A DNA stretch of 64,000 nucleotides from assembly GCF_003751805.1 (NCBI RefSeq), contig NZ_RKHQ01000001.1, positions 1,426,001 to 1,490,000 of the forward strand. The letters run 5' to 3'. The notes beneath the pieces were generated by a model. That model had not been told where the DNA came from. It did not search any database and saw nothing but the letters and a program-made list of their open reading frames with translations. Position 1 is the stretch's first letter. The number at the start of each line of letters is the position of its first letter. Position numbers and translations under genes: made by a program. This stretch comes from Salana multivorans (GTDB taxonomy: Bacteria > Actinomycetota > Actinomycetes > Actinomycetales > Beutenbergiaceae). Shown piece after piece: positions 1-64,000 of this stretch.

Positions 1-125
1 GGCGAGCCGGTGACGCCGAGGCCGACCTGGAGGTAGGCGTAGACGCCGAGGCCGAGCGCCGGCACGAGGAGGGCGAGCTCGGTCCACCGGCCGCGCCGCG
101 GCGTGACCTGCGTGATGGTCGCCAT
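1..125 (-). CDS. RodA/FtsW-type SEDS protein, N-terminus only
   Basis: Only the first 41 codons are inside the window. They begin MATITQVTPRRGRWTELALL and run into a hydrophobic stretch typical of the first membrane helix of a SEDS peptidoglycan polymerase. The ATG overlaps the stop of the PP2C phosphatase gene as TGATG, so the two are translationally coupled. In actinobacteria the order fhaA, fhaB, PP2C, rodA/ftsW, PBP, pknA/B is well conserved, and this context carries most of the assignment; the visible residues alone would not prove it. Whether it is the elongation (RodA) or division (FtsW) paralogue cannot be seen. Confidence 0.75.
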   Translation of the reverse strand, partial: MATITQVTPRRGRWTELALLVPALGLGVYAYLQVGLGVTGS

Positions 126-1540
126 CAGCTCGATCCGCCCGGGCTCGGGGCCGGTGAGGCGGTGCCCGTCGGCGACGCCGTGCCCGTGGGCGACGCCGTG
201 CCCGTGGGCGACGCCGTGCCCGTCGACCCGGAGCTCGCGGACGAGCCGGGGCTCGGGGTCGATGTCGGTGTCGGTGTGGGCGTCGGTCGGGGCGCCGGGA
301 GCTGCTCGCGCAGCGACTCGACGATGCCGCGCGCGCCCGCGAGCGAGCCGTCGCCGGGCGTGATCGCCGTGGCGAGGCGCTCCTGCGCGTAGTCGGGCAG
401 GTCCGCCACGAGGATGTCGGTGGTGTCCAGCGGGTGGCCGAGCCTGATCGGTCCGATGCTCTGCGGGATCCCCTGGTAGACGGCGACGTACTCGCCCGAC
501 GACGCGACGTAGTACTGGGTCTGCGTCCAGCGCAGCCCGGCCCAGCACGCGCCGGCGAGCAGGAGGAGGACGGCCGCGGACGAGGCGACCCAGGCCCAGC
601 GGCGGCGACGCCGGCCCCGGCGCTGGTCGAGCTCGTCCCGCTCCTCGTCGGCCGAGCGCTCGGCGTGCGCCGCGATCTCCTCGGGCTTCGGCGGCGTGAG
701 TGCCGCGGCGCGGGCAGCGGGGGAGTCGCTGCCGCGGGAGCGCTGCTTCCAGTGGGCGGCGGCCGCGCCGGCGACCTGCGGGACGGTCGAGGGGGCCGCG
801 CCGTCGGGCACGTCGTCGAGCTCGACGACGTCCGCGACGACGGCCGTGATGTTGTCCGGGCCGCCCGCGCGCAGGGCGAGGTCGACGAGCCGGTCGGCGC
901 ACGCGCCGGGGTCCGCGACGTCGATCAGCGTCTGCGCGATCGTCTCGGCGCTCACGTAGGAGGAGACGCCGTCGGAGCACAGGAGGAAGCGGTCGCCGGC
1001 GACCAGCTCGCGCAGCGACTCGTCCAGGTCGACGCCGAAGTCGTGGTCGCCGAGGACGCGCAGGATGACGCTGCGGTGGCTGTGCGTCTCGGCCTCCTCC
1101 TCGGTGAGCTGGCCGAGGTCGACGAGGTGCTGGACGTAGGTGTGGTCGACGGTGAGCCGGCTGACGACGCCGTCGCGCACGAGGTAGGCGCGCGAGTCGC
1201 CGATGTGCGCGAGCGCGAGCCGCTTGCCGGAGCGCAGGGCCGCGATGAGCGTGGTGCCGAGGCCGGCGAGCTCGGGGTCGTCCTGCGCCCGCTCGCGCAG
1301 CTCGGCGTGGGACTGCGCGACCGCGTCGCGCAGGAGGGCGAGCATGTCGCCGCCGTGCGAGTCGCCGTCGAGCGGGGCGAGGTGCGCGATCGCGACCGAC
1401 GACGCGACGTCGCCGCCGGCCGGGCCGCCCATGCCGTCCGCCAGGACGAGCAGGTGCGGGCCGGCGTAGCCGGAGTCCTGGTTGACGCTGCGCAGCAGCC
1501 CGACGTCGGAGCGCGCCGCGTAGGAGAACGTGAGGGTCAT
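125..1540 (-). CDS. pstP: PP2C-family Ser/Thr protein phosphatase (PstP type)
   Basis: This 471-residue protein is the phosphatase that reverses PknA/PknB-type phosphorylation in cell-wall growth control. The cytoplasmic PP2C domain fills about residues 1-240, with the metal-binding DGMGG at 35-39, GDSR near 116 and GPDNIT near 227. A basic stretch precedes one membrane helix at about 313-335. An extracellular part follows and ends in a Ser/Thr/Pro tail made of PTPTPT and four TGTASP units. The domain plan matches mycobacterial PstP, though the repetitive tail is unusual. The ATG lies 1 bp after the fhaB stop, and the 3' end overlaps the RodA/FtsW start, so it sits mid-operon. Confidence 0.93.
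   Translation of the reverse strand: MTLTFSYAARSDVGLLRSVNQDSGYAGPHLLVLADGMGGPAGGDVASSVAIAHLAPLDGDSHGGDMLALLRDAVAQSHAELRERAQDDPELAGLGTTLIAALRSGKRLALAHIGDSRAYLVRDGVVSRLTVDHTYVQHLVDLGQLTEEEAETHSHRSVILRVLGDHDFGVDLDESLRELVAGDRFLLCSDGVSSYVSAETIAQTLIDVADPGACADRLVDLALRAGGPDNITAVVADVVELDDVPDGAAPSTVPQVAGAAAAHWKQRSRGSDSPAARAAALTPPKPEEIAAHAERSADEERDELDQRRGRRRRRWAWVASSAAVLLLLAGACWAGLRWTQTQYYVASSGEYVAVYQGIPQSIGPIRLGHPLDTTDILVADLPDYAQERLATAITPGDGSLAGARGIVESLREQLPAPRPTPTPTPTSTPSPGSSASSGSTGTASPTGTASPTGTASPTGTASPAPSPGGSS
163..226. repeat. 18-bp tandem repeat in the PP2C tail
   Basis: An 18-bp unit (tgcccgtgggcgacgccg) is present in three full copies and one partial copy, and encodes the TGTASP repeats of the phosphatase C-terminus. 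Copies differ by at most one base. In-frame copy-number change would lengthen or shorten the tail without breaking the gene. Confidence 0.9.
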
Positions 1541-1541
1541 G

Positions 1542-2027
1542 TCACCGCCCCCTCCGCAGCTCCAGGAGGGTCTGCCCGACGCGTACCGGGGTGCCGAGGG
1601 GGACGGGGACGGGATCGGTGACGCGGGTGTCGCCGACCCAGGTGCCGTTCGTCGAGCCGAGGTCCTCGACGTACCAGCCGCCGTCGTGCGGGAAGATCCG
1701 GGCGTGCCGGCCCGAGGCGGTGTCGTCGTCCACCACGAGGGTGCACGAGGGGGCGCGGCCGATGAGGACGCTCGAGGTGTGCAGGCCGAGCTGCGTCCCG
1801 GCCAGCGGGCCCTCCAGGACGCTCAGCGTCACGGGCGTGCTGCGCCCGGGGGCGGCCGCGTCGTCGTTGACGGGGTTGACGTTGGCGCGGAGACCGCGAC
1901 CCCGGCCGCGGGAGGAGACGCGGGTGCCGAAGATGTCGCGGCGCAGGACCCCGATGCACGAGAGGACCAGCAACCACAGCAGCGCCAGGAAGGACAGGCG
2001 CAGCAGGGTGATGACGAGCTCGCTCAC
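1542..2027 (-). CDS. fhaB: FHA-domain membrane protein FhaB (FipA-like)
   Basis: This 161-residue protein has one N-terminal membrane helix (about residues 5-27), a polar linker, and a C-terminal FHA phosphothreonine-binding domain (about 65-158). The domain shows the family signatures GRAPSC, SGRHA and STNGTW. The mycobacterial homologue is recruited by phosphorylation to divisome and elongasome components. Its start overlaps the end of fhaA by 4 bases and its stop is 1 bp before the phosphatase ATG, so all three are one transcription unit. Confidence 0.93.
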   Translation of the reverse strand: MSELVITLLRLSFLALLWLLVLSCIGVLRRDIFGTRVSSRGRGRGLRANVNPVNDDAAAPGRSTPVTLSVLEGPLAGTQLGLHTSSVLIGRAPSCTLVVDDDTASGRHARIFPHDGGWYVEDLGSTNGTWVGDTRVTDPVPVPLGTPVRVGQTLLELRRGR

Positions 2028-2755
2028 CCGGCGTCGCTCTCACCCGTGTAGAAGAGGAGCCGCGTACGGCCGAGGGTCACGGTGTTGCCGTCGACGAGCG
2101 TGGCCGCCGTGATCCGGTTGCCCTCGACGAACGTGCCGTTCGTCGAGCCGAGATCGGTGACGACGACGCCGTGCGGTGTGCGCGAGAGCTCGAGGTGACG
2201 GCGGGAGACGCCGGTGTCGTCGACGACGATGTCCGCCTCGGACCCGCGGCCGAGGACGGTGGAGGTGGCCGTGAGGAGGTAGCGCTTGCCGTCGATGTCG
2301 ATGACGGGGTGGCGCGGCGGCTCCGGGACGGCGGCGCCGCCCGATGCGGCCTGGCCGGCCGACACGGCGGCGGCGTAGCCCTCGTCGCGGATCGTGGAGG
2401 AGTGGACGCGGAACCGGCCCGTCTCCAGGTCGGGCTGGTCGGCGAAGCTGACCGAGATCGGGCCGACCAGGGAGTAGCCCTGCTCGCGGGCGTGGTCGGC
2501 GGCCGCGGCGGCGATCTCGTCCGCGAGGGCGTCCTCGCCCCACTCGACGACGCGCTCGTGGTCGCCGTCGCCGAGCTCGACCTCGAAGGTGTTCGGCACC
2601 ACCGTGCGCCCGCGGAAGGCCGCCGCGCGCTCGTCCATCTCCTTCTGGATGGCCGCGGCGATCTCGACGGGCTTGACCTCGGAGCGGAACGCCTTGGCGA
2701 AGGCGGAGTTGACCACGCGCTCGACACTCTTCTCGAAGCGGTCGATGACCCCCAT
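2024..2755 (-). CDS. fhaA: FhaA: DUF3662 plus FHA domain protein
   Basis: This 243-residue cytoplasmic protein has an N-terminal DUF3662 domain (about residues 1-120, opening MGVIDRFEKSVERVVNSAF). A linker and a C-terminal FHA domain (about 148-240) follow, with GRGSEADIVVDD, SRRHLEL and STNGTF. In mycobacteria FhaA binds phosphorylated MviN/MurJ and links kinase signalling to lipid II flipping. The mycobacterial protein has a longer linker; this one is compact. It is the first gene of the operon. A strong Shine-Dalgarno, GAGGAGGGG, precedes the ATG, and a TACGAT motif at 2850-2855 is a possible -10 box. Confidence 0.93.
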   Translation of the reverse strand: MGVIDRFEKSVERVVNSAFAKAFRSEVKPVEIAAAIQKEMDERAAAFRGRTVVPNTFEVELGDGDHERVVEWGEDALADEIAAAAADHAREQGYSLVGPISVSFADQPDLETGRFRVHSSTIRDEGYAAAVSAGQAASGGAAVPEPPRHPVIDIDGKRYLLTATSTVLGRGSEADIVVDDTGVSRRHLELSRTPHGVVVTDLGSTNGTFVEGNRITAATLVDGNTVTLGRTRLLFYTGESDAG

Positions 2756-3034
2756 GCCGGTCCCCTCCTCGACGGTTCACACGGTGCTGGCAGGACGCCC
2801 GGTCTTCCCTCGGCGACGCTGCGGTCGTGCAGCCCGGACGCTGCCGACCATCGTAACCGCGCGGAGTCTCGCGATGGGGGCAGGTGCGGGGACGGCGTGG
2901 GCGAGGCGTGGGGGCAGGTTGTGGGGGGTTCGTGGTCGCGGTCGGGGCGCGGCGAGTCTGGGAGACACTCGTTGTCGGGTCGAGCGCGGCGGTGGCCGTC
3001 GGCCCGCACCCGAGCTGACGTGGGGAGGACGACG

Positions 3035-3985
3035 ATGACGGATCGGACGACGGACGGGCGCGTCGGCGGGTTCCGTCGCGCCTGGCGGCGGTCGGGGCTG
3101 AACGCGACGAAGGTGGTCGCGACGGGCCTGGCCGCGATCACGATGGCCCTCATCGCGCCGCGGATCGCGGGGCTGACCAGCTCGCTCATCGCGGTCGGGC
3201 TCATCTCGGTCGCGACGGCCGTCGTCAACGCGTTCATCTCCTCCGCGACGGAGGCGACCGCCGACTCGGCCAAGCGGCTCGCCCGGGCGGGCGTGGCCGC
3301 GGGCGTCATCCGGGTGCCCGCCAGCGCGGTGCGGGCCACGGGGGTCGGCGAGGTGGCCGTCGACGTCGCGCAGGCCGGGGTGGACGACGCCGACGCCGCG
3401 GTGGACGGCCCCGTGGCGGACGACGCCGCGACGGTCGACCCGGGGGCGGCCGGCGAGGCGGAGGACGCGGACGCCGAGGCCGGGCCGTCCCCGCGGATGC
3501 AGCGGCTCCAGCGGGTGTTCCGGTCGAACTCGGTCTACCTCGCGCTGTTCGCGCTCATCGCCATCGTGACCATCACGGCCTCGTGGATCGTCGCCCAGGC
3601 GACCGGCGACACGACCTACGTCCAGCCGACGGTCGTCTATGAGCTCTCGGACGAGCAGAAGCAGGAGATCATCGACGAGGCCGTGGCGAGCGCGCGCAGC
3701 GCCGTCGAGAGCGGGGACGTGCCGGTCGGCGAGACGGACGACGGGACGGCGATCACGCTGGACGACCTGCTGACGGAGTACACGGACCTCAGGACGAGGG
3801 TCGACGCGCTGGACGGGACGCCGTCCCCGGAGCAGTCGGACCTGGCAGCCCAGCTCGCCGACCTGTCCGACCGGATCGCCGAGCTCGAGGCCCAGCTCGC
3901 GGCGACCGGCACGCCGTCTCCGACGCCCACGCCGACGGAGACCCCGAGCCCGTCACCCGAGGTCACCGCGCCGCCGGCCGGCTGA
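3035..3985 (+). CDS. Actinobacterial membrane protein with coiled-coil and Pro/Thr tail
   Basis: I do not recognise a named family for this 316-residue protein. The start follows GGGAGG at good spacing. Two membrane helices lie near the N-terminus (about residues 20-65), followed by an Ala/Asp/Val-rich acidic region. A third helix (about 164-188, NSVYLALFALIAIVTITASW) leads to an external part with a predicted coiled coil (DLAAQLADLSDRIAELEAQL) and a TPTPTETPSPSP tail that could span peptidoglycan. It is divergent from the FHA operon, so the two promoters share 2756-3034. A cell-envelope role is inferred only from topology and neighbours. Confidence 0.75.
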   Translation: MTDRTTDGRVGGFRRAWRRSGLNATKVVATGLAAITMALIAPRIAGLTSSLIAVGLISVATAVVNAFISSATEATADSAKRLARAGVAAGVIRVPASAVRATGVGEVAVDVAQAGVDDADAAVDGPVADDAATVDPGAAGEAEDADAEAGPSPRMQRLQRVFRSNSVYLALFALIAIVTITASWIVAQATGDTTYVQPTVVYELSDEQKQEIIDEAVASARSAVESGDVPVGETDDGTAITLDDLLTEYTDLRTRVDALDGTPSPEQSDLAAQLADLSDRIAELEAQLAATGTPSPTPTPTETPSPSPEVTAPPAG

Positions 3986-4032
3986 CGGCGTCGTCCGGTC
4001 GCGCGTCTCGGCCGCCGTGCCGCCGGGGCCGC

Positions 4033-5145
4033 TCAGGCCGGTCGGCGCGGCGCGGTCGACTCGCCGACGACGAGCCGGGTGTCCAGCGCCACGCGCTCCA
4101 CCCGCGAGCCGTCCCGGGTGAGGTCGAGCGCGAGCTCGAACGCGGTGTGGCCCATCGCCGCCTCGTCCTGCTCGATGTGCGTGAACTCGAACCGCCCGCG
4201 GTCGAAGAACTGGCCGGGGTGGTCGAAGCAGACGATCGAGAGGTCCTCGGGCATCCGGATGCCGAGCTCCCGCGCGGCCTCGAGGACGAGCACGGCGAGG
4301 TGGTACTCCGTGACGACGACGCCCTGCAGGTCGCGCCGCTCGGCGAGATAGCCGGTGAGCGCGCGCACGTCGTCGTCGGGCGTCGCGTAGCTGCCGGGGA
4401 CGGTCGAGCGCGTCGCGCGGAACTCGTTGGCCGGGTCGTGCGGCACGTGGTGGTGCGCGTGCGCCGCGACGAAGCCGGCCCGGCGGTCGCGGACCGTCGA
4501 CACCTCGGAGTCGGAGCTGATGAGGCCCAGCCGCTCGTGGCCGAGCGAGAACAGGTAGTCCGTCGCGACGCGGCCGGCCGTCACGTTGTCGGAGCAGACG
4601 GAGGACACCGGGAGGCCGTCGTACACGCGGTCGAGGATGACGACGGGGAAGCCCCGCGTGATGAGCTCCAGCACGGCCGGCGGGACGAACTCGGACGAGC
4701 TCGGCTGCAGGATGATCGCCCGCGCCCCGGCCGCGGCCAGGGCGCGGACCATCGTGTCCTCCCGCGCGCCGTCACCGAGGCTGCGTCGCACGACGAGGCT
4801 GGTGTCGGGCTGGGCGGCGTCGATGAGCCCGGCGAGCATCCGCGTGCCGAACGTGTCGTCGAAGTCGGTCAGCACGCAGCCGATGAGCTGGTCGCCCGGC
4901 CGCGGGGCCGGGGGCGGCGCCTCGCCACCCTCGCGGCTGACGACGAACGTCCCGTGCCGCGGCCGCCGGGAGAGGTAGCCCTCGTCCCGCAGGAGCGTGA
5001 GCGCCCGCTTCACGGTGATCGCGCCGACGTCGAACCGCTCCATCAGCTCGGAGTCGCGGGGGAGGCGCTCGCCGACGGCGAGCTCACCGCTCTCGATCGA
5101 CGAGCGCAGCGCCTCGTACACCTCTCGGTACAGCGTGCGACTCAC
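4033..5145 (-). CDS. GntR-type HTH / LacI-type sensor hybrid regulator
   Basis: This 370-residue transcription factor carries a GntR winged helix-turn-helix (about residues 1-70; LPRDSELMERFDVGAITVKR). It is joined to a periplasmic-binding-protein-like sugar sensor (about 90-365) like that of LacI proteins. This architecture is known from AraR-type repressors. The GTG start follows GGGAGGA. It lies last on the minus strand, 29 bp after the GH76 mannanase, so it probably senses a mannose or mannobiose-type ligand and controls the mannan operon, possibly also itself. Ligand and operator are inferred, not seen. Confidence 0.88.
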   Translation of the reverse strand: MSRTLYREVYEALRSSIESGELAVGERLPRDSELMERFDVGAITVKRALTLLRDEGYLSRRPRHGTFVVSREGGEAPPPAPRPGDQLIGCVLTDFDDTFGTRMLAGLIDAAQPDTSLVVRRSLGDGAREDTMVRALAAAGARAIILQPSSSEFVPPAVLELITRGFPVVILDRVYDGLPVSSVCSDNVTAGRVATDYLFSLGHERLGLISSDSEVSTVRDRRAGFVAAHAHHHVPHDPANEFRATRSTVPGSYATPDDDVRALTGYLAERRDLQGVVVTEYHLAVLVLEAARELGIRMPEDLSIVCFDHPGQFFDRGRFEFTHIEQDEAAMGHTAFELALDLTRDGSRVERVALDTRLVVGESTAPRRPA

Positions 5146-5174
5146 CCCGGTCCTCCCACGTTCGTCGGCCCCGG

Positions 5175-6233
5175 CTATGCGGCGTCGTTCTCGATCGCCG
5201 CGCGAAGCTCCAGAGCCATGATGGCGGAGAGCTGGGTCGAGTAGTACACGGGGGGCTCGACGCGGACCCGCCAGTCGTCGGAGGCGAGCAGCGGGACGGG
5301 GGTGGTGGAGGTGGGGTCGGTCGCGGAGGCGACGAGCGCGTCGGTGCTGACGCGGACGAACTCGACGAGCCGCGCGCGGTCCGGGTCGGCCGCGTCGAGC
5401 CGGTCGATGAGGAGGCCGAGGTAGCGGTAGAGGACCCCCTTGAACAGGCCCTCGTCCCCACCCGAGCCCTCACGCGCGATGACCCCGTCGGGGGCGAGCG
5501 CGTCGAGCGCCGCGAGCGCCGTCCGGGTGGCGAGCGGCACCAGGTCGAGCGAGGTCGCGCTGGTCAGGGCGAGGGCCGCGCCGATGTAGAGCCCCTGGTT
5601 GTAGCTGAACCGCCACTGGCGGTCGACGGCGCCGTCGCCGAGACGGTTGATCCCGTCCTCGACGAAGCCGTCGGGGCCGACCATCGTGCGCGTGAGCCAG
5701 TCGAACGACATCTGCGCGAGGCCGAGCAGCTCGGGGTCGGGCGCCAGCTCGAACAGCCGGGCCGACAGGATGACGAACGGCCCGTTGGCCGGCGTGTTCT
5801 TGTAGTCGAGCTGCTGCGTGCGCCAGGCGAGGCTCCAGCCGAGGGTGTCGTTCCAGCCGTGGCGGTGCACGTGCGCGTGGATCGCCCGCGCGTCGTCGAG
5901 GTAGCGCTGCTCACCGCTCGCGTCGTGGAGGCGGACGAGCGCGAGGGCATACCAGAGCATGTCGTCGAAGTAGTCGTTGAAGAGCTGGTCGCCGTTGCGC
6001 TCGCGGAGGTTCGCCTCGATCGCGCGGGCGGAGTCCAGCCAGGCGGGGTCGCCCGTGCGCGCGTACGCGTCGAGCCGGGCGTCGATCGCGTGCGCGAGCC
6101 ACCAGTAGTTGAAGACCTCGTTGTCCCCGGCCGGGTAGGTGTTGTTGAGGAGCTGCGGGGCCGGTGCACCGAAGTAGTGCTCAAGGCCGTGCTGGGCGAG
6201 GTCGGCGTACTGCGACCAGGTGGGGTGGGACAC
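5175..6233 (-). CDS. GH76-family alpha-1,6-mannanase, cytoplasmic
   Basis: The 352-residue protein begins at a GTG preceded by GAGAGG and opens with VSHPTWSQYADLAQHGLEHY. It matches GH76 endo-alpha-1,6-mannanases: an (alpha/alpha)6 barrel with the paired catalytic aspartates at about D90-D91 in YFDDMLWYAL, and NTYPAGDNEVFNYWW upstream. No signal peptide is present, so it should cut imported alpha-1,6-manno-oligosaccharides in the cytoplasm, unlike secreted GH76 enzymes that attack polymeric yeast mannan. GH125, the transporter and the regulator complete the locus. A hairpin separates it from the binding-protein gene, so its expression may be lower. Confidence 0.88.
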   Translation of the reverse strand: MSHPTWSQYADLAQHGLEHYFGAPAPQLLNNTYPAGDNEVFNYWWLAHAIDARLDAYARTGDPAWLDSARAIEANLRERNGDQLFNDYFDDMLWYALALVRLHDASGEQRYLDDARAIHAHVHRHGWNDTLGWSLAWRTQQLDYKNTPANGPFVILSARLFELAPDPELLGLAQMSFDWLTRTMVGPDGFVEDGINRLGDGAVDRQWRFSYNQGLYIGAALALTSATSLDLVPLATRTALAALDALAPDGVIAREGSGGDEGLFKGVLYRYLGLLIDRLDAADPDRARLVEFVRVSTDALVASATDPTSTTPVPLLASDDWRVRVEPPVYYSTQLSAIMALELRAAIENDAA

Positions 6234-6311
6234 GGGTACCTCTCGGGGGGCGGGGACTCGGTGGCGGCCGGGGTGGCCGGCCGCGGGTGGGGGCTGCGGG
6301 GCGTCGGTGCT

Positions 6312-6348
6312 GCGGGTGGGGAGCGCGCGACGCGCGCCCCCCACCCGC
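6312..6348 (-). terminator. Hairpin 3' of the mannan binding-protein gene
   Basis: Arms gcgggtgggg (6312-6321) and ccccacccgc (6339-6348) pair perfectly over 10 bp, and the loop contains further pairable gcgcgc runs. It begins 5 nt after the binding-protein stop and lacks a T-run. It could be a partial terminator or an mRNA 3'-end stabiliser that keeps binding-protein mRNA above downstream GH76 mRNA. Confidence 0.7.
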
Positions 6349-6352
6349 GGAC

Positions 6353-7642
6353 TCACCGGTTGTCGGCGAGGATCTGGTCGCCGAGGCGCTGCGCGTCGGC
6401 GAGCGCGGTCTCGGCGTCGATCTCCCCGGAGAGGAACCGCTCGAGGGCGGGGATGAGCGCCTTGCCCTCGACGTCGGAGGCGCCCGGCGTGCGGGAGCGG
6501 ACCTTGGCGAAGGACATCGTCTCGATGAAGGCCGCGTAGGACTCGTTCTCCGTGAAGTACGGGTCGTTCGCCGCCTCGATGTTGGCCGGGATCCAGCCGG
6601 AGATCTTGGCGAACTCCACCCCGTTCTCGGGCTGGGTGGTCCACCACTTCATGAACTCCCACGCGCCCTCGGCGCTCTTCGCGCCGTTGGGGATCACGAG
6701 GCCGAAGCCGCCCATCCCAGCGCCCTGCCCGCCCGGGCCGGTGGGCGGCGGGACGATCCCGTACTCGACGTCGGCCGCGTCGAGGTCGGCGAGGGCCCAC
6801 GGGCCGTCGTACTTCATCGTCACGATGCCCTCGGCGAACGCGTCGACGCCCTCGCCGAAGCCGACCTCGTACACCCCGGCGTCCAGGAGCGAGCTCCAGA
6901 AGTCGAGCACCTCGAGGCCCTCGGGGCCGTTGAAGGCGGTCGCCGAGCCGTCCTCGGTGTACATCGAGCCGCCCGCCTGGGTCAGCCAGACGTTGAACAG
7001 GCCCGGGTCGTTGAGCGCGAAGCCCGAGCGCTCCAGCCTGTTCCCGCTGCGGATCGTGAGCGCCTCGGCGACCGAGCGCAGCTCGTCCCACGTCGTCGGC
7101 GGCTCGAGGCCGGCCTCGGCCAGCGCGTCGGTCGCGTAGAACAGGGAGCGGTTGTCGACGAGGAGCGGGAGGCCGTAGGTCTCGCCGTCCACGATCATCT
7201 CGCTGAGGGCCTGCTCGTAGAACTGGTCGAGGTCGACGTCGCTCGACTCGATGAAGTCGTCGATCGGGGCCAGGGCGTTGGTCTGCGCGTACAGCGAGGT
7301 CTGGTACCGGTCCCAGAGCACGATGTCCGGGACGCTGCCGCCGGCGACGGCCGTCAGCAGCTTCTCCTCCACCAGCTCCTGCGGGACGTACGTGACGACG
7401 TACCGGTCCTGGGAGGCGTTGAAGGCCGCCGCCTGCTTGTCGAGCTGTTCGGCCTGCGCGCCCGACCAGGAGCCCCAGAAGGTGACCTCCTGCGGTGCGT
7501 CGCCGCCGGCGGGGGCCGACCCGGTCGGGTCGCCGCCGTCCGTCGACGTCCCACCTCCGGTGGGGCTGCCGCCGCACGCGGCGAGCGCGAGCGCGACCGC
7601 CAGGGTGGTGGCCGTGAGGGCCGTGCGGGTGAGGGATCTCAT
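6353..7642 (-). CDS. Sugar ABC transporter substrate-binding lipoprotein (mannan locus)
   Basis: A CUT1 extracellular solute-binding protein of 429 residues. The signal peptide ends in the lipobox LAAC with the lipidated Cys at position 23, followed by a Gly/Ser/Thr linker and the binding domain starting QEVTFWGSWSG. The start ATG follows AAAGGAGCAGGAC in the 38-bp gap after the second permease gene. It should capture alpha-mannosides outside the membrane and deliver them to the two permeases encoded just upstream. The substrate is inferred from the flanking GH125 and GH76 genes. Confidence 0.92.
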   Translation of the reverse strand: MRSLTRTALTATTLAVALALAACGGSPTGGGTSTDGGDPTGSAPAGGDAPQEVTFWGSWSGAQAEQLDKQAAAFNASQDRYVVTYVPQELVEEKLLTAVAGGSVPDIVLWDRYQTSLYAQTNALAPIDDFIESSDVDLDQFYEQALSEMIVDGETYGLPLLVDNRSLFYATDALAEAGLEPPTTWDELRSVAEALTIRSGNRLERSGFALNDPGLFNVWLTQAGGSMYTEDGSATAFNGPEGLEVLDFWSSLLDAGVYEVGFGEGVDAFAEGIVTMKYDGPWALADLDAADVEYGIVPPPTGPGGQGAGMGGFGLVIPNGAKSAEGAWEFMKWWTTQPENGVEFAKISGWIPANIEAANDPYFTENESYAAFIETMSFAKVRSRTPGASDVEGKALIPALERFLSGEIDAETALADAQRLGDQILADNR

Positions 7643-7680
7643 GTCCTGCTCCTTTGCGTTGGGATCCGTTGTCACGTGTG

Positions 7681-8562
7681 TCACTTGATCGAGCTGTCGG
7701 TGTTGGTCTGGACGATGAAGCGCTGGGAGAACGCGAAGACCACGAGGATCGGCAGGCTGGCGACGATGGTTCCGGCCATCTGCGCGCCGTAGTTGGTCTG
7801 GTACTCGTTGACGAACGAGGCGAGGCCGACCTGGACGGTCAGCATGTCCGGCTCGTTGAGGACGATGAGCGGCCACAGGAACGCGTTCCACCCGGCCTGG
7901 AACGTGAGGACCCCCAGCACCGCGAGGGCCCCCTTGGCCAGCGGCAGGTACACCCGCGAGAAGATCCGGTACTCCCCGGCACCGTCGATGCGGGCCGCGT
8001 CCGCCATCTCCCCGGGGAGCGACCCGAAGAACTGACGCATGTAGAAGATCCCGAAGGCGCCGACGGCGCCGGGCAGGAGGATGGCTGCGTAGCTGTTGAT
8101 GAAGCCCGTGCCGCCCTGGCCGAACAGGTCGTTGCCGCCGGCGAACGGGAACCGGCGCAGCACGAGGAAGGTCGGGACCATCGTGACGATCGCCGGGACC
8201 ATCATCGAGGCGAGGAACACCCCGAAGATGCTCTGCCGGCCACGGAAGGCGAGGCGGGCGAACGCGTAGCCGGCGAGGGCGCCGAAGAACAGGTTCGTGA
8301 TCGTGCCGCCGAGCGCGAGGATCGCGGAGTTCAGCAGGTAGCGGCCGAACTTCGTCTGCGCGAACAGGTCGACGTAGTTCTGGAGCGTCGGGTGGTCGGG
8401 GATGGGGTCGAGGTAGGAGGAGATGATCTCGGCCGGCGGCTTGAGCGACGTGGCGAACGTCCAGATCAGGGGGCCGACGGTCGAGATGCCGATGACGACG
8501 ACGGCGACCCACCACAGCGTCCGGCCGACGGCGGCGCGCGGGGTCAGGGGCCGGGTGCTCAT
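7681..8562 (-). CDS. CUT1 ABC permease, MalG-like (mannan locus)
   Basis: This 293-residue inner permease subunit has six predicted membrane helices. The EAA loop MADAARIDGAGEYRIFSRVY contacts the ATPase. The ATG overlaps the stop of the preceding permease gene as ATGA, so the two are coupled. No ATPase gene is present in the locus; a shared MsiK-type ATPase encoded elsewhere is likely. Confidence 0.92.
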   Translation of the reverse strand: MSTRPLTPRAAVGRTLWWVAVVVIGISTVGPLIWTFATSLKPPAEIISSYLDPIPDHPTLQNYVDLFAQTKFGRYLLNSAILALGGTITNLFFGALAGYAFARLAFRGRQSIFGVFLASMMVPAIVTMVPTFLVLRRFPFAGGNDLFGQGGTGFINSYAAILLPGAVGAFGIFYMRQFFGSLPGEMADAARIDGAGEYRIFSRVYLPLAKGALAVLGVLTFQAGWNAFLWPLIVLNEPDMLTVQVGLASFVNEYQTNYGAQMAGTIVASLPILVVFAFSQRFIVQTNTDSSIK

Positions 8563-9446
8563 GACTGGGATCCCTTCGCGGTGATCCGCGCGTTGGCCAG
8601 CGAGAAGACCATGATGATGAGGAAGAGGATGAACGAGATGGCGGACGCGTAGCCCATCTGGAGCCGGCCGAACCCGCGGTCGTAGATGTAGTAGACGAGC
8701 GTGAGCGTCGAGTTGCCGGGACCGCCCTTCGTCAGCACGTAGGCCTGGTCGAAGACCTGGAACGCGCCGATCAGCAGGAGCGTGAGGATGAGGAACGTCG
8801 TCCGCGAGATCGCGGGGCGGGTCACGTGCCAGAAGACGCGCGGGGCACCGGCCCCGTCGAGGCGGGCCGCCTCGACCAGCTCGTTCGGCACGCCCTGGAG
8901 CGCCGCGAGGTAGATGATCATGTTCGCGCCGAACCCGGCCCACACGCTCATGACGACGATCGCGATCATCGCCCACTGCGACTCGTACAGCCACGCCGGG
9001 CCGTCGATGCCGACCCAGCGCAGGACGTTGTTGATGAGGCCGTACTGCGGGTTGAGCAGCCAGAGCCAGATCGCCGCCGTCGCGACGGTCGAGGAGACGA
9101 CCGGGATGTAGAAGACGGTGCGGAACGCGCGGGCGACGCGGGCGTCGCGGTTGAGCAGCAGTGCCGTGCCGAGCGCGACGATCAGCCCGCCGGGGACGTA
9201 CAGCACCGTGTAGTACGCGGTGTTCCGCAGCGCGATCCAGAAGATCGGGTCGTTCAGGGCCTTGACGTAGTTCGCGATGCCGACGAAGTCCGAGTCGCCG
9301 ACGATCGAGTAGTCGAAGAAGCTGAGCACGAGGGCCATCCCGAGCGGGATGAGCATGAACAGCAGGAAGAGCGCGACGGGCAGGGCGATGAAGAGCCACG
9401 CGCTGCGTCGCTGTTGGGCCCGCATCGCGCGGGGGACGCTCGTCAC
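8559..9446 (-). CDS. CUT1 ABC permease, MalF-like (mannan locus)
   Basis: A 295-residue permease subunit with a short cytoplasmic N-terminus, helices from about residue 17 onward, and the EAA loop VEAARLDGAGAPRVFWHVTR. The GTG start overlaps the GH125 stop as GTGA. An in-frame ATG eight codons later (MRAQQRRS) is an alternative. The very tight coupling to GH125 supports a shared substrate. Confidence 0.9.
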   Translation of the reverse strand: MTSVPRAMRAQQRRSAWLFIALPVALFLLFMLIPLGMALVLSFFDYSIVGDSDFVGIANYVKALNDPIFWIALRNTAYYTVLYVPGGLIVALGTALLLNRDARVARAFRTVFYIPVVSSTVATAAIWLWLLNPQYGLINNVLRWVGIDGPAWLYESQWAMIAIVVMSVWAGFGANMIIYLAALQGVPNELVEAARLDGAGAPRVFWHVTRPAISRTTFLILTLLLIGAFQVFDQAYVLTKGGPGNSTLTLVYYIYDRGFGRLQMGYASAISFILFLIIMVFSLANARITAKGSQS

Positions 9447-10798
9447 CACGGCGTCTCCTCGGCGGTGGCGGGGGCCGTCCGCGTCGTCGGCCGCGTCGTC
9501 GACCGGTCGGTGAGGCCGGCGACGTGCAGGGCGAGCTCGCAGAACATCGCGCTGGCCCAGGAGAACCAGGGCCGGGTGAAGACGGTCGGGTCGTCGGGGT
9601 CGAACGACTCGTGCATCCGGCCGGTGCCGCCGTCGGTCGCGAGGAGGGTGCGCAGGAGGGCGTGGGACTCGTCGAGGTCGCCGGTGGTGAGCCCCTCGAG
9701 CGCGAGCCCGATCGGCCACACGTAGCCGTGCGGGGTGTGCGGGCTGCCGAGACCGCTCGCGTGGCGGCCCGAGAAGTAGCTCGGGTTCTCCGGGCTCAGG
9801 ACGACGTGGCGGGTGTCCTGGTAGAGCCGGTCGTCGAGGTCGCAGAAGCCGATCAGCGGAAGGCCGAGGAGGCCGGGCTGGTTGGCGTCGTCCATGACGA
9901 GGTGGTGGCCGAGGCCGTCGACCTCGTACGCGTAGATCTCCCGCCCCTCGGCGCTGCGCACGACCCCGTGGCGCCGGATCGCGTCGCGCAGCTCGCACCC
10001 GAGCGCGGCGGCGTCGGCGGCGAGGAGGGGGTCGCGCAGCGGGCCGGCGGCCAGCTCCGCGACCGCGTCCAGCGCCACGGCGGCGAGCGCGTTCCCGGGC
10101 ACGTTGTAGCCGTACCGGCAGGCGTCGTCGCTGGGTCGGAAGCCGGACCAGGTCAGGCCCGTCCGGCCGACCGGGCCGCCGCGGCCGTCGTGGGTGAGGG
10201 TGTCGCTCGGGGGGCCGTCGAGTCGCTGGAACGAGTAGGTGGAGCCCTCGTGGTCCTGCTCGACGCGCCACAGCGCGACGATCGTCCGGGCGACCTCGCC
10301 GAACCGGTCGAGGTGGTCGACGCGGCCCGTGCGCGACCACAGCGTGTGCGCCAGCACGAGCGGGAAGGCGAGCGAGTCGACCTCGTACTTGCGCTCCCAG
10401 ACGCGCGGGTTGCGCCGCGTCACGTCCTGGTGGCCGGCGCCGTCGGCGCTCGCGTTGAAGGCGTTGGCGTAGGGGTCGACCAGGATGTTGGCCTGCTGGC
10501 CGCGGGAGACGGCGGCCACCGTGTCGGCGAGCAGGTCGTCGGCACCGAGCAGGTGCAGGTACGGCGTGAGCTGCGTCGTGGAGTCCCGCAGCCACATGGC
10601 GGGGATGTCGCCGGTGATGACGAACGCCGTGCCGTCGTCGTAGGTGGTGATCGTGTGGTCGAGGGTGTCGTGCAGCGCGTGCGACGCGACGGCCGCCACG
10701 TCGTCGCCCAGCCGCGCACCGATCTCGGCGACGACGTCGCCCAGCACGGCGCGGTCGTACCGGGGCCGGCTGCTGTCGGGTGCCCGCTCGGACGTCAT
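9443..10798 (-). CDS. GH125 exo-alpha-1,6-mannosidase
   Basis: The 451-residue protein shows the GH125 hallmark GDIPAMWLRDSTTQLTPY near residue 60, plus FGPHGYVWPIGLAL-like C-terminal blocks (here TPHGYVWPIGLALEG). Members release mannose from the non-reducing end of alpha-1,6-linked manno-oligosaccharides. There is no signal peptide, so it acts on imported oligomers together with GH76. The start ATG is preceded by GGAG. It is the first gene of the operon, behind an unusually AT-rich promoter segment at about 10860-10930. Confidence 0.92.
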   Translation of the reverse strand: MTSERAPDSSRPRYDRAVLGDVVAEIGARLGDDVAAVASHALHDTLDHTITTYDDGTAFVITGDIPAMWLRDSTTQLTPYLHLLGADDLLADTVAAVSRGQQANILVDPYANAFNASADGAGHQDVTRRNPRVWERKYEVDSLAFPLVLAHTLWSRTGRVDHLDRFGEVARTIVALWRVEQDHEGSTYSFQRLDGPPSDTLTHDGRGGPVGRTGLTWSGFRPSDDACRYGYNVPGNALAAVALDAVAELAAGPLRDPLLAADAAALGCELRDAIRRHGVVRSAEGREIYAYEVDGLGHHLVMDDANQPGLLGLPLIGFCDLDDRLYQDTRHVVLSPENPSYFSGRHASGLGSPHTPHGYVWPIGLALEGLTTGDLDESHALLRTLLATDGGTGRMHESFDPDDPTVFTRPWFSWASAMFCELALHVAGLTDRSTTRPTTRTAPATAEETPW

Positions 10799-10873
10799 CG
10801 CTCGTCTCCACTCTGTGTGCCACGCCTGCGTGGTCGGTGTCGGCGCCGGGCGTCGTCGCCCGTTCCGAATGAG

Positions 10874-10902
10874 ACGATATCGATGGTTTCTGACTAGAGC
10901 AA
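10874..10902 (-). promoter_or_regulatory. Promoter of the mannan operon with an embedded palindrome
   Basis: On the minus strand TTGCTC (-35, 10897-10902) and TATCGT (-10, 10874-10879) are 17 bp apart, in one of the few AT-rich stretches of the window. The perfect 8-bp palindrome cgatatcg (10875-10882) overlaps the -10 box and is a candidate operator for the regulator at 4033. The GH125 start codon lies about 75 bp downstream. Confidence 0.6.
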
Positions 10903-11239
10903 TAGGTAGAAATAGACTTAATGAAAGTCGCGCCCGGGATGTGGGCCGGGGTGTGGTGACGGGGGCGTGGGCCGGGTGGCCGTCCGGCCCTCCGGTGGCC
11001 GGTGGCCGGTGGTCCGTCCTTGGCCGGTGGCCTGGGCCGCGGTCGCGCCGGGTGCGGGGTGCTGTCACGCCAGGGCCGGGGCGCGGTCCGGCAGGAGCGG
11101 GGGTGCGGGCGTCATCCGGCCCCGCCGTGGTCAGTGGCTCTGCGATGGCCACCGCCGGGTCGGGTCGTGGCTGCTGTCCGGCGCTGCGGTGGTCACGGCG
11201 TGCTCGGCGTGATCACGCCCCGCATCCCGGGGGAACGAC
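10903..11239. other. Non-coding stretch between mannan promoter and tRNA terminator
   Basis: No gene is supported here. The first 40 bases remain AT-rich. The rest is very GC-rich with short internal repeats (ggtggccggtggccggtgg) and no start with a plausible ribosome site followed by a protein-like frame. Confidence 0.5.
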
Positions 11240-11273
11240 AGAGGCGGGGTCCGGTCTCCCGGGCCCCGCCTCT
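11240..11273 (-). terminator. Terminator hairpin after tRNA-Leu
   Basis: Arms agaggcgggg (11240-11249) and ccccgcctct (11264-11273) pair over 10 bp with a 14-nt loop. It begins 9 nt beyond the tRNA 3' end in the direction of transcription. No long T-run follows, as is usual in actinobacteria. Confidence 0.8.
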
Positions 11274-11281
11274 GCTCGCTG

Positions 11282-11365
11282 TGCGCAAGGGGGGAGTTGA
11301 ACCCCCACGCCCTTTCGGGCACACGGACCTGAACCGTGCGCGTCTGCCTATTCCGCCACTTGCGC
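11282..11365 (-). tRNA. tRNA-Leu(CAG)
   Basis: The minus strand folds as a class II tRNA. Acceptor arms GCGCAAG and CTTGCGC pair fully and the discriminator is A. The anticodon loop is TTCAGGT between CACGG and CCGTG. A variable stem-loop (gcccgaaagggc) follows, and the T arm is GGGGGTTCAACTCCCCC. The anticodon is CAG. CCA is not encoded. A TACGCT -10-like box at 11414-11419 lies about 49 nt upstream. Confidence 0.95.
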
Positions 11366-11437
11366 GAGTGCCGTGACGATCACGAGAAGCGCATGAGCGG
11401 CACAGCGCGAAGAAGCGTATCACGCGGGGTGCCGCCG

Positions 11438-11521
11438 CCGGACATCGCCGTCGGCGCGCTCGACGTCACCGCCGGCCGCTGCCGGACATCGCGGTCGGAC
11501 GTCGCCGGACATGACGGTCGG
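11438..11521. repeat. Three interspersed 17-bp repeats
   Basis: The sequence ccggacatcgccgtcgg recurs with one to three changes at 11438-11454, 11482-11498 and 11505-11521, between the tRNA promoter and the small gene at 11562. Function unknown; they may be operator-like sites or relics of slippage. Confidence 0.5.
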
Positions 11522-11561
11522 ACGCCGCCGACCCGTGGCGGTCGAGCGGTGCAGGACGGGC

Positions 11562-11813
11562 TCAGGCCTCGTCGGTCAGCTCGTTGCGGTCGCGGCGCAG
11601 CCGCTCGCGCAGGTGCGTGATCTCGCCCAGGGTCCGCTCGGCGCCCTCGCGGTCGCCGGCGTCGCGCTGGGCGGTCAGCGTCGCCTCGAGCTCCTCGACC
11701 CGCGCGCGGACGTTCTCCTCGTCCGCGCGGTCCCGGCCCTCGTGCTCGCCGCTGCGCTCGGCCTGCTCGTGGCGCTCCTGGCGCGCGTGCTCGCGCCCGT
11801 GGTGCTTCTCCAT
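11562..11813 (-). CDS. Small highly charged helical protein
   Basis: A predicted 83-residue soluble protein, rich in Glu, Arg and His. The N-terminal half is MEKHHGREHARQERHEQAER, and the C-terminal half looks helical or coiled-coil (VRARVEELEATLTAQRDAGD). GAGAGGA sits 8 nt before the ATG, which supports translation. No family recognised. It is monocistronic on the minus strand, upstream of tRNA-Leu. Residue composition is coherent, unlike the shadow frames, but expression is unproven. Confidence 0.6.
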   Translation of the reverse strand: MEKHHGREHARQERHEQAERSGEHEGRDRADEENVRARVEELEATLTAQRDAGDREGAERTLGEITHLRERLRRDRNELTDEA

Positions 11814-11990
11814 CGAGGGATCCTCTCATCCGGCCGGTCGCGGGACAACGGTCGGCGGGGGCGCCCGACCCGTCCGGATCGTCGGCCCGCATCCGGTCGG
11901 CCGGTGGACGTCGACGGTGCGGTGTCCACCGTCGGCCCGGCTGTCCGGGCGGATGCGGCCCGGTCGTGGACACGGCGCCCGCCCCGGCCC

Positions 11991-12020
11991 GGCGTCCAGC
12001 GGCGTCCAGCGGCGTCCAGC
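11991..12020. repeat. 10-bp tandem repeat, three copies
   Basis: ggcgtccagc is repeated three times perfectly, then decays into ggcgcccggg and a second pair of cgcccgggtccc. This lies in the 268-bp non-coding gap between the small gene and the end of the transaldolase gene. I see no gene in the gap. Confidence 0.75.
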
Positions 12021-12081
12021 GGCGCCCGGGTCCCGCCGCGCCCGGGTCCCACGCGCGCCGGGCAGGCCGCCCGACCCCGGG

Positions 12082-13218
12082 CTACGGCGCGGGGACGACG
12101 ACGTCGCGCACGAGCTGCTCCAGCTCCGCGTTCGCCGCGAGGAACTGCCGCAGCGTCTGCCGCGTCGCGCCGAACGACGCGAACTCCTCCGGCGCCATCC
12201 CGTCGGGCTCGTACGCGCGCACGAAGTCGGGCAGGTGACGGCTCAGCTCCGCCAGGATCTCCGGTGCGACCGGCACGTCGATCCGCTCGTCCAGCTCGAG
12301 GTCGGCCGCGTTGATCCGCGCCTGCCACTCGAACGGCGGGGAGAGCACGAGGTCGCCGCCGACGAGCTCGGTCAGCTGGAGCCGGTTGCGGAACGCCGCG
12401 GACAGCACGCGCGTGCGGTAGCCCCGCTCGGTGAAGATCCGGTACGCGTTCTTGAGCGCGGCGACGCCGGCCCAGTCGAGCGCGCCGGGCGTCAGGAGCA
12501 GGCCGCGGCGCTCGGCCTGCACCTTGAGCCAGTCGTCGAGCCGGCCGCCCATGATCGTCGCGACCGATCCGAGCTCGACGTCCGGCAGCCCGTCGGCGGC
12601 TCGGCGCTCCAGCCCCCGCTCGACCGCCTCGGCGACGGCGACGGCCTGCGGGACGGTGAAGGAGACGGTCGCGTTCGTCGCGATGCCGCGGTACGTCGCC
12701 TCCTCGATCGCGGCGATCCCCTCCGCCGTCGCGGGGATCTTGACGATGACGTTCGGCGCGAGCCCGGCGAAGCGCTCCGCCTGGGCCACGAGCGCGTCGG
12801 TGTGGAAGGCGAGCTGCGGGTTCGTCTGGATCGAGAGCCGGCCGTTGCGTCCGCCCGTCGCCTCGAACGCCGGCAGGAGCTGGGCCGCCGCCCCGGTCGA
12901 GAGCTCCTCGACGACCTGCCAGCCGATCTCCCCCTCGGTCGCCGTCGGGTGCTCGCGGTGGATCTGCGCGATGCGCGCCTCCCAGCGCTCGCGGTCCGCG
13001 CGGACGGCCGCGAGCGCGATGACCGGGTTGCAGGTTGCGCCGACCGCGCCGAAGCCGATCGACGCGGCGAGCTGGACCGGGTCGGCCGAGTCGTTCCACA
13101 GCGCCGTCCGGGGAAAGCGCCGCGTCATCCGCAGGAGCGCGCACGGCGCCTCCCGGCCCGCCGTCGTCGGCGAGGCCGCCGCCTCGGGCGCCGCGGACTG
13201 GATGAGGGTGTCGGACAT
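12082..13218 (-). CDS. Transaldolase-family protein of the inositol regulon
   Basis: This 378-residue TIM-barrel protein has the class I transaldolase signature NVIVKIPATAEG, with the Schiff-base lysine at about K160, and LWNDSADP near residue 41. The ATG follows AAGGAGG. Canonical transaldolase moves a dihydroxyacetone unit between sugar phosphates. Here the gene is next to iolR and carries an IolR-like palindrome in its promoter (13285-13294), so it is probably co-induced with inositol catabolism. Whether it feeds pentose-phosphate intermediates or takes part in cleaving an inositol-derived phosphate cannot be told from sequence. Confidence 0.85.
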   Translation of the reverse strand: MSDTLIQSAAPEAAASPTTAGREAPCALLRMTRRFPRTALWNDSADPVQLAASIGFGAVGATCNPVIALAAVRADRERWEARIAQIHREHPTATEGEIGWQVVEELSTGAAAQLLPAFEATGGRNGRLSIQTNPQLAFHTDALVAQAERFAGLAPNVIVKIPATAEGIAAIEEATYRGIATNATVSFTVPQAVAVAEAVERGLERRAADGLPDVELGSVATIMGGRLDDWLKVQAERRGLLLTPGALDWAGVAALKNAYRIFTERGYRTRVLSAAFRNRLQLTELVGGDLVLSPPFEWQARINAADLELDERIDVPVAPEILAELSRHLPDFVRAYEPDGMAPEEFASFGATRQTLRQFLAANAELEQLVRDVVVPAP

Positions 13219-13284
13219 CTCGGTCCTCCTTGGTCGGGCGCCACGTCGTCGGGACGCGCTGCACGGAGACTCACGTCAACCTGT

Positions 13285-13299
13285 TGTCCGGACATACTA
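13285..13299 (-). promoter_or_regulatory. IolR-like operator and -10 box of the transaldolase gene
   Basis: TGTCCGGACA (13285-13294) is a perfect 10-bp palindrome, one base overlapping a minus-strand TAGTAT -10 box (13294-13299). A protein bound here would block the start site. The site matches 9 of 10 positions of KGWCHTRACA, the Corynebacterium IolR motif as I recall it. A further perfect palindrome, gtcggatccgac, lies at 13304-13315. Confidence 0.65.
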
Positions 13300-13379
13300 G
13301 CAAGTCGGATCCGACACCGGGTCGCCCCGCCCCGCTCGTGGGTCGGCCCGCCCCTCGCGGAGCGCGCCGGCCCCGCCTC

Positions 13380-14117
13380 TCAGGACGCGAACAGCGTCGT
13401 GTCGAACAGGTAGCGCGAGGCGCGGTAGAGGTGGTCGCCGTGCTCGATGACGTTCCCCGCGTCGTCGTACGCCGTCCGGGCCATCGTGAGCAGCGCCGCG
13501 CGCGCGGGCTCGCCCAGCGCCCTGGCCTCGGCCGCGTGGGCGGTCCGCGCGCCGATCCGCTGGCGCGCCACCTTCGGCACGATGCCGCGGGCGCGCAGCG
13601 CCTCGTAGAGGCCGCCGTCGCGCAGCGCCTCGGCGCTCGGCGCGATCGACTCGGGCATCACGTTCGTCATGAGCGCGAGCGGCTCCCCGTCGGCCAGCCG
13701 GAGCCGACGGACGCGGACGACCGGCGAGCCCGGCTCGACCTCGAGCAGCTCGGCGGTCTCGGTGTCCGCCGGCAGCACGTCGTACCCGAGCAGCTCCGTG
13801 CTCGGTCGGCGCCCGGCCTGCTCCAGGTCCGACTGGAGCGACGTCAGCTCGACGGAGCGCCGGATCCGCTCGGGCGCCACCTGCGTCCCCACCCCGCGTC
13901 GCCGCACCAGCCGCCCGCGGTCGACCAGCTCCTGCAGGGCCTGGCGCGCGGTCGGCCGGGAGATGCCGAGCCGTGCGGCGAGCGCGATCTCGTTCTCGAG
14001 GAAGGCGCCGGGCTGCAGCAGGCCGGACTGGATGTGGGCCTCGATCTGCATCGCCACCTGGTGGTACAGCGGTACCGGGCTCGACCGGTCCAGGTCGATG
14101 CGAAGCGGCTCCGTCAC
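13380..14117 (-). CDS. iolR: GntR/HutC-family regulator IolR
   Basis: A 245-residue regulator with a GntR winged helix (about residues 1-75; LAARLGISRPTARQALQELV) and a UTRA ligand domain (about 95-240), the HutC subfamily. The GTG start follows GGAGGGGG. It is transcribed away from iolC, and its gene is followed by transaldolase. By analogy with actinobacterial IolR it should repress the inositol operon until a pathway intermediate releases it. The palindromes at 14188, 13285 and 29152 are its likely sites; that link is inference. Confidence 0.88.
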   Translation of the reverse strand: MTEPLRIDLDRSSPVPLYHQVAMQIEAHIQSGLLQPGAFLENEIALAARLGISRPTARQALQELVDRGRLVRRRGVGTQVAPERIRRSVELTSLQSDLEQAGRRPSTELLGYDVLPADTETAELLEVEPGSPVVRVRRLRLADGEPLALMTNVMPESIAPSAEALRDGGLYEALRARGIVPKVARQRIGARTAHAAEARALGEPARAALLTMARTAYDDAGNVIEHGDHLYRASRYLFDTTLFAS

Positions 14118-14186
14118 GTGTCCCCCTCCGGGTCGTCGTCTGGGAGGAGGATATCCCCAGGATGTCTGGTTGCACAGGTTGAACGC

Positions 14187-14198
14187 ATGTCATGACAT
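14187..14198. promoter_or_regulatory. IolR-like operator between iolR and iolC
   Basis: ATGTCATGACAT is a perfect 12-bp palindrome, and its core TGTCATGACA fits KGWCHTRACA at every position. On the plus strand TTGCAC (14170-14175) and TGACAT (14193-14198) are 17 bp apart and could be the iolC promoter, with the operator covering the -10. The divergent iolR promoter may be covered too. Confidence 0.7.
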
Positions 14199-14267
14199 AT
14201 GCTTGACTGAGGTCGACGTGAGAGGCACGTCACATCCCGGTCGGGTCCGCGCGACGAAGGAGCACTG

Positions 14268-15227
14268 ATGCGCCACCCAGTCGACGTCCTGACCATCGGT
14301 CGCTCCGGGGTCGACCTCTACCCGCTCCAGCACCGCGTAGAGCTGCGCGAGGTCGAGACGTTCAGCCGGTCCCTCGGCGGCAGCCCGACCAACGTCGCCG
14401 TGGCCGCCGCCCGCCTCGGCCTCTCCTCCCTCGTCGTCACCGCCGTCGGCGACGACCCGTTCGGCGAGTTCGTCGTCGACGCCCTGCGCGGGTACGGGGT
14501 CGACGACTCGGGCGTCGTCGTCCTTCCCGGCATCCAGACGACGCTGACCTTCTGCGCCGTCTTCCCGCCCGACGACTTCCCGCTCCACTTCGTCCGCGCC
14601 GAGCCGTCGCCGGAGCTGCGCCTGCGCCCGGAGGACATCGACCTCGACGCCGTGCGGACGGCGCGGCTGCTGTGGATCACCGGGACGGGGCTGTCCGTCG
14701 AGCCGAGCCGCGGCGCCCATCTCGCCTGCCTCGACGCCAGGGCCGGCGGGCTCACCGTGCTCGACCTCGACCACCGGCCGAGCTTCTGGCCGGACCGCGC
14801 GTCGGCGACCGACCAGTTCCGCCGCGTCCTGCCGCGGGTCGACGTCGCCGTCGGCAACGAGGACGAGTGCGCCGTGGCCACCGGCGAGGACGACCCGGAC
14901 GCCGCTGCGCTGGCCCTGCTCGACCTCGGGGTCTCGCTCGCGATCGTCAAGCGCGGCCCGCGCGGCCTCCTGGCGCGCACGGCGCGGGAGCGGATCGAGC
15001 TGCCCGCCTACCCGTGCGACGTCGTCAACGGCCTCGGGGCCGGCGACGCGTTCGGCGGTGCGCTGTGCCGTGGCCTGCTGGACGACTGGCCGCTGGAGCG
15101 CACCCTGCGTCACGCCGGAGCGGCCGGCTCGATCGTCGCCTCCCGCCTCGCCTGCGCCCCGGCCATGCCGACGCCGGCCGAGGTGGACCTCGTCGTGGAG
15201 GCCGGGCGCGTCCCGGCCGGGCTGTGA
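14268..15227 (+). CDS. iolC: 5-dehydro-2-deoxygluconokinase IolC
   Basis: A 319-residue PfkB/ribokinase-fold kinase. GGSPTNVAVAAARLG near residue 37 is the substrate-side motif, and NGLGAGDAFGG (254-264, catalytic D260) the anion-hole motif. It phosphorylates 2-deoxy-5-keto-D-gluconate in myo-inositol breakdown. GAAGGAG precedes the ATG. It is the first gene of the plus-strand iol operon (iolC, aldolase-like, iolD, mmsA, iolG, iolE). Confidence 0.93.
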   Translation: MRHPVDVLTIGRSGVDLYPLQHRVELREVETFSRSLGGSPTNVAVAAARLGLSSLVVTAVGDDPFGEFVVDALRGYGVDDSGVVVLPGIQTTLTFCAVFPPDDFPLHFVRAEPSPELRLRPEDIDLDAVRTARLLWITGTGLSVEPSRGAHLACLDARAGGLTVLDLDHRPSFWPDRASATDQFRRVLPRVDVAVGNEDECAVATGEDDPDAAALALLDLGVSLAIVKRGPRGLLARTARERIELPAYPCDVVNGLGAGDAFGGALCRGLLDDWPLERTLRHAGAAGSIVASRLACAPAMPTPAEVDLVVEAGRVPAGL

Positions 15228-15234
15228 GGACCCC

Positions 15235-16122
15235 GTGACCCCCTCGACCTCGGCCCGGCTCCGGCTGACCGACCCGTCGGCGCTGCGCCGCCGGCTCCAG
15301 CAGCGCGACCCGTTCGTCGGGCTGCGCGGTGAGGAGCAGCTCCTGCTCGTCGCCCTCGACCACCCGGCGCGCGGCAGCCTCGACGCCGGCGGGCGGCCGA
15401 TGGCCATGGCCGACCGGGCCGACCTGCTCGACCGCGCCGCCGAGGCGCTGAGCCGGCCCGGCGTCCACGGCGTCGTCGGAACGGCCGACACCCTGGAGGA
15501 GCTGGCCCTGCGCGGGCTCCTGGACGGCCGGCTCGTCATCGGGTCGATGAACCGCGGCGGCCTGCACGGCTCGACCTTCGAGGTCGACGACCGGTTCACG
15601 GCGTACAGCCCGGCCGGGGTCGTCGAGGCCGGCCTGGACGGCGGCAAGATGCTCCTGCGGATGGACCTCGCCGACCCCGCGACCGCGCGGACCGTCGAGG
15701 CCTGCGCCGGCGCCGTCGAGCAGCTCGCGCGCGCCGGTCGGACCGCGCTCGTCGAGCCCTTCATCGTCGCTCGCGACGACACGGGCCGGCTGCGCACCGC
15801 GCTCGACGTCGCGAGCGTCGTCCGGTCCGTCACGATCGCCTCCGGCCTCGGCTCGACGTCGGCGCACACCTGGCTCAAGCTGCCGGCGCTCCCGGACATG
15901 GAGCCGGTCATGGCCGCCACGACGCTGCCCGCCCTGCTCCTCGGCGGCGAGATCGGCGCCGACCTGGACGGCGCGCTCGCGGTGTGGGGTCGGGCGCTGC
16001 GCGTCCCGGGCGTCCAGGGCCTCGTCGTCGGCCGCGCGCTCCTGTACCCACCGGGCGACGACGTCGCGGGCGCCGTCGACGCCGCCCGGTCCCTGCTGGT
16101 CGGACCCGGGACGACGTCGTGA
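15235..16122 (+). CDS. Cgl0159-type (beta/alpha)8 protein, putative DKGP aldolase
   Basis: A 295-residue TIM-barrel protein of a type found in actinobacterial inositol clusters (Cgl0159-like). Conserved blocks include LLVALDHPARG, GVVGTADTLEEL and a VGRALLYP C-terminal phosphate-site-like motif. The order iolC then this gene suggests it cleaves 2-deoxy-5-keto-gluconate 6-phosphate into DHAP and malonate semialdehyde, in place of IolJ. That role is inferred from position and fold. The GTG start, 7 bp after the iolC stop, follows AGGA. Confidence 0.85.
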   Translation: MTPSTSARLRLTDPSALRRRLQQRDPFVGLRGEEQLLLVALDHPARGSLDAGGRPMAMADRADLLDRAAEALSRPGVHGVVGTADTLEELALRGLLDGRLVIGSMNRGGLHGSTFEVDDRFTAYSPAGVVEAGLDGGKMLLRMDLADPATARTVEACAGAVEQLARAGRTALVEPFIVARDDTGRLRTALDVASVVRSVTIASGLGSTSAHTWLKLPALPDMEPVMAATTLPALLLGGEIGADLDGALAVWGRALRVPGVQGLVVGRALLYPPGDDVAGAVDAARSLLVGPGTTS

Positions 16123-16201
16123 CCGCCGCGACCCGGGTGACCCACGCGACCGCCGCCGCGGACCCGGCGACCCGACCCTCGCGACAGCCGAAGGAGACGC
16201 G

Positions 16202-18139
16202 ATGACCTCGACCATCCGACTCACCGTCGGGCAGGCCCTCGTGCGGTTCCTCGCCCACCAGTGGACCGAGCGGGACGGCGAGCGACGCCGGCTCGTCGGC
16301 GGCATGCTCGGCATCCTCGGCCACGGCAACGTCGCTGGCCTCGGCCAGGCGCTGCTCCAGGCGCACGTCGAGGCGGTCGAGGCCGGGTACGACGGCGCCG
16401 AGCCCGGGCCGGAGGAGCTGCCCTACCTCATGGCGCGCAACGAGCAGAACATGGTCCACACGGCCGTGGCGTACGCCCGGGCGACGGACCGGCTCTCCGT
16501 CATGGCCTGCACCGCGTCGATCGGTCCCGGCTCGACCAACATGGTGACGGGCGCCGCGCTCGCGACGGTCGACCGGATCCCCGTGCTCCTGCTCCCGTCC
16601 GACGTCTACGCCACCCGCGCCCCCGACCCCGTGCTCCAGCAGCTCGAGCACCCGCTCGGCCCCGACGTCACGGTCAACGACGCCTTCCGGCCCGTCGCGC
16701 GCTACTTCGACCGCGTCTGGCGGCCCGAGATGCTGCTCGTCTCGGCGGTGCAGGCGATGCGCGTGCTCACGGACCCGGCCGAGACGGGCGCCGTGGTGCT
16801 CTCGCTGCCGCAGGACGTCCAGGCCGAGGCGTTCGACTGGCCCGTCGAGTTCTTCCGCGACCGCACGTGGCACGTGCGCCGTCCACCCGCCGAGCCCGCG
16901 GCGATCGCTCGGGCGGCGGAGCTGATCCGGGGCGCGCGCCGTCCGCTCGTCGTCGCCGGCGGCGGGGTCGTCTACTCCGGGGCGTCGGAGGCGCTGCGCA
17001 CGCTCGCCGACGCCACGGGCGTCCCCGTCGCGGACACGCAGGCCGGCAAGGGAGCGATCGCGTGGGACCACCCGAGCGCGGTCGGGGGCCTCGGCGCGAC
17101 CGGGACGGCCGCGGCCAACGCGCTCGCCGCGCGCGCGGACGTCGTCGTCGGCATCGGCACCCGCTACACCGACTTCACGACGGCGAGCCACACCGTCTTC
17201 GCCGACCCGGACGTCCGGTTCGTCAACGTCAACGTCGCCTCGTTCGACGCCGCGAAGCTGTCCGGCGAGATGGTCGTGGCCGACGCGCGCGAGGGCATCG
17301 AGGCGCTGACGCGGGAGCTGGCCGGCTGGGCGACGGACCTTGAGTACCGGGCGGAGGTGGCGGGCCGCGTCGCGGACTGGCACGCGGTGGCCGACGAGCT
17401 GCGCGCCGGCACCTACCGCGAGCCGGGCGACTCCCACGTGTACGAGCTGCCGCCGCAGACCGCCGTCTTCGGCATCCTCAACGACCTCATAGGCCCCGAC
17501 GACGTGCTGGTCAACGCGGCCGGCTCGATGCCGGGCGACCTGCAGTGCCTGTGGCGCGCCACGGGCCCCGGCCAGTACCACCTCGAGTACGGGTTCTCCT
17601 GCATGGGGTACGAGATCCCGGCGGCCCTCGGGGTCAAGCTCGCTCGCCCCGAGAGCGAGGTCGTCGCCATCGTCGGCGACGGCACGTACCAGATGGCCCC
17701 GCAGGAGCTCGCCACGATCGTGGCCGAGGGGATCAAGGTCATCATCGTCCTGCTCGACAACGGCGGGTACGCCTCGATCGGCGCGCTGTCGCAGTCGCGG
17801 GGGTCGCAGCGGTTCGGCACGCGCTACCGCATGCGCCGTGCCGCCACCCGCGCGCTCGACGGGCCAGCCGTCCCGTTCGACATCGCGGCCAACGCCGCGT
17901 CGATGGGCGCACGGGTCGTGTCGGTCGGCTCGCTGGCGGAGCTGCCGGCCGCGTACGCCGACGCCGCCCGGCACCCCGAGACCACCGTGCTGCACCTGCG
18001 CACCGACCTCTACGGGCCGAACCCGCCCGGGTCGGCGTGGTGGGACGTCGCCGTCGCCGAGGTCTCGACCCTCGCCAGCTCCCAGCGCGCGCGTGCCGAG
18101 TACGACGCCGCGCGCGCCGCCCAACGCCCGTACCTGTGA
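16202..18139 (+). CDS. iolD: 3D-trihydroxycyclohexane-1,2-dione hydrolase IolD
   Basis: A 645-residue thiamine-diphosphate enzyme. It has the cofactor-activating Glu at about E81 (ARNEQNMVH) and the TPP motif GDGTYQ (492-497), which runs on to LLDNGGYASIG. It opens the inositol-derived ring to 5-deoxyglucuronate. GAAGGAG precedes the ATG. Full family length, no disruption seen. Confidence 0.95.
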   Translation: MTSTIRLTVGQALVRFLAHQWTERDGERRRLVGGMLGILGHGNVAGLGQALLQAHVEAVEAGYDGAEPGPEELPYLMARNEQNMVHTAVAYARATDRLSVMACTASIGPGSTNMVTGAALATVDRIPVLLLPSDVYATRAPDPVLQQLEHPLGPDVTVNDAFRPVARYFDRVWRPEMLLVSAVQAMRVLTDPAETGAVVLSLPQDVQAEAFDWPVEFFRDRTWHVRRPPAEPAAIARAAELIRGARRPLVVAGGGVVYSGASEALRTLADATGVPVADTQAGKGAIAWDHPSAVGGLGATGTAAANALAARADVVVGIGTRYTDFTTASHTVFADPDVRFVNVNVASFDAAKLSGEMVVADAREGIEALTRELAGWATDLEYRAEVAGRVADWHAVADELRAGTYREPGDSHVYELPPQTAVFGILNDLIGPDDVLVNAAGSMPGDLQCLWRATGPGQYHLEYGFSCMGYEIPAALGVKLARPESEVVAIVGDGTYQMAPQELATIVAEGIKVIIVLLDNGGYASIGALSQSRGSQRFGTRYRMRRAATRALDGPAVPFDIAANAASMGARVVSVGSLAELPAAYADAARHPETTVLHLRTDLYGPNPPGSAWWDVAVAEVSTLASSQRARAEYDAARAAQRPYL

Positions 18140-18178
18140 CGCGCCCCTAGCGCGGCCAGCTCGCATCGAAGGAGAGTC

Positions 18179-19678
18179 ATGTCCGTCATCTCGCACTGGA
18201 TCGACGGCGCCGCCAGCCCCGGCGGCGGCCACGCCCAGCCCGTCCACAACCCCGCGACCGGCGAGGTCATCGCGTCGCTGACGATCGGCGACGAGGCGGA
18301 CGTCGAGCGCGCCGTCGCCTCGGCTGCCGCCGCCGCGGCCACCTGGGGTGACCTCTCGATCGCCCGCCGCGCCGCGACCCTGTTCCGGTTCCGCGAGCTC
18401 CTCGTCGCCGCGACGGACGAGCTCGCGGAGGTCGTCAGCCGGGAGCACGGCAAGACGCTGGCCGATGCCCGCGGCGAGATCGCCCGCGGCCTCGAGGTGG
18501 TCGAGTTCGCGTGCGGCGTCCCCGAGCTGCTCAAGGGCGACTTCTCGGAGCAGGCGGCCACCGGGATCGACGTCTTCTCCTGGCGCGAGCCGCTCGGCGT
18601 CGTCGCCGGCATCACGCCGTTCAACTTTCCCGTCATGGTCCCGCTGTGGATGGCCCCGGTCGCGATCGCGTGCGGCAACGCGTTCATCCTCAAGCCGTCG
18701 GAGCGCGACCCCTCCGCGTCGCTCGTGCTCGCCCGCCTGTGGCGGGAGGCGGGGCTGCCCGACGGCGTCTTCACGGTCCTCCAGGGCGACCGGATCGTCG
18801 TGGACGCGCTGCTCGTCCACCCGGACGTCGCCGCGGTGTCGTTCGTCGGGTCGACGCCGATCGCGCGGCACGTGCACGCGACGGCGACGGCGGCCGGCAA
18901 GCGCGTCCAGGCGCTCGGCGGGGCGAAGAACCACGGCGTCGTCCTGGCGGACGCCGACCTCGAGGACGCCGCCAACCACCTCGTCGCCGCGGCGTACGGC
19001 GCGGCGGGCGAGCGGTGCATGGCGCTGTCCGTCGCCGTCGTCGAGGAGTCGGTGGCCGACGAGCTCATCGAGATCCTCAGCGCCAAGGCCAGGGCGACCC
19101 GCGTCTCGGTCGGCACCGATCCCGAGGCGGACCTCGGTCCCGTCATCACGGCGGCCGCGAAGGAGCGGATCGAGGGTCTCATCACCTCGGCCGAGGAGGA
19201 GGGCGCGCGCATCGTCGTCGACGGCCGCGGGCACGTCGTCGAGGGTCACGAGGGCGGCTTCTTCGTCGGACCGACGCTCATCGACGGCGTCCGGCCCGAG
19301 CACACCGTGTACCGGGAGGAGGTCTTCGGGCCGGTGCTCGACGTCGTGCGGGTCTCCGGGCTCGCCGAGGCGATCGCCGTCATCAATGCCAACCCCTACG
19401 GCAACGGGACGGCCATCTTTACCTCCTCCGGCGAGGCCGCCCGGACCTTCCGCCGCGGGGTCAAGGTCGGCATGGTCGGCGTCAACGTCCCGATCCCGGT
19501 CCCCGTGGCCTGGCACTCCTTCGGCGGATGGAAGGACTCGCTGTTCGGCGAGTCGCACATCTACGGCCCCGAGGGCGTGCGGTTCTACACCCGGGGCAAG
19601 GTCGTGACGCAGCGCTGGCCCGCCCGCACCCGCTCGACCGGACCGCAGTTCCACTTCACCGGCGACGCCACGACGTAG
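18179..19678 (+). CDS. mmsA: Methylmalonate/malonate-semialdehyde dehydrogenase (MmsA/IolA)
   Basis: A 499-residue CoA-acylating aldehyde dehydrogenase. The nucleophilic Cys is at about 280 (GERCMALS). The NAD-binding and substrate blocks GITPFNFPVMVPLW and KPSERDPSA are present. It converts malonate semialdehyde, the last inositol-derived C3 fragment, to acetyl-CoA. A GAAGGAG ribosome site precedes the ATG, 39 bp after iolD. Confidence 0.94.
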   Translation: MSVISHWIDGAASPGGGHAQPVHNPATGEVIASLTIGDEADVERAVASAAAAAATWGDLSIARRAATLFRFRELLVAATDELAEVVSREHGKTLADARGEIARGLEVVEFACGVPELLKGDFSEQAATGIDVFSWREPLGVVAGITPFNFPVMVPLWMAPVAIACGNAFILKPSERDPSASLVLARLWREAGLPDGVFTVLQGDRIVVDALLVHPDVAAVSFVGSTPIARHVHATATAAGKRVQALGGAKNHGVVLADADLEDAANHLVAAAYGAAGERCMALSVAVVEESVADELIEILSAKARATRVSVGTDPEADLGPVITAAAKERIEGLITSAEEEGARIVVDGRGHVVEGHEGGFFVGPTLIDGVRPEHTVYREEVFGPVLDVVRVSGLAEAIAVINANPYGNGTAIFTSSGEAARTFRRGVKVGMVGVNVPIPVPVAWHSFGGWKDSLFGESHIYGPEGVRFYTRGKVVTQRWPARTRSTGPQFHFTGDATT

Positions 19679-19755
19679 CCGGCCTCGTCCTCGCGGGCCG
19701 GCCGCCCGGCTCCCCCCACCACCCCATCCAGACCTCGTCATCCCAAGGACCCACC

Positions 19756-20793
19756 ATGATGCGTCTCGCCGTCATCGGCGCCGGCCGGATCGGCGCCGTG
19801 CACGCCGCCGCGGTCGCCGCGCACCCCGCGGCCCAGCTCGTGCTCGTCGCCGACCCCGACGTCGCCGCGGCCGCCCGGATCGCCGAACCCCACGGGGCGC
19901 GGTGGACGGGCTCGGTCGAGGAGGTCTTCGCCGACCCGACGATCGCCGCCGTCATCGTCGGGTCGCCGACGAGGTTCCACGTGGAACAGATCGTGGCGGC
20001 CGTGCGCGCCGGCAAGGCCGTGCTCGTCGAGAAGCCCGTCGACCTCGACCTCGCCCGCGTCGACGAGTGCCTCGCGACCGTCGGAGCGGATGCCCACCGG
20101 GTCATGGTCGGCTTCAACCGCCGGTTCGACCCGGGCTTCGCCGAGGTCAAGCGCCGCGTGGACACCGGCGAGATCGGCTCGCTCGAGCAGCTCACGATCA
20201 TCAGCCGCGATCCGCAGGCGGCGCCCGCCGGCTACCTCGTCGGGTCGGGTGGGATCTTCCGGGACATGACGATCCACGACTTCGACATGGCGCGGTTCCT
20301 GCTCGGCGACGTCGTCGAGGTGAGTGCCGTCGGGCAGAACCTCGACCCGGAGATCGCCGCGATCGGGGACTTCGACGCGGCCGTCGTCACGCTGACGGGG
20401 GCCAGCGGCGCCGTCGCGACGATCATCAACTCGCGTCACTGCGCGACGGGCTACGACCAGCGGCTCGAAGCGTTCGGCCCGCTCGGCTCGCTCGAGGCCG
20501 GCAACCACACGGCCACGACCGTCCGGTTCAACGGTCCCGGCGTGTCGGCGGCCGCCGGTCCGTACCTCGACTTCTTCCTTGAGCGCTACGCGGTCGCCTA
20601 CCGGGCCGAGCTGGACCACTTCCTCGCGGCCATCGGCAGCGGGGCGGCGCCGTCGCCGACGCTCGTCGACGGTCGCGAGGCGCTCGCGCTCGCCGAGGCC
20701 GCCACCGTGTCCGCCCGGACCGGCGAGCGGGTCCGGCTCACCCCGACCACCCACGTGACCACCCACGCGTCCACCCGAGAGGCATCGTCATGA
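19756..20793 (+). CDS. iolG: Inositol 2-dehydrogenase IolG
   Basis: This 345-residue Gfo/Idh/MocA-family NAD enzyme has a Rossmann start (AVIGAGRIGAVHA), the EKP motif with K93, and the catalytic pair in IHDFD (about H174-D177). It oxidises myo-inositol to scyllo-inosose. Start ATG with AAGGA upstream; a second ATG follows at once. Its last codons overlap the iolE start as ATGA. The enzyme could also accept related inositols, since family specificity varies. Confidence 0.9.
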   Translation: MMRLAVIGAGRIGAVHAAAVAAHPAAQLVLVADPDVAAAARIAEPHGARWTGSVEEVFADPTIAAVIVGSPTRFHVEQIVAAVRAGKAVLVEKPVDLDLARVDECLATVGADAHRVMVGFNRRFDPGFAEVKRRVDTGEIGSLEQLTIISRDPQAAPAGYLVGSGGIFRDMTIHDFDMARFLLGDVVEVSAVGQNLDPEIAAIGDFDAAVVTLTGASGAVATIINSRHCATGYDQRLEAFGPLGSLEAGNHTATTVRFNGPGVSAAAGPYLDFFLERYAVAYRAELDHFLAAIGSGAAPSPTLVDGREALALAEAATVSARTGERVRLTPTTHVTTHASTREASS

Positions 20794-21650
20794 AGATCGC
20801 AGGAGCCCCCATCAGCTGGGGCGTGTGCGAGGTCCCCGGCTGGGGACACCAGCTCGACCCGGAGCGCGTGCTCACCGAGATGACCCGGCTCGGCCTCACC
20901 GCCACCGAGTTCGGTCCGCAGGGCTGGCTCCCGGTCGAGCCGGCCGCGCGGGCGGCGGCGATCGCGCCGTTCGGCCTGGCCGCCGTCGGCGCGTTCGTCC
21001 CCGTCGTGCTGCACGACGCCGACCACGACCCGGTGCCGGAGGTCGAGCGCGAGCTGGACTCGTTCGAGGCGGCCGGCGGCGACGTCCTCGTGCTCGCCGC
21101 GGCATCGGGGCTCGACGGGTACGACGCGCGGCCCGAGCTGACGCCCGAGCAGTGGGACCGCCTGTGCGCGAACCTCGACCGGCTCGTCGCCGTAGCCGCG
21201 GCGCGCGGGATCCGCGCCAGCCTGCACCCGCACGTCGGCACGATGGTGGAGACGCGCGACGACGTCGAGCGCGTCCTGCGTGGCTCGGCCGTCCCGCTCA
21301 CGCTCGACACCGGTCACCTGCTCATCGGCGGGACCGACCCGGCCGCGCTCGCCGTGACGTGGGCGGAGCGGATCAACCACGTCCACGCCAAGGACGTCCG
21401 CGCCGACCTGGCCGCGCGGGTGCGCTCCGGGGAGCTCAGCTACACGGACGCCGTGCGCGAGGGGATCTACGTGCCGCTCGGCCGGGGGAACGTGGACCTG
21501 CCCGCGATCGTCGCCGCGCTGGCCGCGGTGGGCTTCGACGGCTGGTGGGTGCTCGAGCAGGACACGATCCTGGTGGGCGAGCCCGAGGGCGAGGGCCCGA
21601 TCGCGGACGTGCGCCGGTCGAAGGAGTACCTGGAGTCGCTCGCCTCGTGA
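20790..21650 (+). CDS. iolE: Inosose dehydratase IolE
   Basis: A 286-residue xylose-isomerase-like TIM barrel that opens MKIAGAPISWGVCEVPGWG, the IolE signature. Metal-ligand blocks such as LHPHVGTMVE and LTLDTGHLLIGGTDP follow, then NHVHAKDV. It dehydrates scyllo-inosose to the trihydroxycyclohexanedione used by IolD. It is the last gene of the operon. No iolB and no inositol transporter follow. Confidence 0.92.
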   Translation: MKIAGAPISWGVCEVPGWGHQLDPERVLTEMTRLGLTATEFGPQGWLPVEPAARAAAIAPFGLAAVGAFVPVVLHDADHDPVPEVERELDSFEAAGGDVLVLAAASGLDGYDARPELTPEQWDRLCANLDRLVAVAAARGIRASLHPHVGTMVETRDDVERVLRGSAVPLTLDTGHLLIGGTDPAALAVTWAERINHVHAKDVRADLAARVRSGELSYTDAVREGIYVPLGRGNVDLPAIVAALAAVGFDGWWVLEQDTILVGEPEGEGPIADVRRSKEYLESLAS

Positions 21651-21707
21651 GCCGGTCCCGGGTCCTCGCTCCGGGTCGCTCGTCGTCGGTGCGCCGGCGG
21701 GTACGCG

Positions 21708-21942
21708 CTGGGGTGGGGGCGCCTGCCTGCTCGGCGTGGCCCCGGTGCGGTGCGGGGCTGCCGCATGTGTCGATGCCTGGGTGAGGGGGCCGGAGATCGC
21801 AGGCGTGTGTCGGCTGAGACGCGTCCTGGGGTGGGGCGCCTGCCTGCTCGGTATGGCCCCGGTGCGGTGCGGGGCTGCCGCATGTGTCGATGCCTGGGTG
21901 AGGGGGCCGGAGATCGCAGGCGTGTGTCGGCTGAGACGCGTC
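21708..21942. repeat. 118-bp tandem duplication
   Basis: Copy 1 is 21708-21825 and copy 2 is 21826-21942, abutting. They differ by one G in the opening G-run and by cg versus ta about 27 bases in. Such high identity means the duplication is recent or is being homogenised. Confidence 0.95.
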
Positions 21943-22107
21943 GTGTGCGTCGGATCGGACGCATGCGAGATCCGCCGCTGACCAGGCACGACGCGCTGCC
22001 CTGCGCGGGTGGGATGCATCGTGTCCGAACTCGCGGCTGGATCGGCAGGCTGGGTCCTCGGTCACGGCATCGTGCCGGCCATGACATCGTGTCGGTCACG
22101 GCCTCGT

Positions 22108-22210
22108 GCTGGCCACGAACATGGCCACCGTGCTGGCCACGAACATGGCCACCGTGCCAGCCACGGTCACCGTGCCGGTCACGGTCACGGCCACGGCACC
22201 GTGCCGAGCA
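22108..22210. repeat. Tandem gtggccac-type repeats
   Basis: The 24-bp unit cgtgctggccacgaacatgg plus ccac occurs twice in a row, followed by degenerate cgtgccagccacggtcac-like units and ggtcacggtcacggccacgg runs. Many of the short units are inverted complements of each other, so the region can fold extensively. Confidence 0.75.
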
Positions 22211-22382
22211 CGGCCACGGCACCGGGATGTCCGCGGTGGCGGGTCGGACTGGGTTCGGCTCGGTCCTGACGCCGGGGTCGGCGCCGGCCCGATCGACCGT
22301 GGTCCCGACGCGGATTCGTGTACGTCGCATCCACCGTCGGTGACGAACCCGCTGACCAGGCACGATGTCGGGCTGAACGTCG

Positions 22383-22412
22383 CTGGAACGCATCGCACAC
22401 GATGCGTTCCAG
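22383..22412. terminator. Perfect 13-bp-stem hairpin
   Basis: ctggaacgcatcg (22383-22395) and cgatgcgttccag (22400-22412) pair fully around the loop caca. It lies 85 bp after the stop of the minus-strand gene at 22497 and is the likely terminator of that operon. It could instead be a protein site, because it is a strong palindrome without a T-run. Confidence 0.6.
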
Positions 22413-22496
22413 AGGAGAAACCGTCACATCGCCGGCTGGACCGTCGTTCCCCGGCCGAACGACCGTCGGCGGGAGGCGCGACGGGCGCGCCGCGGG

Positions 22497-24284
22497 TCAG
22501 CCGTCGCGGGTCGGGGCGGCGACGCGGAACGTGAGGCGCTGGCGGCCGGGGGAGCTCCACGCGGCGTAGAGCCGGAGCCCGCCGAGCGCATCGGTCCCGC
22601 CGAGGTGGGTGTAGCGCTCGCCCGGGTCGTACTCGGCGGGCAGCGAGGTCGAGGCCGCCGGCTCGGCGACGACCTCGAGCCCGTCGGCGGAACCGGGGGC
22701 GCGCAGCCAGGCCCGATCGACGAGCCGGAGGCGGTGCCCGTCCAGCGCGACCGCCCCCGAGACCACGACGGGGGAGGCCAGCGCGATCTCCAGCGCGTGC
22801 CAGGCGCCCGTCCCCTCGGTCTCGATGTCGAGCACCACCGCGTCGGGCGCGTCAGCGATCCGGATGGTCGTGCGCAGCTCCAGCTCGTCGACCTCGCGAC
22901 TGGCGAAGCTCATCGCGGCCGCGAACCGCCCCTCGTGCTCCAGCGCGTACACGGCGTCCGCGCGGCGCTCGCGCTCCGCCAGCGGCTGGTAGTAGCCGGC
23001 CCGGACGGTCTCGTCGAGTCGCAGCACGCGGGCGCCGTCCACCGTGCCGTCCCCGAGACCCCCGACGTCCCCGGCGCCCGCGACGTCCCCGACGCGCGCG
23101 TTCTCGGCGTCCTCGATCGTGAGCGTCTCGGCGCGGAACGGGCCGAGCCCGAAGAACGTGCGGGACAGCCGCAGCGACGCGATCTCCACCCCCGCGCGGC
23201 GCAGGCGCGCGAACGTGGGGTTGGCCGCGAGGCCGGAGGCGATCTGCCCCGTGGCCGGCACGTCGGAGCCGCCGTCGACGACGGTCCACTCCTCCCCCCG
23301 CCACCGGCGCCACAGCCGCGCGTCCGCGAACAGCCGCTCACCGTGGTCCGGGACGAGTCGCGGCGGCACGCCGGCCGCGCGGTCGAGACCGGAACGGACG
23401 TCGTCGTCGAGAGCCGCGAGGGCCAGCACGCCGACCGCGTCGACGTGCGGGGTCAGCAGCGCGAGGCGGGCACCGCGGGCGCATCGCTCGCACGTCCCGG
23501 CGAACCGCGCGAGCGGTGCGAGGAACGGGCCGAGCGGGAAGGTGAGCGCGCGCTGGTCCTGGCGCCGGGAGTAGTGGCTCTCGGTGCGGCCGTCCGGGTT
23601 CGTCAGGTCGAGCGTCGCGTGGAGGTTGCGGTGCACGATCCCGGCCAGGCTCTCGTCGGGCAGCTCGCGGGCGAGCGTGAGGAGCGAGGGCCCGGTCACC
23701 GCGGAGGCGTAGTTGGGACTGCGCTCGGAGTACAGCCCGTCGGCGTCCACGTCGATCCCCTCGCCCAGCCAGTCGCGGGCGCGGTCGATCGCCGCGTCGT
23801 CGGCCAGCAGCCGGCCGGTCGCCGCGAGTGCGCTCGCGAGCTCCCACCGGTGGTTCGGGGTGTGGACGCCGCCTGCGACGAGGGCGGGCAGCACCCGCCG
23901 CAGCACGGTCTCGAGGCGCTCGCGCAGCCGCGGGTCCCACGCCTCGCGCGCTGGGCCACGCAGGAGGGCGACGATCGTCGCGACGTCGTTGACCGTGAAC
24001 GAGGAGTCGGGCGGGGACTGCAGGTTGTCGCCCGAGCCGAACAGTCCCGTCGGGGTCTGGAGGTCCTCGAGGCGGCCGAGCCAGCGCCCGGCCGCCGCCG
24101 CGACCTCCGGCGACGGACGCTCGCCGCGCGCGAGCGGGACGACGACGGCCGCGCGCACCGCCGCAGCGAGGCCGCGGTGGCCGGTGTGAGCGCCGCCTCC
24201 CTCCCCCGAGCGGCCGGGCACCGCGTCGTCGGCGAGGAGCTGGTCGAGACGGGCCGCCGCGAGGTCGGTCAGGCCGGAGAGCAT
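22497..24284 (-). CDS. Uncharacterised 595-aa enzyme, putative polysaccharide lyase/hydrolase
   Basis: I do not recognise the family with certainty. The N-terminal half is helical with blocks such as FTVNDVATIVALL, TPNHRWELASALAA, DGLYSERSPNYASAV and RNLHATLDL, resembling an (alpha/alpha)-toroid. The C-terminal half is beta-rich, as in heparinase-type lyases with a toroid plus beta-sandwich. No signal peptide is seen. It is the last gene after CUT1 permeases, and the same locus encodes GH105, which acts on unsaturated uronates made by lyases. A cytoplasmic oligosaccharide lyase or glycosidase is therefore the best guess. The fold call is visual, not computed. Confidence 0.6.
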   Translation of the reverse strand: MLSGLTDLAAARLDQLLADDAVPGRSGEGGGAHTGHRGLAAAVRAAVVVPLARGERPSPEVAAAAGRWLGRLEDLQTPTGLFGSGDNLQSPPDSSFTVNDVATIVALLRGPAREAWDPRLRERLETVLRRVLPALVAGGVHTPNHRWELASALAATGRLLADDAAIDRARDWLGEGIDVDADGLYSERSPNYASAVTGPSLLTLARELPDESLAGIVHRNLHATLDLTNPDGRTESHYSRRQDQRALTFPLGPFLAPLARFAGTCERCARGARLALLTPHVDAVGVLALAALDDDVRSGLDRAAGVPPRLVPDHGERLFADARLWRRWRGEEWTVVDGGSDVPATGQIASGLAANPTFARLRRAGVEIASLRLSRTFFGLGPFRAETLTIEDAENARVGDVAGAGDVGGLGDGTVDGARVLRLDETVRAGYYQPLAERERRADAVYALEHEGRFAAAMSFASREVDELELRTTIRIADAPDAVVLDIETEGTGAWHALEIALASPVVVSGAVALDGHRLRLVDRAWLRAPGSADGLEVVAEPAASTSLPAEYDPGERYTHLGGTDALGGLRLYAAWSSPGRQRLTFRVAAPTRDG

Positions 24285-24291
24285 CGGTCGA

Positions 24292-25110
24292 TCAGTCCTT
24301 GAGGCCGGAGTTGATGTCCGCGCTCACGATGTAGCGCTGGAACACGATGAACAGCAGCACCATCGGGATGAGCGAGATGATCGACGCCGCCAGCAGCACC
24401 GACCAGTCGATGTTGTCCGCGCCGACGATCGAGCGCAGCGCCACCTGGAGCGTGTAGTTCTTCGGGTCGCGGAGGATGAGGAGCGGCCAGATGTAGTCGT
24501 TCCACCGCCACTGGAAGGAGAAGATGGCGAGCACGATCATGATCGGGCGGGCGAGCGGGAGCATGATCCGCCAGAACAGCCGGAACTCGCCGACGCCGTC
24601 GATCCGGGCGGCCTCCATCAGCTCGTCCGGCACCGTCGTGAAGTACTGCCGGAACATGAAGATGCCGGTCGCGGTGATGATCGACGGGACGATGATGCCG
24701 GCGAGGGTGTCGTAGAGACCGAGGTCGCGGACCACGATGAACGACGAGGGCATGATGACCTCGGTCGGGAGCATCGTCGTGGCGAGGATGCAGACGAAGA
24801 AGACCTTGAGCCAGACCGCCTTGTACTTGGCGAAGGCGTAGCCCGTCATCGCGCTGACCACGACGGTGAGGATCGTCGTGATGATCGCGACGGTCGCCGT
24901 GTTGATGAAGTACTGCTGGAAGTCGAACCGGTTCCAGGCCGTCTCGTAGCCGGACAGCGTCCACGTCTTCGGGAACAGCGACAGCGGGAGGCTGAACAGC
25001 TCCGACCCGGGCTTGAACGACGACAGCACGAACCACAGGATCGGGATGGCGTAGAGCGTCGACACGACCCACAGGACCAGCGTGCTGGGCAGGGCGCGGA
25101 GCCGGGTCAT
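24292..25110 (-). CDS. CUT1 ABC permease, MalG-like (lyase-type locus)
   Basis: A 272-residue six-helix permease with the EAA loop LMEAARIDGVGEFRLFWRIM. Its ATG overlaps the stop of the partner permease as ATGA. The stop is 7 bp before the start of the 595-residue enzyme gene, so transport and cleavage are co-expressed. Confidence 0.92.
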   Translation of the reverse strand: MTRLRALPSTLVLWVVSTLYAIPILWFVLSSFKPGSELFSLPLSLFPKTWTLSGYETAWNRFDFQQYFINTATVAIITTILTVVVSAMTGYAFAKYKAVWLKVFFVCILATTMLPTEVIMPSSFIVVRDLGLYDTLAGIIVPSIITATGIFMFRQYFTTVPDELMEAARIDGVGEFRLFWRIMLPLARPIMIVLAIFSFQWRWNDYIWPLLILRDPKNYTLQVALRSIVGADNIDWSVLLAASIISLIPMVLLFIVFQRYIVSADINSGLKD

Positions 25111-26066
25111 GACAGGTCCCTCTTCCGGTCGAGGCGCATCTGGACGAGGGCGACGACGATGAGGATGACCATGAGCACCATGGAGGCGGCGCTCGCGTAC
25201 CCGATGTCCGCCCGCTCGAAGCCCGTGCGATAGATGTACTGGACGATGAACATGTTCTGCGTCCCGGGTCCCCCGCCGTTGAGGGACTGGATCATCGCGA
25301 ACTCCTTCATCGACCCGATCGTCGTCAGCAGGATGACCATGAACGACGTGGGGGCGAGCAGCGGGAGCGTGATCGAGCGGAACCGCTGCCAGGCGCTGGC
25401 CCCGTCGAGCTCGGCGGCCTCGAGGTAGGAGCGCGGGATGTTCCGGATCGCCGCGACGAACAGCAGCATGTTGAAGGCCGTCGATCCCCACGTGCTCACG
25501 ATGATGATGAGGATGAGCGCGGCGGTGGCGTCGGTCTCCCAGTGCACCGGCGTCCCGTTGAACCACTTGATGATCTCGTTGACGAGACCGAAGTTCTCCC
25601 CGAACAGCCAGCGCCAGATGACACCGGCGACGATGGGCGAGATGAGCCACGGGAGGAAGAAGACGACGCGGGCCGACGCCTTGCCCTTGGCGAGGCTGGA
25701 GGCGAGCAGGACGGCGACGGCCAGGCTCACGACGTAGTGCGCCGGCACGTTGAGCACGGTGTAGAGGAACGTGCGCGTCAGCGCGCCGTAGAACGTGGAG
25801 TCGGCCAGCAGCTTCTGGTAGTTCGCCAGGCCGATGAAGTCGGGCTCGCCGACGCCGCGGTAGTTCGTGAACGAGTACATGACGGCGAGCGCGCCCGGCC
25901 AGACGAAGAACAGGAGGAACAGCACGACCGTCACGCCGACGAAGGCGATGGGGGCGATCGCCTGGACGCGGCGGGTGGTGTGGCGTCGTCGCGGGGCGGA
26001 AGCGCGCGGGTCGCCGGGGACGGGTGTCGCCGGGGAGCCCGGGGGCGAGGCTGTCGGTGCGGTCAT
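25107..26066 (-). CDS. CUT1 ABC permease, MalF-like (lyase-type locus)
   Basis: A 319-residue permease with a Pro/Ala-rich cytoplasmic N-terminus of about 35 residues, then helices from IAPIAFVGVTVVLFLLFFVW and the EAA loop LEAAELDGASAWQRFRSITL. AGGAG lies 7 nt before the ATG. It is separated from the binding-protein gene by 223 bp holding a hairpin and GC-rich sequence. Confidence 0.92.
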   Translation of the reverse strand: MTAPTASPPGSPATPVPGDPRASAPRRRHTTRRVQAIAPIAFVGVTVVLFLLFFVWPGALAVMYSFTNYRGVGEPDFIGLANYQKLLADSTFYGALTRTFLYTVLNVPAHYVVSLAVAVLLASSLAKGKASARVVFFLPWLISPIVAGVIWRWLFGENFGLVNEIIKWFNGTPVHWETDATAALILIIIVSTWGSTAFNMLLFVAAIRNIPRSYLEAAELDGASAWQRFRSITLPLLAPTSFMVILLTTIGSMKEFAMIQSLNGGGPGTQNMFIVQYIYRTGFERADIGYASAASMVLMVILIVVALVQMRLDRKRDLS

Positions 26067-26252
26067 GGGGTTCTCCTGGGGTGGCCGGGCGCGGGACCGG
26101 GGTGCGGCGCCCGGGACGTGCCGGGGGTCGGGCCAGGGAGGGGGTGGGTCGGGCGCGGGCGACGATGCCAGCGTCGACCCGGTGGTGCCGGGCGACCGGT
26201 GGGGCCGGGCGACCCGGCGGGTCCGCCGGGCGCGGGTCAGGCGGACGCGGGC

Positions 26253-26282
26253 GTGGCCCGCCCCCCGAGGGGGACGGGCCAC
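26253..26282 (-). terminator. Hairpin 3' of the binding-protein gene (lyase-type locus)
   Basis: Arms gtggcccg (26253-26260) and cgggccac (26275-26282) enclose a second pairing of ccccc with ggggg. It begins 8 nt after the binding-protein stop. As in the other two transporter loci it probably ends part of the transcripts or protects the upstream mRNA. Confidence 0.7.
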
Positions 26283-26289
26283 CCGGCCG

Positions 26290-27606
26290 TCACGGGAGCG
26301 GACCGAGCTGCTCCGTGAGAAGGCGGTTGATCGTGTCGATCGTCGTCTGCAGGTCCTGCTCGTCGTTGAGGTACTTGACGGTCTCGTCGCGGACGGGGTC
26401 ACCCTCCGTGCCGAGGCCGGCGATCTCGTACGCGAAGTCGTTCTGCTTGATCTGACCGACGATGGCCGGCGACGCCTCGATCTCCTGGTTGTAGAGGTCG
26501 AAGGCCTCCTTGTGCGAGGCGTACTCGACCTCGATGCCGTTGACCGCGGGCAGGAAGCCGGAGGTCTCCGCCAGCTCCTTGTAGTTCTCGGGCTGGTAGA
26601 GCCAGGTCACGAAGTCGAGCGCGACCTGCTCCTCGCCGGTGCCGTCGAAGACGACGATGTTGGCGGCGTTGCCGTAGTTGGTCGAGCGCTGGACGTCCTT
26701 GGGCAGGTAGACCGACGCCCACTCGAAGTCCGTGATGTTCTGGGCGAAGTCGGCGATCTGCCACGAGCCCGACATGTAGGCGACGATGTCGCCGGACTTG
26801 AACAGCGCGTTGCCGTCGCCGTCGGCCAGCCACACGGAGCGCGGCATGAACGAGTCGTCGTTGAGGCCCTTGAAGAACTCCAGCGCCTTGGCCGTGCCGT
26901 CGTTGGTCTGCCACTGGCCGTCGGCGTCCGGCTGGAACCACTCGGAGCCGAACTCGTAGAACAGGGCCTTGAGGCGGTGGCTGGAGCGGTCCATCACCAT
27001 GCCGTAGGTGGTGTCCGTCTTCTCCTTGACCTCGTTGACCGCGGCGACGAACTCGTCCCACGTCCAGATCTCGTCCTCGGTCTGCGGGTAGGCGACGCCC
27101 GCCTCGTCGAAGAGCGACTTGTTGATGAACATGCCGACCGCCGTGACGTCGGTCGGCACCGAGAGCACCTCGCCGGCCGCCTCGTCGACGGCCGCGAGCT
27201 CCATCTTGATGTCGCTCGCGTCGGTCACCGGGGTGAGGTCGACGAGGGCGCTGCGCCACACCGGGTCGATGCCGCCGACGCGGGCCATCGCCGGCAGGTC
27301 GTTGGCCTGGGCGGCGTTCTTCAGCTTGGTCGGCAGGTCGGAGTTGGCGATGTCGACGATCTCGACCTCGACGCCGGTCTCCTCCTTGTACTTGGCCGCC
27401 ATGTGCGCGAAGCCGCCGCCCTGGTTGGCGTCACCCGAGAGGAAGAACTGGATCTTCGTCCCGGCGGCCGGCGCCGAGTCGGTCGTGCCGTCCGTCCCGC
27501 CAGTGCCGGGATCGCCCGAGCCGCTGCATCCCGCAGCAAGCGCGAGCGCGAGACCGAGGGCGACTGCCCCGATCCCTCGCCGCGTCGAGGACCTGAAACG
27601 CACCAT
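26290..27606 (-). CDS. Sugar ABC transporter substrate-binding lipoprotein (lyase-type locus)
   Basis: A 438-residue solute-binding protein. The signal peptide ends LAAGC with the lipidated Cys at 27, followed by a Gly/Ser/Thr-rich linker and a binding domain opening KIQFFLSGDANQGG. First gene of the operon, with direct-repeat operators in its leader (27643-27669). GH105 and the putative lyase suggest uronic-acid-containing oligosaccharides as cargo; this is inference. Confidence 0.92.
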   Translation of the reverse strand: MVRFRSSTRRGIGAVALGLALALAAGCSGSGDPGTGGTDGTTDSAPAAGTKIQFFLSGDANQGGGFAHMAAKYKEETGVEVEIVDIANSDLPTKLKNAAQANDLPAMARVGGIDPVWRSALVDLTPVTDASDIKMELAAVDEAAGEVLSVPTDVTAVGMFINKSLFDEAGVAYPQTEDEIWTWDEFVAAVNEVKEKTDTTYGMVMDRSSHRLKALFYEFGSEWFQPDADGQWQTNDGTAKALEFFKGLNDDSFMPRSVWLADGDGNALFKSGDIVAYMSGSWQIADFAQNITDFEWASVYLPKDVQRSTNYGNAANIVVFDGTGEEQVALDFVTWLYQPENYKELAETSGFLPAVNGIEVEYASHKEAFDLYNQEIEASPAIVGQIKQNDFAYEIAGLGTEGDPVRDETVKYLNDEQDLQTTIDTINRLLTEQLGPLP

Positions 27607-27642
27607 CGTGTCTCCTCCACCGTCGCTCTTCGCTGAGCGAAC

Positions 27643-27669
27643 TGTTCACGTTCACTTGTTCACGTTCAC
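27643..27669 (-). promoter_or_regulatory. Direct-repeat operator, four GTGAAC boxes
   Basis: The 13-mer tgttcacgttcac occurs at 27643-27655 and 27657-27669, giving four GTGAAC half-sites on the minus strand. An adjoining gaactgttc palindrome lies at 27639-27647. They lie between the predicted promoter and the binding-protein start, where a bound regulator would block transcription. The regulator is not obvious in the window. Confidence 0.65.
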
Positions 27670-27696
27670 CACGCACGGGTACGTGGTCGTCGCGCC

Positions 27697-27726
27697 AGTG
27701 TGCCGAGGGGGCACGGCATTTGTCAA
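27697..27726 (-). promoter_or_regulatory. Promoter of the lyase-type ABC operon
   Basis: On the minus strand a consensus TTGACA -35 (27721-27726) is followed after 18 bp by a weak -10, CACACT (27697-27702). The leader to the start codon is about 85 nt and contains the GTGAAC repeats. Confidence 0.5.
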
Positions 27727-27917
27727 CACAAACGGACATATGCATGACGTGGGTCGGATGCACCCGCGACCCGGCCGGGTCGTCGGCGAGGGCGGCGGGG
27801 GCGGCGGGGGCCGACCGTGCCGCCGGCAGAGCCGCCGCCGACCCCCGCGCGGCAGACGGCGCGACCGAGCGGCCGCCCGGGGCGGCCCGTGGGCGGCCGG
27901 CCCGGCAGGTGTTCGGC

Positions 27918-29069
27918 CTAGTAGTACGTGCGGCGGTACTCGCCAAGGGCGAGGATCGCCATGGCCTGGCCGTACGGCATCGAGGTCAGGGGGACGCGGT
28001 GGTAGAACTCCAGGTCCGACCCCATGCCCGTGCCGAAGGAGACCTGCTGGAGCTCGCCGGCGTCGTCGATGTTGGCGAGGATCGCCCGGACGGCGCTCAC
28101 CGCCGTCTCGCGGTAGGTGGTCGGCAGGTAGCCCTTGCGGACGGCCTTGAGGATCCCGTACGCGAACCCGGCGGTGGCCGAGGCCTCGAGGTAGGACGAG
28201 GGGTCGTCCAGCAGGGTGTGCCACAGCCCGGAGGTGTCCTGCAGGCGGGCGAGCGCGGCGACCTGGGCGTCGAGCACCTCGACGAGGAACCGGCGCACCG
28301 GGTGACGCTCGGGCAGGTCGAGCAGCTCGATGAAGTCGGGGATGACGATCGTGAGCCACGAGTTGCCGCGCGCCCAGCGCGCGCGGGCGAAGTTGTGGCC
28401 GCCGTCGTCGAACGTCCAGCCGTGGAACCACAGGCCGGTCTCGCGGTCCATGAGGTACGCGACGTGCGTGAGGAACTGGAAGGTCGCCTCGTCCACGTAC
28501 TCCGGGCGGTCCAGCAGCAGGCCGATCTTCGCCAGCGGCAGCACCGTCATCATGAGCGTGTCGTCCCAGAGCTGGTGGTGGTTCTCCTCCGCCAGGGTCA
28601 CGTGCTGCATCCCGCCGTGCGGCGTGCGCGGCATCGTCCGCATCGCCCACTCGGCCCAGGCGTCGAGCCAGGGCAGGAGGCGCTTGTCGCCGGTCTCCTC
28701 GTAGCGCAGCGCGAGCGTGAGCATCGGCGCCATCGTGTTGACGTTCTTCGTCGTGCCCTCGGCCAGGCGTGCGGTGAACCAGTCGTCGATGAGGTCGCGG
28801 ACGCCGGCGTGGTCCGTCTGGTCGTAGTACTGCCACATGCCGTACAGGCCGACGCCGTGCGTCCACTCCCAGCCGGCCCAGCCCTTGGTGTCGATGGTCC
28901 GGCCGTCGTCGAGGCGGAGCAGGAACTCGCCCGTCTCGTCGGTGATGCCGACGAGGTTGTCCACGACGCGCAGCACGGTCGCGTCGAGCTCCGCGAGCGG
29001 GACGAGCCGCTCCGGCACCCGCAGCAGCTCGCTGTGCTTGACGGGCCAGACGTCGAGGTGGTGGGACAT
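27918..29069 (-). CDS. GH105 unsaturated rhamnogalacturonyl/uronyl hydrolase
   Basis: This 383-residue (alpha/alpha)6-barrel protein has YteR-like motifs: WAGWEWTHGVGLYGMW near 64, HHQLWDDTLMM with catalytic Asp at about 169, and RARWARGNSWL. GH105 enzymes remove the 4,5-unsaturated uronic acid left on oligosaccharides by polysaccharide lyases. No signal peptide, so it acts on imported products. Its start is 151 bp from the divergent iolB gene, with which it shares a promoter region containing an IolR-like site. GH88 is a related alternative, but the motif set fits GH105 better. Confidence 0.88.
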   Translation of the reverse strand: MSHHLDVWPVKHSELLRVPERLVPLAELDATVLRVVDNLVGITDETGEFLLRLDDGRTIDTKGWAGWEWTHGVGLYGMWQYYDQTDHAGVRDLIDDWFTARLAEGTTKNVNTMAPMLTLALRYEETGDKRLLPWLDAWAEWAMRTMPRTPHGGMQHVTLAEENHHQLWDDTLMMTVLPLAKIGLLLDRPEYVDEATFQFLTHVAYLMDRETGLWFHGWTFDDGGHNFARARWARGNSWLTIVIPDFIELLDLPERHPVRRFLVEVLDAQVAALARLQDTSGLWHTLLDDPSSYLEASATAGFAYGILKAVRKGYLPTTYRETAVSAVRAILANIDDAGELQQVSFGTGMGSDLEFYHRVPLTSMPYGQAMAILALGEYRRTYY

Positions 29070-29151
29070 GGCAGCCTCTCCAGGGGTGGGCGGGTCCGCA
29101 TCGATCGTAGGGCCGACGTCGATGTCGCGGGGGCGGTTCCGGGGGGTTTCA

Positions 29152-29161
29152 TGTTAGGACA
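29152..29161. promoter_or_regulatory. IolR-like site before iolB
   Basis: TGTTAGGACA differs from TGTCNNGACA by one base and fits KGWCHTRACA at 8 of 10 positions. It lies 59 bp before the iolB ATG and 82 bp before the GH105 start on the other strand. Confidence 0.45.
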
Positions 29162-29220
29162 AAGACCTGCAAGGATCGTGCGGACGTGACGCGAAGGCGC
29201 GACCCGACGAAGGAGTCCCC

Positions 29221-30084
29221 ATGACCACGTACCACCACCCGGCCGGATCGATGGCGCGGCCCGACGTCCCGGGCGCCGCCGTGTGGCTCGACCCCGGGGC
29301 CGCCGGCTGGAGCCGGACCGGCCTGCGCGTGCTGGAGCTGAGCCCCGACGTCCCCGTGACCCTCGACCTGCCGGGGACGGAGGCCGTCGTCCTGCCGCTC
29401 GCCGGGTCGGTGACGGTCGGGGTGGCCGGCGTGGAGCACCCGCTCGCCGGCCGCGCGTCGGTGTTCGACGGCCCGAGCGACGCGCTCTACGTCCCGCCCG
29501 GTCACGCCCCGGTGCTGACCGGGACCGGTCGGGTTGCCGTCCTCACCTGCCGCTCGGACGCGATCGGCGAGGTCCAGGTGGTCGCGCCCGGCGACGTGGC
29601 GATCGAGGTCCGCGGCCGGGGCGCCGTCACGCGGCTCGCGCGGACCTACACGGGCGGTGCGGGGCTGCGGGCGGACCGGCTCCTCGGCGTCGAGGTCATC
29701 ACGCCGGGCGGGAACTGGTCCTCCTACCCGCCGCACAAGCACGACGTCGACACCGAGACCGAGACCCAGCTCGAGGAGATCTACTACTTCGAGATCGCCG
29801 GTGGCGACGACGTCGACGGCTGGGGGTACTGCCAGGTCACCGCGTCCGACGAGCGCCCGATCGACGTGCTGGCCGAGGTCCGCACGGGCGACGTCGTCCT
29901 CGTGCCCCACGGCTGGCACGGTCCCGCGATCGCGCCGCCCGGCTTCGACATGTACTACCTCAACGTCATGGCGGGCGACGGCGCCTCGCGCGAGTGGCTG
30001 GTCAGCTACGCGCCGTCGACCGGGCGGATCCTCGACTCGGTGTCCGACGCCGCGGTCGACCCGCGCCTGGCGGGGGCGGGGTAG
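29221..30084 (+). CDS. iolB: 5-deoxyglucuronate isomerase IolB
   Basis: A 287-residue bicupin of the KduI/IolB family. The metal-site block PPHKHDVDTETETQLEE runs into IYYFEI. VPHGWHGPAIAPPG and YYLNVMAG follow, typical of IolB. It isomerises 5-deoxyglucuronate to 2-deoxy-5-keto-gluconate, the one step missing from the iol cluster 7.6 kb away. GAAGGAG precedes the ATG. Its neighbour GH105 releases 5-keto-4-deoxyuronate, normally taken up by the homologous KduI, so a second role is conceivable; sequence similarity favours IolB. Confidence 0.9.
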   Translation: MTTYHHPAGSMARPDVPGAAVWLDPGAAGWSRTGLRVLELSPDVPVTLDLPGTEAVVLPLAGSVTVGVAGVEHPLAGRASVFDGPSDALYVPPGHAPVLTGTGRVAVLTCRSDAIGEVQVVAPGDVAIEVRGRGAVTRLARTYTGGAGLRADRLLGVEVITPGGNWSSYPPHKHDVDTETETQLEEIYYFEIAGGDDVDGWGYCQVTASDERPIDVLAEVRTGDVVLVPHGWHGPAIAPPGFDMYYLNVMAGDGASREWLVSYAPSTGRILDSVSDAAVDPRLAGAG

Positions 30085-30154
30085 GGGCTGGTCGTGAGCG
30101 ACCGCGATGCCGAACCCCACCGCTCGGCTCGCCGCGGTTCGGCAGACTAGGGGC

Positions 30155-31333
30155 GTGTCCGTCGACCTCACGCGCCTGCGGCGTCACCCCGACGTCGAGC
30201 ACCCCTCGCTCCGGGCGTACGACGCCGCCGACGCGCTCCTGCTCGACGAGGCGGCGCCCGTGCTGCGTGCCGCCGCGCCGGACCTGGCGGACGTCGTCGT
30301 GATCGGCGACACCCACGGCGCGCTCACGCTCTCGCTCGTGGCGGCGCTCGACGACGCGGGCGGGCGTCCCGCTCGCCTGCGGACGCACACGGACTCGGTC
30401 GTCGGCGAGCTCGCCCTGGCCGCCAACGCCGCCACCCTCGGCATCGACCTCGACGGGGTCACCGCGCCCGACCTCTACGACGACCCGGCCGGTCTGCTCG
30501 GCGGCGCCCGCGTCGTCCTGCTCCGCCTGCCGCGCTCGCTCGCGGCGCTGGAGGAGATGGCCCAGCTCGTCGCGACCCACGCCGACCCCGGCGTCCACCT
30601 CCTCGCCGCGGGCCGGGACAAGCACATGACGCCGGCGATGAACACGATCCTCGCGCGCTCCTTCGCCGACGTGCGGGCCTCGCGCGGACGGCAGAAGTCC
30701 CGCGTCCTGCACGCCCGTGACGCGCGCCCCGGCCCCCTCACCCACCCCGTCGCCGCCACGCTCGCCGGCGTCGCCGTCGCGGGGGCGGCCGGGCACGACG
30801 TCGCCGTCGTCGCCCGCGGGGCCGCGTTCGCGGGGGCCGCCCTCGACGGCGGGACCCGCGCCCTGCTCGCGCACCTGCCGCGGATGGCGCCCGAGGCGCG
30901 CGAGGCGATCGACCTGGGGTGCGGCACGGGCGTGCTCGCGGTGTCGCTGGCGCTCACCCGGCCGGACCTGCGCGTGCTCGCGACGGATGCGTCGGCCGCC
31001 GCGGTCGCCTCGGCGCGGGCGACCGCGCGGGGCTCCGGCGTCGCGGACCGCGTCGACGTGCGGCGGGCCGACGGGCTGGCGGGGCTGCCTCCGGCGAGCG
31101 CCGACCTCGTCGTGTGCAACCCGCCGTTCCACGCGGGAGCGGCCGTCGTGCCCGATGCCGGCGTCCGGCTCCTGCGCGGGGTCCGGCACGTCCTGCGCCC
31201 GGGCGGGGAGCTGTGGACCGTCTACAACTCGCGGCTGTCGCGGGCGCGCGAGCTGCGGTGGGCGGTCGGCCCGACCGAGGTGGTCTCCGACGACGGCCGG
31301 TTCACGGTCGCGCGGACGGTCCGCCCGGACTGA
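30155..31333 (+). CDS. RsmC/RlmG-like class I methyltransferase
   Basis: A 392-residue protein with two methyltransferase-like halves, as in RsmC/RlmG rRNA guanine-N2 methyltransferases. The N-terminal half is degenerate. The C-terminal half has the SAM motif IDLGCGTGVLAVSLAL and the catalytic NPPF (VVCNPPFHAG). I chose the GTG because CAGACT stands 6 nt before it, the leaderless pattern of this window. An in-frame ATG at 30107 would add 16 residues. The exact rRNA target is unknown. Confidence 0.82.
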   Translation: MSVDLTRLRRHPDVEHPSLRAYDAADALLLDEAAPVLRAAAPDLADVVVIGDTHGALTLSLVAALDDAGGRPARLRTHTDSVVGELALAANAATLGIDLDGVTAPDLYDDPAGLLGGARVVLLRLPRSLAALEEMAQLVATHADPGVHLLAAGRDKHMTPAMNTILARSFADVRASRGRQKSRVLHARDARPGPLTHPVAATLAGVAVAGAAGHDVAVVARGAAFAGAALDGGTRALLAHLPRMAPEAREAIDLGCGTGVLAVSLALTRPDLRVLATDASAAAVASARATARGSGVADRVDVRRADGLAGLPPASADLVVCNPPFHAGAAVVPDAGVRLLRGVRHVLRPGGELWTVYNSRLSRARELRWAVGPTEVVSDDGRFTVARTVRPD

Positions 31334-31348
31334 GCCGCGGCGGCGGGC

Positions 31349-31468
31349 GTCCGCTCCCCGCGGATCGAGCGACGGGCCACCGCGCCCTCCCGGGCAGCGC
31401 CGCAGGTCGGCGTGCGTCGTGACCAGCGGCTGGCGGGAGGACGGCGGCGCGATCCGCGGCGGGCGGAC
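31349..31468. repeat. 120-bp nested palindromic element, copy 1
   Basis: The ends gtccgctccccgcggatc (31349-31366) and gatccgcggcgggcggac (31451-31468) are inverted repeats with 16 of 18 pairs. The centre gccgcaggtc is identical in position and sequence to the second copy at 58545-58664. The element starts 15 bp after the methyltransferase stop. The rest of the 245-bp gap shows no gene. Confidence 0.8.
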
Positions 31469-31578
31469 GGGCCGTCGACCCCGCGCGAGCGCTCACGGGG
31501 CGGGAGTTCATCGAGTGCTCACCGCCCGCTCACCGGACCGGGGGCTCGCCGTCGCCGAGGGGCGGCAGCGTCGTCGTC

Positions 31579-32307
31579 GTGAACCAGATGAATGACACGG
31601 CCGCACCGACGACGGCCCCCGTGACCCTCACCCTCGTCCGGCACGGCCAGACCGTGCTCAACGTGCTGCGCCACCTCCAGGGCGCCTCCGACTCCCCGCT
31701 CACCCCGACCGGCGAGGTCGGCGTGCGCGTGACGGCCCAGCACCTGTCGACCCACGCGTTCGACGTCGCCTACAGCTCCCCCCAGCCGCGCGCGCTCACG
31801 ACGGCGACCGCCATCTGCGGCCACCACACCGGCCTGCGCCCGCGGCTGCACGCCGGCCTGCGCGAGCTCGACTTCGGCAGCTACGAGCGGCTCGCCGAGA
31901 GCGAGATGGAGCTGACCCACCCGTGGCGCGAGTTCGTGCCCGCGATGCTGGCGGGCCGCCACCCGGGCGTCCCCGGCGGCGAGAGCGGCAGCGCCTTCAT
32001 GGCGCGCGTCCGCGAGACCTTCGCCGAGATCGTCGCGACGCACGCCGGCGAGCGGGTCCTCGTCGTTGGACACGGCCTGACGCTCGGCGCCTACCTCGCC
32101 GTGCTCGGCGCGGGCGAGGGCCTCGTCGCGCTGCCGAACGCGTCGGTGACGCGGCTCGTCGTCGGCCCCGAGGGTCTGCGCGAGGTGCTGGAGCTGGCGA
32201 CGGACGTCGCCGGCCACGGCCACGTCGCGGCGCGTCCCGCCCCGGCGCGGCCGCGCGGGATGCGCGCCGACGAGCTGTTCGCCGACGGCGTGCTGGCCGA
32301 CCACTGA
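31579..32307 (+). CDS. Histidine phosphatase (phosphoglycerate-mutase family)
   Basis: A 242-residue phosphohistidine phosphatase. It has the catalytic LVRHGQTVLN motif near residue 16, ELDFGSYE and VVGHGLTLGAYL with the second His. Such proteins dephosphorylate small phosphate esters; the substrate is not predictable. The GTG at 31579 and the ATG at 31588 are both possible starts, and neither has a strong ribosome site. Confidence 0.88.
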   Translation: MNQMNDTAAPTTAPVTLTLVRHGQTVLNVLRHLQGASDSPLTPTGEVGVRVTAQHLSTHAFDVAYSSPQPRALTTATAICGHHTGLRPRLHAGLRELDFGSYERLAESEMELTHPWREFVPAMLAGRHPGVPGGESGSAFMARVRETFAEIVATHAGERVLVVGHGLTLGAYLAVLGAGEGLVALPNASVTRLVVGPEGLREVLELATDVAGHGHVAARPAPARPRGMRADELFADGVLADH

Positions 32308-32408
32308 CCCGAGCGGGTTCCGTGCCGGGAGCAGGTGCCGGCCGCTGGGCCGGACCGCCGGCCGGCGACGGCGGGAACCTCCCGGTCCTCGGCTGCGTTG
32401 ACCACGGC

Positions 32409-32903
32409 ATGCCCAGCTTCCTCGCTCGACCCCCGGCCACGCGGTCGGCCGCCCCCGCGAACCGCGTGTCGGCGCGCCTCGGTGCGGTGCTCGCCGGGAC
32501 GGCCGTCGCCCTGACGCTCGGCGGCTGCGCGATCGGCGACGCCGTGGGGGAGAAGGTCAGCTCCGAGGCGGACAAGGCGGTGACGGCCGCGACCTGCGCC
32601 GTCGTCACGCCCCTCGTGGACGGCATCGCGAACCAGGTCGACGCGGCGGTCAAGGAGATCGAGGCCGACCCGGCGGCCGCCAGGGCCGCGCTGGAGGATG
32701 CGCGGGCGGCCGTCGTCGGGGCCGCGGCGACCGGTGGTGAGGGCGTCGGCGGGCTCGTGGCGCCGATCGAGTCGGCCATCGACGAGCTGATCGCCCTGGC
32801 CGAGAAGGCCGAGGCGGGCACGGCCGTCGACGACGCCGATCGCACCGGTGCCGCGCAGGCCGTCAGCAGCGCGCTCGACGGGCTCGTCACCGCCTGCGCC
32901 TGA
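32409..32903 (+). CDS. Small secreted lipoprotein of unknown function
   Basis: A 164-residue protein. An N-terminal basic region and a hydrophobic stretch end in TLGGC, giving a lipidated Cys at about 40. The rest is Ala-rich and helical (VDAAVKEIEADPAAARAALE), with two Cys residues that could pair outside the cell. No family recognised. Confidence 0.65.
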   Translation: MPSFLARPPATRSAAPANRVSARLGAVLAGTAVALTLGGCAIGDAVGEKVSSEADKAVTAATCAVVTPLVDGIANQVDAAVKEIEADPAAARAALEDARAAVVGAAATGGEGVGGLVAPIESAIDELIALAEKAEAGTAVDDADRTGAAQAVSSALDGLVTACA

Positions 32904-32974
32904 CCGGACCGTCGCCGCTCGACCCGGGACCGAACTCCCAGGTCGGCGCCCCGGGCCGCCACTAGCCTCGCGAC

Positions 32975-34402
32975 ATGCCACTGCAGTCAGCCGAGGACCG
33001 CGCCGCGAGCCGCCCCGTCCTGCCCGAGGACGTCTTCTTCTCCACGACGGACGCGAAGGGCGTCATCACGCACGCGAACGACACGTTCCTCCGCCTCGCC
33101 GCGATGACCGAGGGCGACGCGATCGGCCGGCCGCACAACGTCATCCGCCACCCGGAGATGCCCGGGGCGGCCTTCCACCTGGTCTGGGACGAGCTCGAGG
33201 CCGGCCGCCCGGTCTGCGCCTACATCGCGAACCGGGCGCGCGACGGTGCGCGCTACGACGTCCTCGCGACCATCGCGCCGATCGCGGACGGGTACCTGTC
33301 GATCCGGCTGCGGCCGGGCGTCGAGGAGCTGCAGGGCTGGGTGCTGGAGGCGTACGACGAGGTCGCGGCGGCCGAGGACCGGCACCGGTCCATGGGCGGC
33401 ACGCGGTCGGCGGTCGCCGAGCGGGGCGCCGACCGGCTCGCGGCCGCGCTGGCCGAGCACGGGTACGCCACCGTCGCCGACTTCACCCGGGCCGTCCTGC
33501 CCCGGGAGATCGAGGCGCTCCTGCGCGACCTCCCGCCGATCGACCCGGACACGACGCGACGCGGCGCCCTCGGCGTCGTGCTCCAGGCGGCCGAGGAGAT
33601 CGGCCGGATCGTCGAGCCGTTCGCCGGACGCCTGCGGGACTTCGAGCAGCTCGCCGAGCAGATCTCGGCCGAGCGGGCCGCGGTCACGCCGGCCATCGCG
33701 CAGGTCGCCGGGGTCCGACGCGACCTGCACGCGCTCGCGGGGCTGCTCCGCGACGCCGCCCAGCCCGCCGCCGCCGACCAGCCGGCCGCCGCCGACCGGC
33801 CCGCAACGGACGCGGCCGGGGAGCTCGCCGAGCTGACCGACCGGCTCGCGGGCTTCGCCGGCGAGGCCGTCGACCGGCTCGAGACCGTCCCGGTGCGGCT
33901 GACCGAGCTCCAGCGGCACCTGCGCGACCTGGCGCTGCGGATCTCGATGCTCGTCCTCATGGACACGATGGTGAGCCGGTTCACGGCCGAGGTGATCTCC
34001 TCGGGCGAGGCGCGCGGCACGCAGCTGCGGCTGCTGGCCGGGGCGCTGGAGCACGGGCTCGCGCAGGTGGAGGAGGAGACCGCGATCGTCACGCACCTGC
34101 TCCGGCAGATCCCCGAGCTGGTCGAGGCGGGGGTGCGCGGTACCGACCGCGTGACGCTGCGTCTCGACGGCTGGGCCGCGCGGGTGACGGCCGCCGTGTC
34201 GAGCGGCGAGCTGGGCAACCGGCGCGGTGACGTCGTGGCCCTGCGGGACGCGGTGCTCGCCGCGACGCGGGACCGGTTCCTCGCGCTCACCCCGATCGTC
34301 GGGCTCTCGGCCCGGCTGCGCCAGACGCCCGTGCGGTTCGAGCTGGACGAGGCGCTCGTCCAGCTCGCGCTCGTCCGGGGCGGGGTCGCGGACCTCGCCT
34401 GA
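32975..34402 (+). CDS. Aer-type PAS-domain protein without MCP module
   Basis: This 475-residue soluble protein has an N-terminal PAS domain (about residues 15-120) with the Aer-like motif GRPHNVIRHPEMPGAAFHLV. A long helical region follows, interrupted by an Ala/Pro repeat (PAAADQPAAADRPA near 265). The methyl-accepting signalling hairpin is absent, and there are no kinase, GGDEF or HTH domains. It may sense redox or oxygen and act through its helices; the partner is unknown. TAGCCT lies 6 nt before the ATG, suggesting a leaderless message. Confidence 0.75.
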   Translation: MPLQSAEDRAASRPVLPEDVFFSTTDAKGVITHANDTFLRLAAMTEGDAIGRPHNVIRHPEMPGAAFHLVWDELEAGRPVCAYIANRARDGARYDVLATIAPIADGYLSIRLRPGVEELQGWVLEAYDEVAAAEDRHRSMGGTRSAVAERGADRLAAALAEHGYATVADFTRAVLPREIEALLRDLPPIDPDTTRRGALGVVLQAAEEIGRIVEPFAGRLRDFEQLAEQISAERAAVTPAIAQVAGVRRDLHALAGLLRDAAQPAAADQPAAADRPATDAAGELAELTDRLAGFAGEAVDRLETVPVRLTELQRHLRDLALRISMLVLMDTMVSRFTAEVISSGEARGTQLRLLAGALEHGLAQVEEETAIVTHLLRQIPELVEAGVRGTDRVTLRLDGWAARVTAAVSSGELGNRRGDVVALRDAVLAATRDRFLALTPIVGLSARLRQTPVRFELDEALVQLALVRGGVADLA

Positions 34403-34405
34403 CGC

Positions 34406-34963
34406 TCACGCCGTGAGGGCGATGAGCCTCTCGATCGTGTTGTGGTTGCGCGCCGTCCCGACGGCGCCCAGCTGCCGCTCGATCCAGGTGCCCTGGAGCC
34501 GGGACGTCGCCACCCCGCCCTCGTAGCGCACGAACACCTCGCGCCCGTCGACCGTCAGCGCGTCCGCGGGCGAGCGCCGGGCGGCCGCCTCCGCGACGGC
34601 GGCCGCGGTGACGTCGTCGATCGCGCGGTCGAGCGCCATGGTCAGCACCCAGCGGCCCTGGTGCGACCCGGCGTAGGGGTTGCGCGCCGCGAGGTCGAGG
34701 AGCTGCTCGTGCGTGCGGACGAGCACCGGGAGGTCGTGCCCGAAGGCGTCCCGGACGGTGGCGTTGACGAGGGCGGCGATCTCCTCGGGCCGCCGGCCGT
34801 CGGGATCGACGACGACGTTGCCCGCGACCTGCAGCGTCGTCACGCCGGAGAGGCCGGCCCTCTCGAGGGCCGCGCGAAGGTCGGGCATCCGCATCGCCGT
34901 CGGACCGCCGACGCCGCGGACGAGCGCGGCCCAGCGTCGATGCTCGGCGGGGGGAGGGGTCAT
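34406..34963 (-). CDS. DUF1697-family protein
   Basis: A 185-residue protein with DUF1697 features: ALVRGVGG near the start, MPDLRAALERAGLSGVTTL, GNVVVD and a C-terminal RNHNTIERL. Function unknown in the family. It converges with the PAS gene, 3 bp between the two stops. TACCGT lies 7 nt before the ATG, a leaderless-type start. Confidence 0.85.
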   Translation of the reverse strand: MTPPPAEHRRWAALVRGVGGPTAMRMPDLRAALERAGLSGVTTLQVAGNVVVDPDGRRPEEIAALVNATVRDAFGHDLPVLVRTHEQLLDLAARNPYAGSHQGRWVLTMALDRAIDDVTAAAVAEAAARRSPADALTVDGREVFVRYEGGVATSRLQGTWIERQLGAVGTARNHNTIERLIALTA

Positions 34964-35053
34964 CCGTCGGACGGTAGGCGCTGTCGCAGGGCTGCGACAA
35001 GACTGCGACGGCGCGGGGGCCGGCGGCGCCCTCGGCTTCCCTAGCCTGGTCCC

Positions 35054-36304
35054 ATGACACAGCACCGCCTGACCGCACCGCTCGTCTCCGTCGCCGCGCT
35101 CGCGCTCGTGGCGCCGCTCGCGGCGTGCAGCCTCACGACGCAGGCCGCGCCCGTCGACCCGACGCCGTCGGCGACCGAGACGTCGACCCCGGCGCCCTCG
35201 CCGACGCCGACCCCCACGCCGAGCCCGTCGCCGTCCGCGTCGCCGAGCGCCGACACGTCGGGCCTGCCGACCGTCCCCGGCTACGCGGTGGGCGAGGTGC
35301 CGCCCATCCCGCTCATGACCCTGCCCGACATGAGCCTGCTGGGCGACTCGATGGGCTCCTTCGCCGTCGAGCTGCGGACCGAGCTCGTGGACGTGCCGGG
35401 CGTGACCGTCACCGCCGCGACGTGCGACGAGTACGGCGAGTACACCGCCGGCACCGGCTCGCTCGTCGCCTACGGCGACGGGGCGACGCACTACACCGGC
35501 CCCGACGGCGAGGTCGTCAACTACGGCGACGGCTCGGGCACCTTCACCGCCGGCGGCGTCACGGTGACGAACTACGGCGACGGCACCGCGTCCTACGAGG
35601 GCAACGGCATCACGATCTGGAACTTCGGCGACGGCGCCGGCTACTACCTCGACGACCGCAACGACATCTGGGTCTACGGCGACGGCTCCGGCCACTCCTA
35701 CACGCCGGCCGGCGACCTCGACAACTACGGCGACGGCTCGGGCTCGTTCACGAAGGACGGCGTCACGATCTGGAACTACGGCGACGGGTCGGCGAGCTAC
35801 GAGGCGCCCGGCCTGAGCATCTGGAACTACGGCGACGGCACCGGCGCGGTCAACGGGACGCGGATCACCGTCGACCCGGTGCCGGGGGTCCAGCCGATCG
35901 GCTCCTTCCCCCCGCTGGACGCGCTCGCGCCGCAGACGACGTGCGGGACGCGCATCTCGCTGGACAGCGGCGTCCTGTTCGACATCGACCAGTGGAACAT
36001 CCGGCCCGACGCCGCCGCGGCGCTCGACGCGCTCGCGACCGCGCTCGTCGACCTGGGCGCGCCGAACCTCGTGGTCGAGGGTCACACCGACTCGGTCGAC
36101 ACGGACGAGCACAACCAGGTGCTCTCGGAGAACCGGGCCGCGTCGGTCGCGGACGCCCTGCGCCAGCGCGGCGTCACCTCGGCCATCGAGACGCACGGCT
36201 ACGGGGAGTCGCGGCCCGTGGCGCCCGAGGTGGTCGACGGCGTCGACAGCCCGGCCGGTCGCCAGGCCAACCGCCGCGTCGAGATCATCATCCCCGCGTT
36301 CTAG
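35054..36304 (+). CDS. OmpA-domain lipoprotein with YGDG repeats
   Basis: A 416-residue lipoprotein. Signal peptide with LAAC lipobox (Cys25), Pro/Thr/Ser spacer (about 33-75), then a short conserved domain. A stretch with seven N-Y/F-GDG-type turns follows (about 139-265, e.g. NYGDGSGTFTAGGVTVTNYG), which should stack as a beta-solenoid. Residues 295-416 form an OmpA peptidoglycan-binding domain (GHTDSVDTDEHNQVLSENRA). It would anchor a repeat fibre between membrane and cell wall. TAGCCT-N6-ATG marks a leaderless start. The next gene encodes another lipoprotein with similar SVT/DGVSV repeats. Confidence 0.85.
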   Translation: MTQHRLTAPLVSVAALALVAPLAACSLTTQAAPVDPTPSATETSTPAPSPTPTPTPSPSPSASPSADTSGLPTVPGYAVGEVPPIPLMTLPDMSLLGDSMGSFAVELRTELVDVPGVTVTAATCDEYGEYTAGTGSLVAYGDGATHYTGPDGEVVNYGDGSGTFTAGGVTVTNYGDGTASYEGNGITIWNFGDGAGYYLDDRNDIWVYGDGSGHSYTPAGDLDNYGDGSGSFTKDGVTIWNYGDGSASYEAPGLSIWNYGDGTGAVNGTRITVDPVPGVQPIGSFPPLDALAPQTTCGTRISLDSGVLFDIDQWNIRPDAAAALDALATALVDLGAPNLVVEGHTDSVDTDEHNQVLSENRAASVADALRQRGVTSAIETHGYGESRPVAPEVVDGVDSPAGRQANRRVEIIIPAF

Positions 36305-36342
36305 CCGGCGCCGGCCCCCGCCGCCCGACGAAAGGCAGACCC

Positions 36343-36996
36343 ATGTCCTCCTCGACCCTCCCGTCCTCGATCCACCCGACCGGCTCCCGCCGGCTCGCCG
36401 GCCTCACGCTGCTCGCCGCGCTCGCTCTCGCGACCACCGCGTGCAGCGTGACGGTGGACGACGACCCGTCCGGCGACGCCGGCGGCCGCCCCGGCATTAC
36501 CGTCGACGAGAACGGCGTCACCGTCGATGACGGCGACGGCACGAGCGCCTCGGTGACGCAGGACGGCGTGTCGGTCACCAGCGGCGACACGGACGTGTCG
36601 GTCGACGGCGACGGCGTGGACGTCACGACCGGCGGTGCGTCGCCGGACACCTCGGCGGGCCTCGCCCCTGGCGCTCTCCCCGCGGACCTCGTCGACCTCG
36701 CCCTCAACGAGGTCACCTGCGGGGGCGGCGAGCTGGAGGTCGACGCCTTCGCGGCGGCCGTCCGCGTCGTCGACGGGTGCGGGACGCTGGTCGTCACGGG
36801 CTCGAGCGCCGTCGTGGTCGCCGGCGATGTCGGCACGCTCGTCGTCGACGCCTTCTCCGCCCGGGTCCACGTCGACACCGCTGGCTCGATCGACCTCGGC
36901 GCCGACTCCTCCGGCGCGACCGTCACGTGGGGGTCCGGCACGCCGTCGGTCACCGACGGCGGCTGGGAGAACGCCGTCCACCAGGCGAAGGAGTAG
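36343..36996 (+). CDS. DUF3060-type lipoprotein
   Basis: A 217-residue lipoprotein with TTAC lipobox (Cys34). An acidic repeat region follows (ITVDENGVTVDDGDGTSASV and two further similar turns), then a C-terminal DUF3060-like domain with alternating Val/Ser strands (VVTGSSAVVVAGDVGTLVVD). The ATG follows AAAGG. It lies 38 bp after the OmpA lipoprotein gene and 78 bp before a two-component pair, perhaps its regulators or sensors. Confidence 0.78.
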   Translation: MSSSTLPSSIHPTGSRRLAGLTLLAALALATTACSVTVDDDPSGDAGGRPGITVDENGVTVDDGDGTSASVTQDGVSVTSGDTDVSVDGDGVDVTTGGASPDTSAGLAPGALPADLVDLALNEVTCGGGELEVDAFAAAVRVVDGCGTLVVTGSSAVVVAGDVGTLVVDAFSARVHVDTAGSIDLGADSSGATVTWGSGTPSVTDGGWENAVHQAKE

Positions 36997-37074
36997 ACCC
37001 GTGCGCTCGTCCGCGACCGCGACGTCCGTGAACAATGGGGGCGGGGTGCCGTCCCCCCGGCGAAGGAGTGGCTC

Positions 37075-37785
37075 ATGACCGCGCGCGTGCTGCTCGTCGA
37101 CGACGAGGAGGCGATCCGCGCCTCGCTCGCCCCGTTCCTCACGCGGGCCGGCCTCGAGGTCCACACGGCCTCCGACGGCGAGGAGGCCCTCGCCGCGGTG
37201 GCCCGGCTGCGGCCCGAGCTCGTCGTGTGCGACGTGCTCATGCCGAACCTCGACGGACGCAGCGTCGTCCGTCGGCTGCGCGAGGCGGGCGACTGGACCC
37301 CCGTCATCCTGCTGACGCAGGTGGGGGAGTCCTACGAGCGCTCGGCCGCGCTCGAGGAGGGCGCCGACGACTACCTCAACAAGCCGTTCGACCCGGCCGA
37401 GCTGCTGGCCCGGATCCGCGCCGTCCTGCGCCGGGCCGTCCCGGGCGTCCCGTCCCTGCCGGCGGCGACCGTCGTGGCGTCGGGCGAGCTGCGGCTGGAC
37501 CGAGCGGCGCGCCGGGTGTTCGTCGGCGACCGCGAGGTCGACCTGACGCCGCGCGCGTCGCTCCTGCTCGACTACCTCATGACCCACCCCGACGAGCTGC
37601 ACACCCGCGAGCACCTGCTCGCGACGCTGTGGGGGTTCGGCGCTGTCGTCGCCTCGCGCGCCGTCGACCACCGCGTGGCGGAGATCCGTCGCGTCCTCGG
37701 TGACGACGCGGCCGCGCCCCGGTGGATCGAGACCGTCCCGGCCGGCGGCTACCGGTTCTGCGCCCCGGTCGGGGTCGTCCGATGA
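37075..37785 (+). CDS. OmpR-family response regulator
   Basis: A 236-residue regulator with a receiver domain (phospho-acceptor D53 in VVCDVLMPN, K103 in LNKPFD) and a winged-helix DNA-binding domain (about 135-232). GAAGGAG precedes the ATG. Its stop overlaps the start of the histidine kinase gene as ATGA. Target genes are unknown; the adjacent lipoproteins are candidates. Confidence 0.93.
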   Translation: MTARVLLVDDEEAIRASLAPFLTRAGLEVHTASDGEEALAAVARLRPELVVCDVLMPNLDGRSVVRRLREAGDWTPVILLTQVGESYERSAALEEGADDYLNKPFDPAELLARIRAVLRRAVPGVPSLPAATVVASGELRLDRAARRVFVGDREVDLTPRASLLLDYLMTHPDELHTREHLLATLWGFGAVVASRAVDHRVAEIRRVLGDDAAAPRWIETVPAGGYRFCAPVGVVR

Positions 37786-38756
37786 CGGCGCGCCGCTGGG
37801 CGCTCGTCCTGGCGCCGCTCATCGTGTCCGCGATCTCGTGCGTCGTGCTCGCCGCGACGATGCCCGGGGCGAGCCTCGTCATGCGGGCCTCGCTGGCGCT
37901 CGTCCCGCTGTGGGTCGGGCTGGTGGTCTCGGCCGTCGTCGGCGTCGTCCTCGGCCTGCGCGCGCGCCGCGAGCGACTGCGCGCCGAGCGCGAGGCGGCG
38001 CTCGCGGCCGTGGCCGCGGAGGCGGGCGAGCGCGGTCGGGCGATCGAGCACGACGCGCACCGCCGGTTCGTCGCGCGGCTCGACCACGAGCTGAAGAACC
38101 CGCTCACGGCGATCCGCGCGGCGGTCGCCGGGCTGGCCGCCGGGGTCTCCTCCGGCGGGCCGCTGCCGGAGGTGGAGCAGGCGCGCCTGCTGGAGACGAT
38201 CGACGGGCAGAGCGCCCGGATCGCCTCGCTCGTGGCCGACCTGCGCAAGGTCGGGGAGCTGGAGCGGGCCGAGCTGGAGTGGGAGGTCGTCGACTCGGCG
38301 CAGCTCGTGGCCGAGGCGGTCGAGGACGTCGTGCAGGCGTCCGTCGGCGTCGGGGGCGGGACGCGCCGGGTGGAGCTCGCGCTGCCCCGGGCACCGTGGC
38401 CGCTGCCACCGGTCCGCGGCGACGTCGACCTCCTGCACCTCGCGCTGACCAACGTCATCGGGAACGCGATCAAGTACTCGGCGCCGGACTCGGTGGTCGA
38501 GGTGCGCGGCTCCGAGCAGGGCGGATGGGTCGCGATCGAGGTCGCGGACACCGGGCTGGGCGTCCCGGCGGACGAGCTGCCGATCGTGTTCGACGAGCTG
38601 GCGCGCAGCTCGCGCACCCGGCACCTGCCGGGGACGGGGATCGGGCTCTCGCTCGTGCGGATCGTCGTGGAGCGGCACGGCGGCACCGTCGAGATCCGCT
38701 CGCGCGAGGGAACGGGCACCGCGGTGACGCTGCGGCTGCCCGTCGACCCGCGCTAG
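37782..38756 (+). CDS. Two-component sensor histidine kinase
   Basis: This 324-residue kinase has two N-terminal membrane helices with almost no external loop (about residues 7-60). The phospho-acceptor His is at about 102 in LDHELKNPLTAIR. The ATPase domain carries VIGNAIKYSA (N box), DTGLGVP (G1) and GTGIGLSLV (G2). With so little outside the membrane it probably senses a membrane-embedded or envelope signal. Coupled to the response regulator by ATGA overlap. Confidence 0.92.
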   Translation: MTARRWALVLAPLIVSAISCVVLAATMPGASLVMRASLALVPLWVGLVVSAVVGVVLGLRARRERLRAEREAALAAVAAEAGERGRAIEHDAHRRFVARLDHELKNPLTAIRAAVAGLAAGVSSGGPLPEVEQARLLETIDGQSARIASLVADLRKVGELERAELEWEVVDSAQLVAEAVEDVVQASVGVGGGTRRVELALPRAPWPLPPVRGDVDLLHLALTNVIGNAIKYSAPDSVVEVRGSEQGGWVAIEVADTGLGVPADELPIVFDELARSSRTRHLPGTGIGLSLVRIVVERHGGTVEIRSREGTGTAVTLRLPVDPR

Positions 38757-38776
38757 TTCCCGGACGACCGAATCGG

Positions 38777-38805
38777 GTTGACGGCGTCAACGAGATCGGT
38801 ACGCT
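38777..38805 (+). promoter_or_regulatory. tetR promoter with overlapping palindromic operator
   Basis: TTGACG (38778-38783) and TACGCT (38800-38805) are 16 bp apart, and the ATG follows 6 nt after the -10. The palindrome GTTGACGGCGTCAAC (38777-38791) covers the -35, a classic place for TetR autorepression. Its 13-bp core recurs at 63428-63440. Confidence 0.75.
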
Positions 38806-38811
38806 GGCTGG

Positions 38812-39435
38812 ATGAGTACCAAGGACGCTCTCGTCGTCTCCGCCACCCGTCTCATCGACGAGGGCGGCCCCGAGCACGTGACGCTCCGGGAGGTCGGCCG
38901 CCGCTCCGGCGTCTCGCACAACGCGCCCTACAAGCACTTCGCCGACAAGACGGCGCTGCTCGAGGCCGTCGCCCTGGCGGAGCTGCGTCGCACGGCGACG
39001 CTGTTCTCCCGCGCCGGTGAGAACCCCGACGCCGCCGCGGCCCTGCGCACGGCCGGCCTCGCCTGGATCTCCTGGTCGGTCGGGCACCCGGAGCGGTTCC
39101 GGCTCGTCTACGGCGACTGGCCAGAGCAGGCCGAGGCGATCGGGACCCAGAGCGACGACACGTGGGCGTCGTTCGCGGGTCTCGTCACGCGGGCGCAGGA
39201 GGCCGGTGCGGTCCCGGCCGGCGACGTCGACGTGACCGTGGACGGCATCCGCGCCGTCATGCAGGGGGCCGTGGGCCTGGCGCTGGGCGGCCACCTCGCC
39301 GCGACCGAGGATCCGCGCGCGGGCGCCGAGCACGTCTACACCCGCCATCTCGAGCTCCTCGCGGCGCAGGCGCAGGTCGAGTCGGCGGTGACCGGGGACG
39401 GGGAGCGGCGCTCGATCTTCGGCCGCCGGCGCTGA
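38812..39435 (+). CDS. TetR-family transcriptional regulator
   Basis: A 207-residue regulator with a TetR helix-turn-helix (about residues 5-50; VTLREVGRRSGVSHNAPYKH) and an all-helical ligand domain. The start is leaderless-type. It overlaps the next lipoprotein gene as TGATG, so that gene is the probable partner or target. Ligand unknown. Confidence 0.9.
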   Translation: MSTKDALVVSATRLIDEGGPEHVTLREVGRRSGVSHNAPYKHFADKTALLEAVALAELRRTATLFSRAGENPDAAAALRTAGLAWISWSVGHPERFRLVYGDWPEQAEAIGTQSDDTWASFAGLVTRAQEAGAVPAGDVDVTVDGIRAVMQGAVGLALGGHLAATEDPRAGAEHVYTRHLELLAAQAQVESAVTGDGERRSIFGRRR

Positions 39436-39971
39436 TGCCGGTCAGCTCCCGGGCCGGTCGGCGGGTCGGTCGGCGGGCCCGCGCGAGGGCCGGCGGCGCG
39501 GCCCTCGCCGTCGCGGTGCTGCTCGGCGCCGCCGCGTGCACCGCCCCGCCGCGCCCGGTCCAGTCGTCACCGGACGGCGGCCCGGAGCTCGTCCGCACGG
39601 GTGGTGACGTCGTGAGCCACGACGTCGACGCCCTCCTCGACCTCGTCCCGCAGCTCGCCCCGATCGAGTCCGCGACCTGGGTCTCCGGTGAGCTGCTCAC
39701 CGGACCCGGCGGCGACGTCGCCGGGCCGTGGGTGCAGGCCGTCGTGGTGCCGCCGGACGACGTCGTCGAGGAGATCCGAGCCGAGCTGGGCGACGCCCTC
39801 GTCCCGAGCGAGGCCCCGGTCGGGATCGTCGACGCCCTCGCCCCCTACGTGCCGGACGAGCCTCGGCGGGCGGCGGACGCGTTGCACTCCCGGTTCGACG
39901 CGCTGCGGTGGGCCGGGGCCGTCGGCCTCACGGACGACGGCGTCCTCGTCGTCAGTCTGCTGGGATGGTGA
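39435..39971 (+). CDS. Putative lipoprotein co-transcribed with tetR
   Basis: A 178-residue protein with an Arg-rich N-terminus and a hydrophobic helix ending GAAAC (Cys about 35), a weak lipobox. The exported part is acidic with no recognised domain. Its start overlaps the tetR stop (TGATG), and its last 20 bp overlap the end of the convergent mug gene. Confidence 0.65.
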   Translation: MPVSSRAGRRVGRRARARAGGAALAVAVLLGAAACTAPPRPVQSSPDGGPELVRTGGDVVSHDVDALLDLVPQLAPIESATWVSGELLTGPGGDVAGPWVQAVVVPPDDVVEEIRAELGDALVPSEAPVGIVDALAPYVPDEPRRAADALHSRFDALRWAGAVGLTDDGVLVVSLLGW

Positions 39972-40551
39972 GCCGCGTCGTCCCGCCGGGCAGCAGACCG
40001 GCCGCCGCGGCGGGCGCGGCGTAGGCGGCGGCGAGCGACGCGCGCGTCTCGTGGGCGTTGAGGCCGCTGGGACTCGGCAGCACCCACAGGCGCGCGCCCT
40101 CCAGGCCGCCGGGCTGCTCCCCGGCGAGCGCCCGCGGCTCGTCGAACGCGGCGCGGTAGGCGGTGAGCCCGAGGATCGCCACGACGGCCGGCCGCCACGC
40201 GCGCACCTTCTCGCGCAGGAGCGCGGCGCCGGCGCGCAGCTCCTCGCGGGTCAGCTCGTCGGCCCGCGCGGTCGCCCGCCGCCCGATGTTGGTGATGCCG
40301 ATGCCGCGGTCCAGGAGGAGTCGCTCGTCGGCCGGCGACATCCCCTCGGCGTTGTCGACGACGTGGGGCAGCACGCCGGCGTCGGCGAGCGCGGGCCAGA
40401 ACCGGTTCCCCCGCCGGGCGAAGTGCGCGCCGGCCGCGGCCGAGTACAGGCCGGGGTTGATCCCGACGAGGAGCAGCCGGACGCCCGGCCCGACGAGGTC
40501 GGGGACCTCCGCGCCGTGGAAGGCGAGCAGCTCCTCGCGGGTGAATCCCAT
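39952..40551 (-). CDS. mug: G/U mismatch-specific DNA glycosylase Mug
   Basis: A 199-residue Mug/TDG-family glycosylase. GINPGLYSAAAGAHFARRGN carries the catalytic Asn region, and LPSPSGLNAH is the strand-intercalating motif. It removes uracil or ethenocytosine opposite G. CACACT lies 6 nt before the ATG, the leaderless pattern. Confidence 0.92.
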   Translation of the reverse strand: MGFTREELLAFHGAEVPDLVGPGVRLLLVGINPGLYSAAAGAHFARRGNRFWPALADAGVLPHVVDNAEGMSPADERLLLDRGIGITNIGRRATARADELTREELRAGAALLREKVRAWRPAVVAILGLTAYRAAFDEPRALAGEQPGGLEGARLWVLPSPSGLNAHETRASLAAAYAAPAAAAGLLPGGTTRLTIPAD

Positions 40552-40641
40552 GCGTCCAGTGTGACGCGTCGGACGCGGCGGTGGCGGGGGCCGTGACCTT
40601 CGGCCCGGGTGCGGGATCGGCCCCTGGGGAAGGGTGGAGGG

Positions 40642-42564
40642 ATGGACGTCGCCGCCTTCCTCGCCCGGCTCGATGCGATCCTCGGCGCTCAGGAGGGGCC
40701 GGAGCGCGCGGCGAGCTTCCTCGACGACGCGCTGGCGACCGCACGCGCCGAGTCGGACCGCGGGGGCGAGCTGACCGTCCTCAACGAGCTCCTGGGCTTC
40801 CTCCGGGTGACGGGCCGGCACGGCGAGACGGCCGGCGTCGCCGACCGCGCCCTCGAGCTGCTCGACGAGCTCGGCGCGGCGGGGTCCGAGGCGGGCGTGA
40901 CGACGCGGATCAACGCGGCGACGGCGCTGCGGGCGGCCGGTGACCCCGTGCGCGCGCGTGAGCTCTACGGCCTCGCGCTGGCCGACGCCGAGCGGACGCT
41001 GCCGCCGCTGGACCGCCGCCTGGCGGCGCTGCACAACAATCTCGCGCTGCTGTTCTCCGACCTCGGCGACCACGACCGCGCGCGCGAGGAGCTGACCGAG
41101 GCCCTCGCCATCCTGCGCGGCGGCTCGACCGACCGGGACCGGGACACCGAGATCGCCTCGACGCTCGTCAACCTCGCGCTGGCCCGGTTCGCCTCCGCGT
41201 CCGGCGAGGCGGGAGAGGACGCGCTCGCGCGGGCCGAGCTGGCCGAGGCGCTCGAGGTCTTCGACCGGGTCGGCGCCGTCGACCCGCACCTGGCGTCGGC
41301 GCTCGCCGCGCTCGGACAGGCCGAGGCGCGGGCCGGGCGGACGCGGGAGGCGGCGGCCGCGTACGCGCGCGCGCTCGCGATCGTCGAGGTCTGCTTCGGC
41401 CGGGACAGCGACGCCTACCGCGTGACGGCCCAGAACCTCGCCGCCGTCGGGGGCGACGCCGAGGCGCTGCCGTCGCCGGCTTCCACGCCGTCACCGGTGT
41501 CCACGCCGTCGCCGGTCTCCACACCGAGCGGTGCCCCGTCGTCGATGAGCGGGCTCGACCTCTCCCGCGCGTACTGGGAGGCCTACGGCCCCGACCTCCT
41601 CGCGCGCTTCCCTGACCAGGCGCCGCGGATCGCCGTCGGACTCGTCGGGCACGGGTCGGAGTGCTACGGCTTCGACGACGGGCTCTCCCGCGATCACGAC
41701 TTCGGCCCGGAGCTGTGCCTCTGGCTCACGGCCGAGGACCACGACGCGATCGGCGCCGACCTCCAGGCCGCCTACGACGCGCTGCCGCGGGAGTTCCTCG
41801 GCTTCACCCGGCCGAGCGACGACGAGCGCACCCCGCGGTCCCGCGGCGCGAACCGGCGTCGCGGTGTCTTCGAGATCGGCGCGTTCTTCGAGTCGATCAC
41901 GGGCTACCGCGAGGCGCCGCCGGCCGAGCGTCCGCACGAGTGGCTCATGCTGCCCGAGGCCACGCTCGCCGCCGCGACGAACGGCGCCGTCTTCCGCGAC
42001 CAGCTCGGCGTCCTCTCCGCGACGCGGCAGGGGTTCAAGCAGATGCCAGACGACGTCCGGCTCGCCCTCGTCTCCCGTCGTCTCGGGATGATCGCGCAGG
42101 CGGGTCAGTACAACGTCCCGCGGATGATCGAGCGCGGCGACGGCGGGGCCGCCTGGCTCGCGATCGCCGAGACGGCGAGCGCCGCCGCGTCGCTGGTGTT
42201 CCTCGTCAACCACCCGGCGCGGGTCGGGTACCTGCCGTACTACAAGTGGCAGATGGCCGCGCTGCGCCGGCTCTCGGGACGGCTGATCGCCCGGCTGCCC
42301 GGCGTCGTCGACACGCTCGAGGACATCCTGCGACTGGCGTCGGCCGCGTGCTTCCCGACCTCCTCGGCCTTCCCGACGCCGGGCGCGCTCGCCGAGCCCG
42401 CGGCGGCGGGGGAGCTGGTCGCCGGGCTGATCGAGGATCTCGCGGCTCAGGTCGTCGCAGACTTCCGCGCCCGACGCTGGACCACCTCCGACGAGACGTT
42501 CCTCGAGTGGCAGCGACCTCACGTCGAGGCGGCCATCACCACCGAGTGGCTGCGGAGCCTGTGA
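40642..42564 (+). CDS. TPR plus DUF4037 (nucleotidyltransferase-like) protein
   Basis: This 640-residue fusion begins with five or six TPR-like helix pairs (about residues 1-270; LHNNLALLFSDLGDHDRARE). A repeated STPSPV linker (about 278-295) leads to a DUF4037 domain. The DUF4037 part has a nucleotidyltransferase-like core, GLVGHGSECYGFDDGLSRDH followed by DFG, then a helical half with QAGQYNVPRMIERGD and YYKWQMAALRRLS. The biochemical role is not known to me. It overlaps the DUF4125 gene as TGATG, a fixed pairing that suggests one system. Confidence 0.85.
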   Translation: MDVAAFLARLDAILGAQEGPERAASFLDDALATARAESDRGGELTVLNELLGFLRVTGRHGETAGVADRALELLDELGAAGSEAGVTTRINAATALRAAGDPVRARELYGLALADAERTLPPLDRRLAALHNNLALLFSDLGDHDRAREELTEALAILRGGSTDRDRDTEIASTLVNLALARFASASGEAGEDALARAELAEALEVFDRVGAVDPHLASALAALGQAEARAGRTREAAAAYARALAIVEVCFGRDSDAYRVTAQNLAAVGGDAEALPSPASTPSPVSTPSPVSTPSGAPSSMSGLDLSRAYWEAYGPDLLARFPDQAPRIAVGLVGHGSECYGFDDGLSRDHDFGPELCLWLTAEDHDAIGADLQAAYDALPREFLGFTRPSDDERTPRSRGANRRRGVFEIGAFFESITGYREAPPAERPHEWLMLPEATLAAATNGAVFRDQLGVLSATRQGFKQMPDDVRLALVSRRLGMIAQAGQYNVPRMIERGDGGAAWLAIAETASAAASLVFLVNHPARVGYLPYYKWQMAALRRLSGRLIARLPGVVDTLEDILRLASAACFPTSSAFPTPGALAEPAAAGELVAGLIEDLAAQVVADFRARRWTTSDETFLEWQRPHVEAAITTEWLRSL

Positions 42565-43187
42565 TGGTCGGGCGGGAGACGGTCGACCTCGCCGAGCGGG
42601 TCGTCGCGCACGAGTTCGCGCAGTTCCAGCTGACGCGCAACGACGGCGGCCGGGCGGCGTGCCAGGACGACTGGCCGACCTTCCACCAGATGCGGCTGGC
42701 GCAGTTCCTCACCTGGACGCCCGGGATGCTGCGCTCGTACGAGGCGGACCTCGACCACGCGGACGCCGTCGGACGCAACCTCGTGACCGAGAAGTACGCC
42801 CGGATGATGGCCAGCACCGAGCCGGAGCGCTACCGCGTGGAGCTCGCCCCGCACCTGCCGGAGCTGGACCCCGGCCTGCTCCCGACCATCGAGTCGGTCG
42901 TCGCGCGCCAGGTGGCGTGGGCGCGGGAGTTCCGCGCGGCGTATCCCCGGCTGGGGCGCGCGATGCGCCTCCTGACGAGCTCGGAGGACCGGATCGACGA
43001 CACGTCGTTCGAGACCTACCTGCGCGGCGAGCTGCTCACGTACTCGCCGCGGACCCTCGCGCTGTACGCGGACCTCGTGGCCGACCTCGCCGCGCGCGGG
43101 GAGAACCTCACGACCCGGACGCTGCACTGGACCGTCCTGCTGAGCGGCTACGAGGACCTGGACGAGGCCGAGGCGGCCCAGGAGTAG
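42564..43187 (+). CDS. DUF4125-family protein
   Basis: A 207-residue protein matching DUF4125 by overall pattern: FQLTRNDGGRAACQDDWPTF near residue 20, then FLTWTPGMLRSYEADL and NLVTEKYARMMASTEPERY. No catalytic motif is apparent. Translationally coupled to the TPR-DUF4037 gene; joint function unknown. Confidence 0.85.
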   Translation: MVGRETVDLAERVVAHEFAQFQLTRNDGGRAACQDDWPTFHQMRLAQFLTWTPGMLRSYEADLDHADAVGRNLVTEKYARMMASTEPERYRVELAPHLPELDPGLLPTIESVVARQVAWAREFRAAYPRLGRAMRLLTSSEDRIDDTSFETYLRGELLTYSPRTLALYADLVADLAARGENLTTRTLHWTVLLSGYEDLDEAEAAQE

Positions 43188-43192
43188 GCGGC

Positions 43193-43708
43193 TCAGGCGT
43201 CGGTGCTGGCCGCGCCCGTCACCGGCGGCAGCGAGGACCACGGGAACATGATCCAGGCCTCCGTGTTCTTCCACGTGTAGTCGGGGACGACGATCGACGT
43301 CGGCTTCGTGTAGATCACCGCGCTGCGCACGTCGGCGCCCCGCTCGGCGATGAGCTGGAGGACGAGCAGGAGGGTGCGGCCGGAGTCCGCGACGTCGTCG
43401 ACGACGAGCACCCGCTTCCCGGCGAGCTCGTCGACGTCGAGGGCGGGCGCGAGGACCTGCGGCTCGTCCAGCGTCGCGCCGACACCCGTGTAGAACTCGA
43501 CGTTCATCGTCCCCATCGCCTTGGCGTCGAGGGCGTAGGCCAGCGCACCGGCGGGCACGAGACCGCCGCGCGCGATCGCGACGGTGATCTCCGGCTCCCA
43601 GTGGGAGGCGGCGACCATCCGCGCCAGGTCGCGCACCGCGTGGCCGAAACCGGCCCAGGTGAGGACCTCGCGGTCGGGGTAGTCCTCTGACGTGGGGAAT
43701 CGCTCCAT
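43193..43708 (-). CDS. Type I phosphoribosyltransferase
   Basis: A 171-residue purine-salvage-type phosphoribosyltransferase with the PRPP loop VLVVDDVADSGRTL and IARGGLVPAGALAYAL upstream. The length and WKNTEAWIMFPW tail fit a xanthine/guanine-type enzyme, but base specificity is not certain. TACCCT lies 6 nt before the ATG. It converges with the DUF4125 gene and is divergent from the esterase. Confidence 0.88.
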   Translation of the reverse strand: MERFPTSEDYPDREVLTWAGFGHAVRDLARMVAASHWEPEITVAIARGGLVPAGALAYALDAKAMGTMNVEFYTGVGATLDEPQVLAPALDVDELAGKRVLVVDDVADSGRTLLLVLQLIAERGADVRSAVIYTKPTSIVVPDYTWKNTEAWIMFPWSSLPPVTGAASTDA

Positions 43709-43726
43709 GCCGGGAGGGTATCGGGG

Positions 43727-45490
43727 ATGATGGCTCGCGTGAGGCTCATGAGACGGCGCGGTGCTCGGGCGGAGCAGCCGGACGACGCCGGACGGGCCGG
43801 GGCCGCCGACCCCGGACGCCACGACGCGCCGGGGCACCCGACCCCTCCAGAGGAGGACGCGGACCTGCTCGTCACGACGGAGTCGGGCGTCCTGCGCGGC
43901 GTCCGGCTCAGCCCGCCGGAGCGGGTGCCCGGCGGCGTCCTCGCCTGGCGCGGCATCCCGTACGCGGCCCCCGTCGAGGGCGCGCTCCGCTGGCTCGGTC
44001 CGCGGCCCCCGGTGCCGTGGGAGGGGGTGCGGGACGCGAGCCGGTTCGGCCCGGCCTGCGTCCAGCCGCCCGGGCGGGGGATCGCCGAGGAGGACCAGTC
44101 GTGGGACTGCCTCACGCTCAACGTCGCGCGGCGGGCCGAGACGGCGGAGGGGCTCAAGCCGGTCGTCGTCTTCCTCCACGGCGGGTCGAACTCGGGCGGC
44201 TCGGCGTCCTACCCGCTGTACGGCGGGATGCCGTTCCTCGCCTCGGACGACATCGTCTACGTGACCGGCAACTACCGGCTCGGCCCGTTCGGCTTCCTCG
44301 ACCTCACCGAGCTCTCGACGCCCGAGCGGCCGATCGAGCGCAACCTCGGGCTGCGTGACCAGCTCGCGATCCTGCGGTGGGTGCAGCGCAACATCGCGGC
44401 GTTCGGCGGGGACCCGTCGCGCGTGACGCTCGCCGGCCAGTCCGCCGGGGCGCTGGGCGTGGTGTCGCTGCTCGCGATGCCGGCGGCGGCCGGTCTGTTC
44501 CAGGCCGCGGTGGCGCAGTCGCCGCCGGCCGCGTGCGTGTCGTCGCCCGAGGCGGCGCGGCGCCGCGGACGGTGGGTGGTCGAGGCGCTGCTGGCCGGTG
44601 CGGGTGGGACCGACGACGGCGGCGACGATGCGGCGGACGGCGGCGAGCTGCCGGACGGGCCGGGCCCCCGGATCGTCGAGACGGTGGCGGCCGGCGATCC
44701 CGGCGACGACGCGATCGACGTCGTCGAGCTGCTCCTGACCATCCCGGCGCGCCGGCTGCTCGAGGTGGCGGACGCGGCGCTCGCGCGCGAGCAGGAGGAG
44801 TGGCCCGGCGTGCTCTCGTACTGCTCGGTGGTCGCGGACGGGCCGGGGGAGGTGCTGCCGGAGCGCCCGCTCGACGTGCTCGCGTCGGGGCGGGGGCACG
44901 CGGTACCGCTCCTCGTCGGGACCACCGACAACGAGGGGCTCGTCTTCACCAAGGTGGAGAAGCGGCCGCCGGAGGAGATGGTGGAGGCGCTCCTGCGGGC
45001 GACGGACAACGCGCCGGAGCCCCTGCTCGACGCCTACCCGGGGTTCCCGTCCCGCCGCGCGGCGGCGCAGGTGATCGGCGACTTCCTGTTCTGGGCGCCG
45101 ACGCTCGCGGTGGCCGAGGGACACGCGCGCATCGCGCCGACCTGGATGTACCGGTACGACTTCGCGACGCCGTTCATCTCGGCGATCGGGCTCGGTCCGA
45201 CGCACGGGACCGATCTCATGGCGACGTTCGGGCGACGCAACTCGACGCTCGGGCGCCGGGCGAACCTGCTCGGCGGTGGCCGGCGGCTGGACGTCGTCGG
45301 CGGGGCGATGCAGTCGACGTGGCTCGACCTGGCCGTGCGCGGGCGCGAGCGGTGGCCGCGGTTCGTCGTCGACGGCGGGGAGGGGGAGCCCGCCCGGGCG
45401 ACGCTGGTCCTCTCCGACCGCGCCCGGGTCGAGCTCGACCCGCACGCGTCCCGGCGCCGCGCCTGGCGGGGGTTCCGCTACTACGACTGA
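43727..45490 (+). CDS. Type B carboxylesterase
   Basis: A 587-residue alpha/beta-hydrolase of the carboxylesterase/cholinesterase family. The nucleophile is S239 in LAGQSAGALG, the oxyanion loop is HGGSNSGGS, and a His lies in GPTHGTDLM. The first 45 residues are poorly ordered and precede the conserved start (LLVTTESGVLRGV). ATGs at 43727 and 43730 are both possible. No signal peptide. Substrate unknown. Confidence 0.9.
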   Translation: MMARVRLMRRRGARAEQPDDAGRAGAADPGRHDAPGHPTPPEEDADLLVTTESGVLRGVRLSPPERVPGGVLAWRGIPYAAPVEGALRWLGPRPPVPWEGVRDASRFGPACVQPPGRGIAEEDQSWDCLTLNVARRAETAEGLKPVVVFLHGGSNSGGSASYPLYGGMPFLASDDIVYVTGNYRLGPFGFLDLTELSTPERPIERNLGLRDQLAILRWVQRNIAAFGGDPSRVTLAGQSAGALGVVSLLAMPAAAGLFQAAVAQSPPAACVSSPEAARRRGRWVVEALLAGAGGTDDGGDDAADGGELPDGPGPRIVETVAAGDPGDDAIDVVELLLTIPARRLLEVADAALAREQEEWPGVLSYCSVVADGPGEVLPERPLDVLASGRGHAVPLLVGTTDNEGLVFTKVEKRPPEEMVEALLRATDNAPEPLLDAYPGFPSRRAAAQVIGDFLFWAPTLAVAEGHARIAPTWMYRYDFATPFISAIGLGPTHGTDLMATFGRRNSTLGRRANLLGGGRRLDVVGGAMQSTWLDLAVRGRERWPRFVVDGGEGEPARATLVLSDRARVELDPHASRRRAWRGFRYYD

Positions 45491-45521
45491 GCCGCGGCCG
45501 AGCCGCGCCTAGGCTGTCGAC

Positions 45522-46421
45522 GTGCCGCCACCCGTCCAGTTCGCTCGACGCGTGGCGCTGCGGCACGGGGTGCGGGGCGCCCACGCGGAGGAGATCACCG
45601 GCCTGGGGTCGGAGAACCACGTCGTCGTCGTGGGGGAGGACGCCGAGCGCGTGGTCGTCCGGTTCGCGCGCGACCGCTCGAAGCCCGCGGTGTTCGCGTC
45701 CGAGGCCTGGTGCGCCCGCCGCTCGGCGACGGCCGGCGTGCCGACCGCCGAGATCCTCGCGACGGGCACGCTGGACGGCATCGACTACGGCGTGCAGGAG
45801 CTGGTCCCCGGGCGGCCGGCCGCCACCGGACCGGCTGCCTGGGAGACGCTCGGCGCGTACGCCGCCGCGATCCACCGGATCGTGCCGGACGGCGACGCGC
45901 CCGACGCGCTGTTCACCCGGTTCGGCCGGGACCCGGCGGCCGCGTGGCACTCCCACCTCGCCTACAACCTCGACCGCCTGACCGACGACGACGACGTGCT
46001 GCTGCGTCTGGGCGCCTACTCGGTGGCGGAGCGCGCCGAGATCCGCGACCGCGCGGCCGCCCTGCGGGACGTGCCGTTCTCGTTCGGGCTGAGTCACGGA
46101 GACCTGTCGGTGCGCAACCTTCTCGTGCGGACGGACGGTCCGCCGGTGCTTCTCGACTGGGGGTGCGCCAGCTTCGGGCCGGCGCTGTACCTGGACCTGC
46201 TGGCGCTCGAGCGCGAGCGGGACACCACCGGCCACCCGTCGGCAGAGGAGATGGACGCGTTCGTCGCCGGCGCCGAGGCCGATCGCTCGGTGATCGCGAC
46301 CGTGCTGCCGGCGTTCCGGCTCGTCCAGCGGCACGACCTGGTGCGCTGGGCGCTCGAGCGCCGTCCCGACCGGCTCGACGAGTCGGTGAGCGGCCTCCGT
46401 GCGGCGCTGGCGATGGAGTGA
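45522..46421 (+). CDS. Phosphotransferase (APH/choline-kinase fold)
   Basis: A 299-residue kinase-like protein. The catalytic loop is SHGDLSVRNLLV (HxDxxxxN) and the metal-binding aspartate lies in VLLDWG. Aminoglycoside phosphotransferase-family members also phosphorylate sugars, homoserine or choline; this one is not close enough to a resistance enzyme to call. GTG start with TAGGCT 6 nt upstream. Confidence 0.85.
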   Translation: MPPPVQFARRVALRHGVRGAHAEEITGLGSENHVVVVGEDAERVVVRFARDRSKPAVFASEAWCARRSATAGVPTAEILATGTLDGIDYGVQELVPGRPAATGPAAWETLGAYAAAIHRIVPDGDAPDALFTRFGRDPAAAWHSHLAYNLDRLTDDDDVLLRLGAYSVAERAEIRDRAAALRDVPFSFGLSHGDLSVRNLLVRTDGPPVLLDWGCASFGPALYLDLLALERERDTTGHPSAEEMDAFVAGAEADRSVIATVLPAFRLVQRHDLVRWALERRPDRLDESVSGLRAALAME

Positions 46422-46504
46422 GCGCTCGCGGGAGGATCGGCGGGCGCGGTGCCGGTCGATCCGCCCGCGAGCCGAGGGACGAGGAACGAGGACGGGAGCG
46501 ACGG

Positions 46505-47134
46505 ATGCAGCGCGAGATCGTCATGGTGCGGCACGGCGAGGCCTACAACACCGCGGAGCCCGACGGTCTGCGCGAGGTGCGGGACCACGCCAACCCACCG
46601 CTCACGCCGCTCGGCGAGGCGCAGGCCGCGGCGGCGGCGCGGCCGGTCGCGGAGCTGGCGCCCGACGCCGTCGTCGTCAGCCCGTTCCTGCGCGCGGCGC
46701 AGACCGCGTTCGCCCACCTGGGTCCGAGCGGGAGCGTCGGCACCGTCGACGTGCGGATGTCGGAGCACTTCGTCTTCCGACCGCTGGCCGACTTCGCCGG
46801 GCTCGACCTCGAGGACTACCGCGCCCGGTTCGGCGACCGGCTGCTGGTCGGGTCGGACCTCGCCACCGCCGCGCGGTTCCCCCGGTTCCCGGAGGACGAG
46901 GCCTCCCTCGCGGCGCGAGCGACGTCGCTGGTGACGGAGTGGCTCGCGCGGGACGACTGGCGCCGGCTCGCGCTGTACGGCCACTGGGCGACGGTCGTCG
47001 CCACCGCGCGCGTGCTCGATCCCGGCCTCGACTTCGAGCCGGGCCACTGCTCGATCACGCGCGTCGTCGAGGATGCGCCGGGCAGGTGGCGGGTCGTCCA
47101 GCTCGCCGGCCGGGAGCACCTGGCCGGGCTCTAG
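46505..47134 (+). CDS. Histidine phosphatase (phosphoglycerate-mutase family)
   Basis: A 209-residue phosphatase with VMVRHGEAYNT at the start, VVSPFLRAAQTA, and ALYGHWATV replacing the usual GH(G/W) block. A GGGAG ribosome site precedes the ATG. It lies 83 bp after the phosphotransferase gene in the same direction. Substrate unknown. Confidence 0.88.
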   Translation: MQREIVMVRHGEAYNTAEPDGLREVRDHANPPLTPLGEAQAAAAARPVAELAPDAVVVSPFLRAAQTAFAHLGPSGSVGTVDVRMSEHFVFRPLADFAGLDLEDYRARFGDRLLVGSDLATAARFPRFPEDEASLAARATSLVTEWLARDDWRRLALYGHWATVVATARVLDPGLDFEPGHCSITRVVEDAPGRWRVVQLAGREHLAGL

Positions 47135-47157
47135 CCACCCGCGCACGACGAGCGGGC

Positions 47158-47568
47158 TCAGGCCGCCCGGGTGTAGGAGGAGCGCTCGACGTGGGCGCCC
47201 TCGTCGACGTGCGCGTCGGCCGGGACGACGACGCCGGGCTCGATCACCGCGCCGGCGCCGATCTTGACGCGCGAGCCGATCCGCGCGCCGTCGCCGACGC
47301 GGACGCCGGGGCCGACGTGCACCGACCCGTTGACGACGACGCCGCGCTCGAGCACCGAGCCGGCCTCGAGCCACGACCCGCGGCCGAGCCGCGATCCGGG
47401 CGCCATGACGGCTCCGGCCTCGACGAAGGCACCCGTGAGCACGACGGCGTCCTCGGGGACGGTCGCCTTGGGCGAGACGAACCCGCCACCGTTGAGGTGC
47501 TCGACGTAACGCAGGGTCTCGCCGTTGTCGTTCTCGAACTCGAGCCGGGAGCGGCGCTTCTGGGGCAT
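47158..47568 (-). CDS. Small hexapeptide-repeat (left-handed beta-helix) protein
   Basis: A 136-residue protein. After a basic start (MPQKRRSRLEFENDNGETLR) it shows imperfect [VIA]-x-x-G/D-x-x turns: PKATVPEDAVVLTGAFVEAG, then VMAPGSRLGRGSWLEAGSVL and VGDGARIGSRVKIGAGAVI. These fold as a left-handed beta-helix in acyltransferases and gamma carbonic anhydrases. No catalytic His set is evident and the N-terminal sugar-binding part is lacking, so it may be structural. A GAAAGG ribosome site precedes the ATG. Confidence 0.78.
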   Translation of the reverse strand: MPQKRRSRLEFENDNGETLRYVEHLNGGGFVSPKATVPEDAVVLTGAFVEAGAVMAPGSRLGRGSWLEAGSVLERGVVVNGSVHVGPGVRVGDGARIGSRVKIGAGAVIEPGVVVPADAHVDEGAHVERSSYTRAA

Positions 47569-47739
47569 GGCGTCACCTTTCTCCGCGCATGGCTGCGCCC
47601 ACGGGTGGGCGTCGTTGGGGATCCAACCGGTACAACGCGCGAGGCCCTCGTCGTGTTCCCTCGCCCCGCCTCACCCCTCCCGACGCCACCCGCGGCCACC
47701 CGCGCGGCCCCCTGCGACCGCCCGGCGACCCCCGGCGGC

Positions 47740-50079
47740 TCAGCCCAGCGACACCTCCGCGCACCCGCCGGCCGCGTCGACCGCCCGCCCGTCCCCGCCC
47801 GGCAGCGCGAGCCGCCACGCGACGTCGTCCGGCCCCGTCGCGACCAGCCGGGAGCCCTCGCGGCGCACCGTGAAGTCACGTCCGTCGCCGAGCGCCCCGC
47901 CGAGCCTCGGCACGTGGACGTCGACGGACTGCCCGTCGGCGAGCTCGTAGGCGGTGAGCGTCACCCCGTCGACCCACTCGTAGTCGGGTCGGTCGGCCCG
48001 CGCGCCGAGCGGCAGCACCGTGCCGGGGCGCACGTACACCGGCAGCGTCCCGACGTCGTGCCGCTCGCGTCGCCAGCGCCCGCCGTCGGCCACCTCGCCC
48101 GTGAGCAGCGACGTCCAGCGTCCCTCGGGCAGGTAGACGTCGACGGACCCGTCGGGGTCGAACACGGGCGCCACCAGCACGGACGGCCCCAGGAGGAACT
48201 GCAGCTCCGCGGTGTAGCAGGACCGGTCGTCCGGGAACTCCAGCAGCGTGTGGCGCAGCACGGGAACCCCGGCCGCGTGGGCCTCGTCGCCGGCCAGCGC
48301 GAGGTAGGGCATGAGCCGGTGCTTGAGGTGGGTGTAGCGGCGGGTCAGCTCGACGGCCTCCTCGTCGAACGCCCACGGCACGCGGACCGAGTCCGACCCG
48401 TGCAGCCGCGAGTGCGACGACAGCAGCCCGAACGGCAGCCACCGCTTGAAGACCAGCGGGTCCGGCGTGCCCTCGAACCCGCCGATGTCGTGGCTCCAGA
48501 ACCCGAACCCCGACAGCCCGAGCGACAGCCCGCCGCGCAGCGTCTCGGCCATCGACGCGAGTGAGGAGTCGTTGTCGCCGCCCCAGTGCACCGGGAACTG
48601 CTGCCCGCCGGCCGTCGCCGAGCGCGCGAACAGCACCGCCTCGCCCTCGCCCCGCGCCTCGACGAGGGCGTCCCACACCGTCCGGTTGTACAGGTGCGTG
48701 TAGTAGTTGTGCATCCGCTCGGGGTCGCCGCCGTCGTGGTAGACGACGCCCTCGCTGGGGATCCGCTCGCCGAAGTCCGTCTTGAAGCAGTCGACGCCCT
48801 GGTCCAGCAGCTCGCGCAGGTACCCGGCGTACCAGGCCCCGGCCTCCGGGTTCGTGAAGTCGACCAGCGCCATCCCGGCCTGCCACAGGTCCGTCTGCCA
48901 GATCGACCCGTCGGCGTTGCGGACGAGGTACCCGCGCTCCCTGCCCTCGGCGAACAGGCGGGAGCGCTGCGCGATGTAGGGGTTGATCCACACGCAGATG
49001 CGCAGCCCCTTCGCCTTCATCCGGCGCAGCATCCCGGCCGGGTCGGGGAAGGTCGCCGGATCCCAGACGAAGTCCGTCCAGTGAAACTCCCGCATCCAGA
49101 AGCAGTCGAAGTGGAAGACGGACAGCGGGATCTCGCGCTCGGCCATGCCGTCGACGAAGGACGTCACCGTCTCCTCGTCGTAGGACGTGGTGAACGACGT
49201 CGTCAGCCACAGCCCGTAGGACCACGCCGGCACCCGAGCCGGTCGCCCCGACAGCGCGGTGTACCGGGCGAGCACGTCCTTCGGCGTCGGGCCGTCGATC
49301 ACGAGGTACTCGAGCACCTGGCCCGGGACGGAGAACTGCGTGCGCTCGACGGCCTCCGACCCGATCTCGTACGAGACCTTCCCCGGGTGGTCGACCAGCA
49401 CGCCGTAGCCGCGGCTGGACAGGAGGAACGGCACGTTCTTGTAGGCCTGCTCGGACATCGTGCCGCCGTCGAGGTTCCAGATGTCGACGCTCTGGCCGTT
49501 CTTCACGACGGGCCCGAACCGCTCGCCGAGGCCGTAGATCAGCTCACCCGGCGCCAGCGTGAGCTGCTCGTGCATGTAGTGCGCGCCGTCGTCGCGCGCG
49601 ATCGCGGCAGCCGACCGCGTCGTCGACGACGTGAGCAGCCGGTCGACGGAGCCGTCGCCTGCGCCGGTCCCCCCGACACCGGCGTCCTCCGCGCCGGCCC
49701 GCGAGCGGTACTCGACGTGCCAGCCCGGCCCGCGCCGGACGACGACGCGCAGCTCGCCCGTCGTGAGCTCGCCCCCCGCCTCGTCCGCCCGGACGGTCGG
49801 CGCGAACCCCGGCTCGCCGGCGAGCTCGAACCGCGGGAGCTGCTCCGGCCCCCCGTCGAAGTGCACGATCCGCGTCCGCACCACCCCCGGCGCCGGCGAG
49901 GAGAACGTCACGGTGAGCAGCGGGCGGTTGAGGGTGTCGCGACGGGCCCGGATGACCTGGGTGCTCGCGTAGACGGTGAGGGTACCGGCGTCGGGGTCGG
50001 CGACGACGTCGCGGACCTCGGCCGCGCGCAGGATCGTCATGCCCTCGGGCGTGAGCCAGTAGCCGTCGGAGAACTTCAT
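47740..50079 (-). CDS. yicI: GH31 alpha-xylosidase (YicI-like)
   Basis: This 779-residue enzyme equals YicI in length. The catalytic nucleophile is about D435 in CFKTDFGERIP, and the acid/base about D502 in HWGGDNDSS. FHFDCFWMREFHWTDFVWD, a substrate-pocket block typical of alpha-xylosidases rather than alpha-glucosidases, is present. It releases xylose from isoprimeverose and xyloglucan oligosaccharides in the cytoplasm. AAGGA precedes the ATG. A 14-bp-stem hairpin separates it from the permease gene. Confidence 0.93.
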   Translation of the reverse strand: MKFSDGYWLTPEGMTILRAAEVRDVVADPDAGTLTVYASTQVIRARRDTLNRPLLTVTFSSPAPGVVRTRIVHFDGGPEQLPRFELAGEPGFAPTVRADEAGGELTTGELRVVVRRGPGWHVEYRSRAGAEDAGVGGTGAGDGSVDRLLTSSTTRSAAAIARDDGAHYMHEQLTLAPGELIYGLGERFGPVVKNGQSVDIWNLDGGTMSEQAYKNVPFLLSSRGYGVLVDHPGKVSYEIGSEAVERTQFSVPGQVLEYLVIDGPTPKDVLARYTALSGRPARVPAWSYGLWLTTSFTTSYDEETVTSFVDGMAEREIPLSVFHFDCFWMREFHWTDFVWDPATFPDPAGMLRRMKAKGLRICVWINPYIAQRSRLFAEGRERGYLVRNADGSIWQTDLWQAGMALVDFTNPEAGAWYAGYLRELLDQGVDCFKTDFGERIPSEGVVYHDGGDPERMHNYYTHLYNRTVWDALVEARGEGEAVLFARSATAGGQQFPVHWGGDNDSSLASMAETLRGGLSLGLSGFGFWSHDIGGFEGTPDPLVFKRWLPFGLLSSHSRLHGSDSVRVPWAFDEEAVELTRRYTHLKHRLMPYLALAGDEAHAAGVPVLRHTLLEFPDDRSCYTAELQFLLGPSVLVAPVFDPDGSVDVYLPEGRWTSLLTGEVADGGRWRRERHDVGTLPVYVRPGTVLPLGARADRPDYEWVDGVTLTAYELADGQSVDVHVPRLGGALGDGRDFTVRREGSRLVATGPDDVAWRLALPGGDGRAVDAAGGCAEVSLG

Positions 50080-50135
50080 GGGGTGCGTCCTTGATCTCGG
50101 GGGTGGCGATCGGGGGGTGGTCGATCGTGGGGGTG

Positions 50136-50171
50136 CCGGGGCCCCGCCCGGTCAGCTGGGCGGGGCCCCGG
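50136..50171 (-). terminator. Strong hairpin between permease and GH31 genes
   Basis: Arms ccggggccccgccc (50136-50149) and gggcggggccccgg (50158-50171) pair perfectly around an 8-nt loop, starting 7 nt after the permease stop. It may terminate part of the transporter transcripts ahead of GH31. Confidence 0.75.
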
Positions 50172-50178
50172 ACGACTG

Positions 50179-51084
50179 CTACTTCACGGCGCCGGCCGTG
50201 ACGCCGCGGGTGAGCGTGCGCTGGAAGATGAGGAAGAAGACGAGCGTCGGCAGGAGCGAGAGCAGGGCGCCGGCGTTGAGCGTCGGGACGTCGAGCATCC
50301 GGTCGCCCTGGAGCGAGGCGAGTGCGATCGGCACCGTCTGGCTGTCCGGCGTCGTGAGCATGACGAGCGGGATGAAGAACTCGTTCCACGTCCAGATGAA
50401 GAAGAAGATGAGCAGCACCGAGAGCGTCGGTCGGACGATCGGGTAGACCACCTGCCACAGGATGCGCCAGGTCGTGGCGCCGTCGAGCGCCGCCGCCTCG
50501 AGCAGGGCCTTCGGGAACGTGCCGAGCACCGAGGCGAGCAGGTAGGTGCCGAACGCGCACTGGATGACGGCGAAGATGATGACGATCGCCCAGCCGGAGT
50601 TGTTGAGGCCGACCTGCTGCGCCATCGTGTAGAGCGGGTAGAGCAGCACCTCCTGCGGGAGCATGTTCGCCAGCAGGAACACGAGCACGATCCACATCCG
50701 GCCGCGGATCCGGCCGACGCCGATGGCGAACGCCGTCAGCAGCGAGAGCAGGACGCCGAACAGGGCCGCGAGGGCCGACGTCCAGATCGAGTTCCACAGC
50801 TTGACCGGGAAGTTCGTCGCGTTCCAGAACTTCACCAGGCCCTCGGTGTAGAGCTCGGTCGGGAGCTGGAGCGGCCCGCCCGAGGAGTAGCTCGCCGGGC
50901 TCTTGAACGCGTTCATCACCATGAGGAGGAACGGCGCGATCATCCCGATCGCGAACACGATGCACAGGGCGAGGATCACCCAGCGCCATGCGCCGCGGTG
51001 GTGACGGTCCCGCGTCCTGCCGACGACGCGGGGGGTGTCGGGACGGGCGGCGGCGCCCGTGGCGCCGGTGGTTGCGGTGGTCAT
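50179..51084 (-). CDS. CUT1 ABC permease, MalG-like (xyloside locus)
   Basis: A 301-residue permease with a cytoplasmic tail of about 33 residues, six helices, and the EAA loop LEAAALDGATTWRILWQVVY. Its ATG overlaps the partner permease stop as TGATG. Part of the alpha-xyloside importer without its own ATPase gene. Confidence 0.92.
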   Translation of the reverse strand: MTTATTGATGAAARPDTPRVVGRTRDRHHRGAWRWVILALCIVFAIGMIAPFLLMVMNAFKSPASYSSGGPLQLPTELYTEGLVKFWNATNFPVKLWNSIWTSALAALFGVLLSLLTAFAIGVGRIRGRMWIVLVFLLANMLPQEVLLYPLYTMAQQVGLNNSGWAIVIIFAVIQCAFGTYLLASVLGTFPKALLEAAALDGATTWRILWQVVYPIVRPTLSVLLIFFFIWTWNEFFIPLVMLTTPDSQTVPIALASLQGDRMLDVPTLNAGALLSLLPTLVFFLIFQRTLTRGVTAGAVK

Positions 51085-52064
51085 CAGCGACCCTCCTCCT
51101 CGCGGCGCTCGGCCCTGGCCTGGAGCGACTGGATGACGACGGCGACGACGATGATGACGAAGGTCAGCACCGTGGCGACGGCGGCGCCGTAGCCGATCTT
51201 GGACTTGTCGAAGAAGTTGAGGAACGTGTAGTAGCTCGGGACCAGCGTCGAGCCCTCGGGTCCGCCCCGCGTGAGGACGTAGATCGGGGCGAACACCTTG
51301 AGCGCCGCGATGGTGCACGTCAGGGTGATGACGAAGGTCTCCGGGCGGATCTGCGGGATGGTGATGGCCCGGAAGCGGCGGTACCAGCCGGCGCCGTCGA
51401 TCTCGGCCGCCTCGTACAACTCGGGGTCGACGCGCTGGAGCGCCGACATGAAGATGACGGTCGGGTACCCGATCTGGATCCAGACGAGCACGATCATGAC
51501 GGCGGGCAGGGCGAGGCCCGGCACCCCCAGCCAGTTGGGCGGGTCGGTCACGCCGAGGGAGCGCAGGATCTCGTTGAGCGCTCCCGTCTCGGCGTTGAAG
51601 ATCCAGTTCCACACGATCCCGGCGACCGCGATCGGGAGGATCTGGGGCAGGTAGTACACGGCGCGCAGGAACGACGCGGTCCGCGTCCCGATGTTCTTCC
51701 CGACGACGTCGAAGAGGACGGCGGCGAGGACGATCCCGATGAGGGTCGGGACGATGACCATCGCGACGATCATCCACAGAGAGTTCTGGAACGAGCGCCA
51801 GAAGGCGTCGTCCGACATGAGGTCGACGTAGTTGTCGAACCCGATCCACCGCATGGGGGCGAGGCCGCCCTTCCACTTGTGGAGCGAGTACCAGAGGTTC
51901 ATCGCGAACGGGACGATGATCACCACGGTGAGGGCGATCCCTCCGGGCAGGAGGTAGAGCCAGTAGACCCGGGTGCTGGGTCGGCGGCCGGGCGTCGGTG
52001 CCCGGCCGCGCGAGGGCGCGGGGGCGGCGGTGGGGTCGATGATCGACGGGGCGGCGTTGCTCAT
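51084..52064 (-). CDS. CUT1 ABC permease, MalF-like (xyloside locus)
   Basis: A 326-residue permease; helices start near VYWLYLLPGGIALTVVIIVP, and the EAA loop is YEAAEIDGAGWYRRFRAITI. A GAGGAAGGAC ribosome site precedes the ATG, 72 bp after the binding-protein stop across a hairpin. Confidence 0.92.
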   Translation of the reverse strand: MSNAAPSIIDPTAAPAPSRGRAPTPGRRPSTRVYWLYLLPGGIALTVVIIVPFAMNLWYSLHKWKGGLAPMRWIGFDNYVDLMSDDAFWRSFQNSLWMIVAMVIVPTLIGIVLAAVLFDVVGKNIGTRTASFLRAVYYLPQILPIAVAGIVWNWIFNAETGALNEILRSLGVTDPPNWLGVPGLALPAVMIVLVWIQIGYPTVIFMSALQRVDPELYEAAEIDGAGWYRRFRAITIPQIRPETFVITLTCTIAALKVFAPIYVLTRGGPEGSTLVPSYYTFLNFFDKSKIGYGAAVATVLTFVIIVVAVVIQSLQARAERREEEGR

Positions 52065-52091
52065 CCGGTCATGTCCTTCCTCGGGCTCGGG

Positions 52092-52127
52092 CGCGGCCCG
52101 CGTCGCCGGTCGGGCGAGCGGGCCGCG
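52092..52127 (-). terminator. Hairpin 3' of the binding-protein gene (xyloside locus)
   Basis: Arms cgcggcccgc (52092-52101) and gcgggccgcg (52118-52127) pair perfectly over 10 bp. It begins 10 nt after the binding-protein stop codon. Third instance in this window of a hairpin at this position. Confidence 0.75.
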
Positions 52128-52136
52128 TCACGCGGC

Positions 52137-53480
52137 TCACTCGCCGGTGATGTCCGCGCGACCCTCCTGGTAGAAGGTGCCGAGCGTGTCGAGCGCCTGG
52201 TCGGGCGTCTTGGACCCGTTGAGCAGGGACTGGCCGAAGCTGACGACCTGGTCGTAGAACCCGGCGACGGGCCAGTCCGGGTAGAACGCGAGACCGTCGT
52301 CGGCGACGATCGCGTCCCAGTTCTGGGTGAGCACCTTGACGTTCTCGTCGGTGATGACGCTCGCGTCACCCGCGACGGGCAGTCCGCCGAGCTCGGCGAG
52401 CTTGTTCTGCGCGCCCTGCGCGAGGGCCGTGTCGATGAAGGACGCGGCGCAGTCCTTCTCCTTGGCGTTCGTCGGGATGACGAGGAGGTTGCCCGAGGAC
52501 CCCGCGTTGAGCGAGTTCTCCGGGAAGATCATCTGTCCCAGCGTGAAGTCGGAGATCTCGGCGTTGAGCCGGCCGAACCACCAGGACCCGGAGACCATGA
52601 CCGGGTACTTGCCCGCGATGAAGGCGACGCCCATGTCCTCGGCGGTGAGGCCGCTGGCGTTGGGGTTGATGTAGCCCTTGTCGATCCACCCCTGGAGCGT
52701 GTCCGTCCCCTCCTTGAGGGGGCCGGAGGTGAAGTCGACGTCACCGTCGAAGAGCTGGAACGCGTCGACGAAGTCGCGGTCGGCGTGGTGGAGCACGAGC
52801 TGGTACCAGAGCTGGCCCATCGGGTACTCGGCGCCCGCCTCGGCCAGCGGGGTGATGCCGGCGGCGACGAACGCGTCGAGGGCCGCCTCCAGCTCGGCGA
52901 ACGTGGTCGGGACCTCGATGCCGTTGTCGGCGAACATCTCCTCGTTGTAGTAGACGGTGACGTACTCGCCGTAGGTCGGGACGCCGAACCACGGGCCGGA
53001 GCCCATGAGGCCGTCCTCGTCGTAGCGGGCCGTCGTCTGGATGGAGGAGGGAAGGACCGAGTCCCAGCCGTAGTCGGCCGCGTAGTCGTCCAGCTCGGTG
53101 AGCAGGCCCTGGGAGGCGAGCTGGCCCGCCGTTCCGTTGCCCTTGTTGTACTCCATGACGTCCGGGACGTCGTCGCCGGTGAGCACGATCTTGGCGTTCT
53201 TCTGGAGCTGCTCGAACGTCTGCTTCTCGACCTTGACGGTGCCGCCGATCGCGGCCTCCCACTCGTCGATGGCGACGAGCCAGGACTGGTTCATCGCGGA
53301 GTCGTCGCCCTCGTAGTGCCAGAAGGTGATCTCCCCGCAGGAGAGCTCGCCGTCGGCGCCGCCGCTCGCGTCCGAGCCGCCGCCGTCACCGGTGCTGCCG
53401 CCGTTGCCGGAGCCGCACGCGGCCATCGTGACCGCGAGCGCCCCGACGGCCACCGCGCTGAGTGCTGACCTGATCCTCAT
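52137..53480 (-). CDS. Sugar ABC transporter substrate-binding lipoprotein (xyloside locus)
   Basis: A 447-residue solute-binding protein. The signal peptide ends TMAAC with lipidated Cys at 22, followed by a Gly/Ser spacer. I start it at the ATG 53480 because AAAGG lies 7 nt before it; an ATG five codons upstream (53495) has no ribosome site. First gene of the operon. Xyloglucan oligosaccharide cargo is inferred from GH31. Confidence 0.92.
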   Translation of the reverse strand: MRIRSALSAVAVGALAVTMAACGSGNGGSTGDGGGSDASGGADGELSCGEITFWHYEGDDSAMNQSWLVAIDEWEAAIGGTVKVEKQTFEQLQKNAKIVLTGDDVPDVMEYNKGNGTAGQLASQGLLTELDDYAADYGWDSVLPSSIQTTARYDEDGLMGSGPWFGVPTYGEYVTVYYNEEMFADNGIEVPTTFAELEAALDAFVAAGITPLAEAGAEYPMGQLWYQLVLHHADRDFVDAFQLFDGDVDFTSGPLKEGTDTLQGWIDKGYINPNASGLTAEDMGVAFIAGKYPVMVSGSWWFGRLNAEISDFTLGQMIFPENSLNAGSSGNLLVIPTNAKEKDCAASFIDTALAQGAQNKLAELGGLPVAGDASVITDENVKVLTQNWDAIVADDGLAFYPDWPVAGFYDQVVSFGQSLLNGSKTPDQALDTLGTFYQEGRADITGE

Positions 53481-53616
53481 GGTGGTGCCTTTCATGTGTG
53501 AGTCACGCCTGGCGTGACGTCCGGTGCTGCCTCGCGGGGCGACTCGGGAGCTCGGCCATCACGGCGACGGCGTTGCCCACACCGATCACCTCCGACGTCG
53601 TCGTCTTGCGCGAGTG

Positions 53617-53647
53617 CATCGAAGCGCTTCGACGAAGCGCTTCGATG
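53617..53647 (-). promoter_or_regulatory. Double LacI-type operator of the xyloside operon
   Basis: CATCGAAGCGCTTCG (53617-53631) and CGAAGCGCTTCGATG (53633-53647) form a perfect 31-bp inverted repeat. Each arm itself holds the palindrome CGAAGCGCTTCG with the central GC-type symmetry of LacI-family sites. A minus-strand AGTATC -10 (53648-53653) lies directly upstream and TTGACG (53675-53680) 21 bp further, a long spacer. The binding-protein start is about 135 bp downstream. Confidence 0.75.
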
Positions 53648-53699
53648 GATACTGTGGCGGATCGGCGACCGGGGCGTCAAGAGGTTCGTGGCGGGTGGA

Positions 53700-54233
53700 C
53701 GGAGTCGTGATCGAGTCGTGACCTCGCGGGGGCGGGTGTGGGCGGGACCTTCGCGGGTGCGGGTGCGGGTGCGGGTCGCGGACGCGACCTTCGCGGGGGC
53801 GGGTCGCGGGCGGGCCGGCTCGAGTCGTGACGGCCGCTGGCCGCTGGTAGCGGGCGGGGGGCGCTGGCGGGGGGCTGCTGGCCTCGGGCAGGGGCCGGGA
53901 GCGGGCGCGGGTGCGGGCGGCGAGTGCGAGCGGAGCCGGTCGCGCGGTGGTCAGCGCGATCGCCGTGGCCACCTCTGGGCCGGCTCGCTCGACCAAGCCG
54001 GTCACGCAGTGGCCAGCGCGGCCACCGTGGCCACGCCCGGGCCGGTTGATGCGCTCGGGGTCCCCGTCCGCCGCCGCGCGCCGCCGTCCCTCCCGGTGTC
54101 CACGTCTGCTCTCGGCGCCCAGGGCCGCCCCCGCCGCCCACGTCTCCGACGCGCGCCCCCGTCCGCCCCCGGCGCCAACGCTCGCGGCTGCCACCCCGTG
54201 CCTGCCCGGCGCCTGGCCCCCTACGCTCGATCC
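53700..54233. other. G-rich non-coding block with short repeats
   Basis: No gene is supported. It contains runs of gcgggt hexamers (about 53752-53780), gaccttcgcggg twice, the palindrome gtcgcggacgcgac, and an imperfect 43-bp direct repeat (53943-53985 and 54005-54047). Open frames here are compositional artefacts. The last 12 bp hold the leaderless-type promoter of the gene at 54234. Confidence 0.65.
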
Positions 54234-54695
54234 ATGGCCCGAACGATCGCTCGCTCCGACCGCGTCGACCTGCCCGACCTGCTCGCCTTCCTCCGCGAGC
54301 GGCGCGACGGCGTCCTCGTCACCACCCGCCGCGACGGCTCGCCGCAGCTCAGCCCCGTGACGTACGGCGTCGACGGGGCGGGTCGCGTCGTCGTGTCCAC
54401 CTACCCCGAGCGCGCCAAGGTGCACAACCTGCGCCGCAACGCGGCCGCCTCGCTCATGGCCGTGTCGTCCCCGTTCGCCGACCCCTGGGTCCAGGTCGAC
54501 GGCACCGCCGAGGTGCTCGACCTGCCCGACGCCCTCGACGACTTCGTCGAGTACTACCGGGTCATCGCCGGCGAGCACCCGGACTGGGACGAGTACCGCG
54601 CCGCGATGCTCGCCCAGGGCAAGTGCCTCGTCCGCCTCACCATCACGCGGTGGGGCCCGATCGCCACGGGCGGCTTCCCGGCCCGGCTCGCCTGA
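54234..54695 (+). CDS. PPOX-class F420-dependent oxidoreductase-like protein
   Basis: A 153-residue split-barrel flavin/F420-binding protein. Typical blocks are DLLAFLRERRDGVLVTTRRD, GSPQLSPVTYGVDGAGRVVV and SLMAVSSPFADPWVQVDGTA. These fit actinobacterial F420-dependent oxidoreductases of the pyridoxamine-phosphate-oxidase fold. The cofactor call is from family resemblance. TACGCT-N6-ATG start. It ends 10 bp before the UbiB-like gene. Confidence 0.85.
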   Translation: MARTIARSDRVDLPDLLAFLRERRDGVLVTTRRDGSPQLSPVTYGVDGAGRVVVSTYPERAKVHNLRRNAAASLMAVSSPFADPWVQVDGTAEVLDLPDALDDFVEYYRVIAGEHPDWDEYRAAMLAQGKCLVRLTITRWGPIATGGFPARLA

Positions 54696-54705
54696 GGACG
54701 TCCAC

Positions 54706-56682
54706 GTGAACCCGCTGACCTGGGTGCTCGCACTCGTCACGGCCCTCGCGGTCGCGTCGCTCGCGCGGTTCGTCGCCCGGCGGCTGCTCGGCGCCCCGGT
54801 CGGCTGGGCGCGCGGGCTCGTCGTCGGGCTCGTGTTCTACCTGCTGCTCTCGCCGATGCTCACCCGGGCGGCCAGCGCTGCCGCGCTGGTCGACGCCGCG
54901 ACCCTCGAGCTGACCGCGTCGCCCGAGGTCACCGTCGCCGTCATCCTCCTCGTCCTGGTCTGGGCCTTCCTGCTCGGCGTCGCGCTCCTGCTCCTGGCCG
55001 AGATGCTCGCGCCGACGGGCTCGGTGCGCGACCCGATCACCTGGGTCCGCGATGCCATCGCGGCGCGGCGCCGCACCCGCCGCTACGTCCAGGTGGGCGC
55101 GATCGTGACCCGGCACGGGCTGCGTCGCCTCCTGCGCGGCGACCCGCGCGGTGCCGACGGGACGCGGATCGGCCGCGCTCTGGTCGAGGTGCTCCAGGAC
55201 TCCGGCGTCACCTTCGTGAAGTTCGGCCAGGTCGCCTCGACCCGCGGCGACCTCCTTCCGCCCGCCCTCGTGACCGAGCTGGCGACGCTGCAGAGCTCCG
55301 TCGCCCCCGAGCCGTGGGACCGGATCGCCGCGGTGCTCGATGCCGAGCTGCCCGGCTGGCGCGACCGCCTCCGGGTCGAGGAGGATCCGCTGGCGGCCGC
55401 GTCGATCGCGCAGGTGCACCGCGCTCGGCTCGTCACGGACGAGGTCGACGACGACGGGCGGCCGGTCGAGCTCCGGGTCGTCGTCAAGGTGCAGCGGCCG
55501 GACGCCCGGGAGCAGGTGAGCGTCGACGTCGACATCCTGCAGCGCCTCGCGCGGACGCTCACCTCCCGTGCCGCGTGGGCCCGCGACATGGACGTCGAGG
55601 GCCTCGTCGCCGGGTTCTCCACGGCGCTCGTCGAGGAGCTGGACTACCGCCGCGAGGCCGAGAACATGCGCCTCGTCGCGGCCGCGACGGCGTCGAGCGA
55701 CGTCCGCGTCCCGGTCGTGCACGACGCCGAGAGCACGGCCCGCGTCGTCGTCATGGAGGAGGTCGAGGGCGTGACGCTCGATCGCGGCGCCGCCTTCCTC
55801 GCGACCCTGCCGGCGCAGCGGCGGGCCGAGCTCGCCCGGACGCTCATGGCGAGCGTGCTCCACCAGATCCTCGTCACGGGCGTGTTCCACGCCGACCTGC
55901 ACCCCGGCAACGTCGTCGTGACGCCGGACGCGCGTCTCGTGCTGCTCGACCTCGGGTCGGTCGGCGTCCTGGACCGGGAGCTGCGCGAGCTGATCCTCGG
56001 CCTGCTCGCCGCGTTCGACGCCGAGGACAACGAGACCGCGGTGACGCTGCTGCTGCGGCTGCTCCCGCCGGGGGAGTACGACGCGTACGCGCTGCGCCGC
56101 GACCTCGGCGCCGCGATGACCGTGATCGCCGGGGGCGCGGGCGTCGGGTCGGCCGGGCTCGCGCTGCTCTTCGACGTGTTCCGCACCCACCGGCTCGCGC
56201 TCCCGCCGCACGTGGCCGGCGCGCTGCGCACGGTCGGCTCGCTCCAGGGCTGCCTCGCGATCCTCGACCCCGGCGCCGACCTGGCCGACCTCGTCCGCTC
56301 GGGCACCCGGCAGGTCGCGAAGGACCTGGTCGACCTCGACGAGGTCAGGGGACTGGCGGTGTCCCGCGGGATCGCGCTCGGGTCGCTCGCGACGTCGGCA
56401 CCCGGGGTGATCGACGCCGGCGTCCGGTCGCTGGCGCTGGGCCGGCCGACGCGCTCGGTCGTCGGCGGCCTCGCTGGGATCGCGCGGGCCGCGATGGCCG
56501 AGCTCGTCCCGACGATCGTCGCCGGGATCCTCGTGCTCGCCGCCGTCATGCTGTTCGCGGTCCCGGGCGGGCCGATGTTGACGCAGACGATCTCCTGGGC
56601 GACCTATCTCGCGGCGTTCGTCGGCGCCGCGGGGACCGCGCTCGTGCTCCGGGTGCTCTTCCGCCAGGCCGCCGCGACCTAG
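54706..56682 (+). CDS. UbiB/ABC1-family atypical kinase, membrane-bound
   Basis: This 658-residue protein has N-terminal membrane helices (about residues 1-100). The ABC1 kinase domain carries the KxGQ-type motif FVKFGQVASTRG (K172), AASIAQVHRA (the Ala-rich nucleotide loop) and HADLHPGN with LLDLGSVG. Two C-terminal helices follow (about 600-655). The family supports isoprenoid quinone or lipid homeostasis. The doubled membrane regions make it longer than E. coli UbiB (546 aa). GTG start, probably co-transcribed with 54234. Confidence 0.88.
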   Translation: MNPLTWVLALVTALAVASLARFVARRLLGAPVGWARGLVVGLVFYLLLSPMLTRAASAAALVDAATLELTASPEVTVAVILLVLVWAFLLGVALLLLAEMLAPTGSVRDPITWVRDAIAARRRTRRYVQVGAIVTRHGLRRLLRGDPRGADGTRIGRALVEVLQDSGVTFVKFGQVASTRGDLLPPALVTELATLQSSVAPEPWDRIAAVLDAELPGWRDRLRVEEDPLAAASIAQVHRARLVTDEVDDDGRPVELRVVVKVQRPDAREQVSVDVDILQRLARTLTSRAAWARDMDVEGLVAGFSTALVEELDYRREAENMRLVAAATASSDVRVPVVHDAESTARVVVMEEVEGVTLDRGAAFLATLPAQRRAELARTLMASVLHQILVTGVFHADLHPGNVVVTPDARLVLLDLGSVGVLDRELRELILGLLAAFDAEDNETAVTLLLRLLPPGEYDAYALRRDLGAAMTVIAGGAGVGSAGLALLFDVFRTHRLALPPHVAGALRTVGSLQGCLAILDPGADLADLVRSGTRQVAKDLVDLDEVRGLAVSRGIALGSLATSAPGVIDAGVRSLALGRPTRSVVGGLAGIARAAMAELVPTIVAGILVLAAVMLFAVPGGPMLTQTISWATYLAAFVGAAGTALVLRVLFRQAAAT

Positions 56683-56697
56683 CCGCTGGTCCGAGGC

Positions 56698-57354
56698 TCA
56701 CTCGTGCGGGTGCTGCCCGCCGTACTCGTCGTCGGCGCGCTCGACGAACGGGTCGCCGGGGTCGCGCGCCTCGATGTCCTCGCACCCGACGCCGGCGAGC
56801 TGGAAGCTGGCGACGACCTCGTGGCGCCGCCCGCTGGCCCGGCCCTCGCCGAGGTGCGAGGCGACGAGCTCGATCTCGCTCGCGCGCCACGTCGGCCCGG
56901 AGTAGGTCTCCATCACCTGGAGGAACCGGTGCGCGCGCATCGGCCGGCGGGAGCGGGCGAGCGTGACGTGCGGGACGAACCGGGCGCCGTCGATCTCGAG
57001 GCCGGACGTGGTGGCCGCCGTCCGCACGCCCGACGCCAGCCGCCCGAGCTCGTGCCGGCAGTGGTCGCCCATCGCGGGGACCGCGAACAGCACCTTGGCC
57101 GCGAACGGGTCGGGGAAGACGCCGCCGCCCTCGAGCCGGACGGTGAGGGGGCAGCGCTTGCGCGCGACGCCGGCGAGGGCCTCCTCGAACCGGCCGAGCG
57201 CGCGCTCCGACACGTGGTCGACGAACGCGAGCGTCACGTGCCACCGCTCGGGCGGAGTCCAGCCGACGTCGAACGCTCCCCGGCGAGGCTCGAGGAACTC
57301 GGACAGGTCCTCCACCGCCTCGGGGTGGGGCCGCAGGGCAACGAACATCCGCAT
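56698..57354 (-). CDS. thpR: RNA 2',3'-cyclic phosphodiesterase ThpR
   Basis: A 218-residue 2H-phosphoesterase with the two signatures WHVTLAFVDH and PHVTLARSRR. Members open 2',3'-cyclic phosphate RNA ends. The last 25 residues (ARDPGDPFVERADDEYGGQH) extend beyond the usual length and are acidic. TAGAAC lies 6 nt before the ATG. It converges with the UbiB-like gene. Confidence 0.88.
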   Translation of the reverse strand: MRMFVALRPHPEAVEDLSEFLEPRRGAFDVGWTPPERWHVTLAFVDHVSERALGRFEEALAGVARKRCPLTVRLEGGGVFPDPFAAKVLFAVPAMGDHCRHELGRLASGVRTAATTSGLEIDGARFVPHVTLARSRRPMRAHRFLQVMETYSGPTWRASEIELVASHLGEGRASGRRHEVVASFQLAGVGCEDIEARDPGDPFVERADDEYGGQHPHE

Positions 57355-57479
57355 CCCACCGTTCTACCGTCCGCCGCCCCGCGAGGCCAGGGCCCGAGGT
57401 CCGCGCGCGTCCGTCGTTCCGGCACCGGGCTTCCCGACCCGCGTTCCCGCCGCGGCGAGAACCTGGCGATACTGGGGCG

Positions 57480-58517
57480 ATGACGGCCACGCCCCCCGCC
57501 CTGCCGACGCTCGGTGTCCTCCTCCCGCGCGACCTGCCGACCGACCTCGTCCTGCCCTACGCGCGTCGCGCGGAGGAGGTCGGGCTCGCGGAGATCTGGG
57601 TCGTGGAGGATCTGGGGTTCCGCGGCGGCATCGCGCAGGCGGCCGCGGTCCTCGGCGCGACCGAGCGCATCGTCGTCGGCATCGGGATCCTCCCGGCGGC
57701 CGCGCGCAACGAGGTGTTCGGCGCGATGGAGCTGGCGACGCTCGCGCAGCTCCACCCGGGCCGCCTCGTCGTCGGGCTCGGGCACGGCATGCCGGACTGG
57801 CTGCGGCGCGTCGGCGCCTGGCCCGCGCGACCGCTCCACCGCCTCGCCACCACGACCACGACGACGCGCGACCTGCTCCGCGGGCTGCCCGTCGTCAACG
57901 TCGGCCGGGACGGCGAGCACCGCGAGTGGCGGCTCGAGCCGTCGGCGCTGCCCGACGTCGTGCCGCCCGTCGTCCTCGGGGTCCGCGGGCCGCGCTCGAT
58001 CGCGCTGGCCGGGTCGATCGCCGACGGCCTCGTCCTCGCCGAGCCCGTGACGCCGGAGTACGTGCGCGCCGCGCGCGAGCAGGCCGGCCGCCCGGCTGGT
58101 GATGACTGGATCGTCGCCGGGTACCTGCCCGCCGCGATCGTCCCCGCGGGCCCGGACGGTCCGGACGGCCCGGACGGTCTCGACGGCGGGGCGGCCGCGG
58201 AGGCCGCCGCGGTCGCCGCGGTGCGCCCCGGCCTTGCCTGGGTCGGCGAGCCGGACTGGGCGCCCCACCTCGCGCCGCTGCCGTTCGCCGACCGGATCGC
58301 CGAGCTGCGGGCCGAGGTCGGACAGGAGGGGTTCGCGGCGGCCCTTCCCGCCGAGTGGGTCCGTCAGCTCGCGCTCGCCGGCTCCCCGGAGGCGGTGCGC
58401 GCGCGGCTGGCCGAGCTGGCGGCCGCCGGCCTGACCACGGCCGTCCTCATGCCGACCGGCCCCGACCCGATGGCCGCGCTCGACGCCTTCGCGCTGCTCC
58501 TCGACCAGGAGTCCTAG
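57480..58517 (+). CDS. Luciferase-like (LLM class) flavin/F420 oxidoreductase
   Basis: A 345-residue TIM-barrel monooxygenase-like protein; blocks LPYARRAEEVGLAEIWVVED, RIVVGIGILPAAARN and GRLVVGLGHGMPDWLRRVGA match the LLM family. A GPDGPDGPDGLDGG insertion lies near residue 224. Cofactor (FMN or F420) and substrate unknown. GATACT-N6-ATG start. Confidence 0.85.
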   Translation: MTATPPALPTLGVLLPRDLPTDLVLPYARRAEEVGLAEIWVVEDLGFRGGIAQAAAVLGATERIVVGIGILPAAARNEVFGAMELATLAQLHPGRLVVGLGHGMPDWLRRVGAWPARPLHRLATTTTTTRDLLRGLPVVNVGRDGEHREWRLEPSALPDVVPPVVLGVRGPRSIALAGSIADGLVLAEPVTPEYVRAAREQAGRPAGDDWIVAGYLPAAIVPAGPDGPDGPDGLDGGAAAEAAAVAAVRPGLAWVGEPDWAPHLAPLPFADRIAELRAEVGQEGFAAALPAEWVRQLALAGSPEAVRARLAELAAAGLTTAVLMPTGPDPMAALDAFALLLDQES

Positions 58518-58544
58518 GGGTCCGGCGACCCGGTCCGGACGGCC

Positions 58545-58664
58545 GTCCGCTCTCCGCGGACGGTTGCCGCCGGCATCCGGCCGCGCTGAGCGTCGCCGCA
58601 GGTCAGCGCGGCGACACCGACCGCCGGACGCCGGAAGCCCCGCGCGGATCCGCGGAGAGCGGAC
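58545..58664. repeat. 120-bp nested palindromic element, copy 2
   Basis: Perfect 16-bp terminal inverted repeats gtccgctctccgcgga (58545-58560) and tccgcggagagcggac (58649-58664). Inside lies a perfect 10-bp inverted repeat gccgcgctga/tcagcgcggc around gccgcaggtc, with cggcatccgg/ccggacgccg between the two. It has the same length, ends and centre as 31349-31468. It lies 27 bp after the luciferase-like gene, between convergent genes. Confidence 0.85.
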
Positions 58665-58699
58665 ACCGGGCCAGCACGCCCTGCGGTCCGGGCGCCCGA

Positions 58700-59119
58700 T
58701 CAGGCGGCGACGTGGAGCGCGCTGAGCCGCCCGACCAGGTCGCGCCACCGCGCGGTCACCCGGTCGTGGGTGTCCGGCCGCACGGTCTGCGCCACCCGGA
58801 GAGCCGTGCCGTAGGGCGGCATGATCGGCATGGCGAACGACACGGTGACCCGCTCCGGCGGCTCCGGACCGGACGGGCCGGCCCAGACCCAGCTCAGGAC
58901 GAGGAAGTCCTCGTCGACGTCGAGGAACCGACCGGTGACGGACGACCCGCCCGCACGCGACCGGATCGCGAACGGACGGCCGGCGCAGGGGGAGAAGTCG
59001 TAGGTGGTGTCCTGGAACATCGGCCACCACCACCGGGCGAGCCGGTCGGTGCACCACTCGGCGCGCACCCGGGCGAGCGGTGCCGTCACCGACGTCTCGA
59101 CCGCAGCGATCCGAACCAT
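58700..59119 (-). CDS. SRPBCC-domain (AHSA1/polyketide-cyclase-like) protein
   Basis: A 139-residue START-like fold protein: VETSVTAPLARVRAEWCTDR, WWPMFQDTTYDFSPCAGRPF and a C-terminal helix. SRPBCC proteins bind hydrophobic ligands; function here is unknown. TACGGT-N6-ATG start, probably leaderless. Confidence 0.8.
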   Translation of the reverse strand: MVRIAAVETSVTAPLARVRAEWCTDRLARWWWPMFQDTTYDFSPCAGRPFAIRSRAGGSSVTGRFLDVDEDFLVLSWVWAGPSGPEPPERVTVSFAMPIMPPYGTALRVAQTVRPDTHDRVTARWRDLVGRLSALHVAA

Positions 59120-59221
59120 GGCTCGACCGTAGGACGGGGACGCCGCGCCGTCGCGGCGAACTTTCCTGGAGCAAGTTTCGGCCGTGCGCACCGTGTGGGC
59201 CGGCCGCTCCGGCCTCCCGGC

Positions 59222-59872
59222 TCAGGCCGCGACGGCGACCTCGCGCTCCCACCGCCGCTGGTCGCTGCCGACGACGGGCTCGAACCCGACCCGCCGCAGA
59301 TACGCGTAGAGGTTCGGCTCCGCGTCCTCGACCACGATCCGCGAGAAGCCCTTCGCGGCGAAGATCCCGGAGTCGCGGTGGACGAACTCCCCGGGCGTGA
59401 AGTCCCGGTAGCGCTCGCTCACCCAGTCGAGCTCGACGACCGCGGTCCCCGTGCCGTCGTCCCACACCACCACGACGCCGACGGTCTCGTCGCCGCGCAG
59501 CACGAGCCACGCGGAGCGTCCCCGCGGGTCATCGACGAGCGAGGAGTCGAAGCCGGGGTGCGTCGCCGCGATGCCGTCGCGGTGCAGGGTGAGCAGCCGT
59601 GCGAGGTACGGGTCGGTCGGTCCGACCTCGAGCACCTCGAAGGTCGCCGCGTCGTGCGCCTCGCGGTAGAGCCGGCTGATCCAGTACGCGTCGATGATCG
59701 CGATCGCGCCGTTCATCACCGCGAAGGGCCAGATCCCCACCCACGTGTTGTAGACGGTCGCGATGACCGAACCGGCGAAGTTCATCCAGCGGAACCGCAG
59801 CAACCGGGCCTGCATCAGGGACCAGACCACCAGGATCGACCCAATCCAGCCGAAGACCTCCAGCCAGTTCAT
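59222..59872 (-). CDS. Membrane-anchored GNAT-like protein
   Basis: A 216-residue fusion. About residues 1-75 form three membrane helices (FGWIGSILVVWSLMQARLLR and FAGSVIATVYNTWVGIWPFA), resembling YgjV-type proteins. Residues 80-205 look like a GNAT acetyltransferase domain (SAWLVLRGDETVGVVVVWDD, then FTPGEFVHRDSGIFAAKGFS). The acetyl-CoA loop is not clear, so activity is uncertain. GAGGAGG lies before the ATG. Confidence 0.7.
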   Translation of the reverse strand: MNWLEVFGWIGSILVVWSLMQARLLRFRWMNFAGSVIATVYNTWVGIWPFAVMNGAIAIIDAYWISRLYREAHDAATFEVLEVGPTDPYLARLLTLHRDGIAATHPGFDSSLVDDPRGRSAWLVLRGDETVGVVVVWDDGTGTAVVELDWVSERYRDFTPGEFVHRDSGIFAAKGFSRIVVEDAEPNLYAYLRRVGFEPVVGSDQRRWEREVAVAA

Positions 59873-59942
59873 CTACCCGCCTCCTCGCGCGGCACCATCG
59901 TCTCAGGGCGCCATTCAACCCGACGGCCCGTAGCCTTGACCC

Positions 59943-60344
59943 GTGACCATCGATCCCGGACCGCTCAGTCGCGGCGTGATCACCCAGGTCACGCTCGTCT
60001 GCGACGACCTTCCGGAGGCCCTGCACTTCTACGGCGAGCTGCTGGGTGCTGAGGAACTGTACGCGGACGACGCCTGGGCCGTGTACCGGCTCGCCGGTCT
60101 CCTGGTGACGCTCGTGTCCGAGCGCGAGGGCGGCCGGATGGTGGCGCCGACCACGCCGGCGGCCGCGCCCGGCGCCCGCGCGCTCGTCACGGTCGAGGTC
60201 GGCGACGTCGACGCCGTCGCCGAGGCGCTGACGGCGCGCGGGATCGTCCTGCTCAACGGGCCGGTCGAGCGTCCATGGGGTGCGCGCACCGCGACGTTCG
60301 CCGACCCGGCCGGCCACCTCTGGGAGATCGCCCAGGAGCTGTGA
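59943..60344 (+). CDS. VOC/glyoxalase-fold protein
   Basis: A 133-residue vicinal-oxygen-chelate protein with paired beta-alpha-beta-beta-beta modules: VTLVCDDLPEALHFYGELLG and FADPAGHLWEIAQEL with the C-terminal metal Glu. Could be a dioxygenase, a glyoxalase or an antibiotic-binding protein; no specific assignment. GTG start with TAGCCT 6 nt upstream. Confidence 0.85.
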   Translation: MTIDPGPLSRGVITQVTLVCDDLPEALHFYGELLGAEELYADDAWAVYRLAGLLVTLVSEREGGRMVAPTTPAAAPGARALVTVEVGDVDAVAEALTARGIVLLNGPVERPWGARTATFADPAGHLWEIAQEL

Positions 60345-60368
60345 TCGCGCCGCGGGACGCTGCCCGGC

Positions 60369-61097
60369 CTACTCCGTCCGTCGCCGCAGCGTCAGCCCGC
60401 CGAGCACCATCGCGCCGGCCAGCCACAGGACCATCACGCCGACCGCCCCGCGCACGTCGGCCCACCCGCCGCCGCGGGTCAGGCTGCCAAGGGCCTCGAC
60501 CGCGTAGGTGAGCGGCAGCACGCGCGAGATCCACTCCAGCACCTCCGGCATCGCCTCGCGCGGCATGAGCAGCCCGCACACGACGAGCTGCGGGAACACG
60601 AACGCCGGCATGAGCTGCACCGCCTGGAACTCGGTCCGCGCGATGGCCGAGCCGGCCAGTCCGACGGCCGAGCCGAGGAGCGCGCTCACGACCGCGACCG
60701 CGAGGACCAGCCCGATCGGACCCTCGACGTCCATCCCGACCAGGACGGCGAAGCCCGTCACGACGGCCGCCTGGACCGTCGCGAGCGCGCCGAACGCCAG
60801 GGCGTAGCCGGCGATGACGTCGCCGCGGCCGATCGGCGTCGTCATGAGCCGCTCCAGCGTCCCGCTCGTCCGCTCGCGCAGCATCGCGACGGACGTCACG
60901 AGGAACATGACGAGCAGCGGGAACAGGCCGACGGCGATCGGCCCGAACCGGTCGAGCACGTCGGTGCCGTCGAACATCCACGCGAGCAGCCCGAGGATGA
61001 CGCAGGGCAGCGCGACGACGAGCGCGATCGTCCGGCGGTCGCGCCGGAGCTGGCGGAGCACGCGTCCCGCGGTCGCGAGCGTGAGGTGGGGGTTCAC
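60369..61097 (-). CDS. ABC-2-type exporter permease
   Basis: A 242-residue permease with six predicted helices and the ABC-2 signature region [20 protein letters not shown]. The GTG start overlaps the ATPase stop as GTGA. With the upstream ATPase it forms a drug- or lipid-type exporter. Confidence 0.9.
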
Positions 61098-61849
61098 GAC
61101 GCCACCCGCCCCTCGGCCGTCGTCCGCTCGATGAGCGTGAGGAACGCCTGCTCGGCGTCGGCGGCGCCGGTCTCGGCGAGCAGCTCCGCCGGCGTGCACT
61201 CGCGCAGGAGCCGCCCGGAGCGCAGGAGCAGCAGCCGGTCGCAGCGCATCGCCTCGTCCATGACGTGGCTCGAGACCAGCAGGGTCGTGCCGCCGTCCGC
61301 GAGCGAGCCGAACAGCCCCCACAGCTCCTCGCGCAGCACGGGGTCGAGGCCGACCGTCGGCTCGTCCAGCACGAGCAGGTCCGGGGAGCCGACGAGCGCC
61401 ACACCGAGCGAGACGCGGCCGCGCTGACCGCCGGAGAGCGTCCGGACGAGGCGGCCGCGCTCGCCGGCGAGACCGACCCGGTCGAGCGTCCGGGCGACGG
61501 CGGCTGCGTCGGCTCCGAGCAGCCGCGCGAAGTAGCGCAGGTTCTCCTCGACCGTGAGGTCCTCGTACACCGACGCAGCCTGGGTCGCGTAGCCGACCCG
61601 GCGGCGCAGGCTCGGCGCCCCGGCCGGTCGGCCGAGCACCTCGAGCGTCCCGGTCACGTGCTCCTGGACGCCGACGATCGAGCGCAGCAGCGTCGTCTTG
61701 CCCGATCCCGACGGTCCGAGCAGCCCGACGACGCTTCCGCGCGTCACGTCGAGGTCGATCCCGTGGAGCACCTCGGCCTCGCCGCGCGTCACCGAGACGC
61801 CCCGGGCGCGGACCGCCGGCGGACCGCCGTCGTCCTCGATCTCGCTCAC
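61094..61849 (-). CDS. ABC exporter ATP-binding protein
   Basis: A 251-residue ATPase with Walker [10 protein letters not shown], signature [15 protein letters not shown], Walker [14 protein letters not shown] and switch His in SSHVMDE. Its type is the DrrA/ABC-2 subfamily. GTG start with TAGCGT 7 nt upstream. Partner of the permease at 60369. Confidence 0.93.
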
Positions 61850-61927
61850 CCGCCCGACGCTACTCCGGAGTGGCCGCTCGCGCCGTTCCCCCGCGTCGGC
61901 GACCCGCGTCGCCGTAGGCTCGGGGAC

Positions 61928-63397
61928 ATGACGTCGACGACGACCAGCATCCCCGTGTTCGCCCCGGAGTTCGTGTTCGGGACCGCCACCGCCGCGTACC
62001 AGATCGAGGGCGCGGCGCAGGAGGGCGGACGCGGCCCGTCGATCTGGGACACCTACTCCCACACGCCCGGCGCGACGGAGTACGGCGACACGGGCGACGT
62101 CGCGTGCGACCACTACCACCGCTGGCCGGAGGACGTGCAGATCCTGCGCGACCTCGGCGTCGACAGCTACCGCCTGTCCATCTCCTGGCCGCGCGTGCAG
62201 CCGGGCGGTGCCGGCGCGTTCAACGAGGAGGGGATCGCGTTCTACCGCACCCTGCTCGACGCGCTGCGGGCCGCGGGGATCGAGCCCGTCGTCACGCTCT
62301 ACCACTGGGACCTGCCGCAGGAGCTCGAGGACGCCGGTGGCTGGACCAACCGCGACACCGCCTACGCGTTCGCCGAGTACGCGCGGCGGATGGCGCAGGA
62401 GCTGGGGGAGCGCGTCGAGGTGTGGACGACGCTCAACGAGCCCTGGTGCAGCGCCTACCTCGGCTACGCGTCCGGCGTGCACGCGCCGGGACGCACCGAC
62501 CCCGCGGCGGCGCTCGCGGCCGTGCACCACCTCAACCTCGCGCACGGCCTCGCCGTCCGCGCCATCCGCGAGGTGCTGCCGCAGGCACGCTGCTCCGTCA
62601 CGCTCAACCTGCACGTGATCCAGCCCGAGGACCCGACGAGCGCCGAGGACCGCGACGCGGTGCGGCAGATCGACGGGGTCGCGAACCGCGCGTTCACCGG
62701 GCCCATGCTCGAGGGCGCCTACCCGGCCGACCTGCTGGCGGACACGGCGGCGGTGTCGGACTGGTCGTTCGTCCTGGACGGCGACGTCGAGCTCATCCAC
62801 CAGCCGCTCGACAACCTCGGCGTCAACTACTACTCGACCACGATGGTGCGCCGCTCGAGCGCCGCGGACGACACGTCGGAGAACGCCGGGCACCGCGCGT
62901 CCAGCACGAGCCCCTGGGTGGGGGCCGACCGGGTGTCGTTCGTCCAGGAGCCCGGCCCGTACACGGCGATGGGCTGGAACATCAAGCCGTCGGGGCTCAC
63001 CTGGCTGCTGACCGACCTCGCCGCGCGCTACCCCGACCTGCCGCTGTACGTGACGGAGAACGGGGCGGCGTTCGATGACGTCGTCACGCAGGAGACGGGC
63101 GCCGACGGGGAGGTCGTGGCCGCGGTGCACGACCCGCTGCGGGTCGCCTACCTGCACGACCACATCGCGGCGGTCGCCGACGCGATCGCCGCCGGCGCCG
63201 ACGTGCGCGGCTACTACGCGTGGTCGCTCCTCGACAACTTCGAGTGGGGCTGGGGATACGCCCGCCGGTTCGGGCTGGTGCGCGTCGACTACGACACGCT
63301 CGAGCGGACCTGGAAGGACTCGGCCCGCTGGTACCGGAACCTGGTCGCGACGCGTCGGCTGCCCGGCGTCGACGAGGTGGGTGACGCCCGGCTCTAG
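61928..63397 (+). CDS. GH1 beta-glucosidase
   Basis: This 489-residue enzyme has the GH1 acid/base at E171 (TLNEPW), the nucleophile at E377 (YVTENGAAF), and the N-terminal signature [20 protein letters not shown]. No signal peptide, so it cleaves imported cellobiose or related beta-glucosides. TAGGCT lies 7 nt before the ATG. The LacI gene that follows is its likely regulator. Confidence 0.94.
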
Positions 63398-63426
63398 CCC
63401 GGGACCCCGGCTCGCGCCCGGACCTT

Positions 63427-63460
63427 CTTGACGCCGTCAAGTTATACCTATAACTTGACG
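63427..63460 (+). promoter_or_regulatory. Large inverted-repeat operator before the LacI gene
   Basis: CGTCAAGTTATA (63435-63446) and TATAACTTGACG (63449-63460) are perfect 12-bp arms around cc. The palindrome CTTGACGCCGTCAAG (63427-63441) overlaps the left arm. TTGACG (63428) with TATAAC (63449) at 15 bp may be the promoter. It lies 29 bp after the GH1 stop and 50 bp before the LacI start. Confidence 0.7.
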
Positions 63461-63510
63461 TCCGACGGTGCTGTCGCTGACGTCGTCGGAGACGTCGAAG
63501 GTAGGGAACG

Positions 63511-64000
63511 ATGCAGGCTCGGGTGACGATGTGGGACGTGGCGCGCGCCGCGGGCGTCTCGCAGGCCACGGCCTCCATCGTGCTGGGCGCCGGCGACAAC
63601 TCGAGGATCTCCAAGGAGACCTCCGAGCGTGTTCGAGAGGCCGCGCGAACCCTCGGGTACCGGCGCAACGAGATGGCCAAGGCGCTGCGCGAGGGCTACT
63701 CCACCATCATCGGCTTCATCGGCGACCGGGTGGCCAGCTCGCCGTTCGCCGGATCGATCGTCGAGGGAGCGCAGGAGCGGGCGTGGGACGACGAGCGGCT
63801 GCTCGTCGTCGCCAACACGGAGGCCGACGCCCGGCTCGAGTCCGCCGCGGTCGAGCAGATGCTCGGCCACCAGATCCGGCAGTTCGTCTACGCGTCGATG
63901 TACAACCGCGCCGTCACGGTGCCGACGGCGCTGCGGACCTATGACGTCGTCGTCCTGAACGCGCAGGACGTCTCGGGGCAGGCCTGGTCGGTGGCGCCGG
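63511..64000 (+). CDS. LacI-family transcriptional regulator, 5' part
   Basis: The frame runs open into the right window edge; 163 residues are visible. The LacI helix-turn-helix is MWDVARAAGVSQATASIVLG, followed by the hinge GYRRNEMAKALREG and the start of the sugar-sensing domain (TIIGFIGDRVASSPFAGSIV). The ATG follows GAAGG. It probably binds the inverted repeat at 63427-63460 and controls itself and perhaps GH1 or genes further right. Confidence 0.9.
   Translation, partial: MQARVTMWDVARAAGVSQATASIVLGAGDNSRISKETSERVREAARTLGYRRNEMAKALREGYSTIIGFIGDRVASSPFAGSIVEGAQERAWDDERLLVVANTEADARLESAAVEQMLGHQIRQFVYASMYNRAVTVPTALRTYDVVVLNAQDVSGQAWSVAP

Follow-up and report, generated by a model that had tools for sequence, protein, structure and literature searches.

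A TPR-DUF4037 nucleotidyltransferase-like gene and its DUF4125 partner in Salana multivorans, with the glycyl radical enzyme context of distant relatives

Glycyl radical enzymes (GREs) drive fermentation, anaerobic DNA precursor synthesis, and the formation of trimethylamine and p-cresol in the gut. They are destroyed by oxygen, and the ways in which cells switch, protect and repair them are partly understood. GRE accessory proteins include the activases, BssE and GrcA. In a GRE-using Syntrophobacteraceae anaerobe, the neighbouring genes lrcL (DUF4125) and lrcM (DUF4037) open the limonene ring cleavage operon after bssE, a gene described as encoding a chaperone for the activation of GREs; the operon of the GRE itself is located on another contig, and, in the available text of the paper, both domains are called domains of unknown function and the word tetratricopeptide is absent (PMC12583861).

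Two further systems combine a nucleotidyltransferase (NTase) with a helical protein or domain. In the HEPN/MNT system (HepT-MntA), two genes are adjacent, the first of which encodes an NTase with a GSx(n)DxD motif, and MntA adenylylates HepT and turns it off. A similar adenylylation switch is GlnE, which acts on glutamine synthetase. In the aminoglycoside-type nucleotidyltransferases, an NTase core is followed by a helical domain; in the available part of a published survey, DUF4037 stands beside the C-terminal domain of these enzymes as a member of the HEPN superfamily, with occasional TPR fusions (PMC3710099).

Architecture of the gene pair

We analysed a stretch of 64,000 nucleotides from Salana multivorans (hereafter, the window), for which an earlier note had described a TPR-fused, nucleotidyltransferase-like gene overlapping a second gene by TGATG. 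The coordinates and the Pfam domains of the two genes, A and B, agree with that description. The features are as follows:

40642..42564, + strand: gene A (ATG at 40642, TGA at 42562-42564), 640 aa, with a TPR array, an NTase-like core and DUF4037
40642..41460, + strand: TPR part of A, residues 1-273, 13 predicted helices
41464..41535, + strand: linker in A, residues 275-298, pLDDT < 50, of varying length among homologues
41551..41940, + strand: NTase-like core of A, residues 304-433, alpha/beta order in the AlphaFold2 model
41647..41700, + strand: motif GxGSxxxGxDDxxSxDHD, residues 336-353 of A, invariant positions in 45/45
41941..42249, + strand: DUF4037 (PF13228, Pfam), helical, residues 434-536 of A
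42562..42566, + strand: TGATG stop/start overlap of A and B, read from the sequence
42564..43187, + strand: gene B (ATG at 42564, TAG at 43185-43187), 207 aa, DUF4125 (PF13526), all-helical model
42810..42848, + strand: insert in B, residues 83-95, from the alignment of partnered and solo DUF4125 proteins

As in the HEPN/MNT system, the NTase gene is the first of two adjacent genes; in contrast, A carries GSx11DHD instead of GSx10DxD and is fused to a TPR array, its partner is a DUF4125 protein and not a HEPN protein, and inheritance in the window's order is largely vertical. The succession of an NTase-like core and a helical domain is shared with the aminoglycoside-type enzymes, from which A differs by its TPR array, its fixed protein partner and the lack of a sequence match to a solved member. 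Unlike the described GRE accessory proteins, the pair has TPR, DUF4037 and DUF4125 as its sole Pfam families, and its gene order is the reverse of that of LrcL/LrcM, which is B-A.

In A, Pfam identified TPR_12 (E 2.6e-15) and DUF4037 (residues 434-536, E 3e-29; 102.2 bits against a gathering cut-off of 22.1), and no Pfam family covers the NTase-like part. DUF4125, the only Pfam family of B, spans residues 9-204 of 207 (E 7e-72; 241.7 bits against a cut-off of 25). Both genes are single-copy in the genome of the window and are flanked by genes on the opposite strand, a UDG-superfamily DNA glycosylase gene (mug) upstream and a phosphoribosyltransferase gene downstream, neither of which is beside the pair in the other two carriers of the same family.

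The AlphaFold2 model of A (mean pLDDT 89.9) consists of a TPR superhelix, the low-confidence linker, the alpha/beta core and a helical C-terminal part. The top structure matches of the TPR part were kinesin-light-chain and other TPR superhelices, and TPR chains filled the fold-search lists for A; the alpha/beta order of the core in the model would fit a Pol beta-type fold. Two distant DUF4037 proteins (L009 and L010) have a recognised NTP_transf_2 domain before DUF4037, and the profile-profile match of A to these cousins spans the DUF4037 half only. A sequence search returned no PDB relative of the A core.

G336, G338, S339, G343, D345, D346, S349, D351, H352 and D353 are invariant in 45/45 partnered A proteins, all of which present the GS ... 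DxD pattern of Pol beta-type nucleotidyltransferases as GS, 11 residues and DHD. The NTase metal ligands, whose absence from homologues the earlier note would have counted against its reading, are present as D351 and D353 in every case. Glu411 was found in 29/45 A proteins and an acid at either 411 or 414 in 42/45; judging from the alignment, a third metal ligand, the catalytic carboxylate that Pol beta-type enzymes carry on a later strand, is probable but not fixed in position. Four TPR-less DUF4037 relatives retain G336, G338, S339, G343, D345, S349, D351 and H352, and D353 is lost in two of the four. TPR-less DUF4037 genes were also observed on plasmids of Rhizobium, Streptomyces and Klebsiella (L101, L102 and L103); two of these three, those of Streptomyces and Klebsiella, adjoin insertion sequences, and the Streptomyces copy has DHA in place of DHD.

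The B protein was modelled as all-helical with a pLDDT of 93.5. Searches of PDB and a viral structure library with this model gave no fold match, the lowest Foldseek E values being 1.9 and 1.6 and the highest VIA Z score 4.2 (70 residues), and no PDB match was obtained by sequence either; as modelled, B would have no relative at this sensitivity among PDB and viral structures, which is not proof of a new fold. All four of the aligned lineages with a DUF4037 partner (the window, Fusobacterium, and the distant loci G560 and G529 described below) have the insert at residues 83-95, which is reduced in the proteins of family f17 and missing from solo DUF4125 proteins, which are a shorter form (families f20 and f34). 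It has no fixed nucleophilic residue, given that Tyr90 is Phe in 12/51 proteins and that Ser84 and Thr85 differ in Fusobacterium; thus, we read it as a putative docking element and not as a modification site. No His is invariant in the 51 partnered B proteins, at odds with the Rx4-6H(xY) motif of HEPN partners. Thirty-five B residues are the same in partnered proteins (at least 96% of 51) and in four solo proteins, including E17, C33, R44, D62, K77, Y78, R135, D142, E150, Y152, R154, E156 and Y160, which suggests that B has a function of its own. The DUF4125 proteins of G529 and G509 are divergent and lack several residues that are otherwise invariant in B.

Pairing within and beyond the order

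DUF4125 was found in 35 of 297 genomes drawn from the window's order, and strong matches to the A core (at least 228 bits) occurred in the identical 35 genomes. Weak matches to the core (67 bits or less) were found in 34 further genomes, none of which carries DUF4125. In 35/35 carriers, A and B are adjacent on the same strand in one gene order, with 26-295 nt separating the matched stretches; the occurrence of both genes side by side in the same 35/297 genomes is far above chance. The best 80 of 567 relatives retrieved from genome contigs are close kin (Bifidobacterium, Gardnerella, Alloscardovia, Bombiscardovia, Demequina, Sanguibacter and others); in 80/80 of these loci, A precedes B on one strand, the two always being separate reading frames. 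Among the same 80 loci, a start codon overlaps the A stop by 1 or 4 nt in 23, and more than 400 nt lie between the A stop and the B homology in 3. The A frame of Bifidobacterium catulorum (L030, 8380-9330) has just 317 aa and comprises the core only, which could mean a split or disrupted TPR part.

Two trees were built, one from 41 A cores and the other from 41 B proteins. Bifidobacteriaceae and Demequinaceae separate in both, and both trees largely track host taxonomy; many forks are weak, and the three members of the window's family group together in the B tree only. Based on these trees and on the correlation of their path lengths (r 0.75, Fusobacterium excluded), the pair is inherited as a unit, mostly vertically, within the order. 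Mutual information between A and B over 81 pairs gave a top pair that beat 20/20 shuffles and, in a second run, 59/60 shuffles and 30/30 neighbour swaps. A signal centred on the B insert was equalled by 41/60 shuffles and 15/30 swaps and was dropped.

The notion of a fixed pair consequently holds for the window's order, in all carrier genomes and in all of the best 80 of 567 loci, and does not hold universally. In a phylum sample of 198 genomes, DUF4125 was found in 6 and DUF4037 in 5, and the two together in the genome of the window only. A wider draw of 336 genomes contained DUF4125 in 12, 11 of them outside the window's order; four of these 11 have a TPR partner and seven, from two other families, carry a solo DUF4125 without DUF4037, a status checked genome-wide for five and across the locus stretch for two. 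One gene may therefore occur without the other, as also seen in the 34/297 genomes with a distant A core alone, and the occurrence of DUF4125 without A indicates that it has a function of its own. The gene context of the shorter solo form of family f20 is unlike that of the paired form.

Around solo DUF4125 genes of family f20, we observed ATC-hydrolase-like and Transgly_assoc genes (L095, 7298-10313; L096, 8735-10542; L007, 85-3419) and a short-chain dehydrogenase gene (L095, L007 and L098), with the gene families taken from L095 and the others assigned by similarity.

Glycyl radical enzyme genes around the module

Outside the order, four of five TPR-partnered DUF4125 loci, belonging to three families, sit in operons or clusters with a GRE and its activase, as found with four GRE/NrdD and four activase queries, PFL not being among them. 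In G560, the genes for the large subunit of 4-hydroxyphenylacetate decarboxylase, its small subunit and the activase are followed in a single direction by TPR, DUF4037 and DUF4125 genes; 1 nt separates the stop of the activase gene from the start of the TPR gene, the TPR and DUF4037 genes overlap by 4 nt, and DUF4125 begins approximately 20 nt further on. In G529, genes for the choline TMA-lyase CutC, an activase, an acetaldehyde dehydrogenase and a BMC shell protein lie on the same strand as TPR, DUF4037 and DUF4125, with further shell-like genes intervening between the CutC-side genes and the module. In G509, a 4-hydroxyphenylacetate decarboxylase gene, its activase gene (opposite strand) and an MFS-like gene adjoin a DUF4125-TPR-DUF4125 array, and similarity shows a matching layout in G570, a member of that genus. 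For these GC-rich loci, the gene calls were greedy; family-named genes were checked by family searches, whereas the names of most shell genes and of the MFS-like genes come from visual inspection.

Scans of 13-14 kb around the modules of G509 and G570 did not reveal DUF4037, and the NTase may therefore be dispensable there; for these two loci, as for G490, G501, G529 and G560, DUF4037 status refers to locus stretches and not to whole genomes. In L113 (5658-7754) and L114, two divergent DUF4125 genes flank a TPR gene right before ATP-synthase-like genes, DUF4037 being absent from the stretch. G529 and G560 encode the TPR part in a gene of its own, whereas in the window it is fused to the NTase core, which, by the usual fusion argument, indicates that TPR and DUF4037 work together.

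The fifth TPR-partnered locus, that of Fusobacterium, contains no GRE or activase gene in 16.6 kb. In Fusobacterium vincentii (L014, 7073-7984), an Abi_2 gene separates A from B, and the record, labelled as a plasmid, is chromosome-sized (2.1 Mb). A GRE cluster was found at 0/7 solo DUF4125 loci (stretches of 3 to 18 kb); the difference between 4/5 partnered and 0/7 solo loci has a one-sided P of 0.01 under an assumption of independence that the loci violate. Regarding a third constant partner, for which the earlier note suggested a survey of gene neighbourhoods, clustering of the neighbours in 36 loci (34 of the order, the window and Fusobacterium) revealed none that was general among the 40 largest clusters, A, B and antisense shadows set aside; families common to more than one genus were confined to Bifidobacteriaceae, barring an ABC-transporter-like family and a short frame antisense to B. 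The distant loci do offer further elements, namely, a separate TPR gene in two of them and a GRE with its activase in four.

Within the order, such physical linkage is loose or missing. NrdD or NrdG lies within 10 kb of the pair in 3/80 loci (best 80 of 567; a raw count), and in none of the 35 carriers does a PFL gene come within 10 kb of B. PFL is encoded by 35/35 carriers versus 99/262 non-carriers, and NrdD was matched in 35/35 versus 94/262, the match in one carrier (G416) being a contig-end fragment. Counted by genus, the 7/7 carrier genera are among the 46/95 with PFL (P 0.005) and the 40/95 with NrdD (P 0.002), and the PFL co-occurrence within family f1 has a P of 0.04, all of these values being inflated by shared ancestry. 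Because 99 PFL-positive genomes lack the pair, PFL does not require it; the pair accompanies radical-enzyme metabolism and is not needed for it.

A possible accessory role and the competing readings

The GRE context of some distant relatives suggests that the pair helps to run or protect GREs. As the reading that we prefer, we tentatively consider it a reasonable possibility that A and B represent, in two genes, a module of three parts (TPR, DUF4037 NTase-like protein and DUF4125) serving these enzymes. Candidate clients in the window's organism would be PFL and/or the anaerobic ribonucleotide reductase NrdD, both of which are encoded in its genome. The TPR superhelix of A could dock the client, either a GRE or its activase, or B; DUF4125 would act on the client; and the NTase domain, through its GS..DHD site, might transfer a nucleotide onto the client or the partner and, in this way, switch or protect the radical enzyme when oxygen or substrate changes. 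A more specific proposal, that the module is a new post-translational control and maintenance system in which DUF4125 acts on the radical enzyme or activase and the TPR-guided nucleotidyltransferase switches this action, is doubtful.

To our knowledge, no nucleotidyl-transfer control of GREs has been described. In the open-access literature (PubMed Central), no paper was found that joins glycyl radical or microcompartment terms with tetratricopeptide or TPR and nucleotidyltransferase, and the papers retrieved do not, in their available text, call the module a GRE accessory. Glycyl radical and DUF4125 occur together solely in the limonene paper, the accessible text of which assigns no function to DUF4125 or DUF4037 (PMC12583861). 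As genes close to such enzymes, the available part of a paper on indoleacetate decarboxylase names those for activating enzymes and a small subunit along with an MFS gene; the module is not described in it (PMC6181972). The GRE gene context of the TPR/DUF4037/DUF4125 module is new here. With the module in some GRE operons and a fixed pair in Bifidobacteriaceae and Demequinaceae, two families of unknown function gain a role that can be tested, and a handle is obtained on how cells switch, protect or repair GREs. A CoA-ester role, which the limonene operon alone would have suggested, was rejected, as the GRE link fits that operon too and the other loci better.

It is unlikely that A is a dedicated modifier of B, with the NTase adenylylating DUF4125 and turning it off in the way of MntA and HepT. 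The strict pairing with the NTase gene first, the extra insert of partnered B proteins and the GS..DxD motif, of the kind used by MntA according to the accessible text (PMC7641770), would fit such a switch; however, the insert offers no fixed nucleophile, the invariant tyrosines of B are also found in solo proteins that have no A, and B stands without DUF4037 in the G509 and G570 stretches scanned. This last observation, together with the changing position of the third acid of A, would instead fit a factor that assembles or repairs fermentation enzymes and whose NTase fold serves as a non-catalytic scaffold, a reading that the invariance of D345, D346, D351 and D353 in 45/45 proteins makes rather improbable.

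We regard it as quite improbable that A and B together make up a single nucleotidylating enzyme for a small molecule, of antibiotic type or a metabolite, with B as the substrate-binding subunit. The grouping of DUF4037 with the aminoglycoside enzymes and the plasmid-borne, TPR-less copies, two of three beside insertion sequences, speak for it, whereas the single copies in the window's genome, the largely vertical inheritance in the order, the lack of a PDB relative of the A core by sequence and the TPR array, which is usually a protein-docking device, speak against it. The antibiotic modification that had been entertained earlier is not favoured either, in view of the trees and of the searches with B, for which the phage collection gave no match and the plasmid collection a single one, to a record of chromosome size. 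A toxin-antitoxin or defence pair is very improbable: the overlapping two-gene unit with an NTase is HEPN/MNT-like, but PADLOC and PHROGs gave no matches, B relatives are absent from the phage collection and none was confirmed in IMG/VR, the trees largely follow taxonomy, B occurs alone, and it does not have the invariant His required by the HEPN RNase motif.

One expression record was noted besides: in the available text of a study of three-species biofilms, the genes reported as down-regulated include a Gardnerella DUF4125 gene, with a value of -17.00 (PMC11410844).
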